64,000 nucleotides of DNA, taken from contig NC_020829.1 of the NCBI RefSeq assembly GCF_000349845.1, positions 2,797,001-2,861,000 on the forward strand. The letters are read 5' to 3'. This DNA comes from Pseudomonas sp. ATCC 13867 (lineage in GTDB: Bacteria; Pseudomonadota; Gammaproteobacteria; Pseudomonadales; Pseudomonadaceae). Below the pieces are notes generated by a model. It worked only from the letters and a program-made list of their open reading frames with translations, ran no database searches and was not told the DNA's origin. Made by a program: the position numbers and the translations under genes. Shown here piece by piece: positions 1 to 64,000 of this stretch. Within the stretch, counting starts at the first letter, position 1; every line of letters begins with the position of its first letter.

Positions 1-2
1 AC

Positions 3-452
3 AATCATGCCCGCCTGGCGCTGGATCACTTTCGCCAGGCGGCCAAGGAGCAGCGCGAGCAGGAGCGCCGGCAGCAGGAGAGCCAGGTCCAGCAGTTCGG
101 GGGCGAGCTCCGGCAGTTGCAGCAGTCTTTGATCGTGCGTCAGGACCAGTTGACCCAGCTTAACCGGGACAATGAGCGCCTGCTCACCGAGGCGCGCTTG
201 CTGCGCAATGAGCAGGAAGCGAAGCATCAGCAACTCATGCGGGAAACCCTGGCCTCCGAAGTGCTCCGGCAGGACAAGGCCAGGATTGACGGGCAACGCA
301 TCGAGCTCGAGGAAAGAAACCAGGAACTGGCCGACGAGCTTCGCCTGTCACAACAACTGCTACGAGAGCAGGCCATCCGGATGGTCGCGCTCGAGGAGCA
401 GGTTCGGCACGCCAGCCAGCGCGAGACGCCTGAGGCGGCAGCGCCCGAGTGA
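3..452 (+). CDS. C-terminal part of a KfrA-like coiled-coil DNA-binding protein (5' end outside window)
   Basis: The reading frame is open from the window edge and ends at 452, so only about 149 C-terminal residues are present. The visible part is one long Gln/Glu/Arg-rich coiled coil (for example QLTQLNRDNERLLTEARLL) with no hydrophobic segment. Proteins with a KfrA_N-type DNA-binding head and a long coiled-coil tail have this kind of C-terminus and are common in Pseudomonas, on plasmids and integrated elements as well as the chromosome. The DNA-binding head is not visible, so the family assignment is an inference from the tail. It ends 35 bp before the convergent LysR gene. Confidence 0.6.
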   Translation, partial: NHARLALDHFRQAAKEQREQERRQQESQVQQFGGELRQLQQSLIVRQDQLTQLNRDNERLLTEARLLRNEQEAKHQQLMRETLASEVLRQDKARIDGQRIELEERNQELADELRLSQQLLREQAIRMVALEEQVRHASQRETPEAAAPE

Positions 453-487
453 CGGGGATGCAGGCGCCCTCCGCGCTGGCCGCAGGT

Positions 488-1399
488 TCATGAGGGTGCC
501 ACGCCCTCCTGCTCGAACGCATCGGCAAGGAAATCGATCAGCTTGCGGACTGCGGGCATGAGGCCGCGACGGGAGGGAAATATTGCAACCACGTCGCCCA
601 TTTTCGGGAACCAGCCGTCGAGCACGCTGACCAGCCTGCCGCTGGCCAGGTCTTCGCTCACCACCTCTTCCGGAAGAAGCACGACCCCGACGCCCGCCAG
701 CGCACCCTCGCGCAGCACGGATATGTCATCGGATACGATCCGTGGGCGCAGGTGGATGGACGCCGAGGAACCATTCGGTCCGTCCAGCTCCCAGATGTAG
801 TCCTGGACGTGCGGTCCCCAGCAAAGACTGGGCAGTTCGACGAGATCCGCCGGCCCCAATACCCTGTCCGCCCCGGAAAGCATCGTGGGAGCCGCCACCA
901 GGCAGTAACGGCTGAGCGCCAGTTTCCGCATGACCAGCTCGCTGCTTTCCAGCGGTTGATGACGGACGCTCAGGACCAGATCGAAGCCCTCGCTGATGAC
1001 GTCGACACGGCGATTGAAACTCTTGACCTGCAGTTCGACCACCGGGCATTGCGCCATGAAGCGCGCCAGCATGGGCGCAAGGCGCGAGTCCAGCAACGCC
1101 GTCGTGCAGGCCACCCTGACGACTCCACGGGGCTCGGCCCGGCTGCGCTCGATCGTGTCCTCGGCGGCCAGGGCCTGCTCCATCATCGCCACGCAGTACT
1201 GGTAATACTCCAGGCCGATTTCAGTGACGGAGAAGTGCCGAGTCGAACGCTGAATCAGCCGCACTCCCAGGCGCTCTTCCAGCCTTGAGACACGGCGGCT
1301 CAAGCGCGACTTGGGCAGCCCCAGCACGCGGCCCGCGGGGGCGAATCCACCGTGCTCGACCACTTTGGCGTACAGGAACAGGTCGTTCAGATCAAACAT
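488..1399 (-). CDS. LysR-family transcriptional regulator (paralogue 1)
   Basis: 303 residues, the usual LysR length. The N-terminal winged helix-turn-helix (residues about 4-62) includes the classic VVEHGGFAPAGRVLGLPKSR and LSRRVSRLEERLGVRLIQR. The rest is the periplasmic-binding-protein-like effector domain. It belongs to the CrgA/AaeR-like branch and is clearly paralogous to the regulator at 7919-8824 (shared RSEPRG/RAEPRG linker and SRRGLxPxVRxLIDFLA tail). It lies on the same strand as, and downstream of, the OprD/pirin/OsmC/hydrolase genes, so it may control that block. The 242-bp gap on its 5' side (1400-1641) holds its promoter; I see no gene there. Confidence 0.93.
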   Translation of the reverse strand: MFDLNDLFLYAKVVEHGGFAPAGRVLGLPKSRLSRRVSRLEERLGVRLIQRSTRHFSVTEIGLEYYQYCVAMMEQALAAEDTIERSRAEPRGVVRVACTTALLDSRLAPMLARFMAQCPVVELQVKSFNRRVDVISEGFDLVLSVRHQPLESSELVMRKLALSRYCLVAAPTMLSGADRVLGPADLVELPSLCWGPHVQDYIWELDGPNGSSASIHLRPRIVSDDISVLREGALAGVGVVLLPEEVVSEDLASGRLVSVLDGWFPKMGDVVAIFPSRRGLMPAVRKLIDFLADAFEQEGVAPS

Positions 1400-1641
1400 G
1401 GAAACTGGCCATCCACACCCTCGTCAACATTATTTCGAACCTACTCATGAAGGGTGACACTCGCAGTATTCCTCGCCCGTTCGCGCAATGGGCGTAACGG
1501 GGTGGCGCCGGACAGGCGTCATCCCGGTGCTGATGGGACATTCGGGTAACGGATCAGGCACGCTGCGTGACGCGCTTCGACAGCCGGTTACGGCAGGCAG
1601 TCAGGATCGGCTGGACGTACGGCATCGCGCTCATCCAGTCC

Positions 1642-3060
1642 TCAGAACAGGCTGATCGGGTAATCGACGATCAAACGGTACTCGTCGGCGCTGGAGTTAC
1701 CCCGGGTGTTGCCTGGAGCGGTATAGCCGTCACCTTCGCGATGGGACGCCCAGCGTGCCGTCAGCGACAGTCCCTTCGCCGGCCCCGCTGGCACCTGGTA
1801 CTTGAGGGCGAGGTCACGCTCCCAATGTTTGGCGTGCTTCCCGTCCGGGTTATAGATGTAGCCATAGCCGACGCTGTTGGGGTCCACACGGGTCAGGTCC
1901 GCCTCGCCGCGCGTATAGGCCGCGATGAACTGCAGTGTCGGCGCGTTGAGGAAAGTCAGGGGTGTTTCGTACTGCACTCGCCAGGACTTTTCTCCCGGTC
2001 CGTTGAAGTCGGCGAACTGCTGGGAGTTGCTCAGGTACAGGAAGATCCGGTCGTTCTGCGTGAGGTAGTCGAAAGGCGTTCGGCCATCGACCTTCTGCAG
2101 CCCGAGGGTCAGCGTCTGGCCGTAGGCGGTGGCGGCAATCCCGGCACTGTAGGTGTCGTTGTCGATCGTCCCCAGCTGACCGCGACCCTGGTCGCGCGTC
2201 CTGAAGTAGTGCAGGTAGGGCTTGAGTACCAGGGTGTCGTTCACCGGGATGGCGTCCGAGAGCCCCAGGTAGTACTGATTCCAGATGTCTTCGAGCTGGC
2301 CGCCATAGGCCGACAGCTGCATGCCCCACGGGCCGCTGTAAATGGCGCCCGCCCAGCCCACATGCGGGCTTTCTCGATCCGCCGCGACGCCGGCCTTGTT
2401 GCGCGCGCCGTAGGCGGTGACCAGGTGACTATGCCCGCTCTGGTTGCGCAGGCGGGTGGACTCCACGAAGCCCGCATCCAGCCAGAGGTCCTGCAGGCTG
2501 TGGTTCTTCAGCGTGACGCCACGATATCCCTGGGGAAACAGGCGGCTCATCCCGCTGGCGATCAGCGGGTTTTCCACCATCTGGTCACCCGCCCTTACCA
2601 GGGTATCGAGGTACCTGAGCTTGAGCGCGGCGCCCGCGCTGGAAAAGTCGTCGCCGGGCTTGAGGGCCGAATCCAGCGGCAGCACGCCGGCGCCGCCGCT
2701 GCCACCGCCGCCATCCAGCTTGATGCCCAGGAAGCCGTGGGCATCGACACCCACGCCAATGGGCGTGTCGGTGAAGCCGGACCTGAACGAAAGCAGGAAG
2801 CCCTGGGCCCACTCGGTCGGGTCGCGGGTGACCAGGTCCGAGTGATTGTCGCGCTGCAGGTAGTAGTTCCTGACCAGGCCGTCCAGCCGAGCGCCCTCCA
2901 CCAGCCCCGGCGGGATGGAGAGCTCGACGGCCTGCCGCTCATTGATGCCCGTGAAGATGTTGTCCTTCTGTCCAAGGGAGTTGTCGGCCTGGGCGGGCAA
3001 CGCCAGGAACAGGCCGACGCCTAGGGGCCACAGGCGTCGCTCGACGAATGGGGACCTCAT
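1642..3060 (-). CDS. OprD-family outer-membrane porin
   Basis: 472 residues. An N-terminal signal peptide (about residues 1-25, ending LPAQA) is followed by the OprD start pattern (FTGINERQ, LDGLVRNYYLQRDN). Repeated aromatic beta-strands run to a terminal YPISLF, with the C-terminal phenylalanine recognised by the BAM machinery. OprD porins admit small carboxylates, basic amino acids or other specific solutes; the substrate cannot be read from the sequence. A Gly-rich patch around residue 120 (DGGGGSGGAG) lies where the family often has an external loop. The gene starts only 11 bp after the pirin gene ends, so the two are probably cotranscribed. That suggests the porin admits a compound handled by this redox/electrophile block. 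Confidence 0.92.
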   Translation of the reverse strand: MRSPFVERRLWPLGVGLFLALPAQADNSLGQKDNIFTGINERQAVELSIPPGLVEGARLDGLVRNYYLQRDNHSDLVTRDPTEWAQGFLLSFRSGFTDTPIGVGVDAHGFLGIKLDGGGGSGGAGVLPLDSALKPGDDFSSAGAALKLRYLDTLVRAGDQMVENPLIASGMSRLFPQGYRGVTLKNHSLQDLWLDAGFVESTRLRNQSGHSHLVTAYGARNKAGVAADRESPHVGWAGAIYSGPWGMQLSAYGGQLEDIWNQYYLGLSDAIPVNDTLVLKPYLHYFRTRDQGRGQLGTIDNDTYSAGIAATAYGQTLTLGLQKVDGRTPFDYLTQNDRIFLYLSNSQQFADFNGPGEKSWRVQYETPLTFLNAPTLQFIAAYTRGEADLTRVDPNSVGYGYIYNPDGKHAKHWERDLALKYQVPAGPAKGLSLTARWASHREGDGYTAPGNTRGNSSADEYRLIVDYPISLF

Positions 3061-3071
3061 CGTCGAAACGC

Positions 3072-4016
3072 TCAGGTTCGCCAGGGCAGCAGAGGCGCAA
3101 CCAGGCGAGGGCCGTCGAACCCCTCCACCTCGCCGAACCGGGCGCTACCCTCCTCCCATTCACGTTGTGCCTGGGCGATCCCTTCCTTGCTGTGCCCCAC
3201 GAAGTTCCACCAGAGGAAAATTTCCTCGCCGAAGGGCACACCTCCGAGCAGGACGGCGCGGGCGTCAGCCGATGCCGTCAGATCGACCGCCTCCAGCCCC
3301 CGGCCGAGATAGGCGAACTCGTTCGTGGCAAAGACCTCGCCGTTGATCCGCCACTCGCCCGTCAACGGCAGAACGCCGTACTCGTAGCTCCGCTCCAGGC
3401 CAAGCCGGGTGCTGGCCGCCTGCGCCTTCGCGACCAGATCGAGCCCTACCAGGGGCGAGAAGATGCACGTGGGAGCCTTGTATTGCCCGAAGCTCCCGGC
3501 CAGGAGCGTCAGGTCGAAGCCATCGGCCTGCCATTGGGGCAGGCTCGCGTAGTGATCGAACATCGGCGGACGATCGCTGGCGGAAGCCGGCAAGGCGATC
3601 CACAACTGGACCGCGTGCAGTCGATCCTCGCCCGGCAGGGACTCTTCGGTGTGGGTGATCCCGTAACCGGCGGTCATCAGGTTCACCTGGCCGGGCCGGA
3701 TCACCTGGACATTGCCCAGGCTGTCGCGGTGGAGCACTTCGCCCTCGATCATCCAGGTAAAGGTCTGCAGCCCGGTATGCGGATGCGGACCGACGCGCAG
3801 TCCACTCCCGGAGGTGAAGACCGCCGGGCCGGCATGGTCCAGGAAGCACCAGGCCCCGACCATGCGGCGGTGCCGTGAAGGCAGCAGCCGGCTGACCGAA
3901 ATGCCGCCACCGACTTCGGCGCTGCGCGAAGTGATCCGCTGGATGGCCCGCACGCCGTCGTTCATCGGGCAATCGACGGACGACGACAGCTCGCATTGGG
4001 TTTCGTGTGTACTCAT
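3072..4016 (-). CDS. Pirin-family protein (long form)
   Basis: 314 residues. Start chosen at the second of two adjacent ATGs (4019, 4016), 7 bases after AGGGAGA; the longer open frame has no better site. Pirins are bicupins; metal ligands are visible in the N-terminal cupin as H78-P-H80 (GPHPHTG), H122 and E124 (YGITHTEES). Some bacterial pirins are quercetin dioxygenases, others modulate central enzymes; which applies is unknown. The gene sits between osmC (64-bp gap) and the porin (11-bp gap). A second, shorter pirin lies at 5398-6264. It is longer than typical pirins (about 230-290 residues), with extra N-terminal sequence. Confidence 0.9.
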   Translation of the reverse strand: MSTHETQCELSSSVDCPMNDGVRAIQRITSRSAEVGGGISVSRLLPSRHRRMVGAWCFLDHAGPAVFTSGSGLRVGPHPHTGLQTFTWMIEGEVLHRDSLGNVQVIRPGQVNLMTAGYGITHTEESLPGEDRLHAVQLWIALPASASDRPPMFDHYASLPQWQADGFDLTLLAGSFGQYKAPTCIFSPLVGLDLVAKAQAASTRLGLERSYEYGVLPLTGEWRINGEVFATNEFAYLGRGLEAVDLTASADARAVLLGGVPFGEEIFLWWNFVGHSKEGIAQAQREWEEGSARFGEVEGFDGPRLVAPLLPWRT

Positions 4017-4080
4017 CATCAGATCTCCCTGGCCACCGGGATACCCACGACCTCGACCAGCGGGTGCCTCGGTGCGTGTG

Positions 4081-4488
4081 TCATTCCACCAGCACACTGG
4101 TAATGCGGACTTCACCGCTCAGCACCTTGTGAATGGGGCAGGCATTGGCAATTTCCAGCAGGCGCGCCCGCTGTTCGTCCGTCAGCGCGCCGGACAGGCG
4201 GATATCCCGTCCGATCTCCACCTGCGACGCTTGCCCCAGCCGTTCCTGCACAACGCTCAGGTCCACATCGATGGACTCCAGCGGTATGCCCTTGCGCTGC
4301 GCGTACATGGCCAGCGTGATGGAGGTGCAGGCGCCAAGGGCGGACAGCAGCAGCTGGTGCGGCGTCGGCCCGGTATCTCCACCGCCCAGTTCGGCGGGAA
4401 CATCGCCGAGCCACGCATGCTGACCATCGCTCACCTTCACCTGGTATGCCACGCCCCCGTAGGATGCACGGACTGTGGGTTCTGCCAT
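4081..4488 (-). CDS. OsmC-family peroxiredoxin
   Basis: 135 residues. Start at 4488 is preceded by AGGAG with proper spacing. The two redox cysteines of the OsmC/Ohr/YhfA superfamily are present: C54 in SALGACTS and C117 in NACPIHKVL. OsmC-type enzymes reduce organic hydroperoxides, dimerising so that both cysteines contribute to each site. No membrane or signal segment, so cytoplasmic. Its place in a same-strand run with two pirins and a YcaC-type hydrolase fits a role against organic peroxides or reactive electrophiles. Confidence 0.93.
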   Translation of the reverse strand: MAEPTVRASYGGVAYQVKVSDGQHAWLGDVPAELGGGDTGPTPHQLLLSALGACTSITLAMYAQRKGIPLESIDVDLSVVQERLGQASQVEIGRDIRLSGALTDEQRARLLEIANACPIHKVLSGEVRITSVLVE

Positions 4489-4603
4489 GAAAACTCCTGA
4501 GTTGAATGTCGAGCCGGACGGCCCCGGGCCCGCCAAACGAGGAGCCATGCGCAAGGTCATGGCTGCTCGCTCGTGAAAGGCCTGACGAGGCTCGCCGTGG
4601 CGG

Positions 4604-5293
4604 TCAGGTGCGCTGGGAATCCAGTTGCTCGTGATTGGTCACGACCGACTGGGCCTTCATGTAGCTCTCGATCAGCAATTGATAGTGCGGGAACACGGCG
4701 CTGTAGGCTTCCGCCCACTGGGCGGCATCCGCGCGGTTCCAGGTCTGCTGGACCTCGGAGCAGACCGCGGCGGTGTCCATCGGCACCACGCCGGCCTGGA
4801 CCACCCGCGCCAGGGTGATCTCCTGCGCCATCTTCGAATACGTGCCGGACGCATCGATCACGGCGAAGACCTGATAGCCGGCGTTCACCGCGCTGATGCT
4901 GGGGAAGGCCATGCACACGCTGGTGATGGTGCCGGCGATGATCAGTTGCTTGCGTCCCGTCTTTTCCACGGCGGCAACGAAGTCGGCGTTGTCCCAGGCA
5001 TTGATCTCTCCCTTGCGTGCCACGTACTGGGCATGGGGCGCGGCTTCGTGGATTTCCGGGATCAGCGGGCCGTTGGGGCCTTGCGGCACCGAGGCGGTGG
5101 TGATGACCGGGATCTTCGCCAGGGTGGCGATCTTCGCCAGGGTGATGGCATTGGCACGCAGCGTGGTCATCGGCATGTCCTTGACCGTCTGGAACAGACC
5201 GCTCTGGTGGTCGATCAACAACATCGCTGCGTTATTGGGATCGATCTTGGGAATCTGGCCGTTGAAGTTGGCGACTTGTGCGAAATTGCTCAT
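4604..5293 (-). CDS. Isochorismatase-family (YcaC-like) hydrolase
   Basis: 229 residues. Start at 5293 has AGGAAAGAG just upstream; an earlier in-frame start (5344) has no ribosome site and lies inside a hairpin. The cysteine-hydrolase triad of the fold is present: D28 (LLIDHQ), K94 ([11 protein letters not shown]) and C127 ([10 protein letters not shown]). Family members act on amides, isochorismate or related substrates; YcaC's own substrate is unsettled. It is a divergent paralogue of the enzyme at 8980-9612. Between it and the upstream pirin lies a hairpin CCCCGC-(8)-GCGGGG at 5337-5356 that could modulate read-through. Confidence 0.92.
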
Positions 5294-5397
5294 AGCTCTT
5301 TCCTCGTTCTCGGGTAGAAGGCCATCCAGGCCGTAGCCCCGCATTCCTCCGCGGGGATTTATCAGGTTAGTTACGCACTTGCATGACGTTGCGACCG

Positions 5398-6264
5398 TCA
5401 GTCGTTCAGTTGGCCGAACCGACCACTTTCGAAGTCCTGGACCGCCTGACGTATTTCGCTTTCGCTGTTCATCACGAAGGGCCCATAGCCGACAATCGGC
5501 TCATCGATGGGCTCGCCGGCCAGCAGCAGCACCTGAGCGTCCCCGTTCGCCTCCAGCAACACCTCGTCATCGGCCCGGTCGAACAACACCGTCTGGGCCT
5601 CCCGCACGAGCTCGCTGCCGTTCACCAGCAAGGTGCCATGCAGGACCACCAGGGCCGCGGTGTATCCAGGGACCAGTGGCAGGCTGAGCGGTTTTTCGCG
5701 CTTGAGCCGCAGGTCCCAGACGTCGATGGGGGTGAAGGTCCGGGCGGCGCCCTGCTGCCCGGCGAACTGCCCGGCAATCAGGCGAAGCGTGCCGGCGCCA
5801 TCGGCCAGCGCGATGCTGGGAATGGCGCTGTCGAGAAGGGTCTGGTAGCGCGGAGCCGACATCTTGTCCCGGGCCGGCAGGTTGACCCACAGCTGCACCA
5901 TCTCCAGGGTTCCGCCGCTGCGGCTGAAGGCTTCGGAGTGGAACTCTTCATGCAGGATGCCCGATGCCGCCGTCATCCACTGCACGTCGCCGGGGCCGAT
6001 GCGCCCGCCCGCGCCAGTGGAGTCGCGATGCGCCAGTTCGCCCTGGTAGACGATGGTGACCGTCTCGAAACCGCGATGGGGGTGCTGCCCCACGCCCCGG
6101 CGGCCCGGCGTCGGCGGAAAGTCTTGCGGCCCGGCGAAGTCGAGCAACAGGAAGGGACTGATGTGCTTGCCCAGGCTGTCGTAGGAAAACAGCGTGCGAA
6201 CCGGAAACCCGTCGCCCACCCAATGGGGCCTTGGGCTGGTATAGACACCCAGAATCTTCTTCAT
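5398..6264 (-). CDS. Pirin-family protein (canonical length)
   Basis: 288 residues, the normal pirin size. Metal ligands H61, H63 (QHPHRGFET), H105 and E107 ([10 protein letters not shown]) are all present, followed by the C-terminal cupin ([11 protein letters not shown]). It is probably the first gene of a same-strand group continuing into the YcaC-like hydrolase, osmC, second pirin and porin. Cytoplasmic; whether it is a quercetinase or a regulatory pirin cannot be decided from sequence. Upstream (6344-6359, 6406-6425) there are two short inverted repeats that could be LysR sites. Confidence 0.94.
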
Positions 6265-6343
6265 TGCGCACCTCCCGCAACCAACGGCAGTAACGGTAGT
6301 TCCGCAACGATGTTCCCGGTAGAGCCATAAAGTGCTCCTCAGA

Positions 6344-6425
6344 GTTCCATTCCCGGAACACTGCTTCCGCTTCCACCGGTGATCAGGCCGTCCGGTGGAC
6401 TGCGTGTAGGTGGGCCTATTCCTAC
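6344..6425. promoter_or_regulatory. Two inverted repeats upstream of the pirin-led gene group
   Basis: GTTCC-(6)-GGAAC at 6344-6359 and GTAGG-(10)-CCTAC at 6406-6425, both 5' of the pirin gene that starts at 6264. Interrupted dyads of this size are typical of LysR-type operators, and two LysR genes flank the block. This is inference only; no promoter elements were confirmed. Confidence 0.35.
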
Positions 6426-6476
6426 GAATGACTGAAGATATTCAGGCGACGGCAGAGCCCGGCTGAAGCTGCCAGC

Positions 6477-6517
6477 AGCCCCGGAGCCGCACGTGAATCC
6501 CGCGCGGCTCCGGGGCT
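6477..6517 (-). terminator. Strong hairpin 3' of the NDH-2-like gene
   Basis: A perfect 14-bp stem (AGCCCCGGAGCCGC at 6477-6490 with its complement at 6504-6517) and a 13-base loop, 14 bases beyond the stop codon of the minus-strand flavoprotein gene. There is no long U tract, so it is either a weak intrinsic terminator or an RNA 3'-end stabiliser. Confidence 0.65.
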
Positions 6518-6531
6518 CGCTAACGTCGCGG

Positions 6532-7734
6532 TCACGCCACGACGGGAATCAGCGGGTCGGCGGCGGCCAGCGCCACGGCACGGTCAGCCGCCGGTGGGTA
6601 GATCCACTGGGTGTTGATCTGGGTCTTGAGCTGCTTGCCCTCCTCCCCCGTCAGCTTGACCTGGCGGTCCCAGCCTTCGGTATACACCGCGCCCCAGCCG
6701 CCCAGGTCCAGGCAGGTGACGTACTTGGGTTGGCTGTAGGGAATCGGCGCGACGCCCAGCAGGTCGGCGGCGGCGTTGTTGCCGGCCGAGCGGCCCAGGG
6801 AGATGGCGTGCTGGCAGGTCATCAGAGCATGGTTGCCGAGGTCGTCGGTGGCGGCGTAGGCGGTGTCGCCGGTGGCGTAGATTTCATCCTGGCCCAGCAC
6901 CTTGAGATTGCGGTCGACGTGCAGGCGGCCGCGCGGGCAGCGCGGAGCATCGATCTGCGCGGTCAGCGGCGAGGCTTTCACGCCGGCGGCCCAGATCACC
7001 GTGCGGGTTTCGATACGCTCGCCATTGGCCAGGGTCACGCCATTCTCATCCACCGAGCTGACCGGCGCGCCCAGGCGCCAGGACACACCGAGGGTTTCGC
7101 TGGCGTGGGCGATGATCTCGGCGATCGAGTCGCCCATCGCCGCGCCGATGCGCTGGCCCGGATCGACGATGATCACGTTCAGCGCAGTCTCCTCGCCCAG
7201 GATCGCCCGCAACCGGCCGGGCATCTCGGTGGCAGTCTCGATGCCGGTGAAGCCGCCGCCGACCACAACCACGGTGTTGCGCGCCGGGCTCTCCGGCAGC
7301 GCGGCCAGCGCGTGCAGGTGTCGCTCCAGCTCCACTGCCGACTCGAGGCTGTCCACGTCGAAGGTATGACGGTCGATGCCCGCCGCCGCTGGCCGTGCCA
7401 CTTCGCTGCCGGTCGCCAGCACCAGACGGTCGTACGGCAGTTCGTGCGACTGGCCATCGGCACCGGTGTAGCGCACGCGGCGGGCCTGGCTGTCGATGCC
7501 GGTGGCGCTGCCCTGGATGAAGTTGACGCCGACCGCGTCGAACAGCGCGCCCAGTGGTGCGGTGGTGCCGGCGACGTTGTGTTCGTAGAAGCGCGGGCGG
7601 ATGCGCAATTCGGCCTGCGGCGCGAGCAGTGCGACCGCCGCGTCCGCGCCCTGCCGGTCGAGCAGGCGTACCGCGCTGAGGGCGCTCCAGAGGCCGCCGA
7701 AGCCGGCGCCGACGATCAGGATCTGTTGTTTCAT
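6532..7734 (-). CDS. NAD(P)/FAD-dependent oxidoreductase, type II NADH dehydrogenase-like
   Basis: 400 residues. Start at 7734 follows GGAG by 6 bases; the longer frame to 7770 lacks this. The N-terminal FAD-binding glycine motif (ILIVGAGFGGLWSA), a second dinucleotide motif (VVVVGGGFTGIE), and the late FAD-contact region (VLGQDEIYATGD) are in the order expected of the NDH-2/sulfide-quinone-reductase-like group. WAAGVKASPL is typical of NDH-2-like proteins. Such enzymes pass electrons from NAD(P)H to quinones without pumping protons. It lies just downstream of the second LysR gene on the same strand and may be part of its regulon. Confidence 0.88.
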   Translation of the reverse strand: MKQQILIVGAGFGGLWSALSAVRLLDRQGADAAVALLAPQAELRIRPRFYEHNVAGTTAPLGALFDAVGVNFIQGSATGIDSQARRVRYTGADGQSHELPYDRLVLATGSEVARPAAAGIDRHTFDVDSLESAVELERHLHALAALPESPARNTVVVVGGGFTGIETATEMPGRLRAILGEETALNVIIVDPGQRIGAAMGDSIAEIIAHASETLGVSWRLGAPVSSVDENGVTLANGERIETRTVIWAAGVKASPLTAQIDAPRCPRGRLHVDRNLKVLGQDEIYATGDTAYAATDDLGNHALMTCQHAISLGRSAGNNAAADLLGVAPIPYSQPKYVTCLDLGGWGAVYTEGWDRQVKLTGEEGKQLKTQINTQWIYPPAADRAVALAAADPLIPVVA

Positions 7735-7918
7735 GACATGCTCCAGAAAGAGGTCGAGGGGGAATCTCACCGGCCTGCTGCCGGACTACGGAGCGAATTG
7801 TGCGGGCAACGGTGGCCGAGGTATTTATCCAATTCCCGGTAAAACGACGGGGCCACTTCCGGGGGCCGGGCACTGTCCTCCCCCCCCGCCGCATCGGAGC
7901 CAGGAGGCGCCTTGCGGT

Positions 7919-8824
7919 TCATGCCATGTCGCTACGGCTGAACTCCTCGGCGAGGAAGTCGATCAGGGTCCGCACCGACGGAAGCAGGCCACGCCGCGAC
8001 GGGAAGATCGCATGGACGATCCCGCACCTGGGGGTCCAGCCCGGCAGCAGCTCCACCAGTGCGCCGGAGGCCAGGTCCTCGCGCACTGCGACCCTCGGCA
8101 GGTGCGCGATACCGACCCCCGCCACCACGCTGTTGCGCAGGGCCAGCAGGTCATCGGTGACCATGCGCGGCCGGTGCGCAATCACCAGCCGCTCGCTATC
8201 GGGATTGAACAACTCCCACTGGTACTCCCGCTGCGAAGCGCCCCAGTGCAGGCTCGGCAGGCTGCCGAGGTCCTCGGGCCGGAAGTTCCCTGACAAGCGC
8301 GCCACCAGTTCCGGATGCCCTACCAGGCACTGGGTACTGTTGGCCAGTACCTTCATCACCATGTCGGTGTTCTCCAGCGGCGGGAAGCGCACTCGCAACG
8401 CCACGTCGAACCCCTCATGGAGCAGATCGACGCGCCGGTTGGTGCTCTCGATGAACAACTCCACCATCGGGTACTTGAGCATGTAGCGCGTCAGCATCGG
8501 CCCCACCCAGGAATTGAGCAGTGTCGTCGGACAGGCCAGGCGCACCAGCCCGCGCGGCTCGCTGCGGTTGCGCTCGATCACTTCCGCCGCGCCCTCCGCC
8601 TCTACCCGCATGGCCAGGCAACGCTGGTAATACGCCTGGCCGATCTCGGTCAGCGAACAGTGCCGGCTGGTGCGCTGCAGCAGCCGCACGCCCAGGCGCT
8701 CCTCCAGCTCGGCCACGCGCCGGCTGAGCTTGGACTTGGGCATGTCCAGAGCGCGGCCGGCCGCAGCGAAACCACCATGCTCCACCACCTGGGTGAAGTA
8801 GTAGAGGGTATTCAAGTCTTCCAT
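7919..8824 (-). CDS. LysR-family transcriptional regulator (paralogue 2)
   Basis: 301 residues with an N-terminal winged helix (VVEHGGFAAAGRALDMPKSK, LSRRVAELEERLGVRLLQR) and a full effector domain. It is transcribed divergently from the ycaC-like gene at 8980, the classic LysR arrangement. The 155-bp interval contains a perfect dyad (8844-8871) just upstream of its own start. It closely resembles the regulator at 488-1399, so one probably arose by duplication together with a pirin/hydrolase module. Confidence 0.94.
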   Translation of the reverse strand: MEDLNTLYYFTQVVEHGGFAAAGRALDMPKSKLSRRVAELEERLGVRLLQRTSRHCSLTEIGQAYYQRCLAMRVEAEGAAEVIERNRSEPRGLVRLACPTTLLNSWVGPMLTRYMLKYPMVELFIESTNRRVDLLHEGFDVALRVRFPPLENTDMVMKVLANSTQCLVGHPELVARLSGNFRPEDLGSLPSLHWGASQREYQWELFNPDSERLVIAHRPRMVTDDLLALRNSVVAGVGIAHLPRVAVREDLASGALVELLPGWTPRCGIVHAIFPSRRGLLPSVRTLIDFLAEEFSRSDMA

Positions 8825-8843
8825 TACCGTTCCCTATATAGAA

Positions 8844-8871
8844 CGCTAGAGATGATTTTTGCAGTCTAGCG
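8844..8871. promoter_or_regulatory. Candidate LysR operator between the divergent genes
   Basis: CGCTAGA at 8844-8850 and its exact complement TCTAGCG at 8865-8871 flank a 14-base AT-rich spacer. It lies 20 bp from the LysR start codon and 109 bp from the ycaC-like start, where a LysR activator/autorepressor site is expected. Confidence 0.55.
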
Positions 8872-8979
8872 CACCAAGGGTGTCGTTTTTAATCTTTTGC
8901 CACGCAGCCAACGTGCTGCAAACCGCCTGAGGGTTCACTACCCGACGGCCTTATCCCAAGGCATTGCGAGGAACGCACC

Positions 8980-9612
8980 ATGACGACTTCTTTCACCTAC
9001 AACCGTCTCGACAAGGACAACGCCGCCGTTCTGCTGGTGGATCACCAGGCCGGCCTGCTCTCGCTGGTTCGTGATATCGAGCCGGACAAGTTCAAGAACA
9101 ACGTCCTGGCCCTGGCCGACCTGGCCAAGTACTTCAAGCTGCCAACCATCCTCACCACCAGCTTCGAAACCGGCCCCAACGGCCCACTGGTGCCGGAACT
9201 CAAGGAAATGTTCCCCGATGCGCCCTACATCGCCCGCCCCGGCAACATCAATGCCTGGGACAACGAAGACTTCGTCAAGGCGGTCAAGGCCACCGGCAAG
9301 AAGCAACTGATCATCGCCGGCGTGGTCACCGAGGTGTGCGTGGCCTTCCCGGCGCTCTCGGCACTGGAAGAAGGCTTCGAGGTGTTCGTGGTGGCCGATG
9401 CATCCGGCACCTTCAACGAAGTCACCCGTGACGCTGCCTGGCGCCGCATGGAGGCCGCCGGCGCACAACTGATGACCTGGTTCGGCGTGGCCTGTGAGCT
9501 GCACCGCGACTGGCGCAACGACATCGAAGGGCTGGCCGCGCTGTTCTCCAATCACATCCCGGATTACCGCAACCTGATCACCAGCTACAACGCCCTGAGC
9601 GGAGGCAAGTAA
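8980..9612 (+). CDS. ycaC: YcaC-type isochorismatase-family hydrolase
   Basis: 210 residues, matching E. coli YcaC closely over its whole length (DHQAGLLSLVRDIEPDKFKN, GVACELHRDWRNDIEGLA). The fold's nucleophile is C120 (VVTEVCVAF) and the Asp is D21 (LLVDHQ). The position that is Lys in the paralogue at 4604-5293 is Pro here (ARPGNINAWDN), as I recall for YcaC itself. YcaC is a cytoplasmic octameric hydrolase of unknown substrate. It is transcribed away from a LysR gene, which probably activates it. The symbol rests on recognition from memory. Confidence 0.93.
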   Translation: MTTSFTYNRLDKDNAAVLLVDHQAGLLSLVRDIEPDKFKNNVLALADLAKYFKLPTILTTSFETGPNGPLVPELKEMFPDAPYIARPGNINAWDNEDFVKAVKATGKKQLIIAGVVTEVCVAFPALSALEEGFEVFVVADASGTFNEVTRDAAWRRMEAAGAQLMTWFGVACELHRDWRNDIEGLAALFSNHIPDYRNLITSYNALSGGK

Positions 9613-9735
9613 GGCGCCACGCAGGCCGGCACCTTCCAAGAGGCGCCGGCCTTGCGGCATCGGCAGGCATTTGAGGCATCATTTCAGATGCTGGGCCAGA
9701 GTGACGCCAGCTTCCGCTTCCCAGCCCCCGATAGA

Positions 9736-9769
9736 AACGCCCCGTGAGCCGGCAGGCACACGGGGCGTT
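9736..9769. terminator. Intrinsic-type terminator between ycaC and katG (convergent)
   Basis: AACGCCCCGTG at 9736-9746 pairs perfectly with CACGGGGCGTT at 9759-9769 (11-bp stem, 12-base loop), between two convergent genes. The symmetrical A/T ends suit termination in both directions. Confidence 0.75.
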
Positions 9770-9780
9770 GGTCCCAACGA

Positions 9781-12270
<2,490 letters not shown>

Positions 12271-15009
12271 ATGACCGCAATGCGACCCGACGGAGGCAAC
12301 GTCGCCCAATCCGGTGCGGGAGACTGGCACCGCAAGACCGTGGAGCAGACCCTGGCCGATCTGCAGACCGGCACGGACGGCCTTGCCCCCGACGAGGCCT
12401 GCACCCGGTTGTCGCGCGTCGGCCCCAATGCGCTGCCGGCCAAGGCATCCGAACCGATCTGGCTGCGCTTCATGCAGCACTTCAACGACGTGCTGATCTA
12501 CATCCTGCTGGTGGCCGCGGTGGCAACCGCGCTGATGGGCCACTGGACCGATACCCTGGTAATCCTGCTGGCGGCGGTGATCAATGCCAGCATCGGCTTC
12601 TTCCAGGAGAACAAGGCGGAAAAGTCCCTGGCGGCCCTGCGCGGCATGCTCAGCAGCAGCGCCCGCGTGGTGCGCGGCGGACAGAAGATCGAGGTGGACG
12701 CCAGCGAGCTGGTGCCCGGCGACATCGTGATCCTGCGTCCCGGCGACAAGATTCCCGCCGATGTGCGCCTGTTCGACGTGCACCACCTGCAGGTCGAGGA
12801 ATCCATGCTCACGGGTGAATCCCTCACCGTGGGCAAACACGCCGACGCACTGGACAAGGAAGCGCTGCTGGCCGACCGCACCAACCTCGGTTTCTCCGGC
12901 ACCAACGTCAGCGCCGGCAACGCGCGCGGCGTGGTGATCGAGACCGGGCCGGCCACCGAGCTTGGGCGCATCAACAAGCTGATCGCCAACGTCGACGAGG
13001 GCGAAACCCCGCTGCTGCGACAGATCGCCGAACTGGGCAAGCGCATCTTCCAGCTGATCATCGGCATGATGGTGGTGCTGTTCGTCATCGGCTTCTTCTG
13101 GCACGACTACCCCTTCGGCGAGCTGCTGCTGTCGCTGATCAGCCTGGCGGTGGCCTCGGTGCCCGAGGGCCTGCCGGCGATCGTCTCGATCATCCTGTCG
13201 CTGGGCGTGCAGCGCATGGCGCAGAACAAGGCGATCATCCGCAAGCTGCCCACCGTGGAAACCCTGGGCGCCATGAGCGTGATCTGCTCGGACAAGACCG
13301 GCACCCTGACCATGAACGAGATGACCGTGAAGAGCGTGCTGCTCGCCAACGGTCTCTACGCGGTGGAGGGCCAGAGCTACGAGCCCAAGGGGCGTATCAC
13401 CTTCGGTGGTGCGGGCGACGCGCTGGATACGGCGCAACAGGGTGTGCTGGAAGCCTTCATTCGCGCGGTGGACATCTGTAACGACAGCAGCCTGCAACGC
13501 GATGACGAGGGTCGCTGGACGGTGGTCGGCGGGCCCACCGAGGGCGCGCTGAAAGTGCTGGCGCGCAAGGCGGCGCTGCCGGAGATCGAGTTCCGCAAGT
13601 TCGGCAAGATCCCCTTCGACTCCGCCTACAAGTACATGGCCCGCCGCTGCGACGTCGCCGGGCAGAACCTGATCTACCTCAAGGGCGCGCCGGACGTGCT
13701 GCTGCGCATGTGCCAGCAGCAACTGGGCACCGACGGTGCGCAGCCGCTGGACCACGACTACTGGGAACGCGAGATGCACCACATCGCCGGCCAGGGGCTG
13801 AGGATGCTGGCGGCGGCCTACAAGCCGGTGCAGCCCGACGACGGCGTGATCGACCATGAAGACCTGCAGCACGGCATGATCTTCCTCGGCGTCGCCGGCC
13901 TGATGGACCCGCCGCGCCCCGAGGCCATCGAAGCCATCGCCCTGTGCAAGCGCGCCGGCATCCAGGTGAAGATGATCACCGGCGACCACCCCGACACCGC
14001 CGTGACCATCGCCGGCATGCTCGGCATGGGCCACGAGCTGCAGGCCATGACCGGGCAGCAACTGGAGCAGGCCGACGACGAGCAGTTGAAGTCCCTGGCC
14101 ATGCAGTACTCGGTGTTCGCCCGCACCAGCCCGGAGCACAAGCTGCGCCTGGTCCGCGCGCTGCAGGCCAATCGGCAGGTGGTGGGCATGACCGGCGACG
14201 GAGTGAACGATGCGCCGGCGCTGAAACAGGCCGACGTAGGGATCGCGATGGGCATCAAGGGCACCGAGGTGACCAAGGAAGCCGCCGACATGGTGCTCAC
14301 CGACGACAACTTCTCCACCATCACCAACGCCGTGCGCGAGGGCCGGCGCGTCTACGACAACCTGAAGAAGACCGTGCTGTTCATCCTGCCGACCAACATG
14401 GCCCAGGGCCTGCTGATCGTCATGGCGATCCTCGCTGGCGCGGTGATTCCGCTGGCGCCGCTGCAGATCCTGTGGATGAACATGGCAACCTCCACCACCC
14501 TCTCCTTCGCGCTGGCCTTCGAACCGGGCGAGCCGGGGATGATGCGGCGCCCGCCACGCAACGCGAAGGAATCGATCCTCAACGGCTTCGCCGTCTGGCG
14601 GGTGCTCTACGTGGGCGGACTGCTCACCGCCGCGGCGTTCCTGCTGGAAGCCTGGATGGTCAGCAACGGCCAGGACACCGACCATATCCGCACCATGATC
14701 CTGCACACCCTGGTCACCGCGCAGTGGGCGTACCTGTTCAACTGCCGCCTGCAGGAAGCGTTCTCGCTGAACATGGCGCTGCTGCGCAACGGCGCGCTGC
14801 TCACCGTGACCCTGGCGCTGATCCTGCTGCAGTGCTTCGTGATCTACGTGCCCTTCATGCAGAACGCCTTCCATACCGTCGCCCTGCCCTTCAGCGGCTG
14901 GCTGATTTCGCTGGGCATCGGCATCGCAGTGTTCTTTGCGGTGGAGCTGGAGAAGCTCCTGGTCCGGCACTGGAAGGCCGCGCGCGGCCGGGTTCGGGCA
15001 TCGCCATGA
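12271..15009 (+). CDS. P2-type cation-transporting ATPase
   Basis: 912 residues from the ATG at 12271 (GGAG six bases upstream). Full P-type layout: N-terminal cation-ATPase domain, actuator with TGES (181-184), PEGLPA (298-303) in the ion-binding helix M4, phosphorylated D341 in SDKTGTLT, hinge TGDGVNDAP from 641, and a C-terminal block of six helices. PEGLP and the ten-helix topology place it with the P2 (Ca2+/Na+-like) ATPases rather than heavy-metal P1B pumps. The exact ion (Ca2+, Mg2+ or monovalent) is not determinable here. Inner-membrane protein, transcribed alone and closed by a strong terminator starting at its stop codon. Confidence 0.94.
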   Translation: MTAMRPDGGNVAQSGAGDWHRKTVEQTLADLQTGTDGLAPDEACTRLSRVGPNALPAKASEPIWLRFMQHFNDVLIYILLVAAVATALMGHWTDTLVILLAAVINASIGFFQENKAEKSLAALRGMLSSSARVVRGGQKIEVDASELVPGDIVILRPGDKIPADVRLFDVHHLQVEESMLTGESLTVGKHADALDKEALLADRTNLGFSGTNVSAGNARGVVIETGPATELGRINKLIANVDEGETPLLRQIAELGKRIFQLIIGMMVVLFVIGFFWHDYPFGELLLSLISLAVASVPEGLPAIVSIILSLGVQRMAQNKAIIRKLPTVETLGAMSVICSDKTGTLTMNEMTVKSVLLANGLYAVEGQSYEPKGRITFGGAGDALDTAQQGVLEAFIRAVDICNDSSLQRDDEGRWTVVGGPTEGALKVLARKAALPEIEFRKFGKIPFDSAYKYMARRCDVAGQNLIYLKGAPDVLLRMCQQQLGTDGAQPLDHDYWEREMHHIAGQGLRMLAAAYKPVQPDDGVIDHEDLQHGMIFLGVAGLMDPPRPEAIEAIALCKRAGIQVKMITGDHPDTAVTIAGMLGMGHELQAMTGQQLEQADDEQLKSLAMQYSVFARTSPEHKLRLVRALQANRQVVGMTGDGVNDAPALKQADVGIAMGIKGTEVTKEAADMVLTDDNFSTITNAVREGRRVYDNLKKTVLFILPTNMAQGLLIVMAILAGAVIPLAPLQILWMNMATSTTLSFALAFEPGEPGMMRRPPRNAKESILNGFAVWRVLYVGGLLTAAAFLLEAWMVSNGQDTDHIRTMILHTLVTAQWAYLFNCRLQEAFSLNMALLRNGALLTVTLALILLQCFVIYVPFMQNAFHTVALPFSGWLISLGIGIAVFFAVELEKLLVRHWKAARGRVRASP

Positions 15010-15034
15010 AAACCGGGGCCCAGGCCCCGGTTTT
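15009..15034. terminator. Bidirectional intrinsic terminator between ATPase and mqo
   Basis: AAAACCGGGGCC (15009-15020) pairs perfectly with GGCCCCGGTTTT (15023-15034), starting at the last base of the ATPase stop codon. With A's on one side and T's on the other it can act for both convergent genes (mqo ends at 15062). Confidence 0.88.
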
Positions 15035-15061
15035 CGTCTGCATGACTGGGCGCCGAAGGGT

Positions 15062-16693
15062 TCAGAGCGCCAGGTCGTTGGCGGCCTTCTCGGCCGGTGC
15101 GGCAGTCGCGGACGGCGTGGCGGGAGTCAAGTCAATGGCCGGCGGCGGGTCCAGTTGCAGGACGTCGCTGGTGTAGGCCCATTCCTGCCGGGTCTTCTCC
15201 GGATTGTCGTTCAGCCGGGTGCCGTAGCTCGGGACGATCTGGCGGACCTTCGCCTGCCATTGCGGCGTGGCGAGTTTGTCCTTGAACACCTTCTCCAGCA
15301 CGCTGAGCATGATCGGCGCGGCGGTGGAAGCGCCCGGCGAGGCGCCCAGCAGGCCGGCAATGCTGCCGTCGGCGGAAGCGACGATCTCGGTGCCGAGCTT
15401 CAGCACGCCACCCTTGTCCGCGTCGCGCTTGATGATCTGCACGCGCTGGCCGGCCTGCCACAGGCGCCAGTCCTCGGCTTTCGCCTCGGGGAAATACTCG
15501 CGCAACGCGGCAAGACGGTCATCATCGGAGAGCATCAGCTGGCCGGCGAGGTACTCCACCAACGGGTACTCGTCGATGCCCACGCGGGTCATCGGCCAGA
15601 CGTTGTGCACGTTGGTGCTGGCCAGCAGGTCGAGGTAGGAACCTTCCTTGAGGAACTTGGTGGAGAAGGTGGCGAAGGGGCCGAAGAGGATCACGCGCTT
15701 GCCGTCGAGCACGCGGGTGTCCAGGTGCGGCACGGACATCGGCGGCGCGCCGACCGAAGCCTTGCCGTAGGCCTTGGCCAGGTGCCGCTGGGCGATGGTC
15801 GGGTTCTCGGCGACCAGGAACGAGCCGCCCACCGGGAAGCCGGCGTAGTCCCTGGCCTCTTCGATGCCGGATTTCTGCAGCAGGCGCAGCGCGCCGCCAC
15901 CAGCGCCGATGAAGACGAACCTGGCGTCGGTCTGGGTGACGCTGCCGTCCTTGAGGTTCCTGTACTCGACGCGCCAGGTGCCGTCGTCGTTGCGGGTGAT
16001 GTCCTCGACTTCGCTGGAGAGTTTCAGGCTGAAGTTCGGCTGGCTCTGCAGGTGCGCGGCGAACTGGCGGGTGATCTCGCCGAAGTTCACGTCGGTGCCG
16101 ATGGGCGTCCAGGTGGCGGCGATCTTCTGCGCCGGGTCGCGGCCCTGCATCATCAGCGGCACCCACTTGGCAATCTGCGCCGGGTCCTCGGAATACTGCA
16201 TGCCACGGAACAGCGGGCTCTGCTGCAGGGCTTCATAGCGCTTCTTGAGGAAGGCGATGTTGTCATCGCCCCAGACGAAGCTCATGTGCGGGGTGGTATT
16301 GATGAACGAGCGCGGGTTCTTCAGTACGCCGTTCTGCACCTGCCAGGCCCAGAACTGACGGGAGATCTGGAACGACTCGTTGATCTCCACGGCCTTGGCG
16401 ATGGTGACGTTGCCGTCTTTATCCTCGGGGGTGTAGTTCAGTTCGGCCAGGGCGGAGTGGCCGGTGCCGGCGTTGTTCCAGCCGTTGGAGCTTTCCTGGG
16501 CGACGCCGTCGAGGCGCTCGACCATCTCCATGCTCCAGCCGGGCTCCAGCTCGTTGAGCCAGACGCCCAGGGTGGTGCTCATGATGCCGCCGCCGATCAG
16601 CAGCACGTCGACTTTCTTGGTTTCCGCGAAGGCGGGCGCGCAATTCACTGCCAGAGCGAGGCCCAGCAGCGCCCCGCTAACTTTCTTGATCAT
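15062..16693 (-). CDS. mqo: Malate:quinone oxidoreductase
   Basis: 543 residues. FAD-dependent oxidation of malate to oxaloacetate with quinone as acceptor, a TCA-cycle step used by Pseudomonas in place of or alongside NAD-malate dehydrogenase. Family signatures include [20 protein letters not shown] (FAD-binding) and [20 protein letters not shown] near the N-terminus, and [12 protein letters not shown] late in the protein. A signal-peptide-like stretch (about residues 1-23, ending APAFA) precedes the FAD domain. Pseudomonas Mqo proteins often carry this, and it suggests membrane attachment or export rather than a soluble enzyme. The C-terminal tail is Ala/Pro-rich. Transcribed alone. Confidence 0.96.
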
Positions 16694-17335
16694 CGAAAGG
16701 TTTTCTCGTCGTTAGGGCTTGGCCTGCCCCACCGGCGTCATTCAGCGTGAAGGCCGGGCCCGGCGCGCAAGGGTGCGCACGATGGGCAAGGCGACAGATG
16801 ACGAGGATGAGTCAGGGCTCAGTTCCCTCCTCCGCCGGCTCTGTGGCCTGCTCGATGGAATGAGGGACGTCCTGCGCAGAGAGGCTTTTGTTGTAGGAAG
16901 AATGCATGGTCTGCTGAAACGTTTGTGCATTCTATAGAAAGCGAACTGCATCACCAACCTTTACAGTCAACTATCAATGGTCCGAGTCACGCGCAGGCCG
17001 TTTCTTCTTGTTTCAACCCGAGCTTCCCGACATGCGTACAAGCGGACCCTGTCCGCGATAGATCCGTATAGCGCCCAAGCGTTCGCGAGCACCGGCCTAC
17101 CCGGCAAATCGACCACAGCCCCACGCACCACAACGTTACCGAAGCGCACCGCCAGCGCGCACGAATCGCGCTGCCCGTTACCGTTTCGCCCCTTCCCCCG
17201 CCGCAATTCCTACGCCACTTCCCTATGCCCACCGCTCTACCCCGCCCAATTTCGATCGTTTCGCCATCCTTGGCACGGCAACTGCTTTATTACATACATG
17301 GATAATTGGATCCATAAATCCAAAGGAGCGATCCC
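16694..17335. promoter_or_regulatory. Long intergenic region mqo / GntR, with two dyads
   Basis: 640 bp without a supported gene; short frames here have atypical Ser/Arg-rich composition. On the mqo side AGAATGCA (16899-16906) and its exact complement TGCATTCT (16926-16933) form a dyad, overlapped by the palindrome TTCTATAGAA (16930-16939), a plausible regulatory site for mqo. The GntR operator lies at 17298-17323. The middle (about 16960-17280) shows nothing recognisable. Confidence 0.5.
17298..17323 (+). promoter_or_regulatory. Probable GntR autoregulatory operator
   Basis: Two overlapping inverted repeats: ATGGAT-(6)-ATCCAT at 17298-17315 and TTGGAT-(6)-ATCCAA at 17306-17323. Both read as spaced GGAT/ATCC half-sites. 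The element ends a few bases before the AAAGGAG ribosome site of the gntR gene, so a bound repressor would block its transcription. Confidence 0.6.
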
Positions 17336-18001
17336 ATGCGCCTGGTACCCGCTGCCCGCCCGCCGATGAGCGCCGAAGACGAGGCTTACGACTATCTCCT
17401 CCAGGCCATCTGCACCGGCCGCTACAAGACCGGCGACCGCCTGGTGGCCGAAGATATCGCCAGCGAGATCGGCATGAGCCGCATGCCCGTACGCGGCGCC
17501 TTCAAGCGTCTGGACGCCGAGGGCCTGGTGACCCTGCGGCCCAATCGCGGGGCCATCGTCAGCGGCCTGAACATCGAGGAAATGCGCGAAGTCTTCGAGA
17601 TGCGCAGCGCCCTGGAGGGCCTGGCCATCCGCATCGCCGTGGCGAAACTCTCCGAACGCGACATCGCCCGCCTGGAACGCATGCTCGACGAGATGGACGA
17701 TTACCGCGACGACAGCGCCGAGTGGGTTAGCCGCCACCGCGCTTTCCACGAATACCTCTGCAGTCTTGCCGGGCGTCCGCGCCTGCTGCGCCAGATCACC
17801 GCGCTGTACTCGGTGATCGAGCCGCACATGCGCCTGTGGCTGCAGCACGTCGACAAGCCCATGAGCGCCCGCGAGGAACACACCGTGATCCTCGACGCCC
17901 TGCGCTCGGGCGATGCCCGCGAAGCCGAGCGGGTGATCTGCGACCACATCGAGGGGACCATTCCCTCTCTCGCGAAATTCCTGGAGGCGCAAGCCACCTG
18001 A
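17336..18001 (+). CDS. GntR-family (FadR/FCD subfamily) transcriptional regulator
   Basis: 221 residues. N-terminal winged helix of the GntR type (DRLVAEDIASEIGMSRMPVR, residues about 30-65), then an all-helical FCD effector domain with the usual Asp/His ligands (RAFHEYLCSL and later HTVILDALRSGD). Strong AAAGGAG site at 17322-17328. It opens a same-strand run of transport and catabolic genes; the 125-bp gap before the binding-protein gene probably contains that operon's promoter. It most likely represses the ABC-transporter/GGT operon until an amino-acid or polyamine-like effector binds. Confidence 0.93.
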   Translation: MRLVPAARPPMSAEDEAYDYLLQAICTGRYKTGDRLVAEDIASEIGMSRMPVRGAFKRLDAEGLVTLRPNRGAIVSGLNIEEMREVFEMRSALEGLAIRIAVAKLSERDIARLERMLDEMDDYRDDSAEWVSRHRAFHEYLCSLAGRPRLLRQITALYSVIEPHMRLWLQHVDKPMSAREEHTVILDALRSGDAREAERVICDHIEGTIPSLAKFLEAQAT

Positions 18002-18126
18002 GCCGCCATTCACGGAGCGCGCAAGCCACCCAAGCCCGATCCACCAAAGAGAGGAAGCAACGGGCGCCTAGACCCGTACTTCTGTGTCCCTGAACTGCCC
18101 CTGGCAACCCCACCCCGGAGCTCAAC

Positions 18127-18933
18127 ATGTTCGAACGCAGGATCCCACAGTGCCTTCTCGCCCTTTGCCTGGCCGCGCCCCTGGCGCACGCCGAGGTGAA
18201 GATTCCCGACCGTTTGCAGAACGTCGACAAGGTGACCTTCTGCGGCGGCATGGACTCGCCGCCGATGGGGTTCTATGACGCCTCGCAGAAGCTCACCGGG
18301 GTGACCATCGACCTGGGCGAGGCGATCGCCAAGCGTCTGGGCGACAAGAGGATCGACTGGCGCATCACGCCCTTCTCCGGGCTGATCCCGGCGCTGCTCG
18401 CCGGTCAGTGCGACATGCTGGTGGACCAGCTGTTCGACAAGCCCGAGCGGCGCGAAGTGATCGACATGGTCAACTACATGTACTCCAGCCAGGCCGTGGT
18501 GGTCGCCAAGGGCAACCCCGAGGGCATCCGCACGCTGGACGATCTCTCCGGCAAGAAGGTCGCGGTGCTCAACGGCTCGACCATCCGCACCCTGCTCGAT
18601 GCCCACAACGAGAAGCTGGCCAAGGCCGGCAAGCCGCCGATGAAGGTGGTGGTCTACAACACCGATACCGACGCCTTCCAGTCCCTGCGCATCCGCCAGA
18701 CCGACGCCTACGGCACCACCGTGGAAACCGCCGGCTACTACCAGAGCATGGCGCCGGACCTGTTCGAGATCGGCGTGCCGGCCTTTGCGCGCATCCTCAC
18801 CGGCCTCGGCATCCGCAAGGAAGACAAGCAACTGAGTGAAGCCGTCACCCAGATCATCAAAGACATGCAGACCGACGGCAGCTATGCCGCGCTGCTGGCC
18901 AAGTGGCACATCGAAGGCGACAAACTGGACTGA
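18127..18933 (+). CDS. Polar-amino-acid-type ABC transporter, periplasmic binding protein
   Basis: 268 residues. Signal peptide 1-21 (LCLAAPLAHA), then a type II periplasmic binding fold of the SBP_bac_3 family (FCGGMDSPPMGFYDASQKL, GVTIDLGEAIAKRL, GLIPALLAGQCDMLVDQL). Together with the next two genes (11-bp and 1-bp gaps) it forms a complete polar-amino-acid-family importer. Ligand unknown; neighbours suggest a nitrogen-rich or gamma-glutamyl compound. Confidence 0.94.
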   Translation: MFERRIPQCLLALCLAAPLAHAEVKIPDRLQNVDKVTFCGGMDSPPMGFYDASQKLTGVTIDLGEAIAKRLGDKRIDWRITPFSGLIPALLAGQCDMLVDQLFDKPERREVIDMVNYMYSSQAVVVAKGNPEGIRTLDDLSGKKVAVLNGSTIRTLLDAHNEKLAKAGKPPMKVVVYNTDTDAFQSLRIRQTDAYGTTVETAGYYQSMAPDLFEIGVPAFARILTGLGIRKEDKQLSEAVTQIIKDMQTDGSYAALLAKWHIEGDKLD

Positions 18934-18944
18934 GGTAACGAGCC

Positions 18945-19712
18945 ATGAACTTCAGTTGGGACGTTTTCTGGCAATACCTGCTGCGGCCGAGCGACATCTA
19001 CCTCTACGGCCTCTGGCTGACCTGCGTGATCGCCGTCAGCGCCATGCTCCTGGGCTGCGTGCTCGGGCTGCTGGCGGCGCTGATGCGCCTGTCCTCCAAC
19101 CCGCTGCTGCAATACCCGGTGCGCTTCTACGTGTGGCTGATGCGCGGCACGCCGCTGCTGGTGCAGATCGTCTTCCTCTACACCGCGCTGGCCGCCGGCG
19201 GCATCTTCCGTTTCGAGGACCTGGACCTGGGGCTGTTCATCCTGCCGGGCAATATCCAGGCGGCGATCATCGCCCTGGGACTGAATGAAGGCGCGTACAT
19301 GGCCGAGATCATCCGCGCCGGCATCGGCGCGGTGGATAAGGGCCAGTACGAGGCTGGCAAGTCCCTGGGGATGACCTTCCCCAAGCTGATGCGCCGCATC
19401 GTGCTGCCGCAAGCCTTCCGGGTGATCGTTCCGCCGCTGGGCAACGAGTTCAACGTGATGCTGAAGAACACCACGCTGGTCAGCGTGATCGGCGTGCAGG
19501 AACTGCTGCTGAGCACCCAGATGGTCACCTCGGCGACCTTCCGCGTGTTCGAGCTGTATCTGGTCGTGGCCATCTACTTCCTGGCGCTGACCACCCTGTG
19601 GGGCTTCTTCCAGCGTTGGCTGGAAGTGCGCTTCGGCAAATCCGACGGCCATGCCACCGCACCGAACCGCCTGTTTGGCCGGCAGGCGATGAAACTGCTG
19701 AGGGGGCGTTGA
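18945..19712 (+). CDS. Polar-amino-acid-type ABC transporter permease
   Basis: 255 residues with about five membrane helices. It carries the HisM/GlnP-type signature [14 protein letters not shown] and the EAA loop ([20 protein letters not shown]) that docks onto the ATPase. One permease gene only, so it probably works as a homodimer. It sits between the binding protein and the ATPase. Confidence 0.95.
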
Positions 19713-19713
19713 G

Positions 19714-21595
<1,882 letters not shown>

Positions 21596-21613
21596 CCTTC
21601 GAAGAGCCCTGCC

Positions 21614-23230
21614 ATGCTTAAGTTTTCCGCTCACGAGTACCCCTACGCCTCCCAGCGCCAGAGCGTGTTCGCCCGCAACGGCATGGTCGCCGCCTCGCAG
21701 CCCCTGGCTGCCGAGGCCGGCATCGCCATGCTGCGTGCCGGCGGCAACGCCATCGACGCCGCCATCGCCACCGCCGCCGCGCTGACGGTGGTCGAACCCA
21801 CCGGCTGCGCCATCGGCGGCGACGCCTTCGCCCTGGTCTGGGTCAAGGACCAGCTGCACGGCCTGGACGCCAGCGGCCACGCGCCCGCCTCCCTCTCCAT
21901 CGGCAAGGTCAAGGCCGCAGGCTTCGACAAGATGCCCGTACACGGCTGGCTGCCGGTCACCGTGCCGGGCATTCCCTCAGCCTGGGCGGAACTGTCCGCG
22001 CGCTTCGGCAAGCTGCCCTTCGCCGACCTGCTGCAGCCCGCCATCGCGCTGGCCCGCGATGGCTTCCCGGTGTCCCCGGTGGTCGCTCACCAGTGGGAAA
22101 TCGCCCGCCGCGAATACCAGCAAAGCCGCGCCGCCGTACCGGCCCTGGAGGCCTGGTTCGAGACCTTCACCCTGAACGGTGAAGCCCCGCGTGCCGGCCA
22201 GCTGTTCCGCAACCCGGCCCAGGCGAAAACCCTCGCCGAGCTGGCCGAAACGAAGTGCGAAAGCTTCTACCGTGGCGCCCTCGCCGAGCGCCTGGCCGCC
22301 CACTCCGCCGCCACCGGTGGCGCGCTGAGCGCCGCTGACCTGGCCGGCTACAAGCCCAAATGGGTCGAGCCGATCAAGACCAACTACCGCGGCTATGACG
22401 TCTGGGAAATCCCGCCGGCCGGCCAGGGCCTGATCGCCCTGATGACCCTGAACATCCTCCAGGGCTACGACTTCGACCAACGCGACAGCCAGCTCACCTG
22501 GCACCGCCAGCTCGAAGCGATGAAGAAGGCCTACGCCGATGGCCTGCACTACATCACCGACGCCGAGCACATGCGCGTCAGCACTGCCGCGCTGCTGTCC
22601 GACGACTACGCCGCACGCCGCCGCGCCGAGATCGGCGAACAGGCCGCCGAGCCCAGACATGGCGACCCGCACTCCAGCGGCACCGTGTACATCGCCACCG
22701 CCGACGGCGAAGGCAACATGGTCTCGTTCATCCAGAGCGCCTACCACGGCTTCGGCTCCGGCGTGGTGCTGCCCGACAGCGGCATCGGCCTGCAGAACCG
22801 TGGCTCGGAGTTCAGCCTCGATCCGGCGCACTCCAACGCCCTGGCGCCGGGCAAGAAGACCTTCCACACCATCATCCCCGGCTTCCTCAGCAAGGATGGC
22901 GTGGCGGTCGGTCCGTTCGGCGTGATGGGCGGCTACATGCAGCCCCAGGGCCACGTGCAGATGGTGATGAACCTGGTGGACTTCGGCCTCAACCCCCAGG
23001 CCGCGCTGGACGCCCCGCGCTGGCAATGGCTGGGCGGCATGAAGGTCGGCATCGAGCAGCATGCCAACCGCGACCTGGCCTTCGGCCTGGCGCGGCGCGG
23101 CCACGAGGTCGAGATCGCCTGCGACCTGACCGACTACGGACGCGGGCAGATCATCGTCCGCGATCCGCAGACCGGTGTGCTCTGTGGCGGCACCGAGCCG
23201 CGCGCGGATTCGCATATCGCGGTCTGCTGA
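21614..23230 (+). CDS. Gamma-glutamyltransferase-family protein (cytoplasmic, YwrD-like)
   Basis: 538 residues. N-terminal Ntn-hydrolase family features (ASQPLAAEAGIAMLRAGGNA, GCAIGGDAFALVW). The autoprocessing/nucleophile threonine is probably T357 (HSSGTVYIATADGEGNMVSF), followed by HGFGSGVVLPDSGIGLQNRG and a late GGYMQPQGHVQ. Unlike periplasmic Ggt there is no signal peptide. It lacks the usual TTHYS motif, which places it in the YwrD-like branch of uncertain substrate. It is the last gene of the GntR-ABC-SBP run and could cleave an imported gamma-glutamyl compound or a similar amide. Confidence 0.9.
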   Translation: MLKFSAHEYPYASQRQSVFARNGMVAASQPLAAEAGIAMLRAGGNAIDAAIATAAALTVVEPTGCAIGGDAFALVWVKDQLHGLDASGHAPASLSIGKVKAAGFDKMPVHGWLPVTVPGIPSAWAELSARFGKLPFADLLQPAIALARDGFPVSPVVAHQWEIARREYQQSRAAVPALEAWFETFTLNGEAPRAGQLFRNPAQAKTLAELAETKCESFYRGALAERLAAHSAATGGALSAADLAGYKPKWVEPIKTNYRGYDVWEIPPAGQGLIALMTLNILQGYDFDQRDSQLTWHRQLEAMKKAYADGLHYITDAEHMRVSTAALLSDDYAARRRAEIGEQAAEPRHGDPHSSGTVYIATADGEGNMVSFIQSAYHGFGSGVVLPDSGIGLQNRGSEFSLDPAHSNALAPGKKTFHTIIPGFLSKDGVAVGPFGVMGGYMQPQGHVQMVMNLVDFGLNPQAALDAPRWQWLGGMKVGIEQHANRDLAFGLARRGHEVEIACDLTDYGRGQIIVRDPQTGVLCGGTEPRADSHIAVC

Positions 23231-23247
23231 TCCATTGAAGGCAACGG

Positions 23248-23277
23248 CGGTGGCCCGCCTGCACGGGCGGGCCACCG
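23248..23277 (+). terminator. Hairpin after the GGT-family gene
   Basis: CGGTGGCCCGCC (23248-23259) pairs perfectly with GGCGGGCCACCG (23266-23277), 6-base loop, 17 bp after the stop codon. No T run follows, so termination may be partial or the hairpin may protect the RNA end. Confidence 0.6.
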
Positions 23278-23348
23278 ACAACCGGTCACATCCGCGAGCG
23301 TTATCCCCTGCCCAGGGGCTTGTGAGCACACCTCGGCAGCCACTATCA

Positions 23349-23372
23349 TGAGAAGTATTCTCAAATGATAAT
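23349..23372 (+). promoter_or_regulatory. Fur box in front of the iron-uptake operon
   Basis: TGAGAA-GTA-TTCTCA (23349-23363) followed by GATAAT (23367-23372). The overlapping GAGAAT/GATAAT hexamers match the Fur consensus, and the box ends 9 bases before the sigma-factor start codon, in the right place for iron repression. Confidence 0.75.
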
Positions 23373-23381
23373 AGTTCTGCC

Positions 23382-23888
23382 ATGCCTTCAGTCGACGCTC
23401 CGCTCCACGCCGCCGTCAGTGAGCTCTATCAGCACCATCACGGTTGGCTGCAAGGCTGGCTGCGTCGGCGCCTGGGCTGCCATGAACAGGCCGCCGACCT
23501 GGCCCAGGACACCTTCACCCGCCTGCTCGGCTCACGCCGGGTGCTGGAGGCCCGCGAGCCGCGCGCGTACCTCACCACGGTGGCCAAGGGGCTGATGATC
23601 AACTGGTTCCAGCGCCAGTCGCTGGAACGCGCCTACCTCGAAGCGCTCGCCAATCTGCCCGAAGAGCTGGCGCCCTCGCCGGAGCAGCGTTACCTCGTGC
23701 TGGAAACCCTGCACGAGGTGGATGCCCTCCTCGCCCGCCTGCCCGATCCCGTGCGCCAGGCCTTCCTGCTGGCGCAGATCGAGGAGCTGAAGTACGAGGC
23801 CATCGCCGAGCGCCTGGGCGTGTCCCTGGGGTCGGTGAAGCGCTATATGCAGCAGGCCTTCCGCCACTGCCTGGAGCTGATGGAGTGA
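23382..23888 (+). CDS. FecI-type ECF sigma factor
   Basis: 168 residues with sigma region 2 (CHEQAADLAQDTFTRLLGSR) and region 4 helix-turn-helix (LKYEAIAERLGVSLGSVKRY). In the FecI system this sigma factor directs transcription of the receptor gene when the outer-membrane receptor senses ferric siderophore. A Fur box sits immediately upstream; the ribosome site is weak (no clear purine run). It overlaps the next gene by 4 bases (GTGA). Confidence 0.95.
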   Translation: MPSVDAPLHAAVSELYQHHHGWLQGWLRRRLGCHEQAADLAQDTFTRLLGSRRVLEAREPRAYLTTVAKGLMINWFQRQSLERAYLEALANLPEELAPSPEQRYLVLETLHEVDALLARLPDPVRQAFLLAQIEELKYEAIAERLGVSLGSVKRYMQQAFRHCLELME

Positions 23889-24823
23889 GTGCCGCCGAGC
23901 CCATCGCCGCGCGCATCCTCGACGAGGCGGCGGACTGGCTGGTACGCCTGCAGCAGGATGCCAGCGAGGAAACCCGCCGCGCCTGCGTCGATTGGCAGCG
24001 TCAGAGCCCGCAGCACGCCCGGGCCTGGGACCGTGCCGAACGTCTGCTGGGCCACCTGGGCAGCCTGCCTCCGGCACTGGCGATGCCGGCCCTGGGCCGC
24101 GAACGCACCCTGGATCGCCGCCGCGCCCTCAAGCAACTGGCCGTGCTGTTGGCCGTCGCCCCGGTCGGCCTGGCCGCCTGGCGCACACAACCCTGGCAGG
24201 ACTGGAGCGCCGACCAGCACACCGGAATCGGCGAGCAGCGCAAGTTGCCGCTACCCGATGGCAGCCTGCTGACGCTCAACACCGACAGCGCCGTGGACAT
24301 CGCCTTCACCCCGGCGCAGCGCCTGGTGCGCCTGCTGCGCGGGGAGATATTCCTCGATGCGCGCGCGGACAGCCGGCCCTTCCTGGTCACAACCCGCGAG
24401 GGCCGGATGAATACCCGCGAGGCGCGCTTCAACGTGCGTCAGGGCGAGGTCTCGACCAGCGTTTCCGTGCTCCTTGGGCGTGTCGAAGTGGCACCGCTAC
24501 AGGGGGCCAGCCAATGGCTGGGCGCCGGGGATTCGGTACTGCTGTCGGCAAGAAGTATCGGCGCGCTCCCGCCCTCACCGAGTCCGGACGCCTGGACCCA
24601 CGGCATGCTGATGGCCGACCGCATGCCCCTGCAGACGCTGCTGGGCGAGCTGAGCCGTTATCGCCGCGGGGTGCTGCGCTGCGACCCGGCGCTGGCGCAA
24701 CTGGCGGTATCCGGTGCCTTCCCGTTGCTGGACAGCAACCTCGCGCTGTCGATGCTGCAGTCCACCTACCCCCTGCGGATCCATCGGGTAACGGACTTCT
24801 GGATCACCCTGGTAGCGGCCTGA
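23885..24823 (+). CDS. FecR-type anti-sigma / sigma-regulator
   Basis: 312 residues starting with GTG inside the fecI stop region. The cytoplasmic N-terminal domain (DUF4880-like, RACVDWQRQSPQHARAWDR) is followed by a single membrane helix (about residues 79-98). The FecR domain (LPLPDGSLLTLNTDSAVDI, VRLLRGEIFLDA) and the C-terminal STN-interacting region are periplasmic. It transmits the signal from the receptor's N-terminal STN domain to the sigma factor. Confidence 0.94.
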   Translation: MSAAEPIAARILDEAADWLVRLQQDASEETRRACVDWQRQSPQHARAWDRAERLLGHLGSLPPALAMPALGRERTLDRRRALKQLAVLLAVAPVGLAAWRTQPWQDWSADQHTGIGEQRKLPLPDGSLLTLNTDSAVDIAFTPAQRLVRLLRGEIFLDARADSRPFLVTTREGRMNTREARFNVRQGEVSTSVSVLLGRVEVAPLQGASQWLGAGDSVLLSARSIGALPPSPSPDAWTHGMLMADRMPLQTLLGELSRYRRGVLRCDPALAQLAVSGAFPLLDSNLALSMLQSTYPLRIHRVTDFWITLVAA

Positions 24824-24862
24824 AGGCCGTCGCCGGGCATTGATGCAAAATAATTTCATAAA

Positions 24863-24885
24863 GAAGTGAGACTTTTTCTCACTTC
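24863..24885 (+). promoter_or_regulatory. Hairpin between fecR and the receptor gene
   Basis: GAAGTGAGA (24863-24871) pairs perfectly with TCTCACTTC (24877-24885) around a CTTTT loop. It lies 39 bases after fecR and 63 before the receptor start. It may end the fecIR transcript or be part of the FecI-dependent promoter leader. Confidence 0.5.
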
Positions 24886-24947
24886 GGCTGGCAACAGGGG
24901 AACATCTCCCGATACGAAGCCCGCAGAGGCCCGAAGGTACCCCGTCC

Positions 24948-27356
24948 ATGTCCAGCAGCAGACACGCCCACCCCTCTTCGCTTTCCCTGGCGGTACGCGC
25001 CGCCCTCTTCTCCCTGGCGGTTGCCGTGGCGACGCCAGTGATGGCCGCGCCGGCGGCCAGCGAAGTGCGCAGCTACAGCATTGCTCCCGGCCCGCTGGGC
25101 CGCGCCCTGGCGTCGTTCGCCGCCGAGACCGGCGTGCACCTGTCTTTCGACCCGGCGCTGACCGATGGTCTGCAGAGTCCTGGCCTGAGTGGCGACTACT
25201 CGACCCGCAGCGCTCTGGAACGCCTGCTGCAAGGCAGCGGCCTGGAGCTGGAACAACGCGGCGACGGCACCTTCACCCTGATCCGCTCGCCCAGCCCCGA
25301 CGCATTGCAGATGCAGCCCTCGCTGATCACCGGCCAGGCTGTGGGCCCTGAAGACCTGCCCGCCGAGTACGCCGGTGGCCAGGTGGCGCGCGGCGGACGC
25401 CTCGGCTTGCTGGGCAATACCGACCTGATGGATGCGCCCTTCAGCATCACCAGCTACACCGAGAAGACCATCCAGGACCAGCAGGCGCGCAGCGTCGCCG
25501 ATGTTCTGCGCAACGAGCCCTCGGCGCAGATCGGCAGTGCGCGCACCAACCTCAACGAAGACTTCTCCCTGCGCGGCTTCCCGGTGGTCAGCGCCGACGT
25601 CGCGCTCAACGGCATGTACGGCCTGGCGCCATTCTTCCGCGTGCCGGTGGAAATGGCCGAGCGCGTGGAGGTGGTCAAGGGCCCGAGCACCATGCTCAAC
25701 GGCATGCCACCCAGCGGCAACGTCGGCGGCGCGGTGAACCTGGTGACCAAGCGCGCCGGCGACGAGCCGCTGACCCGCGTGACCATGGACTACCTGTCGG
25801 ATTCGGTGTTCGGCACCCATGTCGACGTCGGCCGGCGCTTCGGCGAAGGCAAGGAATTCGGCGTGCGATTCAATGGCGTATACCGCAATGGCGATACCGC
25901 TCTGGACAAGCAGGAACTGGAAGACGGCCTGGGCTCCCTCGGCCTGGACTACGCCGGCGAGCGCCTGCGCCTTTCCGCCGACTACATCTGGCAGCGCGAA
26001 GACATCACCAACGTGGTCCGCCAGTTCTCCGTCGGCCCCGGCGTGACGAAGATTCCCCACGCCCCGGACAACGACCTGAACTACCCCGGCTACGGCGATT
26101 CCGAAATGATCGACCGGACCCTGGTGGTGCGCGGCGAATACGACCTAACCGACTGGCTGACCGGCTACGCCGGCTATGGCGACCGTCGCAGCGAGATGGA
26201 TGCGCTGGCGGGTAACCCGGTGCTGATGGGCAATGACGGTGACTTCGTTTCCAGCCCGGCCTGGCAGGTCTACGACGTTGGCTCGCACTCTGCCGAGGCG
26301 GGCTTGCGCAGCACCTTCAACACCGGCCCGGTGGAGCACCGGCTGAACTTCGGCGCGACCCGCGTGGTGCAGAACTCGGACATCTTCTTCCTCTACACCG
26401 CCTTCCCGTCGCGTGCGTCGAACATCTACAACCCGGTCTACGCAGGCACGCCGAGCACCGACGGCTACCCGAAGAACGTGCAGAAGTACACGGCCCAGAC
26501 CCTCACCAGCTATGCGCTGGCCGACACCCTGTCGATCCTCGACGGCCGCGTCGAGCTGACCCTCGGCGCGCGCAAGCAGCGCGTGGAGTCGCAGAACTTC
26601 GAGATGAACGTCGGCACCCCGGTGGGCGATGGCTACGACGAGGAAAAGACCACTCCGATGGGTGGCATCGTGGTCAAGCCGTGGGAGAACATTTCGCTCT
26701 ACGCCAACTACATCGAGGGCCTGAGCCCGGGCGAAACCGCGCCCATCGGCACTTCCAACGCCGGTGAGATGCTCACGCCCTATGTCTCCAAGCAGAAAGA
26801 AGTCGGCATCAAGGGCGAGTGGGACGGCTTCGGCGCGACCCTGGCCGCGTTCGAGATCAAGCGCCCGAGCAGCGTCAATGACAACGGCCGCTTCACCCGT
26901 GGCGGCGAGCAGCGCAACCGTGGCCTCGAACTGAGCCTGTTCGGCGAGGTCACCGAGGGTGTGCGCCTGCTCGGCGGTGCGTCCTACACCCAGGCGAAAC
27001 TGACCAAGACCCAGGACGGCCAATACGACGGCAACGACGGCATCGGCGTGCCGCGCAAGCAGCTGAACCTCGGCGGCGAGTACGACATCACCCAGGTGCC
27101 GGGCCTGACCGTCACCGCCCGCACGATCTACACCGACGAGCAATACGTGGACCAGGCGAACAGCCTGAGCATCCCGGACTGGTGGCGCCTGGACCTGGGC
27201 GCGCGCTACCGCTTCGACACCCTCGGCAAGCCGGTGGTACTGCGCGCCAACCTGGATAACGTGTTCGACAAGGACTACTGGGGCACCTCCACCGCCGGGT
27301 ACCTGTACCTGGGCGAGGGGCGCACCCTGCAGTTGTCCGCGAGCGTGGACTTCTAA
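24948..27356 (+). CDS. TonB-dependent ferric-siderophore receptor with signalling (STN) domain
   Basis: 802 residues. A long signal peptide (to about residue 35) and the STN/secretin domain (SYSIAPGPLGRALASFAAET) come first. The plug follows (VADVLRNEPSAQIGSARTNL, RVEVVKGPSTMLNGMPPSGN, GGAVNLVTKRA), then a 22-strand barrel with terminal LSASVDF. The STN domain plus adjacent fecIR means ligand binding at the surface induces its own expression. The barrel resembles hydroxamate-type receptors (FhuE/FoxA-like), but ligand identity cannot be read. First structural gene of a run continuing through 31534. Confidence 0.95.
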   Translation: MSSSRHAHPSSLSLAVRAALFSLAVAVATPVMAAPAASEVRSYSIAPGPLGRALASFAAETGVHLSFDPALTDGLQSPGLSGDYSTRSALERLLQGSGLELEQRGDGTFTLIRSPSPDALQMQPSLITGQAVGPEDLPAEYAGGQVARGGRLGLLGNTDLMDAPFSITSYTEKTIQDQQARSVADVLRNEPSAQIGSARTNLNEDFSLRGFPVVSADVALNGMYGLAPFFRVPVEMAERVEVVKGPSTMLNGMPPSGNVGGAVNLVTKRAGDEPLTRVTMDYLSDSVFGTHVDVGRRFGEGKEFGVRFNGVYRNGDTALDKQELEDGLGSLGLDYAGERLRLSADYIWQREDITNVVRQFSVGPGVTKIPHAPDNDLNYPGYGDSEMIDRTLVVRGEYDLTDWLTGYAGYGDRRSEMDALAGNPVLMGNDGDFVSSPAWQVYDVGSHSAEAGLRSTFNTGPVEHRLNFGATRVVQNSDIFFLYTAFPSRASNIYNPVYAGTPSTDGYPKNVQKYTAQTLTSYALADTLSILDGRVELTLGARKQRVESQNFEMNVGTPVGDGYDEEKTTPMGGIVVKPWENISLYANYIEGLSPGETAPIGTSNAGEMLTPYVSKQKEVGIKGEWDGFGATLAAFEIKRPSSVNDNGRFTRGGEQRNRGLELSLFGEVTEGVRLLGGASYTQAKLTKTQDGQYDGNDGIGVPRKQLNLGGEYDITQVPGLTVTARTIYTDEQYVDQANSLSIPDWWRLDLGARYRFDTLGKPVVLRANLDNVFDKDYWGTSTAGYLYLGEGRTLQLSASVDF

Positions 27357-27374
27357 CGAAGAAAGAGCCTGACG

Positions 27375-28526
27375 ATGACCGCCAAAGCCCTCCGCACCTG
27401 GTACCTGGTGCACAAGTGGACCAGCCTGATCTCCACGGTATTCCTGCTGATGCTCTGCCTCACAGGCCTGCCGCTGATCTTCCACGAAGAGATCGAGCAC
27501 TACTTCGAGCCGCACCCGGAGCTCAAGCCGCTCACCGAACAGTCGCCGAAGATCGACTACGACGACGTGGTGGCCCGCGCGCTGGCGGCCCGGCCCGGCG
27601 AGGTGGTGCGCTTCGTGTTCTGGGAGCAGGACGATCCGCTGGGCGCGGTCCTCACCGCCCCGACCCTGGTGCCGCCGCCGGAGAATGGCCACATCCAGCC
27701 GTTCGACGCGCGCACCGGGGAGTTCTTCGATCCGCTGCCGCCACCGGGTGGCTTCATGTACATCATGCTCAAGCTGCACACCGACCTGTTCATGGGCCTG
27801 CCCGGCTACCTGTTCCTCGGCTTCATGGGGCTGCTGCTGGTGGCCTCCCTGGTGTCCGGCGTGGTGGTCTACACGCCGTTCATGCGCAAGCTGGACTTCG
27901 CCACCGTGCGCTCGCAGCGCAGCTCGCGGCTGAAGTGGCTGGACCTGCACAACGTGCTGGGCATCGTCACCCTCGCCTGGGTGCTGGTCGTGGGCGTCAC
28001 CGGGGTCATCAACACCCTGGCGCTGCCGATCCTCATGCTCTGGCAAGGCGGCCAACTGGCGGAAATGACCGCGCCCTACAAGGACTTGCCGCCGCTGGAA
28101 CAGCACGGCTCGTTGCACAAGGCCATCGAGACTGCGCGTCAGGCTGCACCGGACATGAAGCCCAGCTTCGTCGGCTTCCCCGGTACGCAGTTCAGCAGCC
28201 AGCACCACTATGCAGTGTTCATGCGCGGCAACACGCCACTGACCGAACGCCTGCTCAAGCCCGCGCTGGTGGACGCCGAAACCGGCGAGCTGACCGACAT
28301 GCGCGAAATGCCGCTGTACGTGAAGACCCTGTTGCTGTCCCAGCCGCTGCACTTCGGCGATTACGGCGGCATGCCGCTGAAGATCGTCTGGGCACTGCTG
28401 GACATCGTCAGCATCGTCATCCTCGCCAGCGGCCTGTACCTGTGGCTCGGCCGGCGCCGCACGCCCATCGAGAAGCGCCTCGCCGAACTGGATTCCGGCG
28501 GCCTGGCGACGGAGGTCAAGGCATGA
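27375..28526 (+). CDS. PepSY-associated membrane protein (iron-uptake associated)
   Basis: 383 residues with four membrane helices: near the N-terminus (LISTVFLLMLCLTGLPLIF), two in the middle and one at the C-terminus, with PepSY-type periplasmic stretches between. Members of this family beside siderophore receptors (PiuB/FpvG-like) act as inner-membrane ferric-siderophore reductases; paired histidines in the helices (HKWTS, KLHTD, LHNVLG) fit haem binding. It starts 18 bp after the receptor and overlaps the next small gene by 4 bases (ATGA). Confidence 0.9.
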   Translation: MTAKALRTWYLVHKWTSLISTVFLLMLCLTGLPLIFHEEIEHYFEPHPELKPLTEQSPKIDYDDVVARALAARPGEVVRFVFWEQDDPLGAVLTAPTLVPPPENGHIQPFDARTGEFFDPLPPPGGFMYIMLKLHTDLFMGLPGYLFLGFMGLLLVASLVSGVVVYTPFMRKLDFATVRSQRSSRLKWLDLHNVLGIVTLAWVLVVGVTGVINTLALPILMLWQGGQLAEMTAPYKDLPPLEQHGSLHKAIETARQAAPDMKPSFVGFPGTQFSSQHHYAVFMRGNTPLTERLLKPALVDAETGELTDMREMPLYVKTLLLSQPLHFGDYGGMPLKIVWALLDIVSIVILASGLYLWLGRRRTPIEKRLAELDSGGLATEVKA

Positions 28527-28714
28527 GGCGCGGACTCTGGATGATCTTCCGCTGGCCCGTCGCACTGGCCGTGCTTAGCACCTTCGGGCTGCTCTCGGCG
28601 CTGCTCGGCGATGGGGTTTTCGACGTGCTGTCGTGGGTTTCCCTTGGCGTTCCGCTGCTGCTGATCGTCCTTGTAGGGATGAGAATGCCCCGTCGTCCCA
28701 AGGAGCCACGCTGA
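28523..28714 (+). CDS. Small two-helix membrane protein in the siderophore operon
   Basis: 63 residues (MRRGLWMIFRWPVALAVLST...). The start overlaps the PepSY gene stop (ATGA) and the stop is 1 base before the MFS start, so it is translationally coupled on both sides. Two hydrophobic segments (about 9-27 and 36-52) are separated by a short acidic turn, with a basic C-terminus (MPRRPKEPR). The family is not recognised. Similar short membrane ORFs follow PepSY proteins in other Pseudomonas iron operons, which would fit a small subunit of the reductase. Confidence 0.8.
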   Translation: MRRGLWMIFRWPVALAVLSTFGLLSALLGDGVFDVLSWVSLGVPLLLIVLVGMRMPRRPKEPR

Positions 28715-28715
28715 A

Positions 28716-29912
28716 ATGACCGCCATGCCGCCCCAGGCGTCCACCCTCAACCTGCGCCCGCTGATGTTCGAGACCTTCGTCTGCACGGTGGCGGTGATGT
28801 CCTTCGTCGCACTGATCGGCCCGGTGGCGCGCACCCTGGGCCTGGCGCCCTGGCAGGCGGGGATGACGGTGACCGTCGGCGGCATCGCCTGGATGCTCAT
28901 GGCGCGGGTCTGGGGCATCGCCAGTGACCGCCTCGGCCGTCGCCGCGTGCTGCTCAGCGGCCTGGCCGGTTTTGCGGTGACCTACGCGCTGCTCTGCGCC
29001 TTCATGGCGTTGGCACTGAATATCTCGATGTCAGCGCTGCCGGCCTTCATCGGCATCGTCGCGCTGCGCGGGTTGGCGGGCGGTTTCTATGCCGCCGTGC
29101 CGGCCTGCTCCGCGGCACTGGTAGCGGACCATGTAAGCGCGGACAAGCGCGCCTCGGCCATGGCCGGACTGGGTGCCGCCAGCGCCGTGGGCATGGTAGT
29201 CGGCCCGAGCTTCGCCGGTCTGCTGGCCATGCTCGGCCTCGCGCTGCCGCTGCTGCTCACCTGCCTGCTGCCGCTGCTGGCGTTCGCTGTTCTGTGGCGC
29301 TGGCTGCCCGATAGCCAACGCGTCAGCGAACGCAAGGGTCCGGCGCTGGCGATCGGCGACAGGCGCCTGCGCCGCTCGCTGACTCTGGGCTTCATCGCCA
29401 TGGTCTGCGTGACCGTGGCGCAGATGACCGTCGGCTTCTTCGCCCTCGATCGCCTGCAACTGCCCCCGGCCGATGCCGCCCGTGTCGCCGGCATCGCACT
29501 GACCTCGGTGGGCGTGGCGCTGATCTGCGCGCAGATGCTGGTGCGCAAGCTGAACTGGGCGCCGCTCAGGTTGATCGGTGTGGGCGGCCTCGTCTCCGCA
29601 TTGGGCTTCGGCTCGGTGTGCTTCGCTGTGGCACCCTGGATGCTCTATGCCTCCTGCTTCGTCGCTGCCGCCGGCATGGGCTGGGTCTTCCCCGCCGTCT
29701 CGGCACTCAACGCCAACGCCGTGGAAGCCGACGAACAGGGCGCCGCCGCCGGCAGCCTGGTGGCCGTGCACGGCCTGGGCATGATCAGCGGCCCGCTGTT
29801 GGGCACCCTGCTGCACCAGGTCGACAGCCGCGCGCCCTACGTGCTGGTCGCCGCGCTGCTGCTGTTCGGCGTCGCCTGGACCGTGCTGCCGCGCAAGGGC
29901 GCCACTGCATGA
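28716..29912 (+). CDS. MFS transporter of the siderophore operon
   Basis: 398 residues, about 12 membrane helices, with the MFS motif between helices 2 and 3 (GIASDRLGRRRVLLSG). It overlaps the next gene by 4 bases (ATGA). In such operons MFS proteins either import the siderophore across the inner membrane after the TonB step or expel the emptied siderophore; the sequence does not say which. No siderophore biosynthesis gene is nearby, so import of a foreign siderophore is likely. Confidence 0.92.
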   Translation: MTAMPPQASTLNLRPLMFETFVCTVAVMSFVALIGPVARTLGLAPWQAGMTVTVGGIAWMLMARVWGIASDRLGRRRVLLSGLAGFAVTYALLCAFMALALNISMSALPAFIGIVALRGLAGGFYAAVPACSAALVADHVSADKRASAMAGLGAASAVGMVVGPSFAGLLAMLGLALPLLLTCLLPLLAFAVLWRWLPDSQRVSERKGPALAIGDRRLRRSLTLGFIAMVCVTVAQMTVGFFALDRLQLPPADAARVAGIALTSVGVALICAQMLVRKLNWAPLRLIGVGGLVSALGFGSVCFAVAPWMLYASCFVAAAGMGWVFPAVSALNANAVEADEQGAAAGSLVAVHGLGMISGPLLGTLLHQVDSRAPYVLVAALLLFGVAWTVLPRKGATA

Positions 29913-31534
29913 CCCGCGCCGACGTCCTGCTGCTGGCCCTTCTCGCTGTCGCGTTGCTGGGTTGGTGGCTGCGTCGTCGGTCACTGGCCCTTATCGCCGC
30001 CTCGCTCGCGCTGGTCGCTGCGCTCTACGACGTCTGGGACGACCGCTGGCAGGCGGGCGCCGGCGCAGTGGTCGCCCTCCTGCTGGTTCTGGCCCTGCTG
30101 CTGCGGCGCAAGCGTCCGGCGCGGCTCCCACTCTGGTCCGGGCTGTTCTTCAGCCTGCTCACGGGGCTGGCGGTCGCCGCGCTGTACTTCTTCCCGGTCT
30201 CGCCACTGCCCATGCCGGGTGGCCCCTATCAAGTGGGCGTACGCGACTTCGAACTGGTCGATGCCAGCCGCTCCGGTCTCCTCGGCACACCGGTCGGCAA
30301 GGCTCGGCGTCTATTGGTGCGCGTCTGGTATCCGGCCAGGCCGGCGACAGGCGCGCAGCCGCGCACCTACTTCAGCAATGCCGAAAGCCGCAGCACCGCC
30401 CGCGGCTTCGGCGAGCTGTTCCACTTTCCGCCACTGCTCACGCACTTGCGCCACCTGCGCACCCACTCCTACGAGAACGCGCCGCTGCGTTCCGACCTTG
30501 GACGCCTGCCGGTGGTGTTCTACAGCCACGGCTACGGCTCGTTCGCCGGCATGAACGGACGGATCATGGAGGAGCTGGCCAGCAACGGTTACGCGGTCTA
30601 CTCCGTGCAACACAGCGGCGACGCCTCTCCCACGCTGTTCCCCAACGGCGAAGTGGCGCCGACCGACCCGGCGCTCTACGAGCACCTGCGCTACGCCTTC
30701 GAGCACGGCTTCTCGCCGCTCCTGCTGCAAGGCTATGGCGAGGACGACCTGGCCCGCCGCCTGGATGGACAACTGCGTTTCGCCACCGAACTCAAACCGC
30801 CAGCGGACCGCGCCATCCACCTCAGCGCGCCGATCTGGCTGGCCGACCGGCTGTTCGTCCACGACCGCCTGCAGGCTGGCGACGTGCCGCCGAATGTGAC
30901 CGACCTGGTGGCCGCCAGCGACTTCGCCCATACCGGAGAGATGGGCATGTCCTTTGGCGGTTCGACTTCCGGCGCGGTCTGCATGATCGACAAACGCTGC
31001 GCGGCGGCGGTCAACCTCGACGGCGGCGACTTCGACTTCACGCCCTTCGACCAGGACCTGCCGGTGCCGCTGCTGATGCTGCACTCGGACCTGTCGCTGT
31101 TCTACCGCATGCTCGGCGTCACGCCGCCGTCCCAGCCGCGCAGCTTCAACGACTTCTCCTACGAAAGCCTGGAACATGCCGGGCAGAACCCGCGCATCCA
31201 CCGTCTGGTGCTGCGCGATGCGCTGCATGCAGGTCTCACCGACAATGCGCTGTACATGCGCCGCCCGCTGCGCGACAAGCTCATCGACAGCGCACCCACC
31301 GAGGTTCTGATCGAGGCCCCGGCGACGCTGGTACTGGGCTTCTTCGACCACTACCTGCGCGGCCGCGACAATGGTTTCCCGCAGGTGCAGGTAGCGCGCT
31401 GGTCCGATTGGCTGACGCCCTACAGCAATCGCGCGGTGAGCCAGTGGTGGAACACTCTGCCAGAGATTGAACGTACCCAGTGGGAGGAACGCATCCACGC
31501 CATGCGTGCCCAGCGGCTGGCGCTGGTCCGATAG
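29909..31534 (+). CDS. Membrane-anchored PAF-acetylhydrolase-like alpha/beta hydrolase
   Basis: 541 residues; start coupled to the MFS stop (ATGA). The first ~110 residues form about four short hydrophobic helices. The rest is an alpha/beta-hydrolase of the platelet-activating-factor acetylhydrolase type II family: oxyanion region VVFYSHGYGSFAG, nucleophile S348 in GMSFGGSTSG, and likely acid D394 and base H440 (DALHAGLTD). As the last gene of a fecIR-receptor-PepSY-MFS operon, it may hydrolyse an ester or amide bond of the imported siderophore to release iron. That role is inference; the catalytic residues are seen. Confidence 0.87.
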   Translation: MTRADVLLLALLAVALLGWWLRRRSLALIAASLALVAALYDVWDDRWQAGAGAVVALLLVLALLLRRKRPARLPLWSGLFFSLLTGLAVAALYFFPVSPLPMPGGPYQVGVRDFELVDASRSGLLGTPVGKARRLLVRVWYPARPATGAQPRTYFSNAESRSTARGFGELFHFPPLLTHLRHLRTHSYENAPLRSDLGRLPVVFYSHGYGSFAGMNGRIMEELASNGYAVYSVQHSGDASPTLFPNGEVAPTDPALYEHLRYAFEHGFSPLLLQGYGEDDLARRLDGQLRFATELKPPADRAIHLSAPIWLADRLFVHDRLQAGDVPPNVTDLVAASDFAHTGEMGMSFGGSTSGAVCMIDKRCAAAVNLDGGDFDFTPFDQDLPVPLLMLHSDLSLFYRMLGVTPPSQPRSFNDFSYESLEHAGQNPRIHRLVLRDALHAGLTDNALYMRRPLRDKLIDSAPTEVLIEAPATLVLGFFDHYLRGRDNGFPQVQVARWSDWLTPYSNRAVSQWWNTLPEIERTQWEERIHAMRAQRLALVR

Positions 31535-31657
31535 CGGCTGAAACCCTCAGGAGCGGGCCATGCCCGCGATCGCTGACAAAGCACGCACCCTTGGCATGAA
31601 GCGATTCCCAGCCGAGGACAACGCAACAGGAGCGGAGTGGCCGGTTTCCAGACTCAC

Positions 31658-32431
31658 TCACGCGTGCCAGCAACGGTACCAGCCGTCCTGCTGCGTGGCC
31701 TTCAGCGGCGCCTGGTACAGCGCCGACAGATTCTCGCTGGTGAGAATCTCGGCCTTGGCGCCGTCGGCCACCACCTTGCCGTCGGCGATCAGCACGACGC
31801 GCTCGATCTCCGGGATGATTTCGTCAATGTGATGGGTGGTGATGATCATTGCGTGCTCTTCGCCGCAGAAGCGTCGCAACAGCTTGAGCATCTGCAGGCT
31901 GGCACCCATGTCCAGGCCGTTGGCCGGTTCGTCGAGAATCAGCGCCCGCGGTTCGTGCACCAGGGCGCGAGCCAGCAGCAGGCGGCGTTTCTGGCCGGTG
32001 GAGAGGCGCTGGAACATGCGTTCCTCGAAACCGGACATTTCCACCGCTCCGAGCAGGCTCCTGGCCTTTTCGACCTGTTCCGCCGTTGGCTGCAGGTGGC
32101 CGTGGCTGCCGATGGCGCCGAAGAAGCCGGAGATCACCACGTCCAGCGCCTGGGTGAACGGCGTGTAGTCTTCCTGCAGGTCCTGGGAGATGAAGCCGAT
32201 GCGGCTGCGCAGGTCCCAGAGATTGACGTTCTGCTTGCCGAACAGGGTCAGCGAACTTCCCTCGTGTTCAACCGGGTAGAGCTCGCGGCTGATCAGCTTG
32301 AGCAGCGTACTCTTGCCGGCGCCATTGGGGCCGAGAATGGCGACTTTCTCGCCTTCGCCAATGTGCAGGGAAAACCCATCCAGCACGCGGGTCTGCTGCT
32401 GGTAAGCGGTAACGTTGTTGAACTCGATCAT
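31658..32431 (-). CDS. ABC transporter ATP-binding protein (ModF/COG1119-like)
   Basis: 257 residues from ATG 32431; the longer frame to 32557 reads through low-quality sequence. Walker A GPNGAGKST, a signature of unusual form (LSTGQKRRLLLARALVHEP), Walker B ALILDEPANGLDMG and HHIDEI at the switch. No permease or binding protein is adjacent, and the STGQ signature plus the solitary setting fit the ModF-like soluble ATPases of unclear role. Transcribed alone, convergent with the siderophore operon. Confidence 0.88.
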   Translation of the reverse strand: MIEFNNVTAYQQQTRVLDGFSLHIGEGEKVAILGPNGAGKSTLLKLISRELYPVEHEGSSLTLFGKQNVNLWDLRSRIGFISQDLQEDYTPFTQALDVVISGFFGAIGSHGHLQPTAEQVEKARSLLGAVEMSGFEERMFQRLSTGQKRRLLLARALVHEPRALILDEPANGLDMGASLQMLKLLRRFCGEEHAMIITTHHIDEIIPEIERVVLIADGKVVADGAKAEILTSENLSALYQAPLKATQQDGWYRCWHA

Positions 32432-32702
32432 GCGGGCATCAGTTATCGGCGGACGAAGAGGACACCTTCTACCACGCCCGGCCCTGCTCTTCACGCCAAA
32501 TCCCACTGCCCGACAGAACCCACCGTCTCCTGCGCGCCAGGGGACTCGCTCGCCCATTGCGGCACCTTCGGCCCGGAATACCGGTCTGATGTCCTGAGGG
32601 CGGCATCCGTCCGCTGGTGCCCCCTACCGGCGGCGGGCCGGCCCGAGGGAATCGTGGGTACGCTGCCGCCGCCAGGCTCATCCTTCGAACAGGAGTTCCA
32701 CC

Positions 32703-34496
32703 ATGAGTGAGTACGTAGCCCCGCTGCGCGACATGCAATTCGTCCTGCGCGAGCTGCATCTGCTGGAGGCCCTGGCCGAACTGCCCGGACACGAGGACAT
32801 GAACGCCGAACTGGTGACGGCCATCCTCACCGAGGCGGGCCGCTTCGCCCAGGGCGTGCTGGCGCCGCTCAACCCCGTCGGCGACCGTCAGGGCGCGCGT
32901 TGGCAGGCTGGCGAAGTCAGCACCGCCGCAGGCTGGCGCAATGCATACGAGCAGTTCGTCGCCAACGGCTGGAACGCCCTCTCCTGCCCGCCCGACTTCG
33001 GCGGCCAGGGCGCGCCCCGACTGGTCTCGGCGCTGGTGGAGGAAATGTGGAACGCCGCCAACGTCGCTTTCGGCCTCTGCCCGATGCTCACCCGTGGCGC
33101 CATCGAAGCCATCGAACTGCGTGGCTCCGACTCACTCAAGCAGACCTGGCTGCCCAGGCTGGTGAGTGGCGAATGGACCGGCACCATGAACCTCACCGAA
33201 CCCCAGGCCGGCTCCGACCTCTCGGCGGTGCGCAGCCGTGCCGAACCGCAAGGCGACGGGACCTATCGGCTGTTCGGGCAGAAGATCTTCATCACCTATG
33301 GCGAGCACGACCTCACCGACAACATCGTCCACCTGGTGCTGGCCCGCGTGCCCGGTGCGCCCGAAGGCACGAAAGGCATCTCGCTGTTCGTGGTTCCCAA
33401 GATGCTGCTGAACGCCGATGGCAGCCTGGGCACGCGCAACGACGTGCGTTGCGTGTCCATCGAACACAAACTCGGCATCCACGGCAGCCCCACGGCAGTG
33501 CTGGCCTTCGGCGATCACGGCGGCGCCACCGGCTGGCTGGTGGGCGAAGAGAACCGGGGCCTGGAATACATGTTCATCATGATGAACGCCGCGCGCTTCT
33601 CGGTGGGCATCGAAGGCATCGGCCTGGCCGAGCGTGCCTACCAGCGCGCGGTAGCCTACGCTCGCCAGCGCATTCAGGGCGGCGAGACCGGCAGTGCCAG
33701 CCGCGCGAAGGTGGCCATCCTGCGCCATCCCGACGTACGCCGGATGCTGATGTCGATGCGTTCGCGTATCGAGGCCATGCGCGCACTGGCCTGCGACGTG
33801 GCGCTGGCGACGGACCAGGCCCGGCTCCATCCCGCCCCCGCCGTGCGCCGGGAACGACAGGCCTTCGTCGAACTGATGATCCCGGTGATCAAGGGCTGGT
33901 GCACGGAGAACGCCGTGGACATCGCCTCCCTCGGCGTGCAGGTCCACGGCGGCATGGGTTTCATCGAGGAAACCGGCGCCGCCCAGCACCTGCGCGACGC
34001 CCGGATCACACCGATCTATGAAGGCACCACCGGCATCCAGGCCAGCGATCTGATCGGCCGCAAGATCGCTCGCGACAGAGGCGAGGCGGCGAGCGCGCTG
34101 ATCGCGCGCATGCGCGACACCCAGCGTGGCCTGCCGGATGAAGACACCCAGTTGGCGGGCATCCGTCACCACCTGTTCCTGGCCATCAATGCCCTGGACG
34201 ATGCCGTGGCCTTCGTCGTCCGCGACTACGACCAGCAGATGCGGCAGGTAGCGCTCGGCTCCGTGCCGTTGCTGGAGCTGTTCGGCATCGTCGCCGGTGG
34301 CTGGCAACTGGCGCGGGCCGCGCGGATCGCCCGGCAACACCTGGCCGCCGGGACCGGGGATAGCGCCTTCTACCGCGCCAAGCTGCGTACCGCGCAGTTC
34401 TACGCCGGGCACATCCTGACCCGCGCGCCGGGACTGGCGCAGAGCATCGTGGACGGCAGCGATGCCGCCCTGCTCATGGATGACTTCGCGTTCTGA
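32703..34496 (+). CDS. Acyl-CoA dehydrogenase (long form with C-terminal domain)
   Basis: 597 residues, the length of the large bacterial acyl-CoA dehydrogenases (DmcA/DmdC/PA-type) rather than the 380-residue form. FAD/substrate signatures are MNLTEPQAGSDLSAVRSRAE and VQVHGGMGFIEETG. The likely catalytic base is E440 in IYEGTTGIQ. It introduces the alpha,beta double bond in acyl-CoA. A clear ribosome site (AGGAG) precedes the start. No partner beta-oxidation genes flank it, so its chain-length or methylthio specificity is unknown. Confidence 0.95.
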   Translation: MSEYVAPLRDMQFVLRELHLLEALAELPGHEDMNAELVTAILTEAGRFAQGVLAPLNPVGDRQGARWQAGEVSTAAGWRNAYEQFVANGWNALSCPPDFGGQGAPRLVSALVEEMWNAANVAFGLCPMLTRGAIEAIELRGSDSLKQTWLPRLVSGEWTGTMNLTEPQAGSDLSAVRSRAEPQGDGTYRLFGQKIFITYGEHDLTDNIVHLVLARVPGAPEGTKGISLFVVPKMLLNADGSLGTRNDVRCVSIEHKLGIHGSPTAVLAFGDHGGATGWLVGEENRGLEYMFIMMNAARFSVGIEGIGLAERAYQRAVAYARQRIQGGETGSASRAKVAILRHPDVRRMLMSMRSRIEAMRALACDVALATDQARLHPAPAVRRERQAFVELMIPVIKGWCTENAVDIASLGVQVHGGMGFIEETGAAQHLRDARITPIYEGTTGIQASDLIGRKIARDRGEAASALIARMRDTQRGLPDEDTQLAGIRHHLFLAINALDDAVAFVVRDYDQQMRQVALGSVPLLELFGIVAGGWQLARAARIARQHLAAGTGDSAFYRAKLRTAQFYAGHILTRAPGLAQSIVDGSDAALLMDDFAF

Positions 34497-34834
34497 CCGT
34501 CGCGGCGCATGGCCGCCCGTCCGAAGCCTGGAGGGGCGGCCGCAACCTGTAACGCCAGCGTTACACCCCTGCGGCAATCCGCCATTCCGGCTCCACGCCG
34601 GTGCCACGCCCTGCGGCAGAGCGCTTGGCTATTTCCGGACTCACCCTTATGCGGGATTGCTCGTTGACAGTCCGTCTGCGCTTACAGTGTGATGGCTTTT
34701 CGTTCAGGCAAATGGCATTGCCGGTTGACCGATGTGTGCGTTGTAGTCACTGCAATGTCGCGATGACGAAGCTCGGCGATCCCGACGGTCGCTCCACGGG
34801 TTTCATTGATTCATCGACACAGGAGATGCCGGCG
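34497..34834 (+). terminator. Intergenic region with terminator-like hairpin
   Basis: 338 bp without a supported gene. GGCCGCCC (34511-34518) and GGGCGGCC (34534-34541), just after the acyl-CoA dehydrogenase stop, form a hairpin likely to end its transcript. The rest presumably holds the promoter of the small gene at 34835; nothing else is recognisable. Confidence 0.5.
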
Positions 34835-35248
34835 ATGCACAACCAGGCAGCCCGGAATACCCCGGAAGTCGATTTCGACGATCAGTTCTTCCTCGCCTTC
34901 GAAATCCAGGTCCTGCAGAAGGCCCTGCCCGCTTTCGAAGAAGCCTCGCGCTTCGCCCGCGACCGAGGCCTGCGCTGTAGCGTGGAACTGGTCACCAACG
35001 CCGACGGCCATCCCGAACTCAGCCTGCTGGCCAGGCAGCGCGATGACCTGCCGGACAGTTGTTATCGCCTTATCGCCGATCCCCATACCCAGGGCATCAT
35101 CCATGAAGAGTTCACTGCCGTGAGCCGGCGTACCCAGCGTCAGCCCTCGCATCTGGCATCGCTCAATGCGCAGGTGCTGGAAATGCAGCTGGCGGCGTTC
35201 TTCATGCACGCCTTCGGCATGCGCCTGGACTACGCAATGGAGCGTTGA
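34835..35248 (+). CDS. Conserved-looking hypothetical protein
   Basis: 137 residues from ATG 34835 (AGGAG nine bases upstream; the nearer ATG at 34826 is too close). Acidic and soluble, without signal or membrane segments. It has helical stretches (ALPAFEEASRFARDRGLRCS, SLNAQVLEMQLAAFF) around a beta-rich middle. I do not recognise the family. Codon use matches neighbouring real genes and the ribosome site is good, so it is probably expressed. Confidence 0.75.
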   Translation: MHNQAARNTPEVDFDDQFFLAFEIQVLQKALPAFEEASRFARDRGLRCSVELVTNADGHPELSLLARQRDDLPDSCYRLIADPHTQGIIHEEFTAVSRRTQRQPSHLASLNAQVLEMQLAAFFMHAFGMRLDYAMER

Positions 35249-35411
35249 CCGGCTTCCGACTCGCCGGTCGTCGGGTCGACCGGTGAGAACGGGGCGTTCC
35301 GTCGGAACGGCCCGGCAAAGGATGATTCATGGCAACGCCGAGACAGCGGGAGCCGCTATCATTCGCGGCCTGTGCGCCACTTCGTGCGTGTCTCTCCGCT
35401 GTCGCTTCGCC

Positions 35412-35591
35412 ATGAATGAATTTCTCGTGCATTTTCAGGACGGTCACTGCCTGGGCAAGACCGTGCTGCGCTCGTTCTCCCGCCACATGACCCTGTCCGA
35501 AGCGCGCGTGCGCCTGCAGGCCTGCTACCCGCTGCGCGTCCCGCACCTGCTGAACATCCTGCACCTCGCTCCGATGCTGCCGGGCCGCTGA
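35412..35591 (+). CDS. Small hypothetical protein
   Basis: 59 residues (MNEFLVHFQDGHCLGKTVLR...), soluble, no motif recognised. Start at 35412 has no strong ribosome site. The beta-hairpin-like start and helix (TLSEARVRLQACYPLR) look like a folded mini-protein, and the amino-acid composition is ordinary rather than shadow-like. Function unknown; weak support beyond composition. Confidence 0.55.
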   Translation: MNEFLVHFQDGHCLGKTVLRSFSRHMTLSEARVRLQACYPLRVPHLLNILHLAPMLPGR

Positions 35592-35744
35592 GCCTGCCCC
35601 TAGGGTTTCCCTCCGCGGGTTTCCCGTTCCACCTGGCGAGCCGAGCCAGTGCCGCAATGCGTCACGACCGTCTGGCCGAAAAATCGATACGACACGAGCA
35701 TCACCGGTCAAAGGCAGCACCCCGACCGTTGAAGGAGTGCCGTC

Positions 35745-36419
35745 ATGAACGTGAACATCGACAACCTCAACATTGCCCTGCCCGTGGCGAAGTCCGCCAG
35801 CGACCCCGTGGCCCTGGAAATCCCCGGCCTGCAGGCTCAGGCACAGTATCCCGAACTGGTACTCCGGCTACCGGACGGCAGCCTGCAACTCACCGCGCCA
35901 ACCCGTGGCGCCTCGAGCAAGAGCCCCCACCGCACCCGCTGCGAATGGAAGGAACCGATCCACTGGAGCCTGAGCAGCGCCACCGAGCATGTGAACCACC
36001 AGTTGATGAAGGTCACCCAGGTGAACTCGGCGCAGAAAGTCGTGGTGGCGCAGGTGCACGTGAAGAACGATGACAGCCCGCTGCTCAAGGTGTTCTGGCA
36101 GGAGGGCAAGCTGACCCTGGGGTTCCGCCAGAACTTCAACCAGACCGCCCCGGTGAACAGCACGGTGCTCGACAACGTTCCGCTGGGCGCGGACTTCGAC
36201 ATCCTGGTCCTGGTCACTTCCAGCCTGATGCTCAGCGTGCAGGCCAGTTGCAATGGCCGCACCTCGAGCCTTCTCCCGATGCCGCTGGATGCCAGTTGGG
36301 CCGTGCAGACCTTCAACTTCCACGGCGGGGTATACAACCCGGTGGACTACAGCGATGCGACCTTGCCGACCGATGCCTCGGTGTGTGTGATCAAGGATCT
36401 GCAGATCTGGCATATCTGA
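35745..36419 (+). CDS. Polysaccharide lyase family 7 (alginate-lyase-like) protein without signal peptide
   Basis: 224 residues, the size of single-domain PL7 lyases such as P. aeruginosa PA1167. The three conserved strands are recognisable but altered: TRCEWKE (65-70) for the usual R-S-E-L-R strand, with Arg and Glu kept and Lys at the last position; QVH (103-105) for QIH; and GVYNP (195-199) for the usual GVYNQ, keeping the catalytic Tyr197. PL7 enzymes cleave alginate by beta-elimination. No signal peptide is visible, so export would need another route or the substrate is intracellular oligomer. GAAGGAG lies near the start. Stands alone. Confidence 0.82.
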   Translation: MNVNIDNLNIALPVAKSASDPVALEIPGLQAQAQYPELVLRLPDGSLQLTAPTRGASSKSPHRTRCEWKEPIHWSLSSATEHVNHQLMKVTQVNSAQKVVVAQVHVKNDDSPLLKVFWQEGKLTLGFRQNFNQTAPVNSTVLDNVPLGADFDILVLVTSSLMLSVQASCNGRTSSLLPMPLDASWAVQTFNFHGGVYNPVDYSDATLPTDASVCVIKDLQIWHI

Positions 36420-36452
36420 GCGCGGCGCCGATCGACACCGTGCTGCAGACGC

Positions 36453-36474
36453 GGTTCGCGAGCACGCTCGCGTC
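36453..36474 (+). repeat. Degenerate single REP copy
   Basis: GTTCGCGAGCACGCTCGCGTCC resembles the REP core (TTCGCGAGCAAGCTCGCTCC) found in pairs elsewhere in this window, with several changes and no inverted partner. Confidence 0.4.
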
Positions 36475-36585
36475 CGCCCAGGACCGATCGCGGCGGGACG
36501 CTCCAGGGCTCGGTTTCACGCTACAAACCCGGCCCCGGTTTGGTTACGCTCTCCCCGCACCGTCCGTTCCGCCAAGAGCCGTATC

Positions 36586-37182
36586 ATGCACTCTCCCAAC
36601 TGCCCCCACCTGATCGGCGTACACGTCGAGCTCCTCCCCTTGCGCGCCGAGCATGCCGTCGACCTGCTCGCGGCCGCCGCCGATGGTGAGCTGTGGAACC
36701 TCAAGGTCACCCTGGTGCCGGGGCCCGATACCGTCGGGGGCTATATCGACAAGGCACTGGCCGGACAGTACGCCGGCACGGTGATACCTTTCGCCATCCT
36801 TGACCGGCGCAGTGGCCGCATCGTCGGCAGCACGCGTTTCTGGAAGATCGACCGGAGCAACCGCAAGCTGGAAATCGGCCACACCTGGCTGGCGCTGTCG
36901 GCACAGCGCACGCCGATCAACACCGAGGCCAAGCTCCTGCTGCTGCGCCATGCCTTCGAGGTGATGGACTGCGTGCGGGTGCAGTTCACCACCGACGAGC
37001 TGAACGGGACGTCCCGCGCGGCGATTCTTCGCCTGGGCGCGGTGCAGGAAGGTATCGTCCGGCATGAGCGGATCATGCCCGACGGACGCAAGCGCAACTC
37101 GGTGCGTTTCAGCATCATCGACAGCGAATGGCCCGAGGTCCGGGCCCGCTTGCTGGCACGCCTGGGGCGCGCGTCGGACTGA
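36586..37182 (+). CDS. GNAT-family acetyltransferase (RimJ/RimL type)
   Basis: 198 residues. Acetyltransf_3 features: LIGVHVELLPLRAEHAVDLL at the start, a central strand (IPFAILDRRSGRIVGSTRFW) and the acceptor/CoA region with the typical ending RAAILRLGAVQEGIVRHERI and DGRKRNSVRFSIIDSEWPEV. Related proteins acetylate N-terminal amino groups or small amines; the substrate is unknown. Cytoplasmic, probably monocistronic. Confidence 0.92.
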   Translation: MHSPNCPHLIGVHVELLPLRAEHAVDLLAAAADGELWNLKVTLVPGPDTVGGYIDKALAGQYAGTVIPFAILDRRSGRIVGSTRFWKIDRSNRKLEIGHTWLALSAQRTPINTEAKLLLLRHAFEVMDCVRVQFTTDELNGTSRAAILRLGAVQEGIVRHERIMPDGRKRNSVRFSIIDSEWPEVRARLLARLGRASD

Positions 37183-37365
37183 CCGTTTCCAGCCGGCGCT
37201 TGGCTCCGCCGGGGCAGTGCCCGGCCGGCACCGGGAAAACGGCGCTGCGAGACAGGAAAACGTCGGTGCGCCACCTTCCCAAGCGCCACGGGCGCCCGGC
37301 AAGATAGCCCGACTCGCCGCCGCGCTTCGGTGGCCCATCTTCTGCCTGTGCGTTCCGGGAGCCGT

Positions 37366-38250
37366 ATGCAACCGCGCGACCTTGCCGCCTACCTGTTCCT
37401 GGCGATCGGCTGGGGGCTGTCCTTTCTCGTACTGCTCAAGGCCATCGCCGGCTTCGGCTGGGTTGGCGCGGTAAGCTTCCGTGCGCTGATCGCCAGCGGC
37501 ACGCTGCTGGCGGTGGCGCGGTTGTCGGGGCGCCGGCTGAATTTCGAGGGGCTGTGGAAGCCGCTGTGCGTCGTCGGCGCCACTACGGTGGCCGGCCAAC
37601 TGATCGGCATGACCTACGCCACCCCGCGCATCGGCACCGCGATGGCGGCGATCTTCGTCGCCGGGATTCCGCTGTTTTCCATGCTCATCGGCCGTGTCTG
37701 GGGCCTGGAGCGCATCACCTGGAGCGGCCTCGGCGGGCTGCTGCTGGGTTTCTTCGGCATGGTCCTGCTGGTGGGGTTCCCGGCGGTACCGGTGACCCAC
37801 GAGTTCATCCTCGGCTGCATCGCCTCGGTGTTCGGCGCGGTCTGCGCGGCCTTCGGCAGCAACTACGCCAGCCTGCGCCTGCGTACCGCCGGGCCTTGGG
37901 AAGTGACCTGCGGCGCCTTCCTGATCGGCGGCCTGCTGACGCTGCCGCTGCTGATCTGGGTACCGCTGCCGGGCACGCCGCAGCCGGTGGATTTCCTCTA
38001 CCTGCTGCTGTGCGGCTGCGTGCTCAGCGCGCTGAACTACGTGATCTACTTCCAGCTGGTTTCACGTATCGGAGCGACCCGGACGATCAGCGTGGAGTTC
38101 GTCGTTACCGTGGTCGCCGTGCTGGTCGGTGCGCTGGTGCTGGATGAAAGCCTGTCGCTGATCCAGGGCCTGGGCGCGCTGACCATCCTGGCCGGCTGCG
38201 CCCTGGTGCTCGGCCTCGTGCCGGGTACCAGGATGCGCGCCGTCAGTTAA
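37366..38250 (+). CDS. DMT-superfamily (EamA) permease
   Basis: 294 residues from ATG 37366 (GGGAG four bases upstream); the earlier start at 37330 lacks one. Two EamA repeats give about ten membrane helices (LAAYLFLAIGWGLSFLVLLK to LGALTILAGCALVLGLVPG). Family members export amino acids or metabolites. The fragment of a LysR gene immediately downstream suggests it once had an adjacent regulator. Confidence 0.92.
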   Translation: MQPRDLAAYLFLAIGWGLSFLVLLKAIAGFGWVGAVSFRALIASGTLLAVARLSGRRLNFEGLWKPLCVVGATTVAGQLIGMTYATPRIGTAMAAIFVAGIPLFSMLIGRVWGLERITWSGLGGLLLGFFGMVLLVGFPAVPVTHEFILGCIASVFGAVCAAFGSNYASLRLRTAGPWEVTCGAFLIGGLLTLPLLIWVPLPGTPQPVDFLYLLLCGCVLSALNYVIYFQLVSRIGATRTISVEFVVTVVAVLVGALVLDESLSLIQGLGALTILAGCALVLGLVPGTRMRAVS

Positions 38251-38256
38251 GCCGCG

Positions 38257-38603
38257 GTGAGCTGGACTGTGTCCGGCGAGGCGTCGTCGCGGTCGATCGC
38301 CACCAAAGGCATGGCTGCTGTCGCATCCGCCAGCCGGTGCCGCGGGTCGCCAGCGACAACTATGACTTCCTGCTGTCCTGCCTGCTGGACGGCCAGGGGC
38401 TGCAGTTCCTCCCGCAATGGAACGCGCTGCCGTACATCGAGCGCGGCGAACTGGTGGAGCAGCTACCGGACTGCTGGCACGACCAGAGCGCCTTCGGACC
38501 CTGGGTGCATGCGCTCTACCTGCCGCACCGGCGCAGCACGCGCAAGGTGCGGGTGTTCATCGAGTACCTGCGCGAGCATTTGCAGGGCAAAGGGTTGATC
38601 TGA
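38257..38603 (+). pseudogene. Remnant of a LysR-family regulator (C-terminal part)
   Basis: From 38337 the frame reads VASDNYDFLLSCLLDGQGLQ, then FLPQWNALPYIERGELVEQL, ending FIEYLREHLQGKGLI. This is the last third of a LysR effector domain. In-frame sequence upstream of 38337 still looks LysR-like (RQPVPRVAS) but has no start, helix-turn-helix or intact effector subdomain before it, and the DMT permease ends at 38250. So a 5' deletion has removed about two thirds of the gene. Confidence 0.75.
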
Positions 38604-38735
38604 GCGGTCCCGCAGGGCGTGGCTCCAGGGCCTGGACTGAGCCAGGAGGGCCCTGAGGCGAAGGTCAAACGGCGGACTCCGCTCCGTAGCAGCGGAGCTT
38701 CTCCGCGATTCGCCGGCAAGGCCGGTGCTGGATCA

Positions 38736-38796
38736 GTTCGCGAGCAGGCTCGCTCCTACGAAGAGCGGGCCTGCAGGAGCGAGCTTGCTCGCGAAC
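38736..38796. repeat. Inverted REP pair (REPIN-like)
   Basis: TTCGCGAGCAGGCTCGCTCC on one arm and GGAGCGAGCTTGCTCGCGAA on the other, separated by about 15 bases. It lies just past the 3' end of the MMPL gene, where it can act as a 3'-end hairpin. It is the same core as the copies at 47754-47830 and 55006-55100. Confidence 0.85.
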
Positions 38797-38825
38797 CCGC
38801 CCAACGCAGACGCCTGACCGGCTGT

Positions 38826-41261
38826 TCAGCCCTTCCGGTCGTTCAGCAGGAAATGCGACAACGCCGGGATCAGCACCAGCGCGCCGAGCATGTTCCAGAG
38901 GAACATGAAGGTCAGCAGGATGCCCATGTCGGCCTGGAACTTGATTGGCGACCAGGCCCAGGTAATCACCCCGGCGGCCAGGGTCACGCCCACCAGCGCC
39001 ACCACCTTGCCGGTGAAGATCACCGCCTGCTGGTAGGCCATCGCCAGCGGGAAGCCGGCCCGTTGCAGCTGTAACTGCACGCTCAACAGGTACAGCGCAT
39101 AGTCCACGCCAATGCCCACGCCCAGGGCGATCACCGGCAGGGTCGCCACCTTCACGCCGATGCCGAGGAACACCATCAGCGCCTCGCAGAGCATGGAGGT
39201 CAGCACCAGCGGCAGCATGGCCACCAGGGTCGCGCGCCAGCTGCGGAAGGTGATCAGGCAGAACAGGCTGACCGCCCCGTAGATGTACAGCAGCATGGTG
39301 CGGTTGGCCTGGTGCACCACGCTGTTGGTGGCGGCCTCGATGCCGGCGCTGCCGGCGGCGAGGAGGAACTGGCGGTCCGGGGTGCTGTTGGCCTTGGCGA
39401 AGTCCTCGGCGATGGTCGTCACTTCCTCCAGGGTCCTGGCCTTGTGGTCCTTGAGGAAGGCGATCACCGGCATCACCGAGCACTCGGTGTTGAACAGTTC
39501 CGGGGTATTCACCGAGGCCTGCTGCGCCGAGTAGTTGAGCACGTCCTGGTTGCGCTGCAGGCTGGCGAACTTGGGGTTGCCCTCGTAGGTGCCGGCGGTG
39601 ATCTGGCGCACCGCGTCGGCCAGCGACACGCTCGCCTGCACGCCCGGATGCTGTTGCAGCGCCCAGCCCAGGCGGTCGGCGAGGATCAGGGTCTTGTAGT
39701 TCAGGCAGCCTTCGGCGGGCGTCTTCACCATCACCGCGAACAGGTCGCTGGAGAGCGCGTAGTGGCTGGTGATGTAGGCGTTGTCGCGGTTGTAGCGCGA
39801 GTCCGCGCGCAGCTCGGGCGCGCCGGCGTCGAGATCGCCGATCTGCAGGCGCTGGCTGACCAGGAAGCTGCCGGCGCCGATCAGCGCGGCGACCGCCAGG
39901 GCGATGCTCGCCCAGCGCCGTTCGGTGAAACGGTCGAGCAGGCTCCACAGCCGCCCCAGGCCCTGCTCGCGCGCCTCCTGCTGCTCCTCGCGCAGGGCGC
40001 GGGCGGCGGCGCGCGGACTGACGCCGATGAAGGACAGCGCCACCGGCATCAGCAGCAGCGAGGTGAACACCAGCACCGCCACGCCGATGCTCGCGGTGAT
40101 CGCCAGGGCCTTGATCACCGGGATGTCGATCAGCATCAGCACGCCGAAGCCCACGGCGTCGCAGAGCAGCGCGCTGACCCCGGCCAGGAACAGGCGGCGG
40201 AAGGTGTTGCGCGCCGCCACCAGGCGGTGGGTGCCACGGCCGATGTCCTGCATGATCCCGTTCATCTTCTGCGTGGCGTGGGAGACGCCGATGGCGAAGA
40301 TCAGGAACGGCACCAGGATCGAGTACGGGTCCAGCGCATAGCCCAGCCAGGCGATCAGGCCCAGTTGCCAGATCACCGCCAGCAGGGAGCAGACGATCAC
40401 CAGCAGGCTGCTGCGCAGGCAGCGGGTATAGAGCAGGATGATGACGAAGGCCGAGACCACCGCCAGGCCGAAGAACATCATCACCCGCAGCAGGCCGTCG
40501 ATCAGGTCGCCGACCAGCTTGGCGAAGCCGATGACGTGGATGCGCACGTTGCCCTTGCCCGGCTCGCCGGCATCGAAGCCGCGCTGGTCGCCCTGGTACT
40601 CGTACTTCAGGCGCAGCGCGTCGAGCTGATGGGAGAACTGCCGGTAGTCGATGCCCTTGCCGGTGGCCGAGTCGTGGTCCAGCAGCGGCACCACCAGCAT
40701 GCTCGAACGGAAGTCGTTGGCCACCAGGCTGCCGACGATGCCGGCGCGGGCGATGTTCTGCCGCAGCCGGGCGATGCTCGCGGCGTCGCCGGCATAGCCA
40801 TCGGGCATCACCGGGCCGCCCTGGAAGCCTTCCTCGGTGACTTCGGTCCAGCGTACCGCCGGCGACCACAGCGACTTCATCCAGGCGCGGTCGACGCCGG
40901 GACTGAGGAACAACTGGTCGTTGATCTGCTTGAGGGTGTCCAGGTAGGCGGGGGCGAAGATGTCGCCGTCGCGGCTCTCCACCACCACTCGCACGGAGTT
41001 GCCCAGGCCGCGCAGCGCCCCACGGTTCTCCAGGTAGTTGCGGATGTAGGGGTGGCTCTGCGGGATCATCTTCTCGAAGCTGGGCTTGATCTCCAGGCGG
41101 GTCACCGCCATCCAGCCAAGCAGCAGCGTGACCAGGGCGATCAGGCCGATGAACAGGAGCCGATGGTTGAACACCAGGCGTTCCAGCAGGCTGCCGCTGT
41201 GCGCGTCGAAGTCCCGCAGATCGCTGATGACGGGCAGTTGCCCTTGCTTGAGGTCGACCAT
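38826..41261 (-). CDS. RND/MMPL-family transporter
   Basis: 811 residues, about 12 membrane helices in the RND layout: helix 1 (LLFIGLIALVTLLLGWMAV), a large periplasmic loop, helices 2-6 (sterol-sensing-like block), a second loop, then helices 7-12. No HlyD/adaptor partner is adjacent, as usual for MMPL lipid transporters. It is the last gene of the DUF1302-DUF1329-YCF48-MMPL unit, 17 bp after the YCF48 gene. It probably moves a hydrophobic compound across or out of the inner membrane. Confidence 0.93.
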   Translation of the reverse strand: MVDLKQGQLPVISDLRDFDAHSGSLLERLVFNHRLLFIGLIALVTLLLGWMAVTRLEIKPSFEKMIPQSHPYIRNYLENRGALRGLGNSVRVVVESRDGDIFAPAYLDTLKQINDQLFLSPGVDRAWMKSLWSPAVRWTEVTEEGFQGGPVMPDGYAGDAASIARLRQNIARAGIVGSLVANDFRSSMLVVPLLDHDSATGKGIDYRQFSHQLDALRLKYEYQGDQRGFDAGEPGKGNVRIHVIGFAKLVGDLIDGLLRVMMFFGLAVVSAFVIILLYTRCLRSSLLVIVCSLLAVIWQLGLIAWLGYALDPYSILVPFLIFAIGVSHATQKMNGIMQDIGRGTHRLVAARNTFRRLFLAGVSALLCDAVGFGVLMLIDIPVIKALAITASIGVAVLVFTSLLLMPVALSFIGVSPRAAARALREEQQEAREQGLGRLWSLLDRFTERRWASIALAVAALIGAGSFLVSQRLQIGDLDAGAPELRADSRYNRDNAYITSHYALSSDLFAVMVKTPAEGCLNYKTLILADRLGWALQQHPGVQASVSLADAVRQITAGTYEGNPKFASLQRNQDVLNYSAQQASVNTPELFNTECSVMPVIAFLKDHKARTLEEVTTIAEDFAKANSTPDRQFLLAAGSAGIEAATNSVVHQANRTMLLYIYGAVSLFCLITFRSWRATLVAMLPLVLTSMLCEALMVFLGIGVKVATLPVIALGVGIGVDYALYLLSVQLQLQRAGFPLAMAYQQAVIFTGKVVALVGVTLAAGVITWAWSPIKFQADMGILLTFMFLWNMLGALVLIPALSHFLLNDRKG

Positions 41262-41278
41262 AGGAGGCTGTCTCTTTC

Positions 41279-42343
41279 TTATTGTGTGAGCGGCAACGCG
41301 CTGCGTTGCAGGCCGCGATTGCCCACCAGCAGCAGGCTGTCGCCACTGATCAGGGCGCCGCTGACGGGCGTGCGCTGGGCCAGGGTCAGCGGCTTGAAGG
41401 TGACGCCGTCGTCGCGGCTGACCAGTCCCTGGCCGGCCTGGCTGAACAGGTAGAGGCTACCGTCGGCGCCCTGGCCGGCCGCCGTGAGGCTGACCGGAAG
41501 GCCGGTGGCCACCTCGCTCCAGTTCACGCCGCCGTCGACGCTGCGTACCGCGTTGCCGCGCAAGCCGTAGGCGAACAGCAGGCCGGGCCTGCCGAGCACG
41601 CCGAAGAAGGTGCCCTTGTACGGCGAGTCCAGCGCGACGAAGCGCTGGCCTTGCGGGTCGAGCTTGAGCAGCAGGCCCTGCTCGCCGACGATGAACAGTT
41701 CGTCGCCCACCGCCGACAGGGCGGTCAGGTGCAGCGCTTGCGGGTTGTCGATGCGATGGTTCCAGGGCTCCCAATTGCGCCCGCCATCGCTGGTGTGCAG
41801 GATCAGGTTGAAGGCGCCGATCACGAAACCCTCCTGGGCGTTGCGGAACCAGAGGTCGAGGAACGGCTTGTCGGCCCCCTCCTCCTTCATGCGCCGCGAC
41901 TGCTCCAGCAGGGTTTCGTTATCCGCCTGGGGGTGGGCCGTGTAGTAGTCGATCATCAGTTGGCCGATGGCGCGGCCATCGAGCTGGCGAGTCCAGTGTT
42001 CGCCGCCGTCGGCGCTGTGCAGCACCACGCCGTCGTGGCCCACCGCCCAGCCTTCGCGCGGCGTGGGGAAGCGCACGGCGGTGAGGTCGGAGCTGACCGG
42101 GACCTCGGCCTGCCGCCAGTCCTTGCCGTCGTTGTCGGAATAGAGAATGTGGCCGCGCTGGCCGACCACCACCAGGCGCTTGTCGGCGCGGGCGATGGCC
42201 GCCAGCGGGCTGCTCATGGCCAGTGCGGTGGGCTGCGACGGCAGGTCCAGCACGTCGACGAACTCGCCGGCTCCGGCGTGACCGGCGAGCAGCGCCAGTC
42301 CCAGCCCGGCGCAGGCCAGGGCGAGCTTGAGGGGAAATTGCAT
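41279..42343 (-). CDS. YCF48/BNR-repeat periplasmic protein
   Basis: About 354 residues from the ATG giving MQFPLKLALACAGLGLALLA (signal peptide ending GHAGA). A GTG start 12 codons upstream is also open. BNR/Asp-box-like beta-propeller repeats are visible (YSDNDGKDWRQ, HSADGGEHWTRQ, HTSDGGRNWEP, SVDGGVNWSEV), as in photosystem II stability factor HCF136/YCF48. In proteobacteria such proteins accompany MMPL transporters and DUF1302/1329 envelope proteins, perhaps as periplasmic scaffolds. Confidence 0.9.
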   Translation of the reverse strand: MQFPLKLALACAGLGLALLAGHAGAGEFVDVLDLPSQPTALAMSSPLAAIARADKRLVVVGQRGHILYSDNDGKDWRQAEVPVSSDLTAVRFPTPREGWAVGHDGVVLHSADGGEHWTRQLDGRAIGQLMIDYYTAHPQADNETLLEQSRRMKEEGADKPFLDLWFRNAQEGFVIGAFNLILHTSDGGRNWEPWNHRIDNPQALHLTALSAVGDELFIVGEQGLLLKLDPQGQRFVALDSPYKGTFFGVLGRPGLLFAYGLRGNAVRSVDGGVNWSEVATGLPVSLTAAGQGADGSLYLFSQAGQGLVSRDDGVTFKPLTLAQRTPVSGALISGDSLLLVGNRGLQRSALPLTQ

Positions 42344-42405
42344 ACGGCTACCTCGATGGGAAAGGCGCGGCGGCTTCACCAGCCGCCGCGACCGGACTCA
42401 TCCGC

Positions 42406-43764
42406 TTAGCGGATGCCGCTGCCCGCGAGGGCTTCAGGCGACCACTGGGTAGCGGCCAGCGGATCGATGTAGGTGATGCCGCCGTACGGGCCGACGACGC
42501 CATTGATGTTGTAGGAGCCGGCGGTCAGGTCGTAGATCATGAACGGCGTGGCGTCCGGGATGCGCTTGTCGTAGCTCTGGCTGAGGAAGGCGAAGGAGCC
42601 GCGATAGAGCTGGCCACGGGCGTCATACTGGTCTGAGGCCAGGGCCACCCAGCTGTCCTCGTCGAGGTAGAAGCGACGCTTGGCGTAGATGTGCCGGGCG
42701 CCAGCCTTCAGCGTACCCTCGACGACCCACACGCGGTGCTTCTCCCAGCGCACATAGTCCGGCGACAGGTGATTGGGCGTGACCACCGGCTTGATGTCGC
42801 TGGTGTAGGTCAGGCGGTAGGTGTTGTAGGGCACGATCATTTCCTGCTTGCCCACCAGCTTCCAGTCGTAGCGATCCAGCGCGCCGTTGAAGACGAACAC
42901 GTCGTCGTAGGTGCCGGCGCCGGCCATGCCAGGGTTCGGGGTGTCGTAGGCCAGGTTCGGCGCCAGCTTCACGCGGCGCTGGCCGGGCAGGTATTGCCAG
43001 GCGCGGCGCGGCTGCTGCAGCGGGTTGGCGGCGTCCTTGAGCATCATCGCCTCGCCGGCGCGACGGGCCGGGCCGCTGTAGTACAGCTTCATCTGGTAGT
43101 AGACCTCGGAGCCCTTCACCGGCTGGGTGAGGTTCTCGTAGATCGGGTAGTTGATGAACGCCTGGCCGGTGGTGGCGAGATTCGCGCTACCCGAGGCGTC
43201 GACGTTCCAGGAGTCGTACTTGGCCTTGATGTTCACCCCCTGGTAACGCAGCAGGAAGTTCCACATGGCTTCGGCGCCGGTCTTCGGCATCGGGAACGGC
43301 ACGCCTGGCAGCGCGTTGTCGATGGCGGTGCCGCCTTCCAGGGACTGGGTGGCGAGCGCGTTCTTCCTGCTGTTTTCCAGCACCGCATCCGGCAGCGCGA
43401 CAGTGCGGTGGGTCGGGTAGACGTCGACGCGGAAGCTCGGGTAGCGCTTGGCCAGTTCGACGGTGGTGGCGGTCAGCTCGCTCTTGTACTGGTCGACGTT
43501 CTTGCCGTCGATCACCAGCACCGGCTTCTCGCCGGCGAAGGGGTCCGGGCGCATGCTGTCGCCGGCCTTGAAGCCGGCCGGGGCGCTGGTCAGGCCGCCG
43601 CTGTAGGCGGGAATCGAACCGTCGCTGCTGGCGGCCTTTTCGGCGCCGACCAGGGTCAGGCTGGAGCCCAGCTGGGCGGCATCCTGGGGCGAGACGGCGG
43701 CCTGGGCCGCGCCGCACAGGGCCAGGCCGAGGGCCGTGGCGATCAGGGTAGGTGTGAAGTTCAT
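42406..43764 (-). CDS. DUF1329 outer-membrane/periplasmic protein
   Basis: 452 residues from ATG 43764 (AGGAG upstream), with signal peptide ALGLALCGAAQA. It is full-length DUF1329 (LolB-like beta fold predicted for the family): YPSFRVDVYPTHRTV, QYLPGQRRVKLAPNLAYDTP, WEKHRVWVVEGTLKAGARHI. The reading frame stays open far upstream through the DUF1302 gene, but that part is antisense-like shadow. Always paired with DUF1302; likely carries a lipid or hydrophobic compound. Confidence 0.93.
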   Translation of the reverse strand: MNFTPTLIATALGLALCGAAQAAVSPQDAAQLGSSLTLVGAEKAASSDGSIPAYSGGLTSAPAGFKAGDSMRPDPFAGEKPVLVIDGKNVDQYKSELTATTVELAKRYPSFRVDVYPTHRTVALPDAVLENSRKNALATQSLEGGTAIDNALPGVPFPMPKTGAEAMWNFLLRYQGVNIKAKYDSWNVDASGSANLATTGQAFINYPIYENLTQPVKGSEVYYQMKLYYSGPARRAGEAMMLKDAANPLQQPRRAWQYLPGQRRVKLAPNLAYDTPNPGMAGAGTYDDVFVFNGALDRYDWKLVGKQEMIVPYNTYRLTYTSDIKPVVTPNHLSPDYVRWEKHRVWVVEGTLKAGARHIYAKRRFYLDEDSWVALASDQYDARGQLYRGSFAFLSQSYDKRIPDATPFMIYDLTAGSYNINGVVGPYGGITYIDPLAATQWSPEALAGSGIR

Positions 43765-43805
43765 GCTGTTTTTCTCCTGCTCCGGGTAAGGAGCCTGGGG
43801 TGAAA

Positions 43806-45650
43806 TCAGAAGGTCGCCTTGAGGGACGCGGTCACCATGCCGCGGTCCTTCAGCAGGGGCGCGAGGCCGCCCTGCGAGGTGATCTGCCCGGGGATGCACT
43901 GGTACTGCCCATTGGCCCCCGGGGTGTTGTTGTCGTGTCCGCTTGCGCAGGTATCGAAGGGACCGAAGGCGTCGACGTACTTCAGGTCGACGCGGTATTT
44001 CTGGTGGAAGTCCGCCGCCACGCCGACCGAGTAGCTGCCGGCGTCTTCGTTGCCGCCCAGCTGCACCGCCGAGTTGCCGTGCAGGCCGACGTTGTAGGCC
44101 AGCGGCATGGACAGGTCGACGCCGGGGAAGGCCTGGTACCAGGTCGGGGTGAAGTTGGCGGACATGGCGTAGGCATTGGTGGTGACCTTGTCCACGCCGT
44201 GGTAGCTGGAGTCGCCCTTGAAGGTCTGCTCGCCTTCGGTGACGTCGACCAGATGGGTCAGGGTGCCCTCCACCGCCAGCGACGAGGCGTCCCACAGCGG
44301 GGTCGCGCCGAAGGTCACCAGGCCGTTGAGCACCACGTGGAAGGTCTTGCCGCGGGCGAGGCCGGTCTCGCCGTCGCTGGGCAGCTCGCCGATCAGGTTG
44401 GCGCCGTTGATCAGCCCATGCTGCGCGGCGTTGTAGAGCGCCCCGTTGACGGTGGTGAAGTTGCTCGCCAGCGGCATGTTCTCGCGGTAGTTCAGGTCCA
44501 TGCCGACGCTCACCCCGCCGATTTCCTTCGACAGGCTGATGCCGTAGATGTCGATGTCGTCGGCATAGGCGGTGAAGTAGTTCATCCCCTGCAGGCCGGC
44601 GAGGCCGGGCTTGTGCATGTTCGGCGCGTCCACCAGCACCGCCGGCAGGGTGTCGGAGGTGTTGCGGTAATAGAAGCCGAGGGTGCCGTCGAGCCATTCC
44701 GGGCTCCACTTGGCCATCAGGCCGAAGTCGCCGCTGTTGTCCGGCTTGCGGTCGTGGCCGCGCGGCGCGCCGTAGAAAGCGTTGAGCGCCGGCAGCGGCA
44801 GCCAGAAGACGTTGCCGCCGTCGTTGAGCATGTCGTAAGGGCCCATGTAGGTGCCGCCTTCGGGGAAGCGCGAGTTCTCGAACTCGAGGAAATACTGTGC
44901 GGCCAGGGTCAGCTCCGGGTTCACCGTCAGCGACGCGGACAACTGGTTGCGCGGCATGAACAGCTCTTTCGCCTCGGTGCCCGGCACGTTGTACAGCTTG
45001 CCCAGGTCCAGGGCCGACTGGCCGTAGTTGATGCCGTTGGCGGCGCTGAACAGCGTCTCGCCCCAGTAGATGGTGTGGCGGCCGAGCTTGCCGCTGAGCA
45101 GCATGTCTTCGCCCACCTGGTGGCTGGCGAAGACGAAGGCGTCGAGCAGCTCGCCGGAGGGACCGTTGTAGTAGCGGTCGGCGAAATTGCTCAGGCCGTG
45201 GGTCGACGCCTTGGCGCCGGGCGGAACGATCACGGTGCCGTTCTGGGTGACCAGGTGGCCGGCGTTGCCTTTCTGGCCGGGGAACGGGTTGCTCGAGCCG
45301 ACGTCTTCGTAGGCGTTGTCGTACCAGCCGGCGGCGCTGACGCGGAAGCCCATGCTGTCGCGGTAGACGAAGTCCAGCTCGCTGAGCAGGTCGAAGCGCT
45401 GGGTCACCGGGCTGCCGGCGGAAAAGTTGCGGTCGCCGTCGTTGGTGTTGGCGGTGCCGGCGATCTTGCTGTTGGCCGCTTCCACCCGCTGCCCGTAGCT
45501 GAGCTTGACAGTGTTGTCGAAGCGGACAGCGATGTCCGGGTTGCCGGTGTTCAGTTCGAACGCCTGGGCCGAAGTGCCGCCCAGGGCGCTGATGATCGCC
45601 GAGGCGAGCAGGCAGCGGCGCAGCCGCGGTGAGTTGCTCTGGTAGTGCAT
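43806..45650 (-). CDS. DUF1302 outer-membrane barrel protein
   Basis: 614 residues. Signal peptide (LASAIISALGGTSAQA), then FELNTGNPDIAVRFDNTVKL, the standard DUF1302 start, followed by many amphipathic strands and a C-terminal VTASLKATF ending in Phe, so a barrel inserted by BAM. First gene of the four-gene module (41 bp before DUF1329). Homologues are induced on lipids, steroids or alkanes in some bacteria, but no transport substrate is settled as far as I know. Confidence 0.93.
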   Translation of the reverse strand: MHYQSNSPRLRRCLLASAIISALGGTSAQAFELNTGNPDIAVRFDNTVKLSYGQRVEAANSKIAGTANTNDGDRNFSAGSPVTQRFDLLSELDFVYRDSMGFRVSAAGWYDNAYEDVGSSNPFPGQKGNAGHLVTQNGTVIVPPGAKASTHGLSNFADRYYNGPSGELLDAFVFASHQVGEDMLLSGKLGRHTIYWGETLFSAANGINYGQSALDLGKLYNVPGTEAKELFMPRNQLSASLTVNPELTLAAQYFLEFENSRFPEGGTYMGPYDMLNDGGNVFWLPLPALNAFYGAPRGHDRKPDNSGDFGLMAKWSPEWLDGTLGFYYRNTSDTLPAVLVDAPNMHKPGLAGLQGMNYFTAYADDIDIYGISLSKEIGGVSVGMDLNYRENMPLASNFTTVNGALYNAAQHGLINGANLIGELPSDGETGLARGKTFHVVLNGLVTFGATPLWDASSLAVEGTLTHLVDVTEGEQTFKGDSSYHGVDKVTTNAYAMSANFTPTWYQAFPGVDLSMPLAYNVGLHGNSAVQLGGNEDAGSYSVGVAADFHQKYRVDLKYVDAFGPFDTCASGHDNNTPGANGQYQCIPGQITSQGGLAPLLKDRGMVTASLKATF

Positions 45651-45740
45651 GCGTGTGCTCCGTTTCTTGTTGTAATCGGGACGCTATCCGGGCCCGTCCC
45701 GCAGCCCTCGCCCGCGCCACCTAGGGGCGTACGCGGGCCT

Positions 45741-45763
45741 GCCCCGCCGTCAGGCGACGGGGC
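45741..45763 (-). terminator. Possible terminator after the RBBP9-like hydrolase
   Basis: CCGTC-AGGC-GACGG with partly paired GC flanks, 20 bp beyond the hydrolase stop and 90 bp before the DUF1302 start. It would separate the hydrolase transcript from the envelope operon. Stem imperfect, no clear T run. Confidence 0.4.
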
Positions 45764-45782
45764 GTGAACTTCCTTTCGGGGG

Positions 45783-46346
45783 TCAGCGATCCAGCATCTG
45801 GATCAGGTTGTCCGCCTCCGGCCAGTCACCGAAGCCGGACGCCGGGTTCATGTGGCCGACGCGGCCCAGCGCCACCAGGCTTGCGCCCCAGGTGTCGGCC
45901 AGGCGCTGCACGGCCTCTGGCGTGGCGAGCGGGTCGTTGTCGCTGGCCGCCACCAGGCAGGGGAACGGCAATGGCTGCCGCGGCAACGGCGCCCAGCCAC
46001 GCTCGGCGAGGCTCGCCGGGCTCGGGTAGTGCTCCGGCCACGGGCCGTCGAGGTCCGGCGGGGTCACCAGCAGCGCGCCCTTGATCGGCCGGTCATGGCG
46101 AGCCGCCCAGTGAGCCACCATCAGGACGCCGGCGCTGTGGGCGACCAGGATCACCGGGCCGTCGATCTGCGCCAGCTCGTGCTGGATGGCGGCGACGCGG
46201 GCGTCGAGATCGAGTCTGTCCTCGGTCAGCGGCGGTACGCAGCGCGCATTGGGCAGGCGGGCCTGGAGATGGGTCTGCCAGTGGTCGGCCACGTGGTCGC
46301 GCAGGCCGGGAACGATGAGGACGGTGGTGGAGTTGTTGTGTTTCAC
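45783..46346 (-). CDS. RBBP9/YdeN-family serine hydrolase
   Basis: 187 residues, the normal size. Alpha/beta-hydrolase with VLIVPGLRDHVADHWQTHL at the start, nucleophile S71 (VAHSAGV), acid in ASDNDP and base His in VGHMNPASGFGDWPEA, the family's hallmark. Cytoplasmic, of unknown substrate. Divergent from the AraC gene and upstream of, but separated by a hairpin from, the DUF1302 operon. Confidence 0.94.
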   Translation of the reverse strand: MKHNNSTTVLIVPGLRDHVADHWQTHLQARLPNARCVPPLTEDRLDLDARVAAIQHELAQIDGPVILVAHSAGVLMVAHWAARHDRPIKGALLVTPPDLDGPWPEHYPSPASLAERGWAPLPRQPLPFPCLVAASDNDPLATPEAVQRLADTWGASLVALGRVGHMNPASGFGDWPEADNLIQMLDR

Positions 46347-46695
46347 CGGGTCACCTTGCAGCTATTTCGAACATGTTGGAGCAGACAGTAGAGGCAGCCC
46401 GGCAACGCTGCTTTGCATAGAACGTCAGGCACTTCGCAATTGATGACAGCGGCGACGGCGTCCGACACCCTGCTCCTCAGCCATATCCCACGCGCCATGC
46501 GAGCTAGGCCTGTTCGATGACGCCCAACGGCGCTGGCTGAGATGCAAAACTTCGTACACGCTTTGCTGAACTCGCCGATAGAATCTGTCGTCATCGACCA
46601 AGCCAAACGCACGCCGGTGATGGTTCGGCACCTGTCATTTCGTGACAGACACCACCCCGGCGTGACGCAGACACAAGAAAAAGAAGGCGATCGGC
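46347..46695. promoter_or_regulatory. Divergent promoter region hydrolase / AraC with palindrome
   Basis: 349 bp without a supported gene. At 46632-46648 lies the perfect palindrome CTGTCA-TTTCG-TGACAG, 48 bp before the araC-type start. A 14-base core of it recurs with one change upstream of the seven-gene operon (54853-54866). Likely a regulatory site. Confidence 0.55.
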
Positions 46696-47709
46696 ATGAC
46701 CCCAATGGTTCGTATTGCGGCCCTGACCAACTACCTGGAGGTGGCCCGCCACCTCGGCCTCAACCCCCAGCAGCAGCTCAGCCGGGTGGGTTTGAGCCTG
46801 TCCATGCTGGAACATCCCGAGCAGCGTGTGCCCATCACCCCGGTGGTGAGTCTGCTGGAGGAATCGGCCCGCGCCTGCGGCTGCGAAACCTTCGGCCTGC
46901 GCATGGCCGAATCCCGTCAGCTCGCCGATTTCGGCGTGATCAGCCTGCTGATCAGCCACCAGGCGACCCTGCGCGAAGCCATCAACACCATCGTCCAGTA
47001 CCGCCACATGATCAATGAGTCGCTGGCCCTGTACATCGACCAGGAAGGCAAGACCGCGATCCTGCGCGAGGAGATCATCACCGTGCCACCGATGCCCATG
47101 CGCCAGGGCATCGAACTGGCCATCGGCACCCTCTACCGCCTCTGCGCCGCCCTTCTCGGCCCGCACTGGCGGCCGATGAGCGTGAACCTCACCCACGACG
47201 CACCGGCCGACCTGCAGGTGCACAAGCGCCTGTTCGGCTGCAAGATCGAGTTCGGCAGCGAATTCAATGGCATCGTGATCCCGGCGGCCGACCTGGACGC
47301 GGCCAACCCCATGGCCGATCCGGCCATGGCCCGCCATGCGCGCAGCTTCGTCGACTCGCTGCCCGGAGCCACCGACGGCAGTACCCTGAACGAAGTGCGC
47401 AAGGCCATCTACCTGCTGCTGCCGATGGGCCGCGCCACCATCGAGCAGATCGCCCAATCGCTGGGCCTGAACGTCCGCACCCTGCAGCGCCGGCTGGAGG
47501 AGAACGGCGTGACCTTCTCCGACCTGATCAACGAAGTGCGTCGGGAACTGGTGCTGCGCTACATGGAAAACCCGCGCTATTCGCTCAGCCGGATTGCCGA
47601 TCTGCTGGGGTATGGGATGCCCAGTTCGTTCACCCGCTGGTTCACCATCCAGTACGGCATGTCGCCGGCGGCGTGGCGGCGGGAGCATATGGGGCGGGAG
47701 TTGGAGTGA
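46696..47709 (+). CDS. AraC-family transcriptional regulator (arabinose-binding-like N-terminus)
   Basis: 337 residues. N-terminal Arabinose_bd-type effector domain (LGLNPQQQLSRVGLSLSMLE, GLRMAESRQLADFGVISLLI). The C-terminal double helix-turn-helix has IEQIAQSLGLNVRTLQRRLE and LSRIADLLGYGMPSSFTRWF. This OruR/ArgR-like subgroup often activates nearby catabolic operons. Candidate targets are the divergent hydrolase, the DUF1302 module and the operon ending at 48430, whose promoter shares its upstream motif. Confidence 0.94.
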   Translation: MTPMVRIAALTNYLEVARHLGLNPQQQLSRVGLSLSMLEHPEQRVPITPVVSLLEESARACGCETFGLRMAESRQLADFGVISLLISHQATLREAINTIVQYRHMINESLALYIDQEGKTAILREEIITVPPMPMRQGIELAIGTLYRLCAALLGPHWRPMSVNLTHDAPADLQVHKRLFGCKIEFGSEFNGIVIPAADLDAANPMADPAMARHARSFVDSLPGATDGSTLNEVRKAIYLLLPMGRATIEQIAQSLGLNVRTLQRRLEENGVTFSDLINEVRRELVLRYMENPRYSLSRIADLLGYGMPSSFTRWFTIQYGMSPAAWRREHMGRELE

Positions 47710-47753
47710 TATCTCGCTGGGACGGGCCTCGCCCGCGCGCCAGACTGCTCTTC

Positions 47754-47830
47754 GTAGGAGCGAGCTTGCTCGCGAATGGATTACCTGGCGGCTCCGGAGC
47801 TGGACGGTTCGCGAGCAAGCTCGCTCCTAC
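47754..47830. repeat. Inverted REP pair (REPIN)
   Basis: GTAGGAGCGAGCTTGCTCGC (from 47754) and its mirror copy ending at 47830 (GCGAGCAAGCTCGCTCCTAC), 31 bases apart. A typical Pseudomonas REP doublet between the araC-type gene and the structured region to its right. Confidence 0.92.
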
Positions 47831-47934
47831 AGGTTCTGGCGTCATGCGGAGGTGTTTTCCGATAGGAGCATATTCCGCCGCGATGGATTTCGCGGACAAG
47901 GTCCGCTTACGGGAGCGCAGCTTCGCTCTAGCTC

Positions 47935-48320
47935 TGGCTCTCTAAGACTTCCAGAGAAATCTCCGTGCACTCCGAACGCCCCTTCAGGAGGCCGAGTGGA
48001 ATCGGAGTTTCAGGGGTTGAGCGGCATGGATGCCGCGACGACTGCATGGATGCAGGAGGTAGAGCGACGCAGGAAGCCAAAGCCGAGAGCCGCGATGGGC
48101 CAGGGATGGCCCTTCGTGGGGGAACGCCTAGTTCGGGCCCCTGAAACTTCGATGGAGCGAGGAAAACGGAGCGTAGCGTAGTAACAGCCGCAGGCTGGCC
48201 CGAAGGGTGAGCGAAGCGAATCAGTCCCGCGAAGCGGGACCCGGATGATGGGGCCAAGACCTTTGGTTACTTTCTGTCGTTTGAGAAAGTGACTCGCCCG
48301 AGGGGGGCGAAACAAAATCT
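47935..48320. repeat. Structured noncoding element: string of hairpins
   Basis: Part of a 720-bp gene-free stretch (47710-48429). Successive perfect hairpins are GCGGCA-TGGA-TGCCGC (48021-48036), CTGCA-TGGA-TGCAG (48042-48055), GGGCC-(6)-GGCCC (48097-48112), GTCCCGC-GAA-GCGGGAC (48224-48240), and GTTACTTTCT-(8)-AGAAAGTGAC (48266-48293, one G.T). Short frames crossing it are low-complexity. The text resembles an interspersed element I recall between genes of pseudomonads and xanthomonads, but I cannot name it. Confidence 0.5.
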
Positions 48321-48429
48321 ATCAGCACACGCCGAAGCGGCGCAGAAACACCCAACCCAAAAGCCGAAAAGCATCGCGGGCATAGCTCGCGGTTGGTGCC
48401 GATAAGGCGCAGCGACCAGCACCGACCGA

Positions 48430-49440
48430 TCAACCCGCCAGGCGCAACATCCCCAACACCAGCACCGCCAGGAACACCGTCTCCCCCACCATCAGCAGGA
48501 TCGGCTTGATCCCCACCGTGGCCAGGGCACGCAATTGGGTCTTCATGCCCAATGCCGCGATGGCGATCACCAGGCACCATTGCGACAGCTTGCTGCCCGC
48601 CTGCTGCACCACCGGCGCGAGGACGCCGGTGCTATTGACCGCCGCCAGCAGCACGAAGCCCACCGCGAACCAGGGCAGCAGCGGCGGACGCTTGTCGCCC
48701 GGCTCGACGCCCCGGGCGCGGGTGATCATCGCCGCGCAGAGGATCACCGGCAGCAGCATGGCCACGCGCATCAGCTTGACCACCGTGGCGCTGTCGCCCA
48801 CTTCCGGCGAGATGCTGTAGCCGGCGCCGACCACCTGGGCCACGTCGTGGATCGTGCCGCCGAGGAAGATGCCCGCCTGCAACGGCGGCAGGCCCAGGGC
48901 GTGAACGATCATCGGGTAGAGGATCATCGCCAGGGTCGAGAGCGCAGAGACACCGAGCACGGTGAACAGCGTGGCCTTCTCCTTCTGCGTGTGGGCCGGC
49001 AGCGCCGCCGCCAGGGCCAGGGCCGCCGAGGCGCCGCAGATGGCCGTGGCGCCGCCGGTGAGCAGGCCGAACAGGAAGTTGAAGCCCATGGCGCGAGCGA
49101 CGGCGATGGAGACCAGGATGGTCACCGTCACCAGCACCACGACCATCACCACCGGCTGCCAGCCCAGCTCCGCGATCTGCCCGAAGGTGATGCGGATGCC
49201 CAGCAGCGCCACGCCCAGGCGGAGGATCTCGCGGGCGGTGAACTCGATACCGGCCTTGCACTGGCCGTCGCTGGCGAGGAAGTTCAGCGCCAGGCCCAAC
49301 AGCAGCGCGAACAGCATCACCGGCGCGCCGTAGTGTTCGGAGAGGAAGGTCGCCGCGGCGGCGACCATCGCACTGACCAGCAGTCCGGGCAACAGGGTGC
49401 GGCTGCGGGTGCCGAGTGCGGAAATGACGGCGGTGCTCAT
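48430..49440 (-). CDS. YeiH-family putative sulfate exporter
   Basis: 336 residues from ATG 49440, about ten membrane helices. YeiH/PSE family signatures: GVALLGIRITFGQIAELGW, LTGGATAICGASAALALAAA, GTIHDVAQVVGAGYSISPEV. Members are annotated as sulfate (or sulfite) exporters of taurine-type catabolism, on limited evidence. Its start overlaps the Rieske stop by 4 bases (ATGA). Last gene of the seven-gene operon containing a TauD-type dioxygenase, which would fit removal of sulfur oxyanion from an organosulfonate. Confidence 0.92.
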   Translation of the reverse strand: MSTAVISALGTRSRTLLPGLLVSAMVAAAATFLSEHYGAPVMLFALLLGLALNFLASDGQCKAGIEFTAREILRLGVALLGIRITFGQIAELGWQPVVMVVVLVTVTILVSIAVARAMGFNFLFGLLTGGATAICGASAALALAAALPAHTQKEKATLFTVLGVSALSTLAMILYPMIVHALGLPPLQAGIFLGGTIHDVAQVVGAGYSISPEVGDSATVVKLMRVAMLLPVILCAAMITRARGVEPGDKRPPLLPWFAVGFVLLAAVNSTGVLAPVVQQAGSKLSQWCLVIAIAALGMKTQLRALATVGIKPILLMVGETVFLAVLVLGMLRLAG

Positions 49441-49772
49441 GCGGAAACTTCCTCGGCGATTGCTTCGTCGAGCAACAGGTAGCACTCGTCGGCGCGCCAT
49501 TCGATGGGATAGCGGCGCACGCCGAAACCCTTGATGCCTGCCGGGCAACCCGTGTCCAGATTGAATTTCAGCCCGTGCGCCGGGCACTGCAGCCAGCGTC
49601 CGTCCAGGCGGCCGCTGTACAGCGAGGCCCCGGCGTGGGGGCAACGGTCGTCGATGGCGTACAGGCAGCCCTCGACGTCGAACAGCAGGACGATGCCGTT
49701 CTTGTGGTGGATCAGCGAGCGTCCGCCCGGTGCGGGCAGTCGCTCACGCGGAATGTGCAGCGCGCCACTCAT
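49437..49772 (-). CDS. Rieske [2Fe-2S] ferredoxin-like protein
   Basis: 111 residues. Cluster ligands C44-x-H46 (DDRCPHAG) and C63-x-x-H66 (LQCPAHGLKF), 16 residues apart, the standard Rieske spacing. Single-domain ferredoxin of the nitrite-reductase-small-subunit/BphF type, likely an electron carrier. No Rieske-type oxygenase large subunit is in the operon. It overlaps both neighbours by 4 bases, so it is clearly cotranslated with the DsbA-like and YeiH genes. Confidence 0.93.
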   Translation of the reverse strand: MSGALHIPRERLPAPGGRSLIHHKNGIVLLFDVEGCLYAIDDRCPHAGASLYSGRLDGRWLQCPAHGLKFNLDTGCPAGIKGFGVRRYPIEWRADECYLLLDEAIAEEVSA

Positions 49773-50431
49773 GCCGACAGCGCCTCCTGCCGATCGAAGG
49801 CCCGCAGCAAGGCCACGAGCAACTGCTCCGGGCTCTGTCCGCCGAGGGCGAACGCGCGCCCGTCGAGCAGGAACAGCGGCACGCTGGAGTCCACCAGCCC
49901 CACGCGGCGGCCGATGAACGCGCGCGCACCGTCGGCCAGCGCCGCCTCGAACTCGGCGGGGGCGTAGTCGCAGGCACGCAGCAGGCGCCGCAGTGTGTCG
50001 CGCTGGCCGATGTCCTCGCCGAGCTGGAAGTGCGCGCGGAACAGCAGTTCCAGCAGGCGCTCCAGCTGCGACTGGCTGCCCAGCTGGGCGGCGCGCTGGA
50101 ACACGCGGTGGGCGTAGGTGGTGTTGGGCATGCTGCGGATGCGCTCGAAGTCGATCTCCACGCCGGCCTGCCGCGCGGCGTCGCGCACTTCCAACTGGCG
50201 CGCACGCACCGCCCGCTTGCCGCCGAGACGGCGCTGGTAGAACGCGGCGAAGGGTTCGCCCTCCATCGGCACCTGGGGTAGCAGTTGCAGCCCCAGCCAG
50301 TTCACCCGCACGTCCAGTTCCGGGCGCTGCCGGGCCAGCAGGCGCAGCGCGGTGTCCAGGTTGCGCTTGCCGATCAGGCACCAGGGGCAGATGAAGTCGA
50401 AGGTCATGTCCAGGTTCAGCGTCGGCATCAT
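49769..50431 (-). CDS. DsbA-family oxidoreductase (FrnE-like)
   Basis: 220 residues. Thioredoxin-fold protein with C15-P-W-C18 (FDFICPWCLIGKRN) at the first helix and the long helical insert of the FrnE/2-hydroxychromene-carboxylate-isomerase group. There is no signal peptide, so cytoplasmic. Such proteins act as disulfide isomerases or glutathione-dependent isomerases. Overlaps the MFS stop (ATGA) and the Rieske start. Confidence 0.92.
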   Translation of the reverse strand: MMPTLNLDMTFDFICPWCLIGKRNLDTALRLLARQRPELDVRVNWLGLQLLPQVPMEGEPFAAFYQRRLGGKRAVRARQLEVRDAARQAGVEIDFERIRSMPNTTYAHRVFQRAAQLGSQSQLERLLELLFRAHFQLGEDIGQRDTLRRLLRACDYAPAEFEAALADGARAFIGRRVGLVDSSVPLFLLDGRAFALGGQSPEQLLVALLRAFDRQEALSA

Positions 50432-51717
50432 GCGCCCTCCTCCTCGCCGCGCAGGCGGCGGATATCGCTGTGGTAGTGGCGCCGGGCGTAGATGAACACC
50501 AGCGCGGCGAAGATGCTCAGCAGCGGGACGATCTGGAACGCGCGGTCCAGTCCCACGGCGTCGGCCAGCACGCCGGTGAGCAGCGGGCCGGGCGCCAGGC
50601 CCAGCAGGTTGTTGGCCAGGGTCAGGGTGGCGAAGGCGGTGCCGTGCACGGCCGGTGCAGTGAGGTTGGCGACCATGGCGCCGGACGGCCCGGAAGTACC
50701 GGCGGCGACCAGCATGCCCAGGGCCAGCAGGCTCAGCTGCGCGGCACCCGGCGGCAGGTGGAAGGCCACCGACAGCAGCAGGCAACTGGCCAGGCAGAAG
50801 CCGATGGCCAGGACGATCTTGCGCGGCGGATTGGCGCGGCCCAGGCGATCACAGAGGATGCCGCAGAGCACCATGCCGCTGCCGCCGACCAGCACGATTA
50901 CCGCCGAGATCAGCCCGGCCTTGTCGGTGTCCAGGTGGTAGTAGCGGTTCAGGTAGCTGGGAATCCACACCATCACGGCGGCGGCGACGAACAGTTGCAG
51001 GCCGCTGCCCAGGTAGGCGGCGATCACCGAGCGGCTGCCGAACAGGCTGCGCAGCGAGCGCCCGCCGGCCTGGCGCGGCGCCTCGGCGGCGGCCACCGGG
51101 GCGATGCGCTTCTCGCTCACCACCAGCGGATAGAGCAGCGCCAGCAGCAGGCCGAACAGCGCCATGCCGGCGAACGCCCAACGCCAGCCCATGTGAGCCG
51201 CGAGCACGCCGCCCAGGCCCATGCCCAGCACCGAGCCGAACATGCCACCGGCCATGAAGGCGCCGGTCAGGGTGGCGCGCAGGTGCGCCGGGAATACCGA
51301 GATCACCACGGCGATGCCGACGCTGCCGTAGGCCGCCTCGCCAACGCCGACGAAGAAGCGTGCGGCGAACATCTGCGGGAAGGTTTGCGCCACGGCACAA
51401 CCCAGGGTCGCCAGGCTCCAGAGCATGGCCATCAGCGACAGGCTGCGCACCCGGCCCCAGCGGTCGGCGAGCAGCGAAAGGGGGAAGGTCAGCAGGCCGA
51501 CCATGACGGCGACGATGCCGCTGAGCAGGCCGAGCTTGGCGTCGCTCAGGGCCCATTCGCTCTTGAGCAGCGGAAAGACCGCGTTGAGCACCTGGCGCGA
51601 CATGTAATCGGAAATCAGCAGGCCGAAGGTCAGGGCGAACACGACCCAGGCATAACGGCGCGGCACGCTGGGGGTGGTGGCGGAAATGTCGCCCAGGGCG
51701 ACGGAGTGGATGGCCAT
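50428..51717 (-). CDS. MFS transporter (aromatic/organic acid:H+ symporter-like)
   Basis: 429 residues, 12 membrane helices, with the MFS loop motif (LADRWGRVRSLSLMAMLWSL) and the cytoplasmic N-terminus typical of the ACS/AAHS families. It is probably the importer for the compound degraded by this operon. It starts 93 bp after the BKACE gene and its stop overlaps the DsbA-like start. Confidence 0.93.
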   Translation of the reverse strand: MAIHSVALGDISATTPSVPRRYAWVVFALTFGLLISDYMSRQVLNAVFPLLKSEWALSDAKLGLLSGIVAVMVGLLTFPLSLLADRWGRVRSLSLMAMLWSLATLGCAVAQTFPQMFAARFFVGVGEAAYGSVGIAVVISVFPAHLRATLTGAFMAGGMFGSVLGMGLGGVLAAHMGWRWAFAGMALFGLLLALLYPLVVSEKRIAPVAAAEAPRQAGGRSLRSLFGSRSVIAAYLGSGLQLFVAAAVMVWIPSYLNRYYHLDTDKAGLISAVIVLVGGSGMVLCGILCDRLGRANPPRKIVLAIGFCLASCLLLSVAFHLPPGAAQLSLLALGMLVAAGTSGPSGAMVANLTAPAVHGTAFATLTLANNLLGLAPGPLLTGVLADAVGLDRAFQIVPLLSIFAALVFIYARRHYHSDIRRLRGEEEGA

Positions 51718-51810
51718 GACGCTACCTCTCCAGGCGAGTAATCAGGTACTTGTTGTTCTTCTGGGATAAAAACCGTCCCGGGTTACTGGCAGAACCCGGG
51801 ACGGAGCCTG

Positions 51811-52863
51811 TCACGCGCGCAGCGGGACGGACTTCTGGCCCGGCTGGCGGTTGGGCGCCATGCCGTTCATGCGCAGGGTTTCCTCGACGCTGTCATACTG
51901 CACGCCGATCTTGTAGATGGCGCGCGCTTCCTTGCCGCTGGCGACCTCGCGGCCCAGTTCGTGGGCGACGCGCACGCACTGCTGGATCTGCTCCACCGAA
52001 CTCATGCGCTGGCCGTGCTGGCCGATGATGGTGTCCTCGATGCCGCAACGCGGGTGCAGGCCCATCGCCATCGCCATCATGTTGAACGGCAGGACGTTCT
52101 TGAGCAGCGACTCGGCGGTGACCGTGGCGCCGTCCGGCGCGCGGTGCACGAAGTTCATGAAGTTGAACGGGTTGGGACCGTCGAAGCCGCCGCCGATGCC
52201 GATCCAGGTCAGGTTCAGCGGGCCCTTGTAGACGCCCTTGCGCACCAGGCGCTCGAGGGTTTCCAGGGCATGCATGCCGGTCAGCTGGAAGTGCGGCTGG
52301 ATGTTCGCCGCCTGCAGGCGCTTCAGGTGCTCCTCGACCCAGGCCGGGCCGGCCGGCACGGTCATTTCGCTGTAGGCCGCCTGGTAGGCCGGATCTTCCA
52401 GGGAAGTCCCCTTGAGGTACTCCGGATAGAGCAGCTCCATGATGTTCATCTGGGTGGTATTGATCGCCACCGTCACCTGGTCCGGCTTCGGAGTCAGCTC
52501 GGCCAGCATGTGGCGGGTGTCGTCGGACAGCCACTTGGCCGCCTCGCCTTCGCCTTCCGGGGCGAAGGAGATCGAGCCGCCGACCTGGATGATCATGTCC
52601 GGCACGGCTTCGCGCACGCCGGCGATCAGTTCGTTGAACTTGGACAGGCGCTTGGAGCCCTTGCCGTCCAGCTCGCGCACGTGCAGGTGCAGCACGGTGG
52701 CCCCGGCTTCGTAGCAGTCAACGGCCTTCTGGACCTGCTCGTCCATCGTCACCGGGATGTCTTCGGGGAAGTCCTCGGGCATCCATTCCGGGCCGTAGGG
52801 CGCGGTGGTGATGACCACCTTGTCCTGGTTTTCCGGGTGCAGGGAATCGTCGAAAAATTGCAT
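51811..52863 (-). CDS. Beta-keto acid cleavage enzyme (BKACE, DUF849)
   Basis: 350 residues from ATG 52863 (GGAG upstream); the longer frame overlaps the dioxygenase gene. (beta/alpha)8 zinc enzyme with metal ligands H59/H61 in VLHLHVRELDG. Later features are QVGGSISFAPEGEG, VAINTTQMNI and GLHPRCGIEDTI. BKACEs cleave a beta-keto acid with acetyl-CoA to acetoacetate plus a CoA ester; known substrates include 3-keto-5-aminohexanoate, dehydrocarnitine and other beta-keto acids. Its partner genes here (TauD-type dioxygenase, quinone oxidoreductase) suggest the keto acid is produced oxidatively. Confidence 0.94.
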   Translation of the reverse strand: MQFFDDSLHPENQDKVVITTAPYGPEWMPEDFPEDIPVTMDEQVQKAVDCYEAGATVLHLHVRELDGKGSKRLSKFNELIAGVREAVPDMIIQVGGSISFAPEGEGEAAKWLSDDTRHMLAELTPKPDQVTVAINTTQMNIMELLYPEYLKGTSLEDPAYQAAYSEMTVPAGPAWVEEHLKRLQAANIQPHFQLTGMHALETLERLVRKGVYKGPLNLTWIGIGGGFDGPNPFNFMNFVHRAPDGATVTAESLLKNVLPFNMMAMAMGLHPRCGIEDTIIGQHGQRMSSVEQIQQCVRVAHELGREVASGKEARAIYKIGVQYDSVEETLRMNGMAPNRQPGQKSVPLRA

Positions 52864-52906
52864 GTCAGTCTCCGTAGATTGTTCTTGTAGGGCTCTTTTT
52901 CGAGCG

Positions 52907-53755
52907 TCAGAACGGCTTGTCACCGATGATTCCGGCGCGCTCCATGCGGCGCACGCAGGGCGGGTAGTCCATCACCGCGTAATGCTGGGTGCTGCGGTTG
53001 TCCCAGATCGCCACGCTGTTCTTCTTCCAACGCCAGCGCACCTGGTACTCGGGGATGTAGACCTGGCTCACCAGGTAGCGCAGCAGGTCCAGCGCGCCGG
53101 GATTGGCGTCCTGGCCGAAGCGCACGTTCTGCGCGGTGTGGTAGTTGGTGAAGTGGGTGGTGAAGGCGTTGACGAACAGCACCTTCTCGCCGGTCTCCGG
53201 ATGGGTACGTACCACCGGGTGCTCGGCGTCCGGGTACAGCGCCTTGAGCGCCAGGCGCTTCTCGATCGGCATCGCCGCGCCGAAACTCGCCTCGATGCTG
53301 TGGCGTGCGCGCAGCTCGGCGATCCTGCTCTTGATCTCGGCCGGCAGGTTCTCGTAGGCCAGCGCCATGTTCGCCCACATGGTGTCGCCGCCCACCGGCG
53401 GGCACTCCACGCAGCGCAGCACGCAGCCCATAGGCGGCACTTCGCGCCAGGTGGCGTCGGTATGCCAGGCGTTCTCGTAGCGGTCGTTGGGCAGGTCCGG
53501 GGTCTTGTAGATGCGTACCAGGCCCGGATGCTTGGGGTCGCTGCCGGCCACCGGGTGGTCCTCCAGCTCGCCGAAGCGGCGAGCGAAGGCCACATGGTCC
53601 GCGCGGCTGATGTCCTGGTCGCGCAGGAACAGCACCTTGTGCTTGAGCAGCAGGCCGCGCATTTCGTCGAACAGTGCATCGTCGCGGGCGGCATCGCCCA
53701 GATTCACGCCGGAAACTTCAGCGCCGATGCTGCAAGTCAGTTGCTCCACGTGCAT
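52907..53755 (-). CDS. TauD/TfdA-family Fe(II)/2-oxoglutarate dioxygenase
   Basis: 282 residues. Iron triad H98-x-D100 (NAWHTDATW) and H258 (STQHYAV); 2-oxoglutarate Arg near 269-273 (RRMERAGIIGDKPF). The text is close to TauD (HTDATWREVPPMG, PPVGGDTMWANMA, AIWDNRSTQHYA), but the primary substrate is undetermined. TauD releases sulfite from taurine, TfdA cleaves an aryl ether, and relatives hydroxylate betaines. It lies 11 bp after the quinone oxidoreductase and 43 bp before the BKACE. Confidence 0.95.
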   Translation of the reverse strand: MHVEQLTCSIGAEVSGVNLGDAARDDALFDEMRGLLLKHKVLFLRDQDISRADHVAFARRFGELEDHPVAGSDPKHPGLVRIYKTPDLPNDRYENAWHTDATWREVPPMGCVLRCVECPPVGGDTMWANMALAYENLPAEIKSRIAELRARHSIEASFGAAMPIEKRLALKALYPDAEHPVVRTHPETGEKVLFVNAFTTHFTNYHTAQNVRFGQDANPGALDLLRYLVSQVYIPEYQVRWRWKKNSVAIWDNRSTQHYAVMDYPPCVRRMERAGIIGDKPF

Positions 53756-53766
53756 GACGAGTCACC

Positions 53767-54747
53767 TCAGATGACGAAGATCGACGAACCGGTGGTCTTG
53801 CGCGACTCGAGGTCGCGGTGGGCCTGCACGGCATCCTCCAGCGCGTAGTGCTGGTTGATCTCGATGCGGATGTCGCCATTGCCGACGTGGGTGAACAGCT
53901 CATCCAGCAGCGCGGCCTTCTCCACCGGGTCGGCGATGTAGTCGGCCAGCGCCGGGCGGGTGAGGAAGATCGAGCCCTTCATCGCCAGCAGGACCGGGTC
54001 GAACGGCGGGATCGGCCCGGACGCGGTGCCGACGCAGACCATCAGGCCACGGCGTTTGAGCGAATCCAGGGAAGACATGAAGGTGTCCTTGCCGACGCTG
54101 TCGAACACCACGTCGACGCCGCGCCCATCGGTCAGCTCACGCACCCGTGCGGCGACGTCTTCACGGCTGTAGTCGATGACCTCGGAGCAGCCGTGGGCCA
54201 GGGCGACCTGGGCCTTGGCTGCGCTGGAGACGGTGCCGATCACCCGCAGGCCGAGCAGACGCGCCCACTGCGAGACGATCAGGCCCACGCCACCGGCGGC
54301 GGCGTGCAGCAGGATGCTGTCGCCACGCTTGAAGTCGTGGATGCGGCGCATCAGGTAGGCCGAGGTCAGGCCGCGCATGGTCATCGCGGCGGCGGTTTCG
54401 AAGGCGATGCTTTCGGGCAGGCGGATAAGCGGCGCAGCGGGCACCAGGCGCTCGGTGCTGTAGGCGCCCAGGGTATTGATGAAGCCGGTGTAGGTGACGC
54501 GGTCACCGGGCACGACGTTGTGCACGCCCTCGCCCACCGCCACCACCACCCCGGCAGCCTCGACGCCCATACCGCTGGGCAGGGGCACCGCGTAGGTCCC
54601 ATTACGGAAGTAGGTGTCCGCGTAGTTCAGCCCTACGGCAACGTGGCGCAGGCGAACCTGCCCCGGGCCGGGATCGCCGACCTCCACGTCCTCGTAGCGC
54701 AGAACTTCGGGCCCTCCTGTCTCATAGAAACGAACGGCTTTGGCCAT
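53767..54747 (-). CDS. Quinone oxidoreductase (zinc-free MDR family)
   Basis: 326 residues. Medium-chain dehydrogenase/reductase of the QOR type: GHroES-like half (RHVAVGLNYADTYFRNGTYA, GVEAAGVVVAVGEGVHNV), then a Rossmann domain with HAAAGGVGLIVSQWARLLGL. No zinc ligands are visible. NADPH-dependent reduction of quinones or enones. First gene of the operon ending at 48430, so its upstream region (54748-54870) is the operon promoter. Confidence 0.94.
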   Translation of the reverse strand: MAKAVRFYETGGPEVLRYEDVEVGDPGPGQVRLRHVAVGLNYADTYFRNGTYAVPLPSGMGVEAAGVVVAVGEGVHNVVPGDRVTYTGFINTLGAYSTERLVPAAPLIRLPESIAFETAAAMTMRGLTSAYLMRRIHDFKRGDSILLHAAAGGVGLIVSQWARLLGLRVIGTVSSAAKAQVALAHGCSEVIDYSREDVAARVRELTDGRGVDVVFDSVGKDTFMSSLDSLKRRGLMVCVGTASGPIPPFDPVLLAMKGSIFLTRPALADYIADPVEKAALLDELFTHVGNGDIRIEINQHYALEDAVQAHRDLESRKTTGSSIFVI

Positions 54748-55005
54748 GCCGGATTCTCCTGTCTGTCTTGTTTTTTTAAAGGGCGGATGCCCGTGAATTG
54801 GACTCTAGGGAGAGGGCCGGAAAGCCGCTTCACATCGAACGACAGGGGCTTTTCATTTCATGACAGGACGGTGGCGCCACTCATCGGGCACGCGCTGCGA
54901 CCGGCGCCAAGGTGCGTTCACTGGGGGAGGACAGCCAATGGGAGGATGCGGAGATGCCAGGACTCATCGCACTGCTGCTGGCGGGCGTAATGCATCGGTT
55001 CAGTT
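54748..55005. promoter_or_regulatory. Promoter region of the dioxygenase/BKACE operon, with AraC-promoter motif
   Basis: Part of a 380-bp gene-free gap. TCATTTCATGACAG at 54853-54866 matches the core of the palindrome before the AraC gene (46635-46648) except for one base. A second GACAGG lies 21 bases upstream in the same direction (54841-54846 and 54862-54867), the spacing of direct AraC half-sites. Promoter elements themselves were not identified. Confidence 0.5.
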
Positions 55006-55100
55006 GTAGGAGCGAGCCTGCTCGCGAACCGCCCAGCGCCGGAGCTGCCGGTAGCGCTTCTTCGCGAGCCAGGACTGGGCGTCCCCCTCGCTCCTGCGAA
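55006..55100. repeat. REP pair, second copy degenerate
   Basis: A full copy (GTAGGAGCGAGCCTGCTCGC from 55006) faces an interrupted mirror copy: TTCGCGAGCC at 55061-55070 and CTCGCTCCTGCGAA ending at 55100, with unrelated bases between. A decayed REPIN, between the operon promoter and the small membrane-protein gene. Confidence 0.7.
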
Positions 55101-55127
55101 AAGCCCACCCGTTCGCGCTTATACGCC

Positions 55128-55370
55128 CTACGGATGCTGCTTGCGCAGGCAAGCCATCGCGATGAAGCGCGCCGACACCATCGCCAGCAATCCGAGCCCG
55201 CCGAAGAGCACGATGGTCACCATGCCTTCGTGGCGGGCCAGGAAATCCGTCAATGCGGCCAAGCCGATGGCCAGGACGAACATCACCATGCCGAACCACT
55301 GCATCAACTGCGCACGACGCAGGCAGGCGGACTGTTTGACGGCCTGAGAACTCTCCATTTGATCGTTCAT
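55128..55370 (-). CDS. Small two-helix membrane protein
   Basis: 80 residues from ATG 55370 (GGGAG seven bases upstream). A polar N-terminus (MNDQMESSQAVKQ) precedes two membrane helices (WFGMVMFVLAIGLAALTDFL and VTIVLFGGLGLLAMVSARFI) and a short basic tail. Family not recognised. Divergent from the exporter operon at 55548, with which it may share a promoter region. Confidence 0.7.
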   Translation of the reverse strand: MNDQMESSQAVKQSACLRRAQLMQWFGMVMFVLAIGLAALTDFLARHEGMVTIVLFGGLGLLAMVSARFIAMACLRKQHP

Positions 55371-55547
55371 GACAGCGCTCCCGTTGAGGTGGCCCCTCCA
55401 CGCTAACAGCAATCCCGAGCCACGGCCGTGCAACTGACGAAACGTGATCCAGGCCCTCTGCGACGCACCGTAGCGGCGTTTTTGCTGCTCTGCGGGCGAA
55501 TAACTGACTATCCTTCACCGGGCTGTCACGAAACAGGGAAGGTCTTC

Positions 55548-56549
55548 ATGCCGAAGAAGCTGTTGCTGGTCGTCGTTCTGGTGCTGTTGCTGGGGGGTGG
55601 AGCATGGTGGTACCTGCAGTCTCGCGAAGGTGAGGAGCAAGGGCTGGTGCTCTACGGCAACGTCGATATCCGCCAGGTATCGCTGGCCTTCATCGGCAGC
55701 GAGCGCATCGCGACGATGAATGTCGAGGAAGGCGACGTGGTGAACGCCGGCGACGTGCTGGCCAGCCTCGACACCCGCACCCTGCGCCTGCAGATCGACA
55801 AGGCCCGGGCGCAGATCGCCGCCCAGGAGCAGAACCTGCTGCGCCTGAAGAACGGCTCGCGCCCCGAGGACATCGATCGTGCCCGCGCCCAGGAGCAGGC
55901 CGCACGCGCCCAGCTCGACCTCGCCAACACCCAGTTGCGCCGCCTGCAGAACATCCGCGCCAACAGCCCCGGCGGCCGCGCCGTGAGCCAGCAGGACATC
56001 GACAGCGCCACCTCCCAGCAGAAGGTCGCCCAGGCCCAGTTGGAAGATCGCCAGAAAGCCCTGCGCCTGGCCCGGATCGGCCCGCGCACGGAAGACATCG
56101 CTCAGGCCGAGGCGCAACTCGCCGCCGCCCGCGCCGACCTCGCCCTGCTCCAGCACAACCTCGACGAAGCCGACCTCAAGGCGCCACAGAACGCCACCGT
56201 GCGTTCGCGCCTGCTGGAACCCGGCGACATGGCTTCGCCGCAGCGCCCGGTGTACGCCCTGGCGCTGACCGACCCGAAATGGATTCGCGCCTACGTCAGC
56301 GAAACCAACCTGGGGCGGATCAAGCCGGGCATGAAGGCCCGGGTCTTCACCGACAGCCACCCGGACCAGGCCATCGACGGCCACGTCGGCTTCATCTCCT
56401 CGGTGGCCGAGTTCACGCCCAAGTCGGTGCAGACCGAAGAGCTGCGCACCAGCCTCGTCTACGAGGTGCGCGTGCTGGTGGCCGACCCGGACAACCGCCT
56501 GCGTCTGGGCATGCCGGCCACGGTGCGCTTCGCCGACGAGCCGCGCTGA
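55548..56549 (+). CDS. HlyD-family membrane fusion protein (YbhG-like)
   Basis: 333 residues from ATG 55548 (AGGGAAGG upstream). One N-terminal membrane helix (residues 5-23) precedes a barrel-sandwich half (YGNVDIRQVSLAFIGSERIA) and a long coiled coil (RPEDIDRARAQEQAARAQLD). The second half-barrel (KPGMKARVFTDSHPDQAIDG) follows. Periplasmic adaptor of the export complex formed with the next four genes, overlapping the ATPase by 1 base. Confidence 0.94.
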   Translation: MPKKLLLVVVLVLLLGGGAWWYLQSREGEEQGLVLYGNVDIRQVSLAFIGSERIATMNVEEGDVVNAGDVLASLDTRTLRLQIDKARAQIAAQEQNLLRLKNGSRPEDIDRARAQEQAARAQLDLANTQLRRLQNIRANSPGGRAVSQQDIDSATSQQKVAQAQLEDRQKALRLARIGPRTEDIAQAEAQLAAARADLALLQHNLDEADLKAPQNATVRSRLLEPGDMASPQRPVYALALTDPKWIRAYVSETNLGRIKPGMKARVFTDSHPDQAIDGHVGFISSVAEFTPKSVQTEELRTSLVYEVRVLVADPDNRLRLGMPATVRFADEPR

Positions 56550-58333
56550 TGGCGCCTGTTCAGGGAAGCCGCAACGAAGGCCCCGTCATCCGCGCCGAGG
56601 GCCTGGCCAAGCATTTCCTGGTGAAAGAGTCGGGCAAGACGGTACAGGCGCTCAGGGACATCAGCCTGGACATCCCGCGCGGCCAGCTCACCGCACTGGT
56701 CGGCCCCGATGGCGCCGGCAAGACCACCTTCCTGCGCCTGGTCGCCGGGCTGCTGCAGGCCGACGCCGGCACGCTCTCGGTGCTGGACCTGGACGTCCAC
56801 GCCCACCCGCAGCAGGTGCAGGACCGCATCAGCTACATGCCGCAGCGCTTCGGCCTCTACGAAGACCTCAGCGTCCAGGAGAATCTCGACCTCTACGCCG
56901 ACCTGCACGGCGTACCGCACCAGCAGCGCGTCGAGCGCTACCAGCGCCTGCTGGAGATGACCGACCTGGCGCGCTTCACCGAACGCCCGGCGGGCAAGCT
57001 CTCCGGCGGCATGAAGCAGAAGCTGGGCCTGGCCTGCACGCTGGTGCGCTCGCCGGACCTGCTGCTGCTCGACGAGCCTACCGTCGGCGTCGACCCGCTG
57101 TCGCGCCGCGAGCTGTGGGAGATCATCCAGCAGTTGATCGAGCAGGAGCAGCTCAGCGTGCTGGTCTCCACCTCCTACATGGACGAGGCCGAGCGCTGCG
57201 CCGAAGTCTTCCTGCTGCACCAGGGCCAACTGATGGCCCAGGGCGACCCGGCGTCGATCCGCCAGCACGCCGACAACCTCTGCTTCATCGCCACGCCACC
57301 GCCGGACGAACCCGCGCGCACCCTGCAGGCGCGGCTGCTGGAGGATCACCGGAACATCGTCGATGCCGTGCCGCAGTCCGGCGAGGTGCGCTTCATCCGT
57401 CGGCCCGACGCCGACCGGGAGAAACTCGAGCGGATGCTCAACGGCGCGCCGGTACGCCAGGTGGAGGCGCGCCTGGAAGACGGCTTCATGTTCCTGCTGC
57501 GCGCCCGCAGCGACGCCGAGGCGGTGGACATGGAGTCGCTCAAGGTTGGCACGCATCGCCATGCCGACAACGAAACGGTGATCGAAGTGAAGGATCTGGT
57601 GCGCAAGTTTGGCGACTTCACCGCCGTGGCCAGCACCAGCTTCAGTGTGCGCCGCGGGGAAATCTTCGGCCTGCTCGGACCCAACGGCGCTGGCAAGACC
57701 ACCACCTTCCGCATGCTCTGCGGCCTGCTGCCGGCCACCAGCGGCACGCTGCAGGTCGCCGGGGTCAACCTACGCCACGCGCGGGCCCAGGCGCGACGCA
57801 AGGTTGGCTACGTGTCGCAGAAGTTCTCCCTCTACGGCAACCTCTCGGTGGCCGAGAACCTGCGCTTCTTCGGCGGCGCCTATGGCCTTGGCGGCAAGCG
57901 CCTGGGTCAGCGGATGGACGCGGTGTCCCGGCAATTCGACCTCAGCGGCCAGGAAGATGCCCCCAGCGGCCAGTTGCCCGGCGGCTTCAAGCAGCGCCTG
58001 GCGATGGCCGTCGGCCTGCTCCACGAACCGGAAATCCTCTTCCTCGACGAGCCCACCAGCGGCGCCGACCCCCTCGCCCGCCGCGGCTTCTGGCAGCGCA
58101 TCACGGCGCTGGCGGCGTCCGGTACCACCATCATCATCACCACCCATTTCATGGAAGAAGCCGAGTACTGCGACCGCATCGTCATCCAGGACGCCGGCCG
58201 GCTGCTGGCGATGGGCACCCCGCGGGAAGTGCGCGAGCAGGCCGGCGGCCAGGGCAGCACGCTGAACATGGAGCAGGCTTTTATCGAAATCGTCGAAAGC
58301 AACCGCCATCAGGCCAAGGCGGGCGCGGCATGA
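56549..58333 (+). CDS. Twin ABC ATPase (YbhF-like)
   Basis: 594 residues with two complete ABC cassettes in tandem: Walker A GPDGAGKTT with LSGGMKQK and LLLLDEPTVGVDP, then GPNGAGKTT with LPGGFKQR and LFLDEPTSGADP. The two halves have diverged signatures (LSGG and LPGG). The start overlaps the adaptor stop (TGATG) and the end overlaps the first permease (ATGA). It powers the two ABC-2-type permeases. Confidence 0.95.
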   Translation: MAPVQGSRNEGPVIRAEGLAKHFLVKESGKTVQALRDISLDIPRGQLTALVGPDGAGKTTFLRLVAGLLQADAGTLSVLDLDVHAHPQQVQDRISYMPQRFGLYEDLSVQENLDLYADLHGVPHQQRVERYQRLLEMTDLARFTERPAGKLSGGMKQKLGLACTLVRSPDLLLLDEPTVGVDPLSRRELWEIIQQLIEQEQLSVLVSTSYMDEAERCAEVFLLHQGQLMAQGDPASIRQHADNLCFIATPPPDEPARTLQARLLEDHRNIVDAVPQSGEVRFIRRPDADREKLERMLNGAPVRQVEARLEDGFMFLLRARSDAEAVDMESLKVGTHRHADNETVIEVKDLVRKFGDFTAVASTSFSVRRGEIFGLLGPNGAGKTTTFRMLCGLLPATSGTLQVAGVNLRHARAQARRKVGYVSQKFSLYGNLSVAENLRFFGGAYGLGGKRLGQRMDAVSRQFDLSGQEDAPSGQLPGGFKQRLAMAVGLLHEPEILFLDEPTSGADPLARRGFWQRITALAASGTTIIITTHFMEEAEYCDRIVIQDAGRLLAMGTPREVREQAGGQGSTLNMEQAFIEIVESNRHQAKAGAA

Positions 58334-59460
58334 GCGCCGGTGGCTTCTGGCGGCGCCTCGCCTCGCTGACCCGCAAGGAAGTGCGGCAGCTGGTGCGCGA
58401 CCGCAGCAACCTGCTGATCGGCATCGGCCTGCCCATCGCGCTGATCCTGATCTTCGGCTACGGCCTGTCGCTGGACGTGAAGCGCGCCCTCGTCGCCATC
58501 GTCCTCGACGATCCCTCGCCCATCGCCCGTGACGTGGCCGCCAGCATCAGCCGCACCGACTACCTGGTGCCATACCCGGTACGCTCCTTCGCCGAGGGCG
58601 AGGCGCTGATGAAGTCCCGCGAGGTGGACGCGCTGGTGCAGGTACCCTCGGACTTCACCCGCCGCTTCAGCGACGGCAACGCGCAAATCCAGGTGCTGGT
58701 GCAGGGCTCGGACGCTACCCGCGCCGCCAGCGTCGCCACCTACGTCGGCAGCGCCCTGGCCGGCTGGGGCGAGAAGCAGGCCGCCCGCAGCGCCGGCGCC
58801 CAGAGCCAGGGCGGCGCCGTCACCATCGTCCAGCGCATGTGGTTCAACGCCGCCAACACCAGCACCTGGTACCTGGTGCCGGGGCTGATCGTGCTGATCA
58901 TGACCCTGGTCGGCGCCTTCCTCACCGCCCTGGTGATGGCCCGCGAATGGGAGCGCGGCACCCTGGAGGCGCTGTTCGTCACGCCGGTGCGGCCGGTGGA
59001 AATCCTCCTGGCGAAGATCATCCCCTGCTTCGGCATCGGCATGATCGGCCTCGCCCTGTGCCTGCTCGCCGCGCGCATCCTGTTCGACGTACCGCTCTAC
59101 GGCTCCTTCGTCGTGCTGGTGATCGCCTCGATGCTCTACATGCTGGTGGCGCTGGGCATCGGCCTGCTGATCTCGGCGGTGACCAAGAACCAGTTCCTCG
59201 CCAGCCAGATCGCCCTGCTCGCCAGCTTCCTGCCGGCGATGATGCTCTCGGGCTTCATCTTCGACCTGCGCAACGTGCCCACCGCGATCCGGGTGATCGG
59301 CAATCTGCTGCCGGCGACCTACTTCATGGAACTGGTGAAATCCCTGTTCCTGGCCGGCGACTTCTGGCCGATGATCCTCAAGAACTGCGCCATCCTCGCC
59401 GCCTACGCCGTCGCCCTGCTGGGCCTGGCGCGGATGGTGACGCGCAAGCGGCTGGACTGA
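58330..59460 (+). CDS. ABC-2-type permease (YbhS-like)
   Basis: 376 residues. N-terminal helix (LIGIGLPIALILIFGYGLSL), a large periplasmic domain, then about five helices with the ABC-2 signature (VMAREWERGTLEALFVTPVR). Couples to the twin ATPase and to the second permease. Coupled start (ATGA). Confidence 0.94.
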   Translation: MSAGGFWRRLASLTRKEVRQLVRDRSNLLIGIGLPIALILIFGYGLSLDVKRALVAIVLDDPSPIARDVAASISRTDYLVPYPVRSFAEGEALMKSREVDALVQVPSDFTRRFSDGNAQIQVLVQGSDATRAASVATYVGSALAGWGEKQAARSAGAQSQGGAVTIVQRMWFNAANTSTWYLVPGLIVLIMTLVGAFLTALVMAREWERGTLEALFVTPVRPVEILLAKIIPCFGIGMIGLALCLLAARILFDVPLYGSFVVLVIASMLYMLVALGIGLLISAVTKNQFLASQIALLASFLPAMMLSGFIFDLRNVPTAIRVIGNLLPATYFMELVKSLFLAGDFWPMILKNCAILAAYAVALLGLARMVTRKRLD

Positions 59461-59465
59461 CTCGC

Positions 59466-60569
59466 ATGGAATTTCTCTGGCGCATCCTCAACCTGTGGCG
59501 CAAGGAACTGCTGGTGATCCTCAAGGACCCGGCCAACCGCATCGTGCTGGTGGCACCGGTGCTGATGCAGAGCGTGCTGTTCGGCTACGCGGTGACCTTC
59601 GATCTCAACGACGCGCCCTACGCCCTCCTCGACCTGAGCCACAGCGAATCCTCCACCCGCCTCGCCTCGCGCCTGGACGGCAGCGGCATCTTCCACCGGG
59701 TGGCGACGCTGACCCGAGTCGAGGAAATCCAGACGGTGATCGACGAGCAGAAGGCGCTTTTGGTGATCCACATCCCGTCGGACTTCCAGACCCGCCTGGC
59801 GCAGGGCGAGCCGGCGCCGATCCAGGTCATTCTCGACGGGCGCAACTCCAACACCGCAGGCTCCGCCGCCGCCGGGCTGGCCGTGGTGGTCGGGCAGTTC
59901 AACCAGGAACAGGGCCTGGTCGCGGCGCCCATCAGCGTGGTCAGCCGCTCCTGGTACAACCCCAACCTGGAGACCCGCTGGCCACTCATCCCGGCGCTGA
60001 TCGCCACCCTGAGCATGATGCAGACGCTGATGCTCACCGCACTGTCGGTCGCCCGCGAACGCGAACAGGGCACCTTCGACCAGTTGCTGGTGACGCCCTA
60101 CACGCCGCTGGAAATCATGCTTGGCAAGGCCATCCCGCCGACGCTCATCGGCCTGGCGCAGGCCACTCTGGTGCTGCTGATGGCGCTGTTCTGGTTCGAT
60201 ATCCCCATGGCCGGCTCGCTGCTCGATCTGTATGGCGGGCTGGCGGTCTTCACCGTGGCCTGCGTCGGGCTGGGCATGTCGATCAGCGCCGTGTCGCTGA
60301 ACATGCAGCAGGCGATGCTCTACACCTTCGTGCTGATCATGCCGCTGACGCTGCTCTCGGGCCTCGCCACGCCGGTGCGCAACATGCCCGAGTTCCTGCA
60401 GGTGGTGACCTACGCCAACCCGCTGCGCTTCGGCATCGACCTGATCCAGCGCGTCTATCTCGAAGGCGCGACCCTGGCCGACGTCGCCTTCAACCTGATC
60501 CCCATGCTGGTGGTGTCCGCCATCACCCTGCCGCTCGCCTCGTGGCTGTTCCGCCACCGGCTGGCGTGA
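59466..60569 (+). CDS. ABC-2-type permease (YbhR-like)
   Basis: 367 residues with the same topology as its partner (ALSVAREREQGTFDQLLVTP). It starts 5 bp after the first permease and forms the heterodimeric membrane domain with it. Confidence 0.94.
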   Translation: MEFLWRILNLWRKELLVILKDPANRIVLVAPVLMQSVLFGYAVTFDLNDAPYALLDLSHSESSTRLASRLDGSGIFHRVATLTRVEEIQTVIDEQKALLVIHIPSDFQTRLAQGEPAPIQVILDGRNSNTAGSAAAGLAVVVGQFNQEQGLVAAPISVVSRSWYNPNLETRWPLIPALIATLSMMQTLMLTALSVAREREQGTFDQLLVTPYTPLEIMLGKAIPPTLIGLAQATLVLLMALFWFDIPMAGSLLDLYGGLAVFTVACVGLGMSISAVSLNMQQAMLYTFVLIMPLTLLSGLATPVRNMPEFLQVVTYANPLRFGIDLIQRVYLEGATLADVAFNLIPMLVVSAITLPLASWLFRHRLA

Positions 60570-60579
60570 GAGAACGCCC

Positions 60580-62103
60580 ATGACCCGCGCCCTTGCTCCC
60601 CTCGCCTGCTGCCTGATCCTGCTCGGCGGCTGCGCCGTCGGCCCCGACTACCAGGCACCGAAAACCCGGAGCCCGGCCGACTGGCAGGCGGCCCATTCCG
60701 GCGAGGCGGCGCTGCCGCCTGCCGCCGGTACCACCCAACTCGCCGAGGACTGGTGGACACTGTTCAACGACCCGGTACTGAACAACCTGCAGCGCCGTGC
60801 GGACAAGGCCAGCCCCGACCTCAACACTGCCGTGCTGCGCTTCGCCCAGAGCCGCATGCAGCGGCAGATGGTGGCCTCCCAGCGCGGCGTGGATGTCAAC
60901 GCCCAGGCGGCGGTCAATCGCCAGCGCATGAGCGAGAACGGCGCCAACGCGCTGATGATCCAGCGCATCGCGCCGGGCGCGAACAGCGAAGAAATCAGCA
61001 AGATCCTCGCCGAGCCCTTCACCCTCTACCAGGCCGGCTTCGACGCCTCCTGGGAACCGGACCTGTGGGGCCGCATCCGTCGCTCCATCGAATCCGCCGA
61101 TGCCAGCGTGGCGGCGCAGGCGGCGATGCTCGACGAGGTGCGCCTGGGCGTCGCGGCGGAACTGTCCCGCGCCTACTTCGAGCTGCGCGGCGTGCAACAG
61201 CAGATCGCGGTGACGCGCCAGGACCTGGCCGCCACCGAGCAATCCCTGCAACTGATCCAGGTGCGCGCCGACGGCGGCCTGGTGGACGACTTCGACGTCG
61301 AACGCCAGCGCGGCCAGCTTGCCGACCTGCGCTCGCGCCTGCCGCAACTGCTGGCCAGCGAAAGCGCCGCGATCAACCAGGTCGGCGTGTTGATCGGCGC
61401 CGAGCCCGGCAGCCTGCGCGACGACCTCAAGCCAGTGGCGCAAGCCGAACCGCAGACGCCCGACCTCAGCCTCGGCCTACCCTCGGAACTCGCCCGCCGC
61501 CGCCCGGACATCCGCGCCGCCGAAGCCCAACTGCATGCCGCCACGGCCAATATCGGCGTGGCGGTGGCCGATCTCTACCCGGCCATCCGCCTGGGTGCGC
61601 GTTTCGGCTTCGAATCCACCGAGGACGGCCGTATCAGCGACTGGGGCAGCCGCAACTGGAGCGTGGGGCCGAGCCTCTCCGTGCCGATCTTCGACAATGG
61701 CCGGAGGCGCTCCAGTATCAACCTGCGCAAGCTGGAACAGCAGGAAGCCGCCGTGGCCTACCAGCAGACCGTGCTCAAGGCCTGGCAGGAAGTCGACGAC
61801 GCCTTGAGCCAGTACGGCGCCGAACGCCAGCGCAACCGCCAGTTGCAGGACAAGCAGCGCAGCACCGACATCGCCTACGGCATGGCCAGGGCGCGCTACG
61901 CCGGCGGGATGACCGACTTCCTGGTGGAACTGGACGCCCAGCGCGCCTACCTGCAATCGCGCCGCGACCTGGTGGACAGCGACACCCAGCTGCGCCTGAC
62001 CCTGATCGCCCTGTGCAAGGCCTTGGGCGGCGGCACGCCGCCCCCGCAAGCCCGTCGCGACGAGCCCCCCGCGGCGGAAGCGAAAGAAACCGCCAGCCGC
62101 TAG
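60580..62103 (+). CDS. Outer-membrane efflux lipoprotein (NodT/OprM family)
   Basis: 507 residues. Lipobox LLGGC with lipidated C18, then the twin OEP repeats (helical hairpins with TolC-like motifs, for example ASWEPDLWGRIRRSIESADA and GPSLSVPIFDNGRRRSSINL). It completes a five-gene tripartite exporter with the HlyD, twin-ATPase and permease genes; homologues of such sets export drugs or toxic organics. It ends convergently with the next gene, the two stop codons overlapping in CTAG (62100-62103). Confidence 0.95.
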   Translation: MTRALAPLACCLILLGGCAVGPDYQAPKTRSPADWQAAHSGEAALPPAAGTTQLAEDWWTLFNDPVLNNLQRRADKASPDLNTAVLRFAQSRMQRQMVASQRGVDVNAQAAVNRQRMSENGANALMIQRIAPGANSEEISKILAEPFTLYQAGFDASWEPDLWGRIRRSIESADASVAAQAAMLDEVRLGVAAELSRAYFELRGVQQQIAVTRQDLAATEQSLQLIQVRADGGLVDDFDVERQRGQLADLRSRLPQLLASESAAINQVGVLIGAEPGSLRDDLKPVAQAEPQTPDLSLGLPSELARRRPDIRAAEAQLHAATANIGVAVADLYPAIRLGARFGFESTEDGRISDWGSRNWSVGPSLSVPIFDNGRRRSSINLRKLEQQEAAVAYQQTVLKAWQEVDDALSQYGAERQRNRQLQDKQRSTDIAYGMARARYAGGMTDFLVELDAQRAYLQSRRDLVDSDTQLRLTLIALCKALGGGTPPPQARRDEPPAAEAKETASR

Positions 62104-62723
62104 TGCGGCGCGGCGGCCGTCAGGCGGCTGTCGCGCAGGTCCCTGGCCACCCGCAGCTGCATCTCGTAGGCCGGCGCCTCCACGGCGTCGAAGTCCTCGC
62201 TGTAACGGTTGGCGAAACCCTGCACGCCCCACTCCTGGTACTGCTTCACGTGCCACAGTTCGTGGGCCCAGAGGGCGACGTTGGTCTGCGCGTCCTCCTC
62301 GCTGCGAAAGACGATCACGTCCACCAGGGTGACGGCCTCGGTGTCGGGGTTCTGCATGATCGTCTGGGCGGCGTTCAACTCGTCCAGCGCGCCGGTGGAA
62401 TAGCGCGCCGCCATCAGCACCTCGTCGGGGAAATAGGCCTGCAGCTGCGCGCGGATTTCCAGCGGGACCGGCAGGGTGCCGCCCTGCTCCGCCTGGTCGC
62501 GGGACTGCTGCAGCCAGACGCCCAGCGCCTGGCCGGCCATCTTGCGGGTATCGGCGATCACCGGGCCGAGCACGGCGCCCAGGTCCGGCAGGCAGACGCA
62601 ACTGTCCAGGCAGACCTGGCGCTGCCCCTGCGGGCAGGTCGCGGCAGGGGTTTCGACGGACACGACCAACCCGGCGAGCAGCGCCAGTGCGCGCAGGATG
62701 CGGGTCGGAATGGGGGATGGCAT
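62100..62723 (-). CDS. Secreted HExxH protein (DUF4157-like)
   Basis: 207 residues from ATG 62723. Signal peptide (ALALLAGLVVSVETPAA), then a short Cys-rich stretch (C30, C38, C42, C44). Near the C-terminus lies HELWHVKQYQEWG (H154, E155, H158) with a downstream Glu in VEAPAYE, a zinc-metallopeptidase-like site as in DUF4157 proteins. Function is unknown. Convergent with the efflux lipoprotein. Confidence 0.8.
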   Translation of the reverse strand: MPSPIPTRILRALALLAGLVVSVETPAATCPQGQRQVCLDSCVCLPDLGAVLGPVIADTRKMAGQALGVWLQQSRDQAEQGGTLPVPLEIRAQLQAYFPDEVLMAARYSTGALDELNAAQTIMQNPDTEAVTLVDVIVFRSEEDAQTNVALWAHELWHVKQYQEWGVQGFANRYSEDFDAVEAPAYEMQLRVARDLRDSRLTAAAPH

Positions 62724-62853
62724 GTGGGGAGGCTCCGCTGCAGCGTGGAGAAAGACATGTCGGTTGGACCGCGTTGCGGCGCGATCATGCCATGCCGCCG
62801 GCACAAAAAGAGCACTGGCGCGACGGATGAAACTTCTGCTAGCTTCATGCCCC

Positions 62854-62916
62854 ATGAATGCCGCCAACCGCACCTTCCAGCAGATTATTACCACCATCGC
62901 TCCGATGGTGGGTTAG
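62854..62916 (+). CDS. 20-codon leader peptide ORF
   Basis: MNAANRTFQQ followed by IITTIAPMVG, ending TAG at 62916. There is no clear Shine-Dalgarno sequence; a TGCTAGCTT element just upstream could be an extended -10 giving a nearly leaderless RNA. Ile and Thr codons are clustered (ATT ATT ACC ACC ATC). Its last codons (GGTGGGTT, 62907-62914) can pair with the 5' arm of the terminator that begins 20 bases after the stop, so it fits a translated attenuator leader. Amino-acid or other control is inference. Confidence 0.55.
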   Translation: MNAANRTFQQIITTIAPMVG

Positions 62917-62935
62917 CGCATTCGAAGCGACAACC

Positions 62936-62959
62936 AAACCCGCCTCCCGGCGGGTTTTT
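62936..62959 (+). terminator. Intrinsic terminator of the leader (attenuator)
   Basis: AAACCCGCC (62936-62944) pairs perfectly with GGCGGGTTT (62949-62957) around TCCC, followed by further T residues: a textbook terminator, 20 bp after the leader ORF and 41 bp before the next gene's start. The 5' arm can alternatively pair with 62907-62914 (one G.U). Confidence 0.85.
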
Positions 62960-62999
62960 CAATGCCCGCCGTCCGAGGCTCCCGATCGAGGAGATACCG

Positions 63000-63416
63000 A
63001 TGGCCCCGGCATTCCCCGCAGCCCTCCACCCTGGGCAGCATCCCCTGCAAGCACTCATCCAGGCCGCCGACGAGGCCATCGGTCGCGAGGACTTCGACGC
63101 GCTGCTGGCGTTCTACACCGACGACGCCCTGCTGCTGGTCAAGCCCGGCCTGCTGGCGCGCGGCAAGGCCCAGATCCGCCAGGCCTTCGTCGCCATCGCC
63201 GAACATTTCGACCATGACTTGCGGGTGCGCCAGGATCGCCTGGAAATCCTCGAAGCCGGCGATACCGCGCTGGTGGTCGCGCAGACCCTGCTCGACACCC
63301 GCCACGGCACGCTGAGCCGCCGCGCCACCTACGTGTTCCGCCGCGAAGCCGACGGCACCTGGCGTTGCGCGGTCGATAACTCCTACGGCACCGACCTGCT
63401 GGAGGCGACACCATGA
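63000..63416 (+). CDS. SnoaL/NTF2-like (DUF4440-type) protein
   Basis: 138 residues, with GAGGAG about ten bases before ATG 63000. NTF2-like cone: QALIQAADEAIGREDFDALL, AFYTDDALLLVKPGLLARGK, RRATYVFRREADGTWRCAVD. Such small proteins bind small ligands or act as isomerase-like enzymes; no catalytic residues can be assigned. It lies 40 bp beyond the leader terminator, so its expression should depend on read-through, and it overlaps the ATPase gene (ATGA). Confidence 0.9.
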   Translation: MAPAFPAALHPGQHPLQALIQAADEAIGREDFDALLAFYTDDALLLVKPGLLARGKAQIRQAFVAIAEHFDHDLRVRQDRLEILEAGDTALVVAQTLLDTRHGTLSRRATYVFRREADGTWRCAVDNSYGTDLLEATP

Positions 63417-63898
63417 GTACGGGCACTTTGCACCTGCTGTGTGGCAAGGCGGCGTCGGGCAAGTCCCGCCTCGCCCGCGAACTGGCCGAGGCGCCGGGCA
63501 CCGTGATGCTGGCCGAGGAACAATGGCTCGCCGAGCTCTTCCCCTGGGGCATCAGCAACCCCGACGACTACCAGCTCTACGCCCGCCGCGTGCGCAAGGT
63601 CATGGGCCCGCACGTGGTCGGCCTGCTGCGCGCCGGCACCAGCGTGGTGCTGGACATCCCCGCCAACACCCTGGCCGACCGCCGCTGGCTGATCGACCTG
63701 GCGCAGCAGGCCGGCGCCGCGCATTGCCTGCACTTCCTCGATGTCGACCCGGCCACCTGCCGCAGCCGCCTGCTGGCCCGCCACGCCCTGGCGCCCCTGG
63801 CCGCGCCGCTGGACCCGGCCGGCTACGAGGCGCTCAATCGCTACTTCGTCGCCCCGCGCCCGGAGGAAAAACTGCAAGTGCAGCGCCACGGCGCCTGA
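63413..63898 (+). CDS. Small P-loop ATPase/kinase (AAA-type)
   Basis: 161 residues. Walker A G11-KAASGKS-18 (HLLCGKAASGKSRLAREL) near the N-terminus, and SVVLDIPANTLADRRW, a Walker-B-like strand. The size and layout are those of AAA_33/zeta-toxin-like small nucleotide kinases that phosphorylate small molecules. Translationally coupled to the SnoaL-like gene. Substrate unknown. Confidence 0.9.
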   Translation: MSTGTLHLLCGKAASGKSRLARELAEAPGTVMLAEEQWLAELFPWGISNPDDYQLYARRVRKVMGPHVVGLLRAGTSVVLDIPANTLADRRWLIDLAQQAGAAHCLHFLDVDPATCRSRLLARHALAPLAAPLDPAGYEALNRYFVAPRPEEKLQVQRHGA

Positions 63899-63946
63899 GC
63901 GCGTAGAATCGCCGCCCCGATTTGCTCCAATCGCCTGACCGGAAAG

Positions 63947-64000
63947 ATGAACGCCGAAGCCATCGCCACCCTGCGCGAGCAACTGCTCGCCGCCCTGAAC
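63947..64000 (+). CDS. Start of an unidentified gene (3' end outside window)
   Basis: Begins MNAEAIATLREQLLAALN and runs off the window in frame. GGAAAG precedes the start closely, and TAGAAT at 63904-63909 could be a -10 element. Too short to identify. Confidence 0.6.
   Translation, partial: MNAEAIATLREQLLAALN

Follow-up and report, generated by a model that had tools for sequence, protein, structure and literature searches.

The leaders of the enteric thr, ilv and trp operons contain a short open reading frame (ORF) in which control codons are clustered, and three helices that compete with one another. P9 (RF00624), reportedly described in a 2006 paper, is filed in Rfam as an sRNA gene. 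It is also listed among the RNA-seq-detected sRNAs of P. aeruginosa in the available part of PMC3272035, and the main text of a 3'-end map of this species, as far as it is accessible, makes no mention of ilv, PA1325 or isoleucine (PMC8297930). No article that presents P9, or a leader of ilvA, as an attenuator was found in the partly available literature, in which the coverage of subscription journals is thin. In the accessible text of PMC7298713, the S. meliloti trpL/rnTrpL is an attenuator RNA that starts at the leader ATG and was found as an sRNA; it carries Trp codons, belongs to trpE(G) and has a demonstrated role in trans.

The window, that is the whole stretch of 64,000 nucleotides of Pseudomonas sp. 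ATCC 13867 that was analysed, contains an element with the same helices and terminator as RF00624, which is here read as a leader-peptide attenuator and precedes SnoaL-like and AAA_33 genes (SnoaL-AAA_33) instead of the commoner ilvA. It shares with the enteric leaders the short ORF, the clustered control codons and the three competing helices, but has other control codons and no Shine-Dalgarno sequence before the leader ORF; a start at the leader ATG, as in the S. meliloti RNA, is likewise proposed, whereas the codons, the target and the demonstrated trans role of the latter set it apart. Anatomy, family match, conservation, gene linkage and competing structures were all computed. Very probably, the element is a transcription attenuator of the trp/thr/ilv-leader type in which a translating ribosome senses tRNA-Ile, and it leads a SnoaL-like/AAA_33 operon. 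Such a mechanism is ordinary and known, and its family is filed as sRNA; as targets of a switch of this kind, the two genes are new.

Anatomy and family of the leader element

The features of the locus are collected in Table 1. The ORF encodes MNAANRTFQQIITTIAPMVG (translation of 62854-62916) and is probably placed at the extreme 5' end of the mRNA. Segment 2 of helix 2:3, GGTGGGTT (62907-62914), is able to pair with AACCCGCC (62937-62944) with a single G.U, and this pairing overlaps the leader stop codon. The terminator stem comprises nine pairs closed by a loop of four, with the T run at 62955-62959. Together, the helices 1:2, 2:3 and 3:4 are the complete set of a classic attenuator. A sequence-only reading of the region had described the 20-codon ORF, the terminator and the competing helix including its single G.U, and our reading of the sequence places all of them where it did; helix 1:2 was absent from it.

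Table 1. Coordinates of the leader element, its probable promoter and the downstream genes
Feature	Position	Strand	Details
Probable promoter	62816..62845	+	weak -35 TGGCGC 62816-62821; extended -10 TAGCTT 62840-62845, TG 62837-62838
Leader peptide ORF, 20 codons	62854..62916	+	ATG 62854, TAG 62914-62916; sequence read
RF00624 (P9) match, full model	62881..62958	+	52.4 bits, cut-off 43, E 1.7e-10
Control codons AUU AUU ACC ACC AUC	62884..62898	+	Ile Ile Thr Thr Ile, codons 11-15
Helix 1:2	62891..62911	+	nine perfect pairs, 62891-62899 with 62903-62911
Antiterminator helix 2:3	62907..62944	+	62907-62914 with 62937-62944
Intrinsic terminator 3:4	62936..62959	+	62936-62944 with 62949-62957, plus T run
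SnoaL-like / DUF4440 protein	63000..63416	+	138 aa; Shine-Dalgarno GAGGAG 62988-62993
AAA_33 P-loop protein	63413..63898	+	161 aa; start overlaps the SnoaL-like stop (ATGA); Pfam AAA_33 4.2e-23

The segment 62850-62970 folds at -43.4 kcal/mol compared to -28.17 (sd 3.24) in shuffles (z -4.70), with none of the 200 shuffles as low. The shuffles, the Rfam match and the conservation rule out a chance hairpin. The terminator at 62936-62959 is absent from the output of a simple terminator scan, probably because the stem uses part of the T run. It does not belong to an upstream gene, because the nearest one (62100-62723) sits on the opposite strand. A phage origin was also considered, and phage records gave no match.

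By score, the element is a member of RF00624 'Pseudomonas sRNA P9', matching model positions 1-74 of 74, and it represents the single RF00624 match in the ATCC 13867 genome. Trp_leader (RF00513; 22.7 of 41 bits) and Phe_leader (RF01859; 18.1 of 55 bits) stayed under their cut-offs, and Thr or ilv leader families were not among the Rfam matches of the element. The RF00624 cut-off was exceeded in 23 of the 25 genomes examined from the genus, in 196 of the 398 from the family and in 0 of 14 controls; at E up to 0.001, where some matches are weak, they extend to 207 of the 398 family genomes in 8 of 19 genera. Over its full length, the element is 90-95 % identical in 15 congeners.

The SnoaL-like protein (Pfam DUF4440 4.1e-11, SnoaL_3 5.1e-11) has a sequence relative in B. 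subtilis YybH (PDB 2gxf, E 2.1e-38), which was deposited as a hypothetical protein, and a link between YybH and isoleucine was not found in the partly available literature. Structure prediction gave a confident model for the AAA_33 protein (mean pLDDT 89.8).

Relatives and their downstream genes

The relatives comprise 166 loci, namely 23 from the genus search, the 23 pattern-fitting ones of 28 further loci from the family search and at least 120 that came from scanning named genomes for the pattern. Some genomes occur under two identifiers (L091, L146 and L160 resemble G008, G018 and G010), hence the counts refer to loci and not to independent events. Among the matches listed, the element is followed by ilvA at 123 loci, by SnoaL-ilvA at 8, by SnoaL-AAA_33 at 19, directly by AAA_33 at 3 (all Achromobacter), by another P-loop kinase at 1 (Microbulbifer) and by SnoaL alone at 2, one of which (L146) is truncated by the locus end. 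An ilvA, SnoaL or P-loop gene is next on the same strand in 156 of these 166 listed loci; nothing was recognised downstream in 10, four of them chance hits and six with fewer than 215 downstream bases. The two ilvA products that were checked are both threonine ammonia-lyases above the TIGR01124 cut-off. The 23 genus genomes show SnoaL-AAA_33 (16), SnoaL-ilvA (6) or ilvA (1). The earlier view that the target lies outside amino-acid biosynthesis is thus partly right: the genes regulated here are new, but the gene most frequently found after the element is ilvA, which encodes threonine dehydratase and belongs to isoleucine biosynthesis. The own ilvA of ATCC 13867 was located with a 28-residue query at G000:C1:5286396 on the minus strand, and its upstream DNA showed no leader of the P9 type.

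The order P9-SnoaL-ilvA is found at L020, whose SnoaL-like protein is 95.6 % identical to P0163 of P. aeruginosa and groups with it (99/95). We take PA1325 to be the SnoaL-like gene preceding ilvA2 in P. aeruginosa. In the available portion of PMC5150637, one table gives similar fold changes for PA1325 and PA1326 (ilvA2), 1.927 and 1.801, respectively. Moreover, an RF00624 match stands before a lone SnoaL gene in four Pseudomonadaceae genomes, of which L232 alone is over the cut-off (46.4 bits) and L225, L233 and L226 reach 35.6-39.5 bits; in G386 and G095, the lone-SnoaL match is the second RF00624 match of the genome.

The pattern scan fixed ATTATTACC, hence the conservation of ATTATTACC in L071-L190 is by construction, and four loci (L094, L103, L169, L176) were removed as chance hits, which reduced the 166 loci to 162 for later counts. 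Helix 1:2 has a single position that the pattern did not constrain. There, the 162 loci among the matches listed show G-C 137 times, A-T 25 times and neither A-C nor G-T, and two G.T occur among the 86 distinct elements. Pairs were counted by script from anchored segments (186 loci, 86 distinct; two loci unparsed), because the MAFFT alignment A1 shifts the terminator arms by one column in some rows; the covariance model R1 was built on this alignment and has only 9 pairs. In the distinct elements among the matches listed, 572 of 688 cells are paired for 1:2, 626 of 688 for 2:3 and 682 of 688 for 3:4, and when the partner is shifted one or two columns, the pairing drops to 0.24-0.57 overall and to 0.34-0.57 for 2:3. 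Since the finding of loci itself fixes much of the helix conservation, weight is laid on the co-varying pair and on cases found without regard to the leader. In 160 of the 162 loci among the matches listed, an in-frame ATG is located 10-13 codons ahead of the first codon for Ile. Strong selection on the peptide beyond the control codons was rejected: outside them hardly any is visible, 71 of 240 changes being synonymous, against a random expectation of 0.235.

In the leader-blind analysis, the SnoaL protein was searched in 369 class genomes and the leader was ignored. Two of the three non-own homologues (L239, L240) have an IIT leader and a terminator, the leaders being MQSQLSIFQQIITLIQRGWWVC and MNTHTTTTHLIITIIPNEWWVF, and a leader is absent at the third one, L238. 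A covariance model untrained on L240 and L239 recovers both (63.4 and 55.9 bits), and gives 50.4 bits for a third SnoaL-like case in G765 (protein DUF4440 1.1e-6). Over the 369 class genomes it marks seven places in six genomes, i.e. the own one, G428 and G595 (the genomes of the L239/L240 pair), G765, G691 (AAA_33), which was in the training set, and G470, which has two matches, one before a GNAT gene and one before a gene for an AAA_18-like kinase; 12 other genomes of the order of G470 gave no covariance-model match. Among 188 genomes of the family of G691, matches occur in G691 and G956 only, and the AAA_33 reading frame of G956 is apparently shifted after ~80 residues. Leaders before SnoaL genes hence occur in other families, too. 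That the leader goes chiefly with the AAA_33 gene is not supported, as only two of the 17 class genomes encoding this protein (own and G691) have the leader; the upstream DNA was read by eye at 5 of the 17 non-own loci and at the rest by the covariance model and a peptide pattern, which missed L192. Conservation in relatives had been set beforehand as the test of the translation-coupled attenuator that the sequence-only reading proposed in front of the SnoaL-like/P-loop pair, and the outcome supports it: relatives retain the ORF, the helices and the terminator, with co-variation at the unconstrained position of helix 1:2.

Some loci show further arrangements. L234 (genome G353) has a P9-type leader and no recognised SnoaL gene, and the gene start there resembles SnoaL, perhaps as a decayed copy. 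Leaders of the same type precede genes for a GNAT acetyltransferase and AAA_18-like P-loop kinases in G470 (L254, L256) and Microbulbifer taiwanensis (L084).

Ribosome position and the leader message

Folds with a stalled ribosome were calculated for the ATCC 13867 leader with segment 4 still untranscribed, assuming a footprint of 15 nt beyond the start of the P site. The probability of helix 2:3 is 0.86-1.0 with control codon 1, 2, 3 or 4 in the A site, 0.29 at control codon 5 and 0.0 at the stop. Among 22 representatives, 2:3 reaches at least 0.86 in 21 when the first Ile codon occupies the A site, the exception being L239 (0.32), and it is 0.0 in all 22 with the ribosome at the stop. It had been suggested that an absent ribosome, too, would favour the antiterminator. 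This is not the case in ATCC 13867, in which the ribosome-free leader gives 0.68 for 1:2 and 0.0 for 2:3 because 1:2 forms, hence the ribosome-free RNA should terminate; the suggestion fails likewise in 14 of the 22 representatives (2:3 at most 0.1) and holds in 8 (at least 0.4). In silico, the position of the ribosome thus sets antiterminator and terminator as exclusive alternatives, with exceptions among the 22 representatives. On the full-length ATCC 13867 RNA, the terminator has a probability of 0.999 in every ribosome state; therefore, the switch depends on timing during transcription. Attenuation of the trp operon is likewise timing-dependent.

The probable promoter leaves 8 nt between the -10 and the leader ATG in ATCC 13867. 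Among the matches listed, 159 of 162 loci gave a promoter call, with 6-9 nt from -10 to ATG and a TTGAC-type -35 in at least 136, the calls being poor for distant leaders; a Shine-Dalgarno-like motif was found before the leader ATG in 0 of 160 loci and 50-110 nt past the leader stop in 155 of 160. The spacing and the missing Shine-Dalgarno suggest that the leader peptide is translated from a leaderless message. A start site between terminator and structural gene had been named as evidence against the leader; no promoter-like site is seen there, which is weak evidence, as the simple scan found none in the whole of 61500-64000 and also misses the leader promoter.

For the events in the cell, we infer translation of the leader, its start site, the tRNA-Ile signal, the induction of the genes and the roles of their products as follows. 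Transcription would start at the leader ATG or a few bases off, and the 20-codon peptide would probably be read leaderless. With plentiful charged tRNA-Ile, the ribosome would reach the stop and cover segment 2, so that 3:4 terminates transcription and an RNA of ~106 nt, the 'P9 sRNA', is released. With scarce tRNA-Ile, and perhaps tRNA-Thr too, it would stall at the rare AUU-AUU over segment 1, 2:3 would pair before segment 4 is made, and the polymerase would enter the SnoaL-like and AAA_33 genes. If no ribosome is present, 1:2 would form and transcription would end.

A second control is possible at the level of translation. In L022, L100, L123 and others, the stretch from the terminator to the structural gene contains an inverted repeat, CTGTCTCC...GGAGACAG, which would sequester the Shine-Dalgarno site, and an anti-Shine-Dalgarno motif is present in 100 of 146 distinct loci among the matches listed. 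The fold control for this hairpin was not discriminating (mean 0.82 vs. 0.74 in shuffles; 141 vs. 141 loci above 0.5).

Sensed signal, other readings and neighbouring genes

The control codons are clustered upstream of segment 2, and the Ile pair is retained in relatives that were found without the ATTATT pattern. In seven genes of the neighbourhood, 2 of the 79 Ile codons are AUU, the codon that stands twice running in the leader; in 16 leaders found without that pattern it makes up 39 of 51 Ile codons, though several of these genomes may be less G+C-rich. Ile-Ile is the steadiest feature of the peptide (IITTI, IITAI, IITLI, IITII, IITTV, IIIAF, IIRIL), the variants being Ile-Met (L221, L231) and Met-Ile (L254). 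Together with ilvA as the main target, these codon features point to tRNA-Ile, hence it is probably the familiar signal, charged tRNA-Ile, that is sensed here, and Thr may contribute.

That threonine is sensed instead of isoleucine, or that both are required, we consider unlikely. Thr is the substrate of IlvA, ACC ACC follows the Ile pair in the ATCC 13867 leader, and the L240 leader has a run of Thr codons; however, ACC is the common Thr codon (79 of 108), and Thr is missing in L192 (SIIRILHGKAG), L226 (SSIIIAFT) and L253 (IIILAIL), which retain the Ile pair. The main rival on the signal is a sensor of generally slow translation or of ribosome-directed drugs, not of isoleucine, with protective genes as targets. 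Rare AUU codons would be slow regardless, and the targets other than ilvA are small enzymes such as P-loop kinases and, in G470, GNAT, but ilvA as main target and Ile-Ile as the most constant feature of the peptide make this reading rather improbable.

It is quite improbable that P9 is a trans-acting sRNA with its own terminator, next to which ORF and downstream genes are incidental. Rfam classes P9 as gene/sRNA, it is among the RNA-seq-detected P. aeruginosa sRNAs in the part of PMC3272035 at hand, and a terminated attenuator RNA can act in trans, as the accessible text on S. meliloti rnTrpL reports (PMC7298713). On the other hand, the steady linkage to ilvA, SnoaL or P-loop genes on the same strand, the frame of the ORF, its rare Ile codons and the pairing of segment 2 over the stop codon suit a leader, and a trans role may exist alongside the leader role. 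Hardly any credit is due to a decayed copy from ilvA that has lost its regulation, for which the weak -35 and the own ilvA elsewhere without such a leader could be quoted, against the near identity across the 15 congeners and the SnoaL-preceding leaders of other families.

Returning to the tRNA-Ile attenuator, the SnoaL-like/AAA_33 operon is proposed to be part of an isoleucine-starvation response, because the family usually controls ilvA. We give an even chance to a wider proposal, in which the P9 family would consist of isoleucine-tRNA attenuators in Gamma- and Betaproteobacteria, with leaderless leader peptides and a small regulon of ilvA, SnoaL/YybH-like, AAA_33, AAA_18-like kinase and GNAT genes; SnoaL/YybH and AAA_33 would serve either the isoleucine/threonine branch or the cell's reaction to uncharged tRNA-Ile. 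If true, what is catalogued as a small RNA would be a specific sensor whose input can be measured, and the SnoaL/YybH-like and small AAA_33 families would gain a testable physiological context, for a widespread family a first functional foothold. The leader is furthermore a candidate case of attenuation on leaderless messages in Pseudomonas.

Two neighbouring genes may be mentioned. The gene after AAA_33 (63947 to beyond the end of the window; L019:5948-6886) encodes an RlmI/RlmK-like methyltransferase, under the NCBIfam cut-offs. The divergent gene at 62100-62723 (minus strand) encodes an eCIS core domain protein (Pfam 1.1e-10) and has stayed next to the leader in the 16 genus genomes that show the SnoaL-AAA_33 order.
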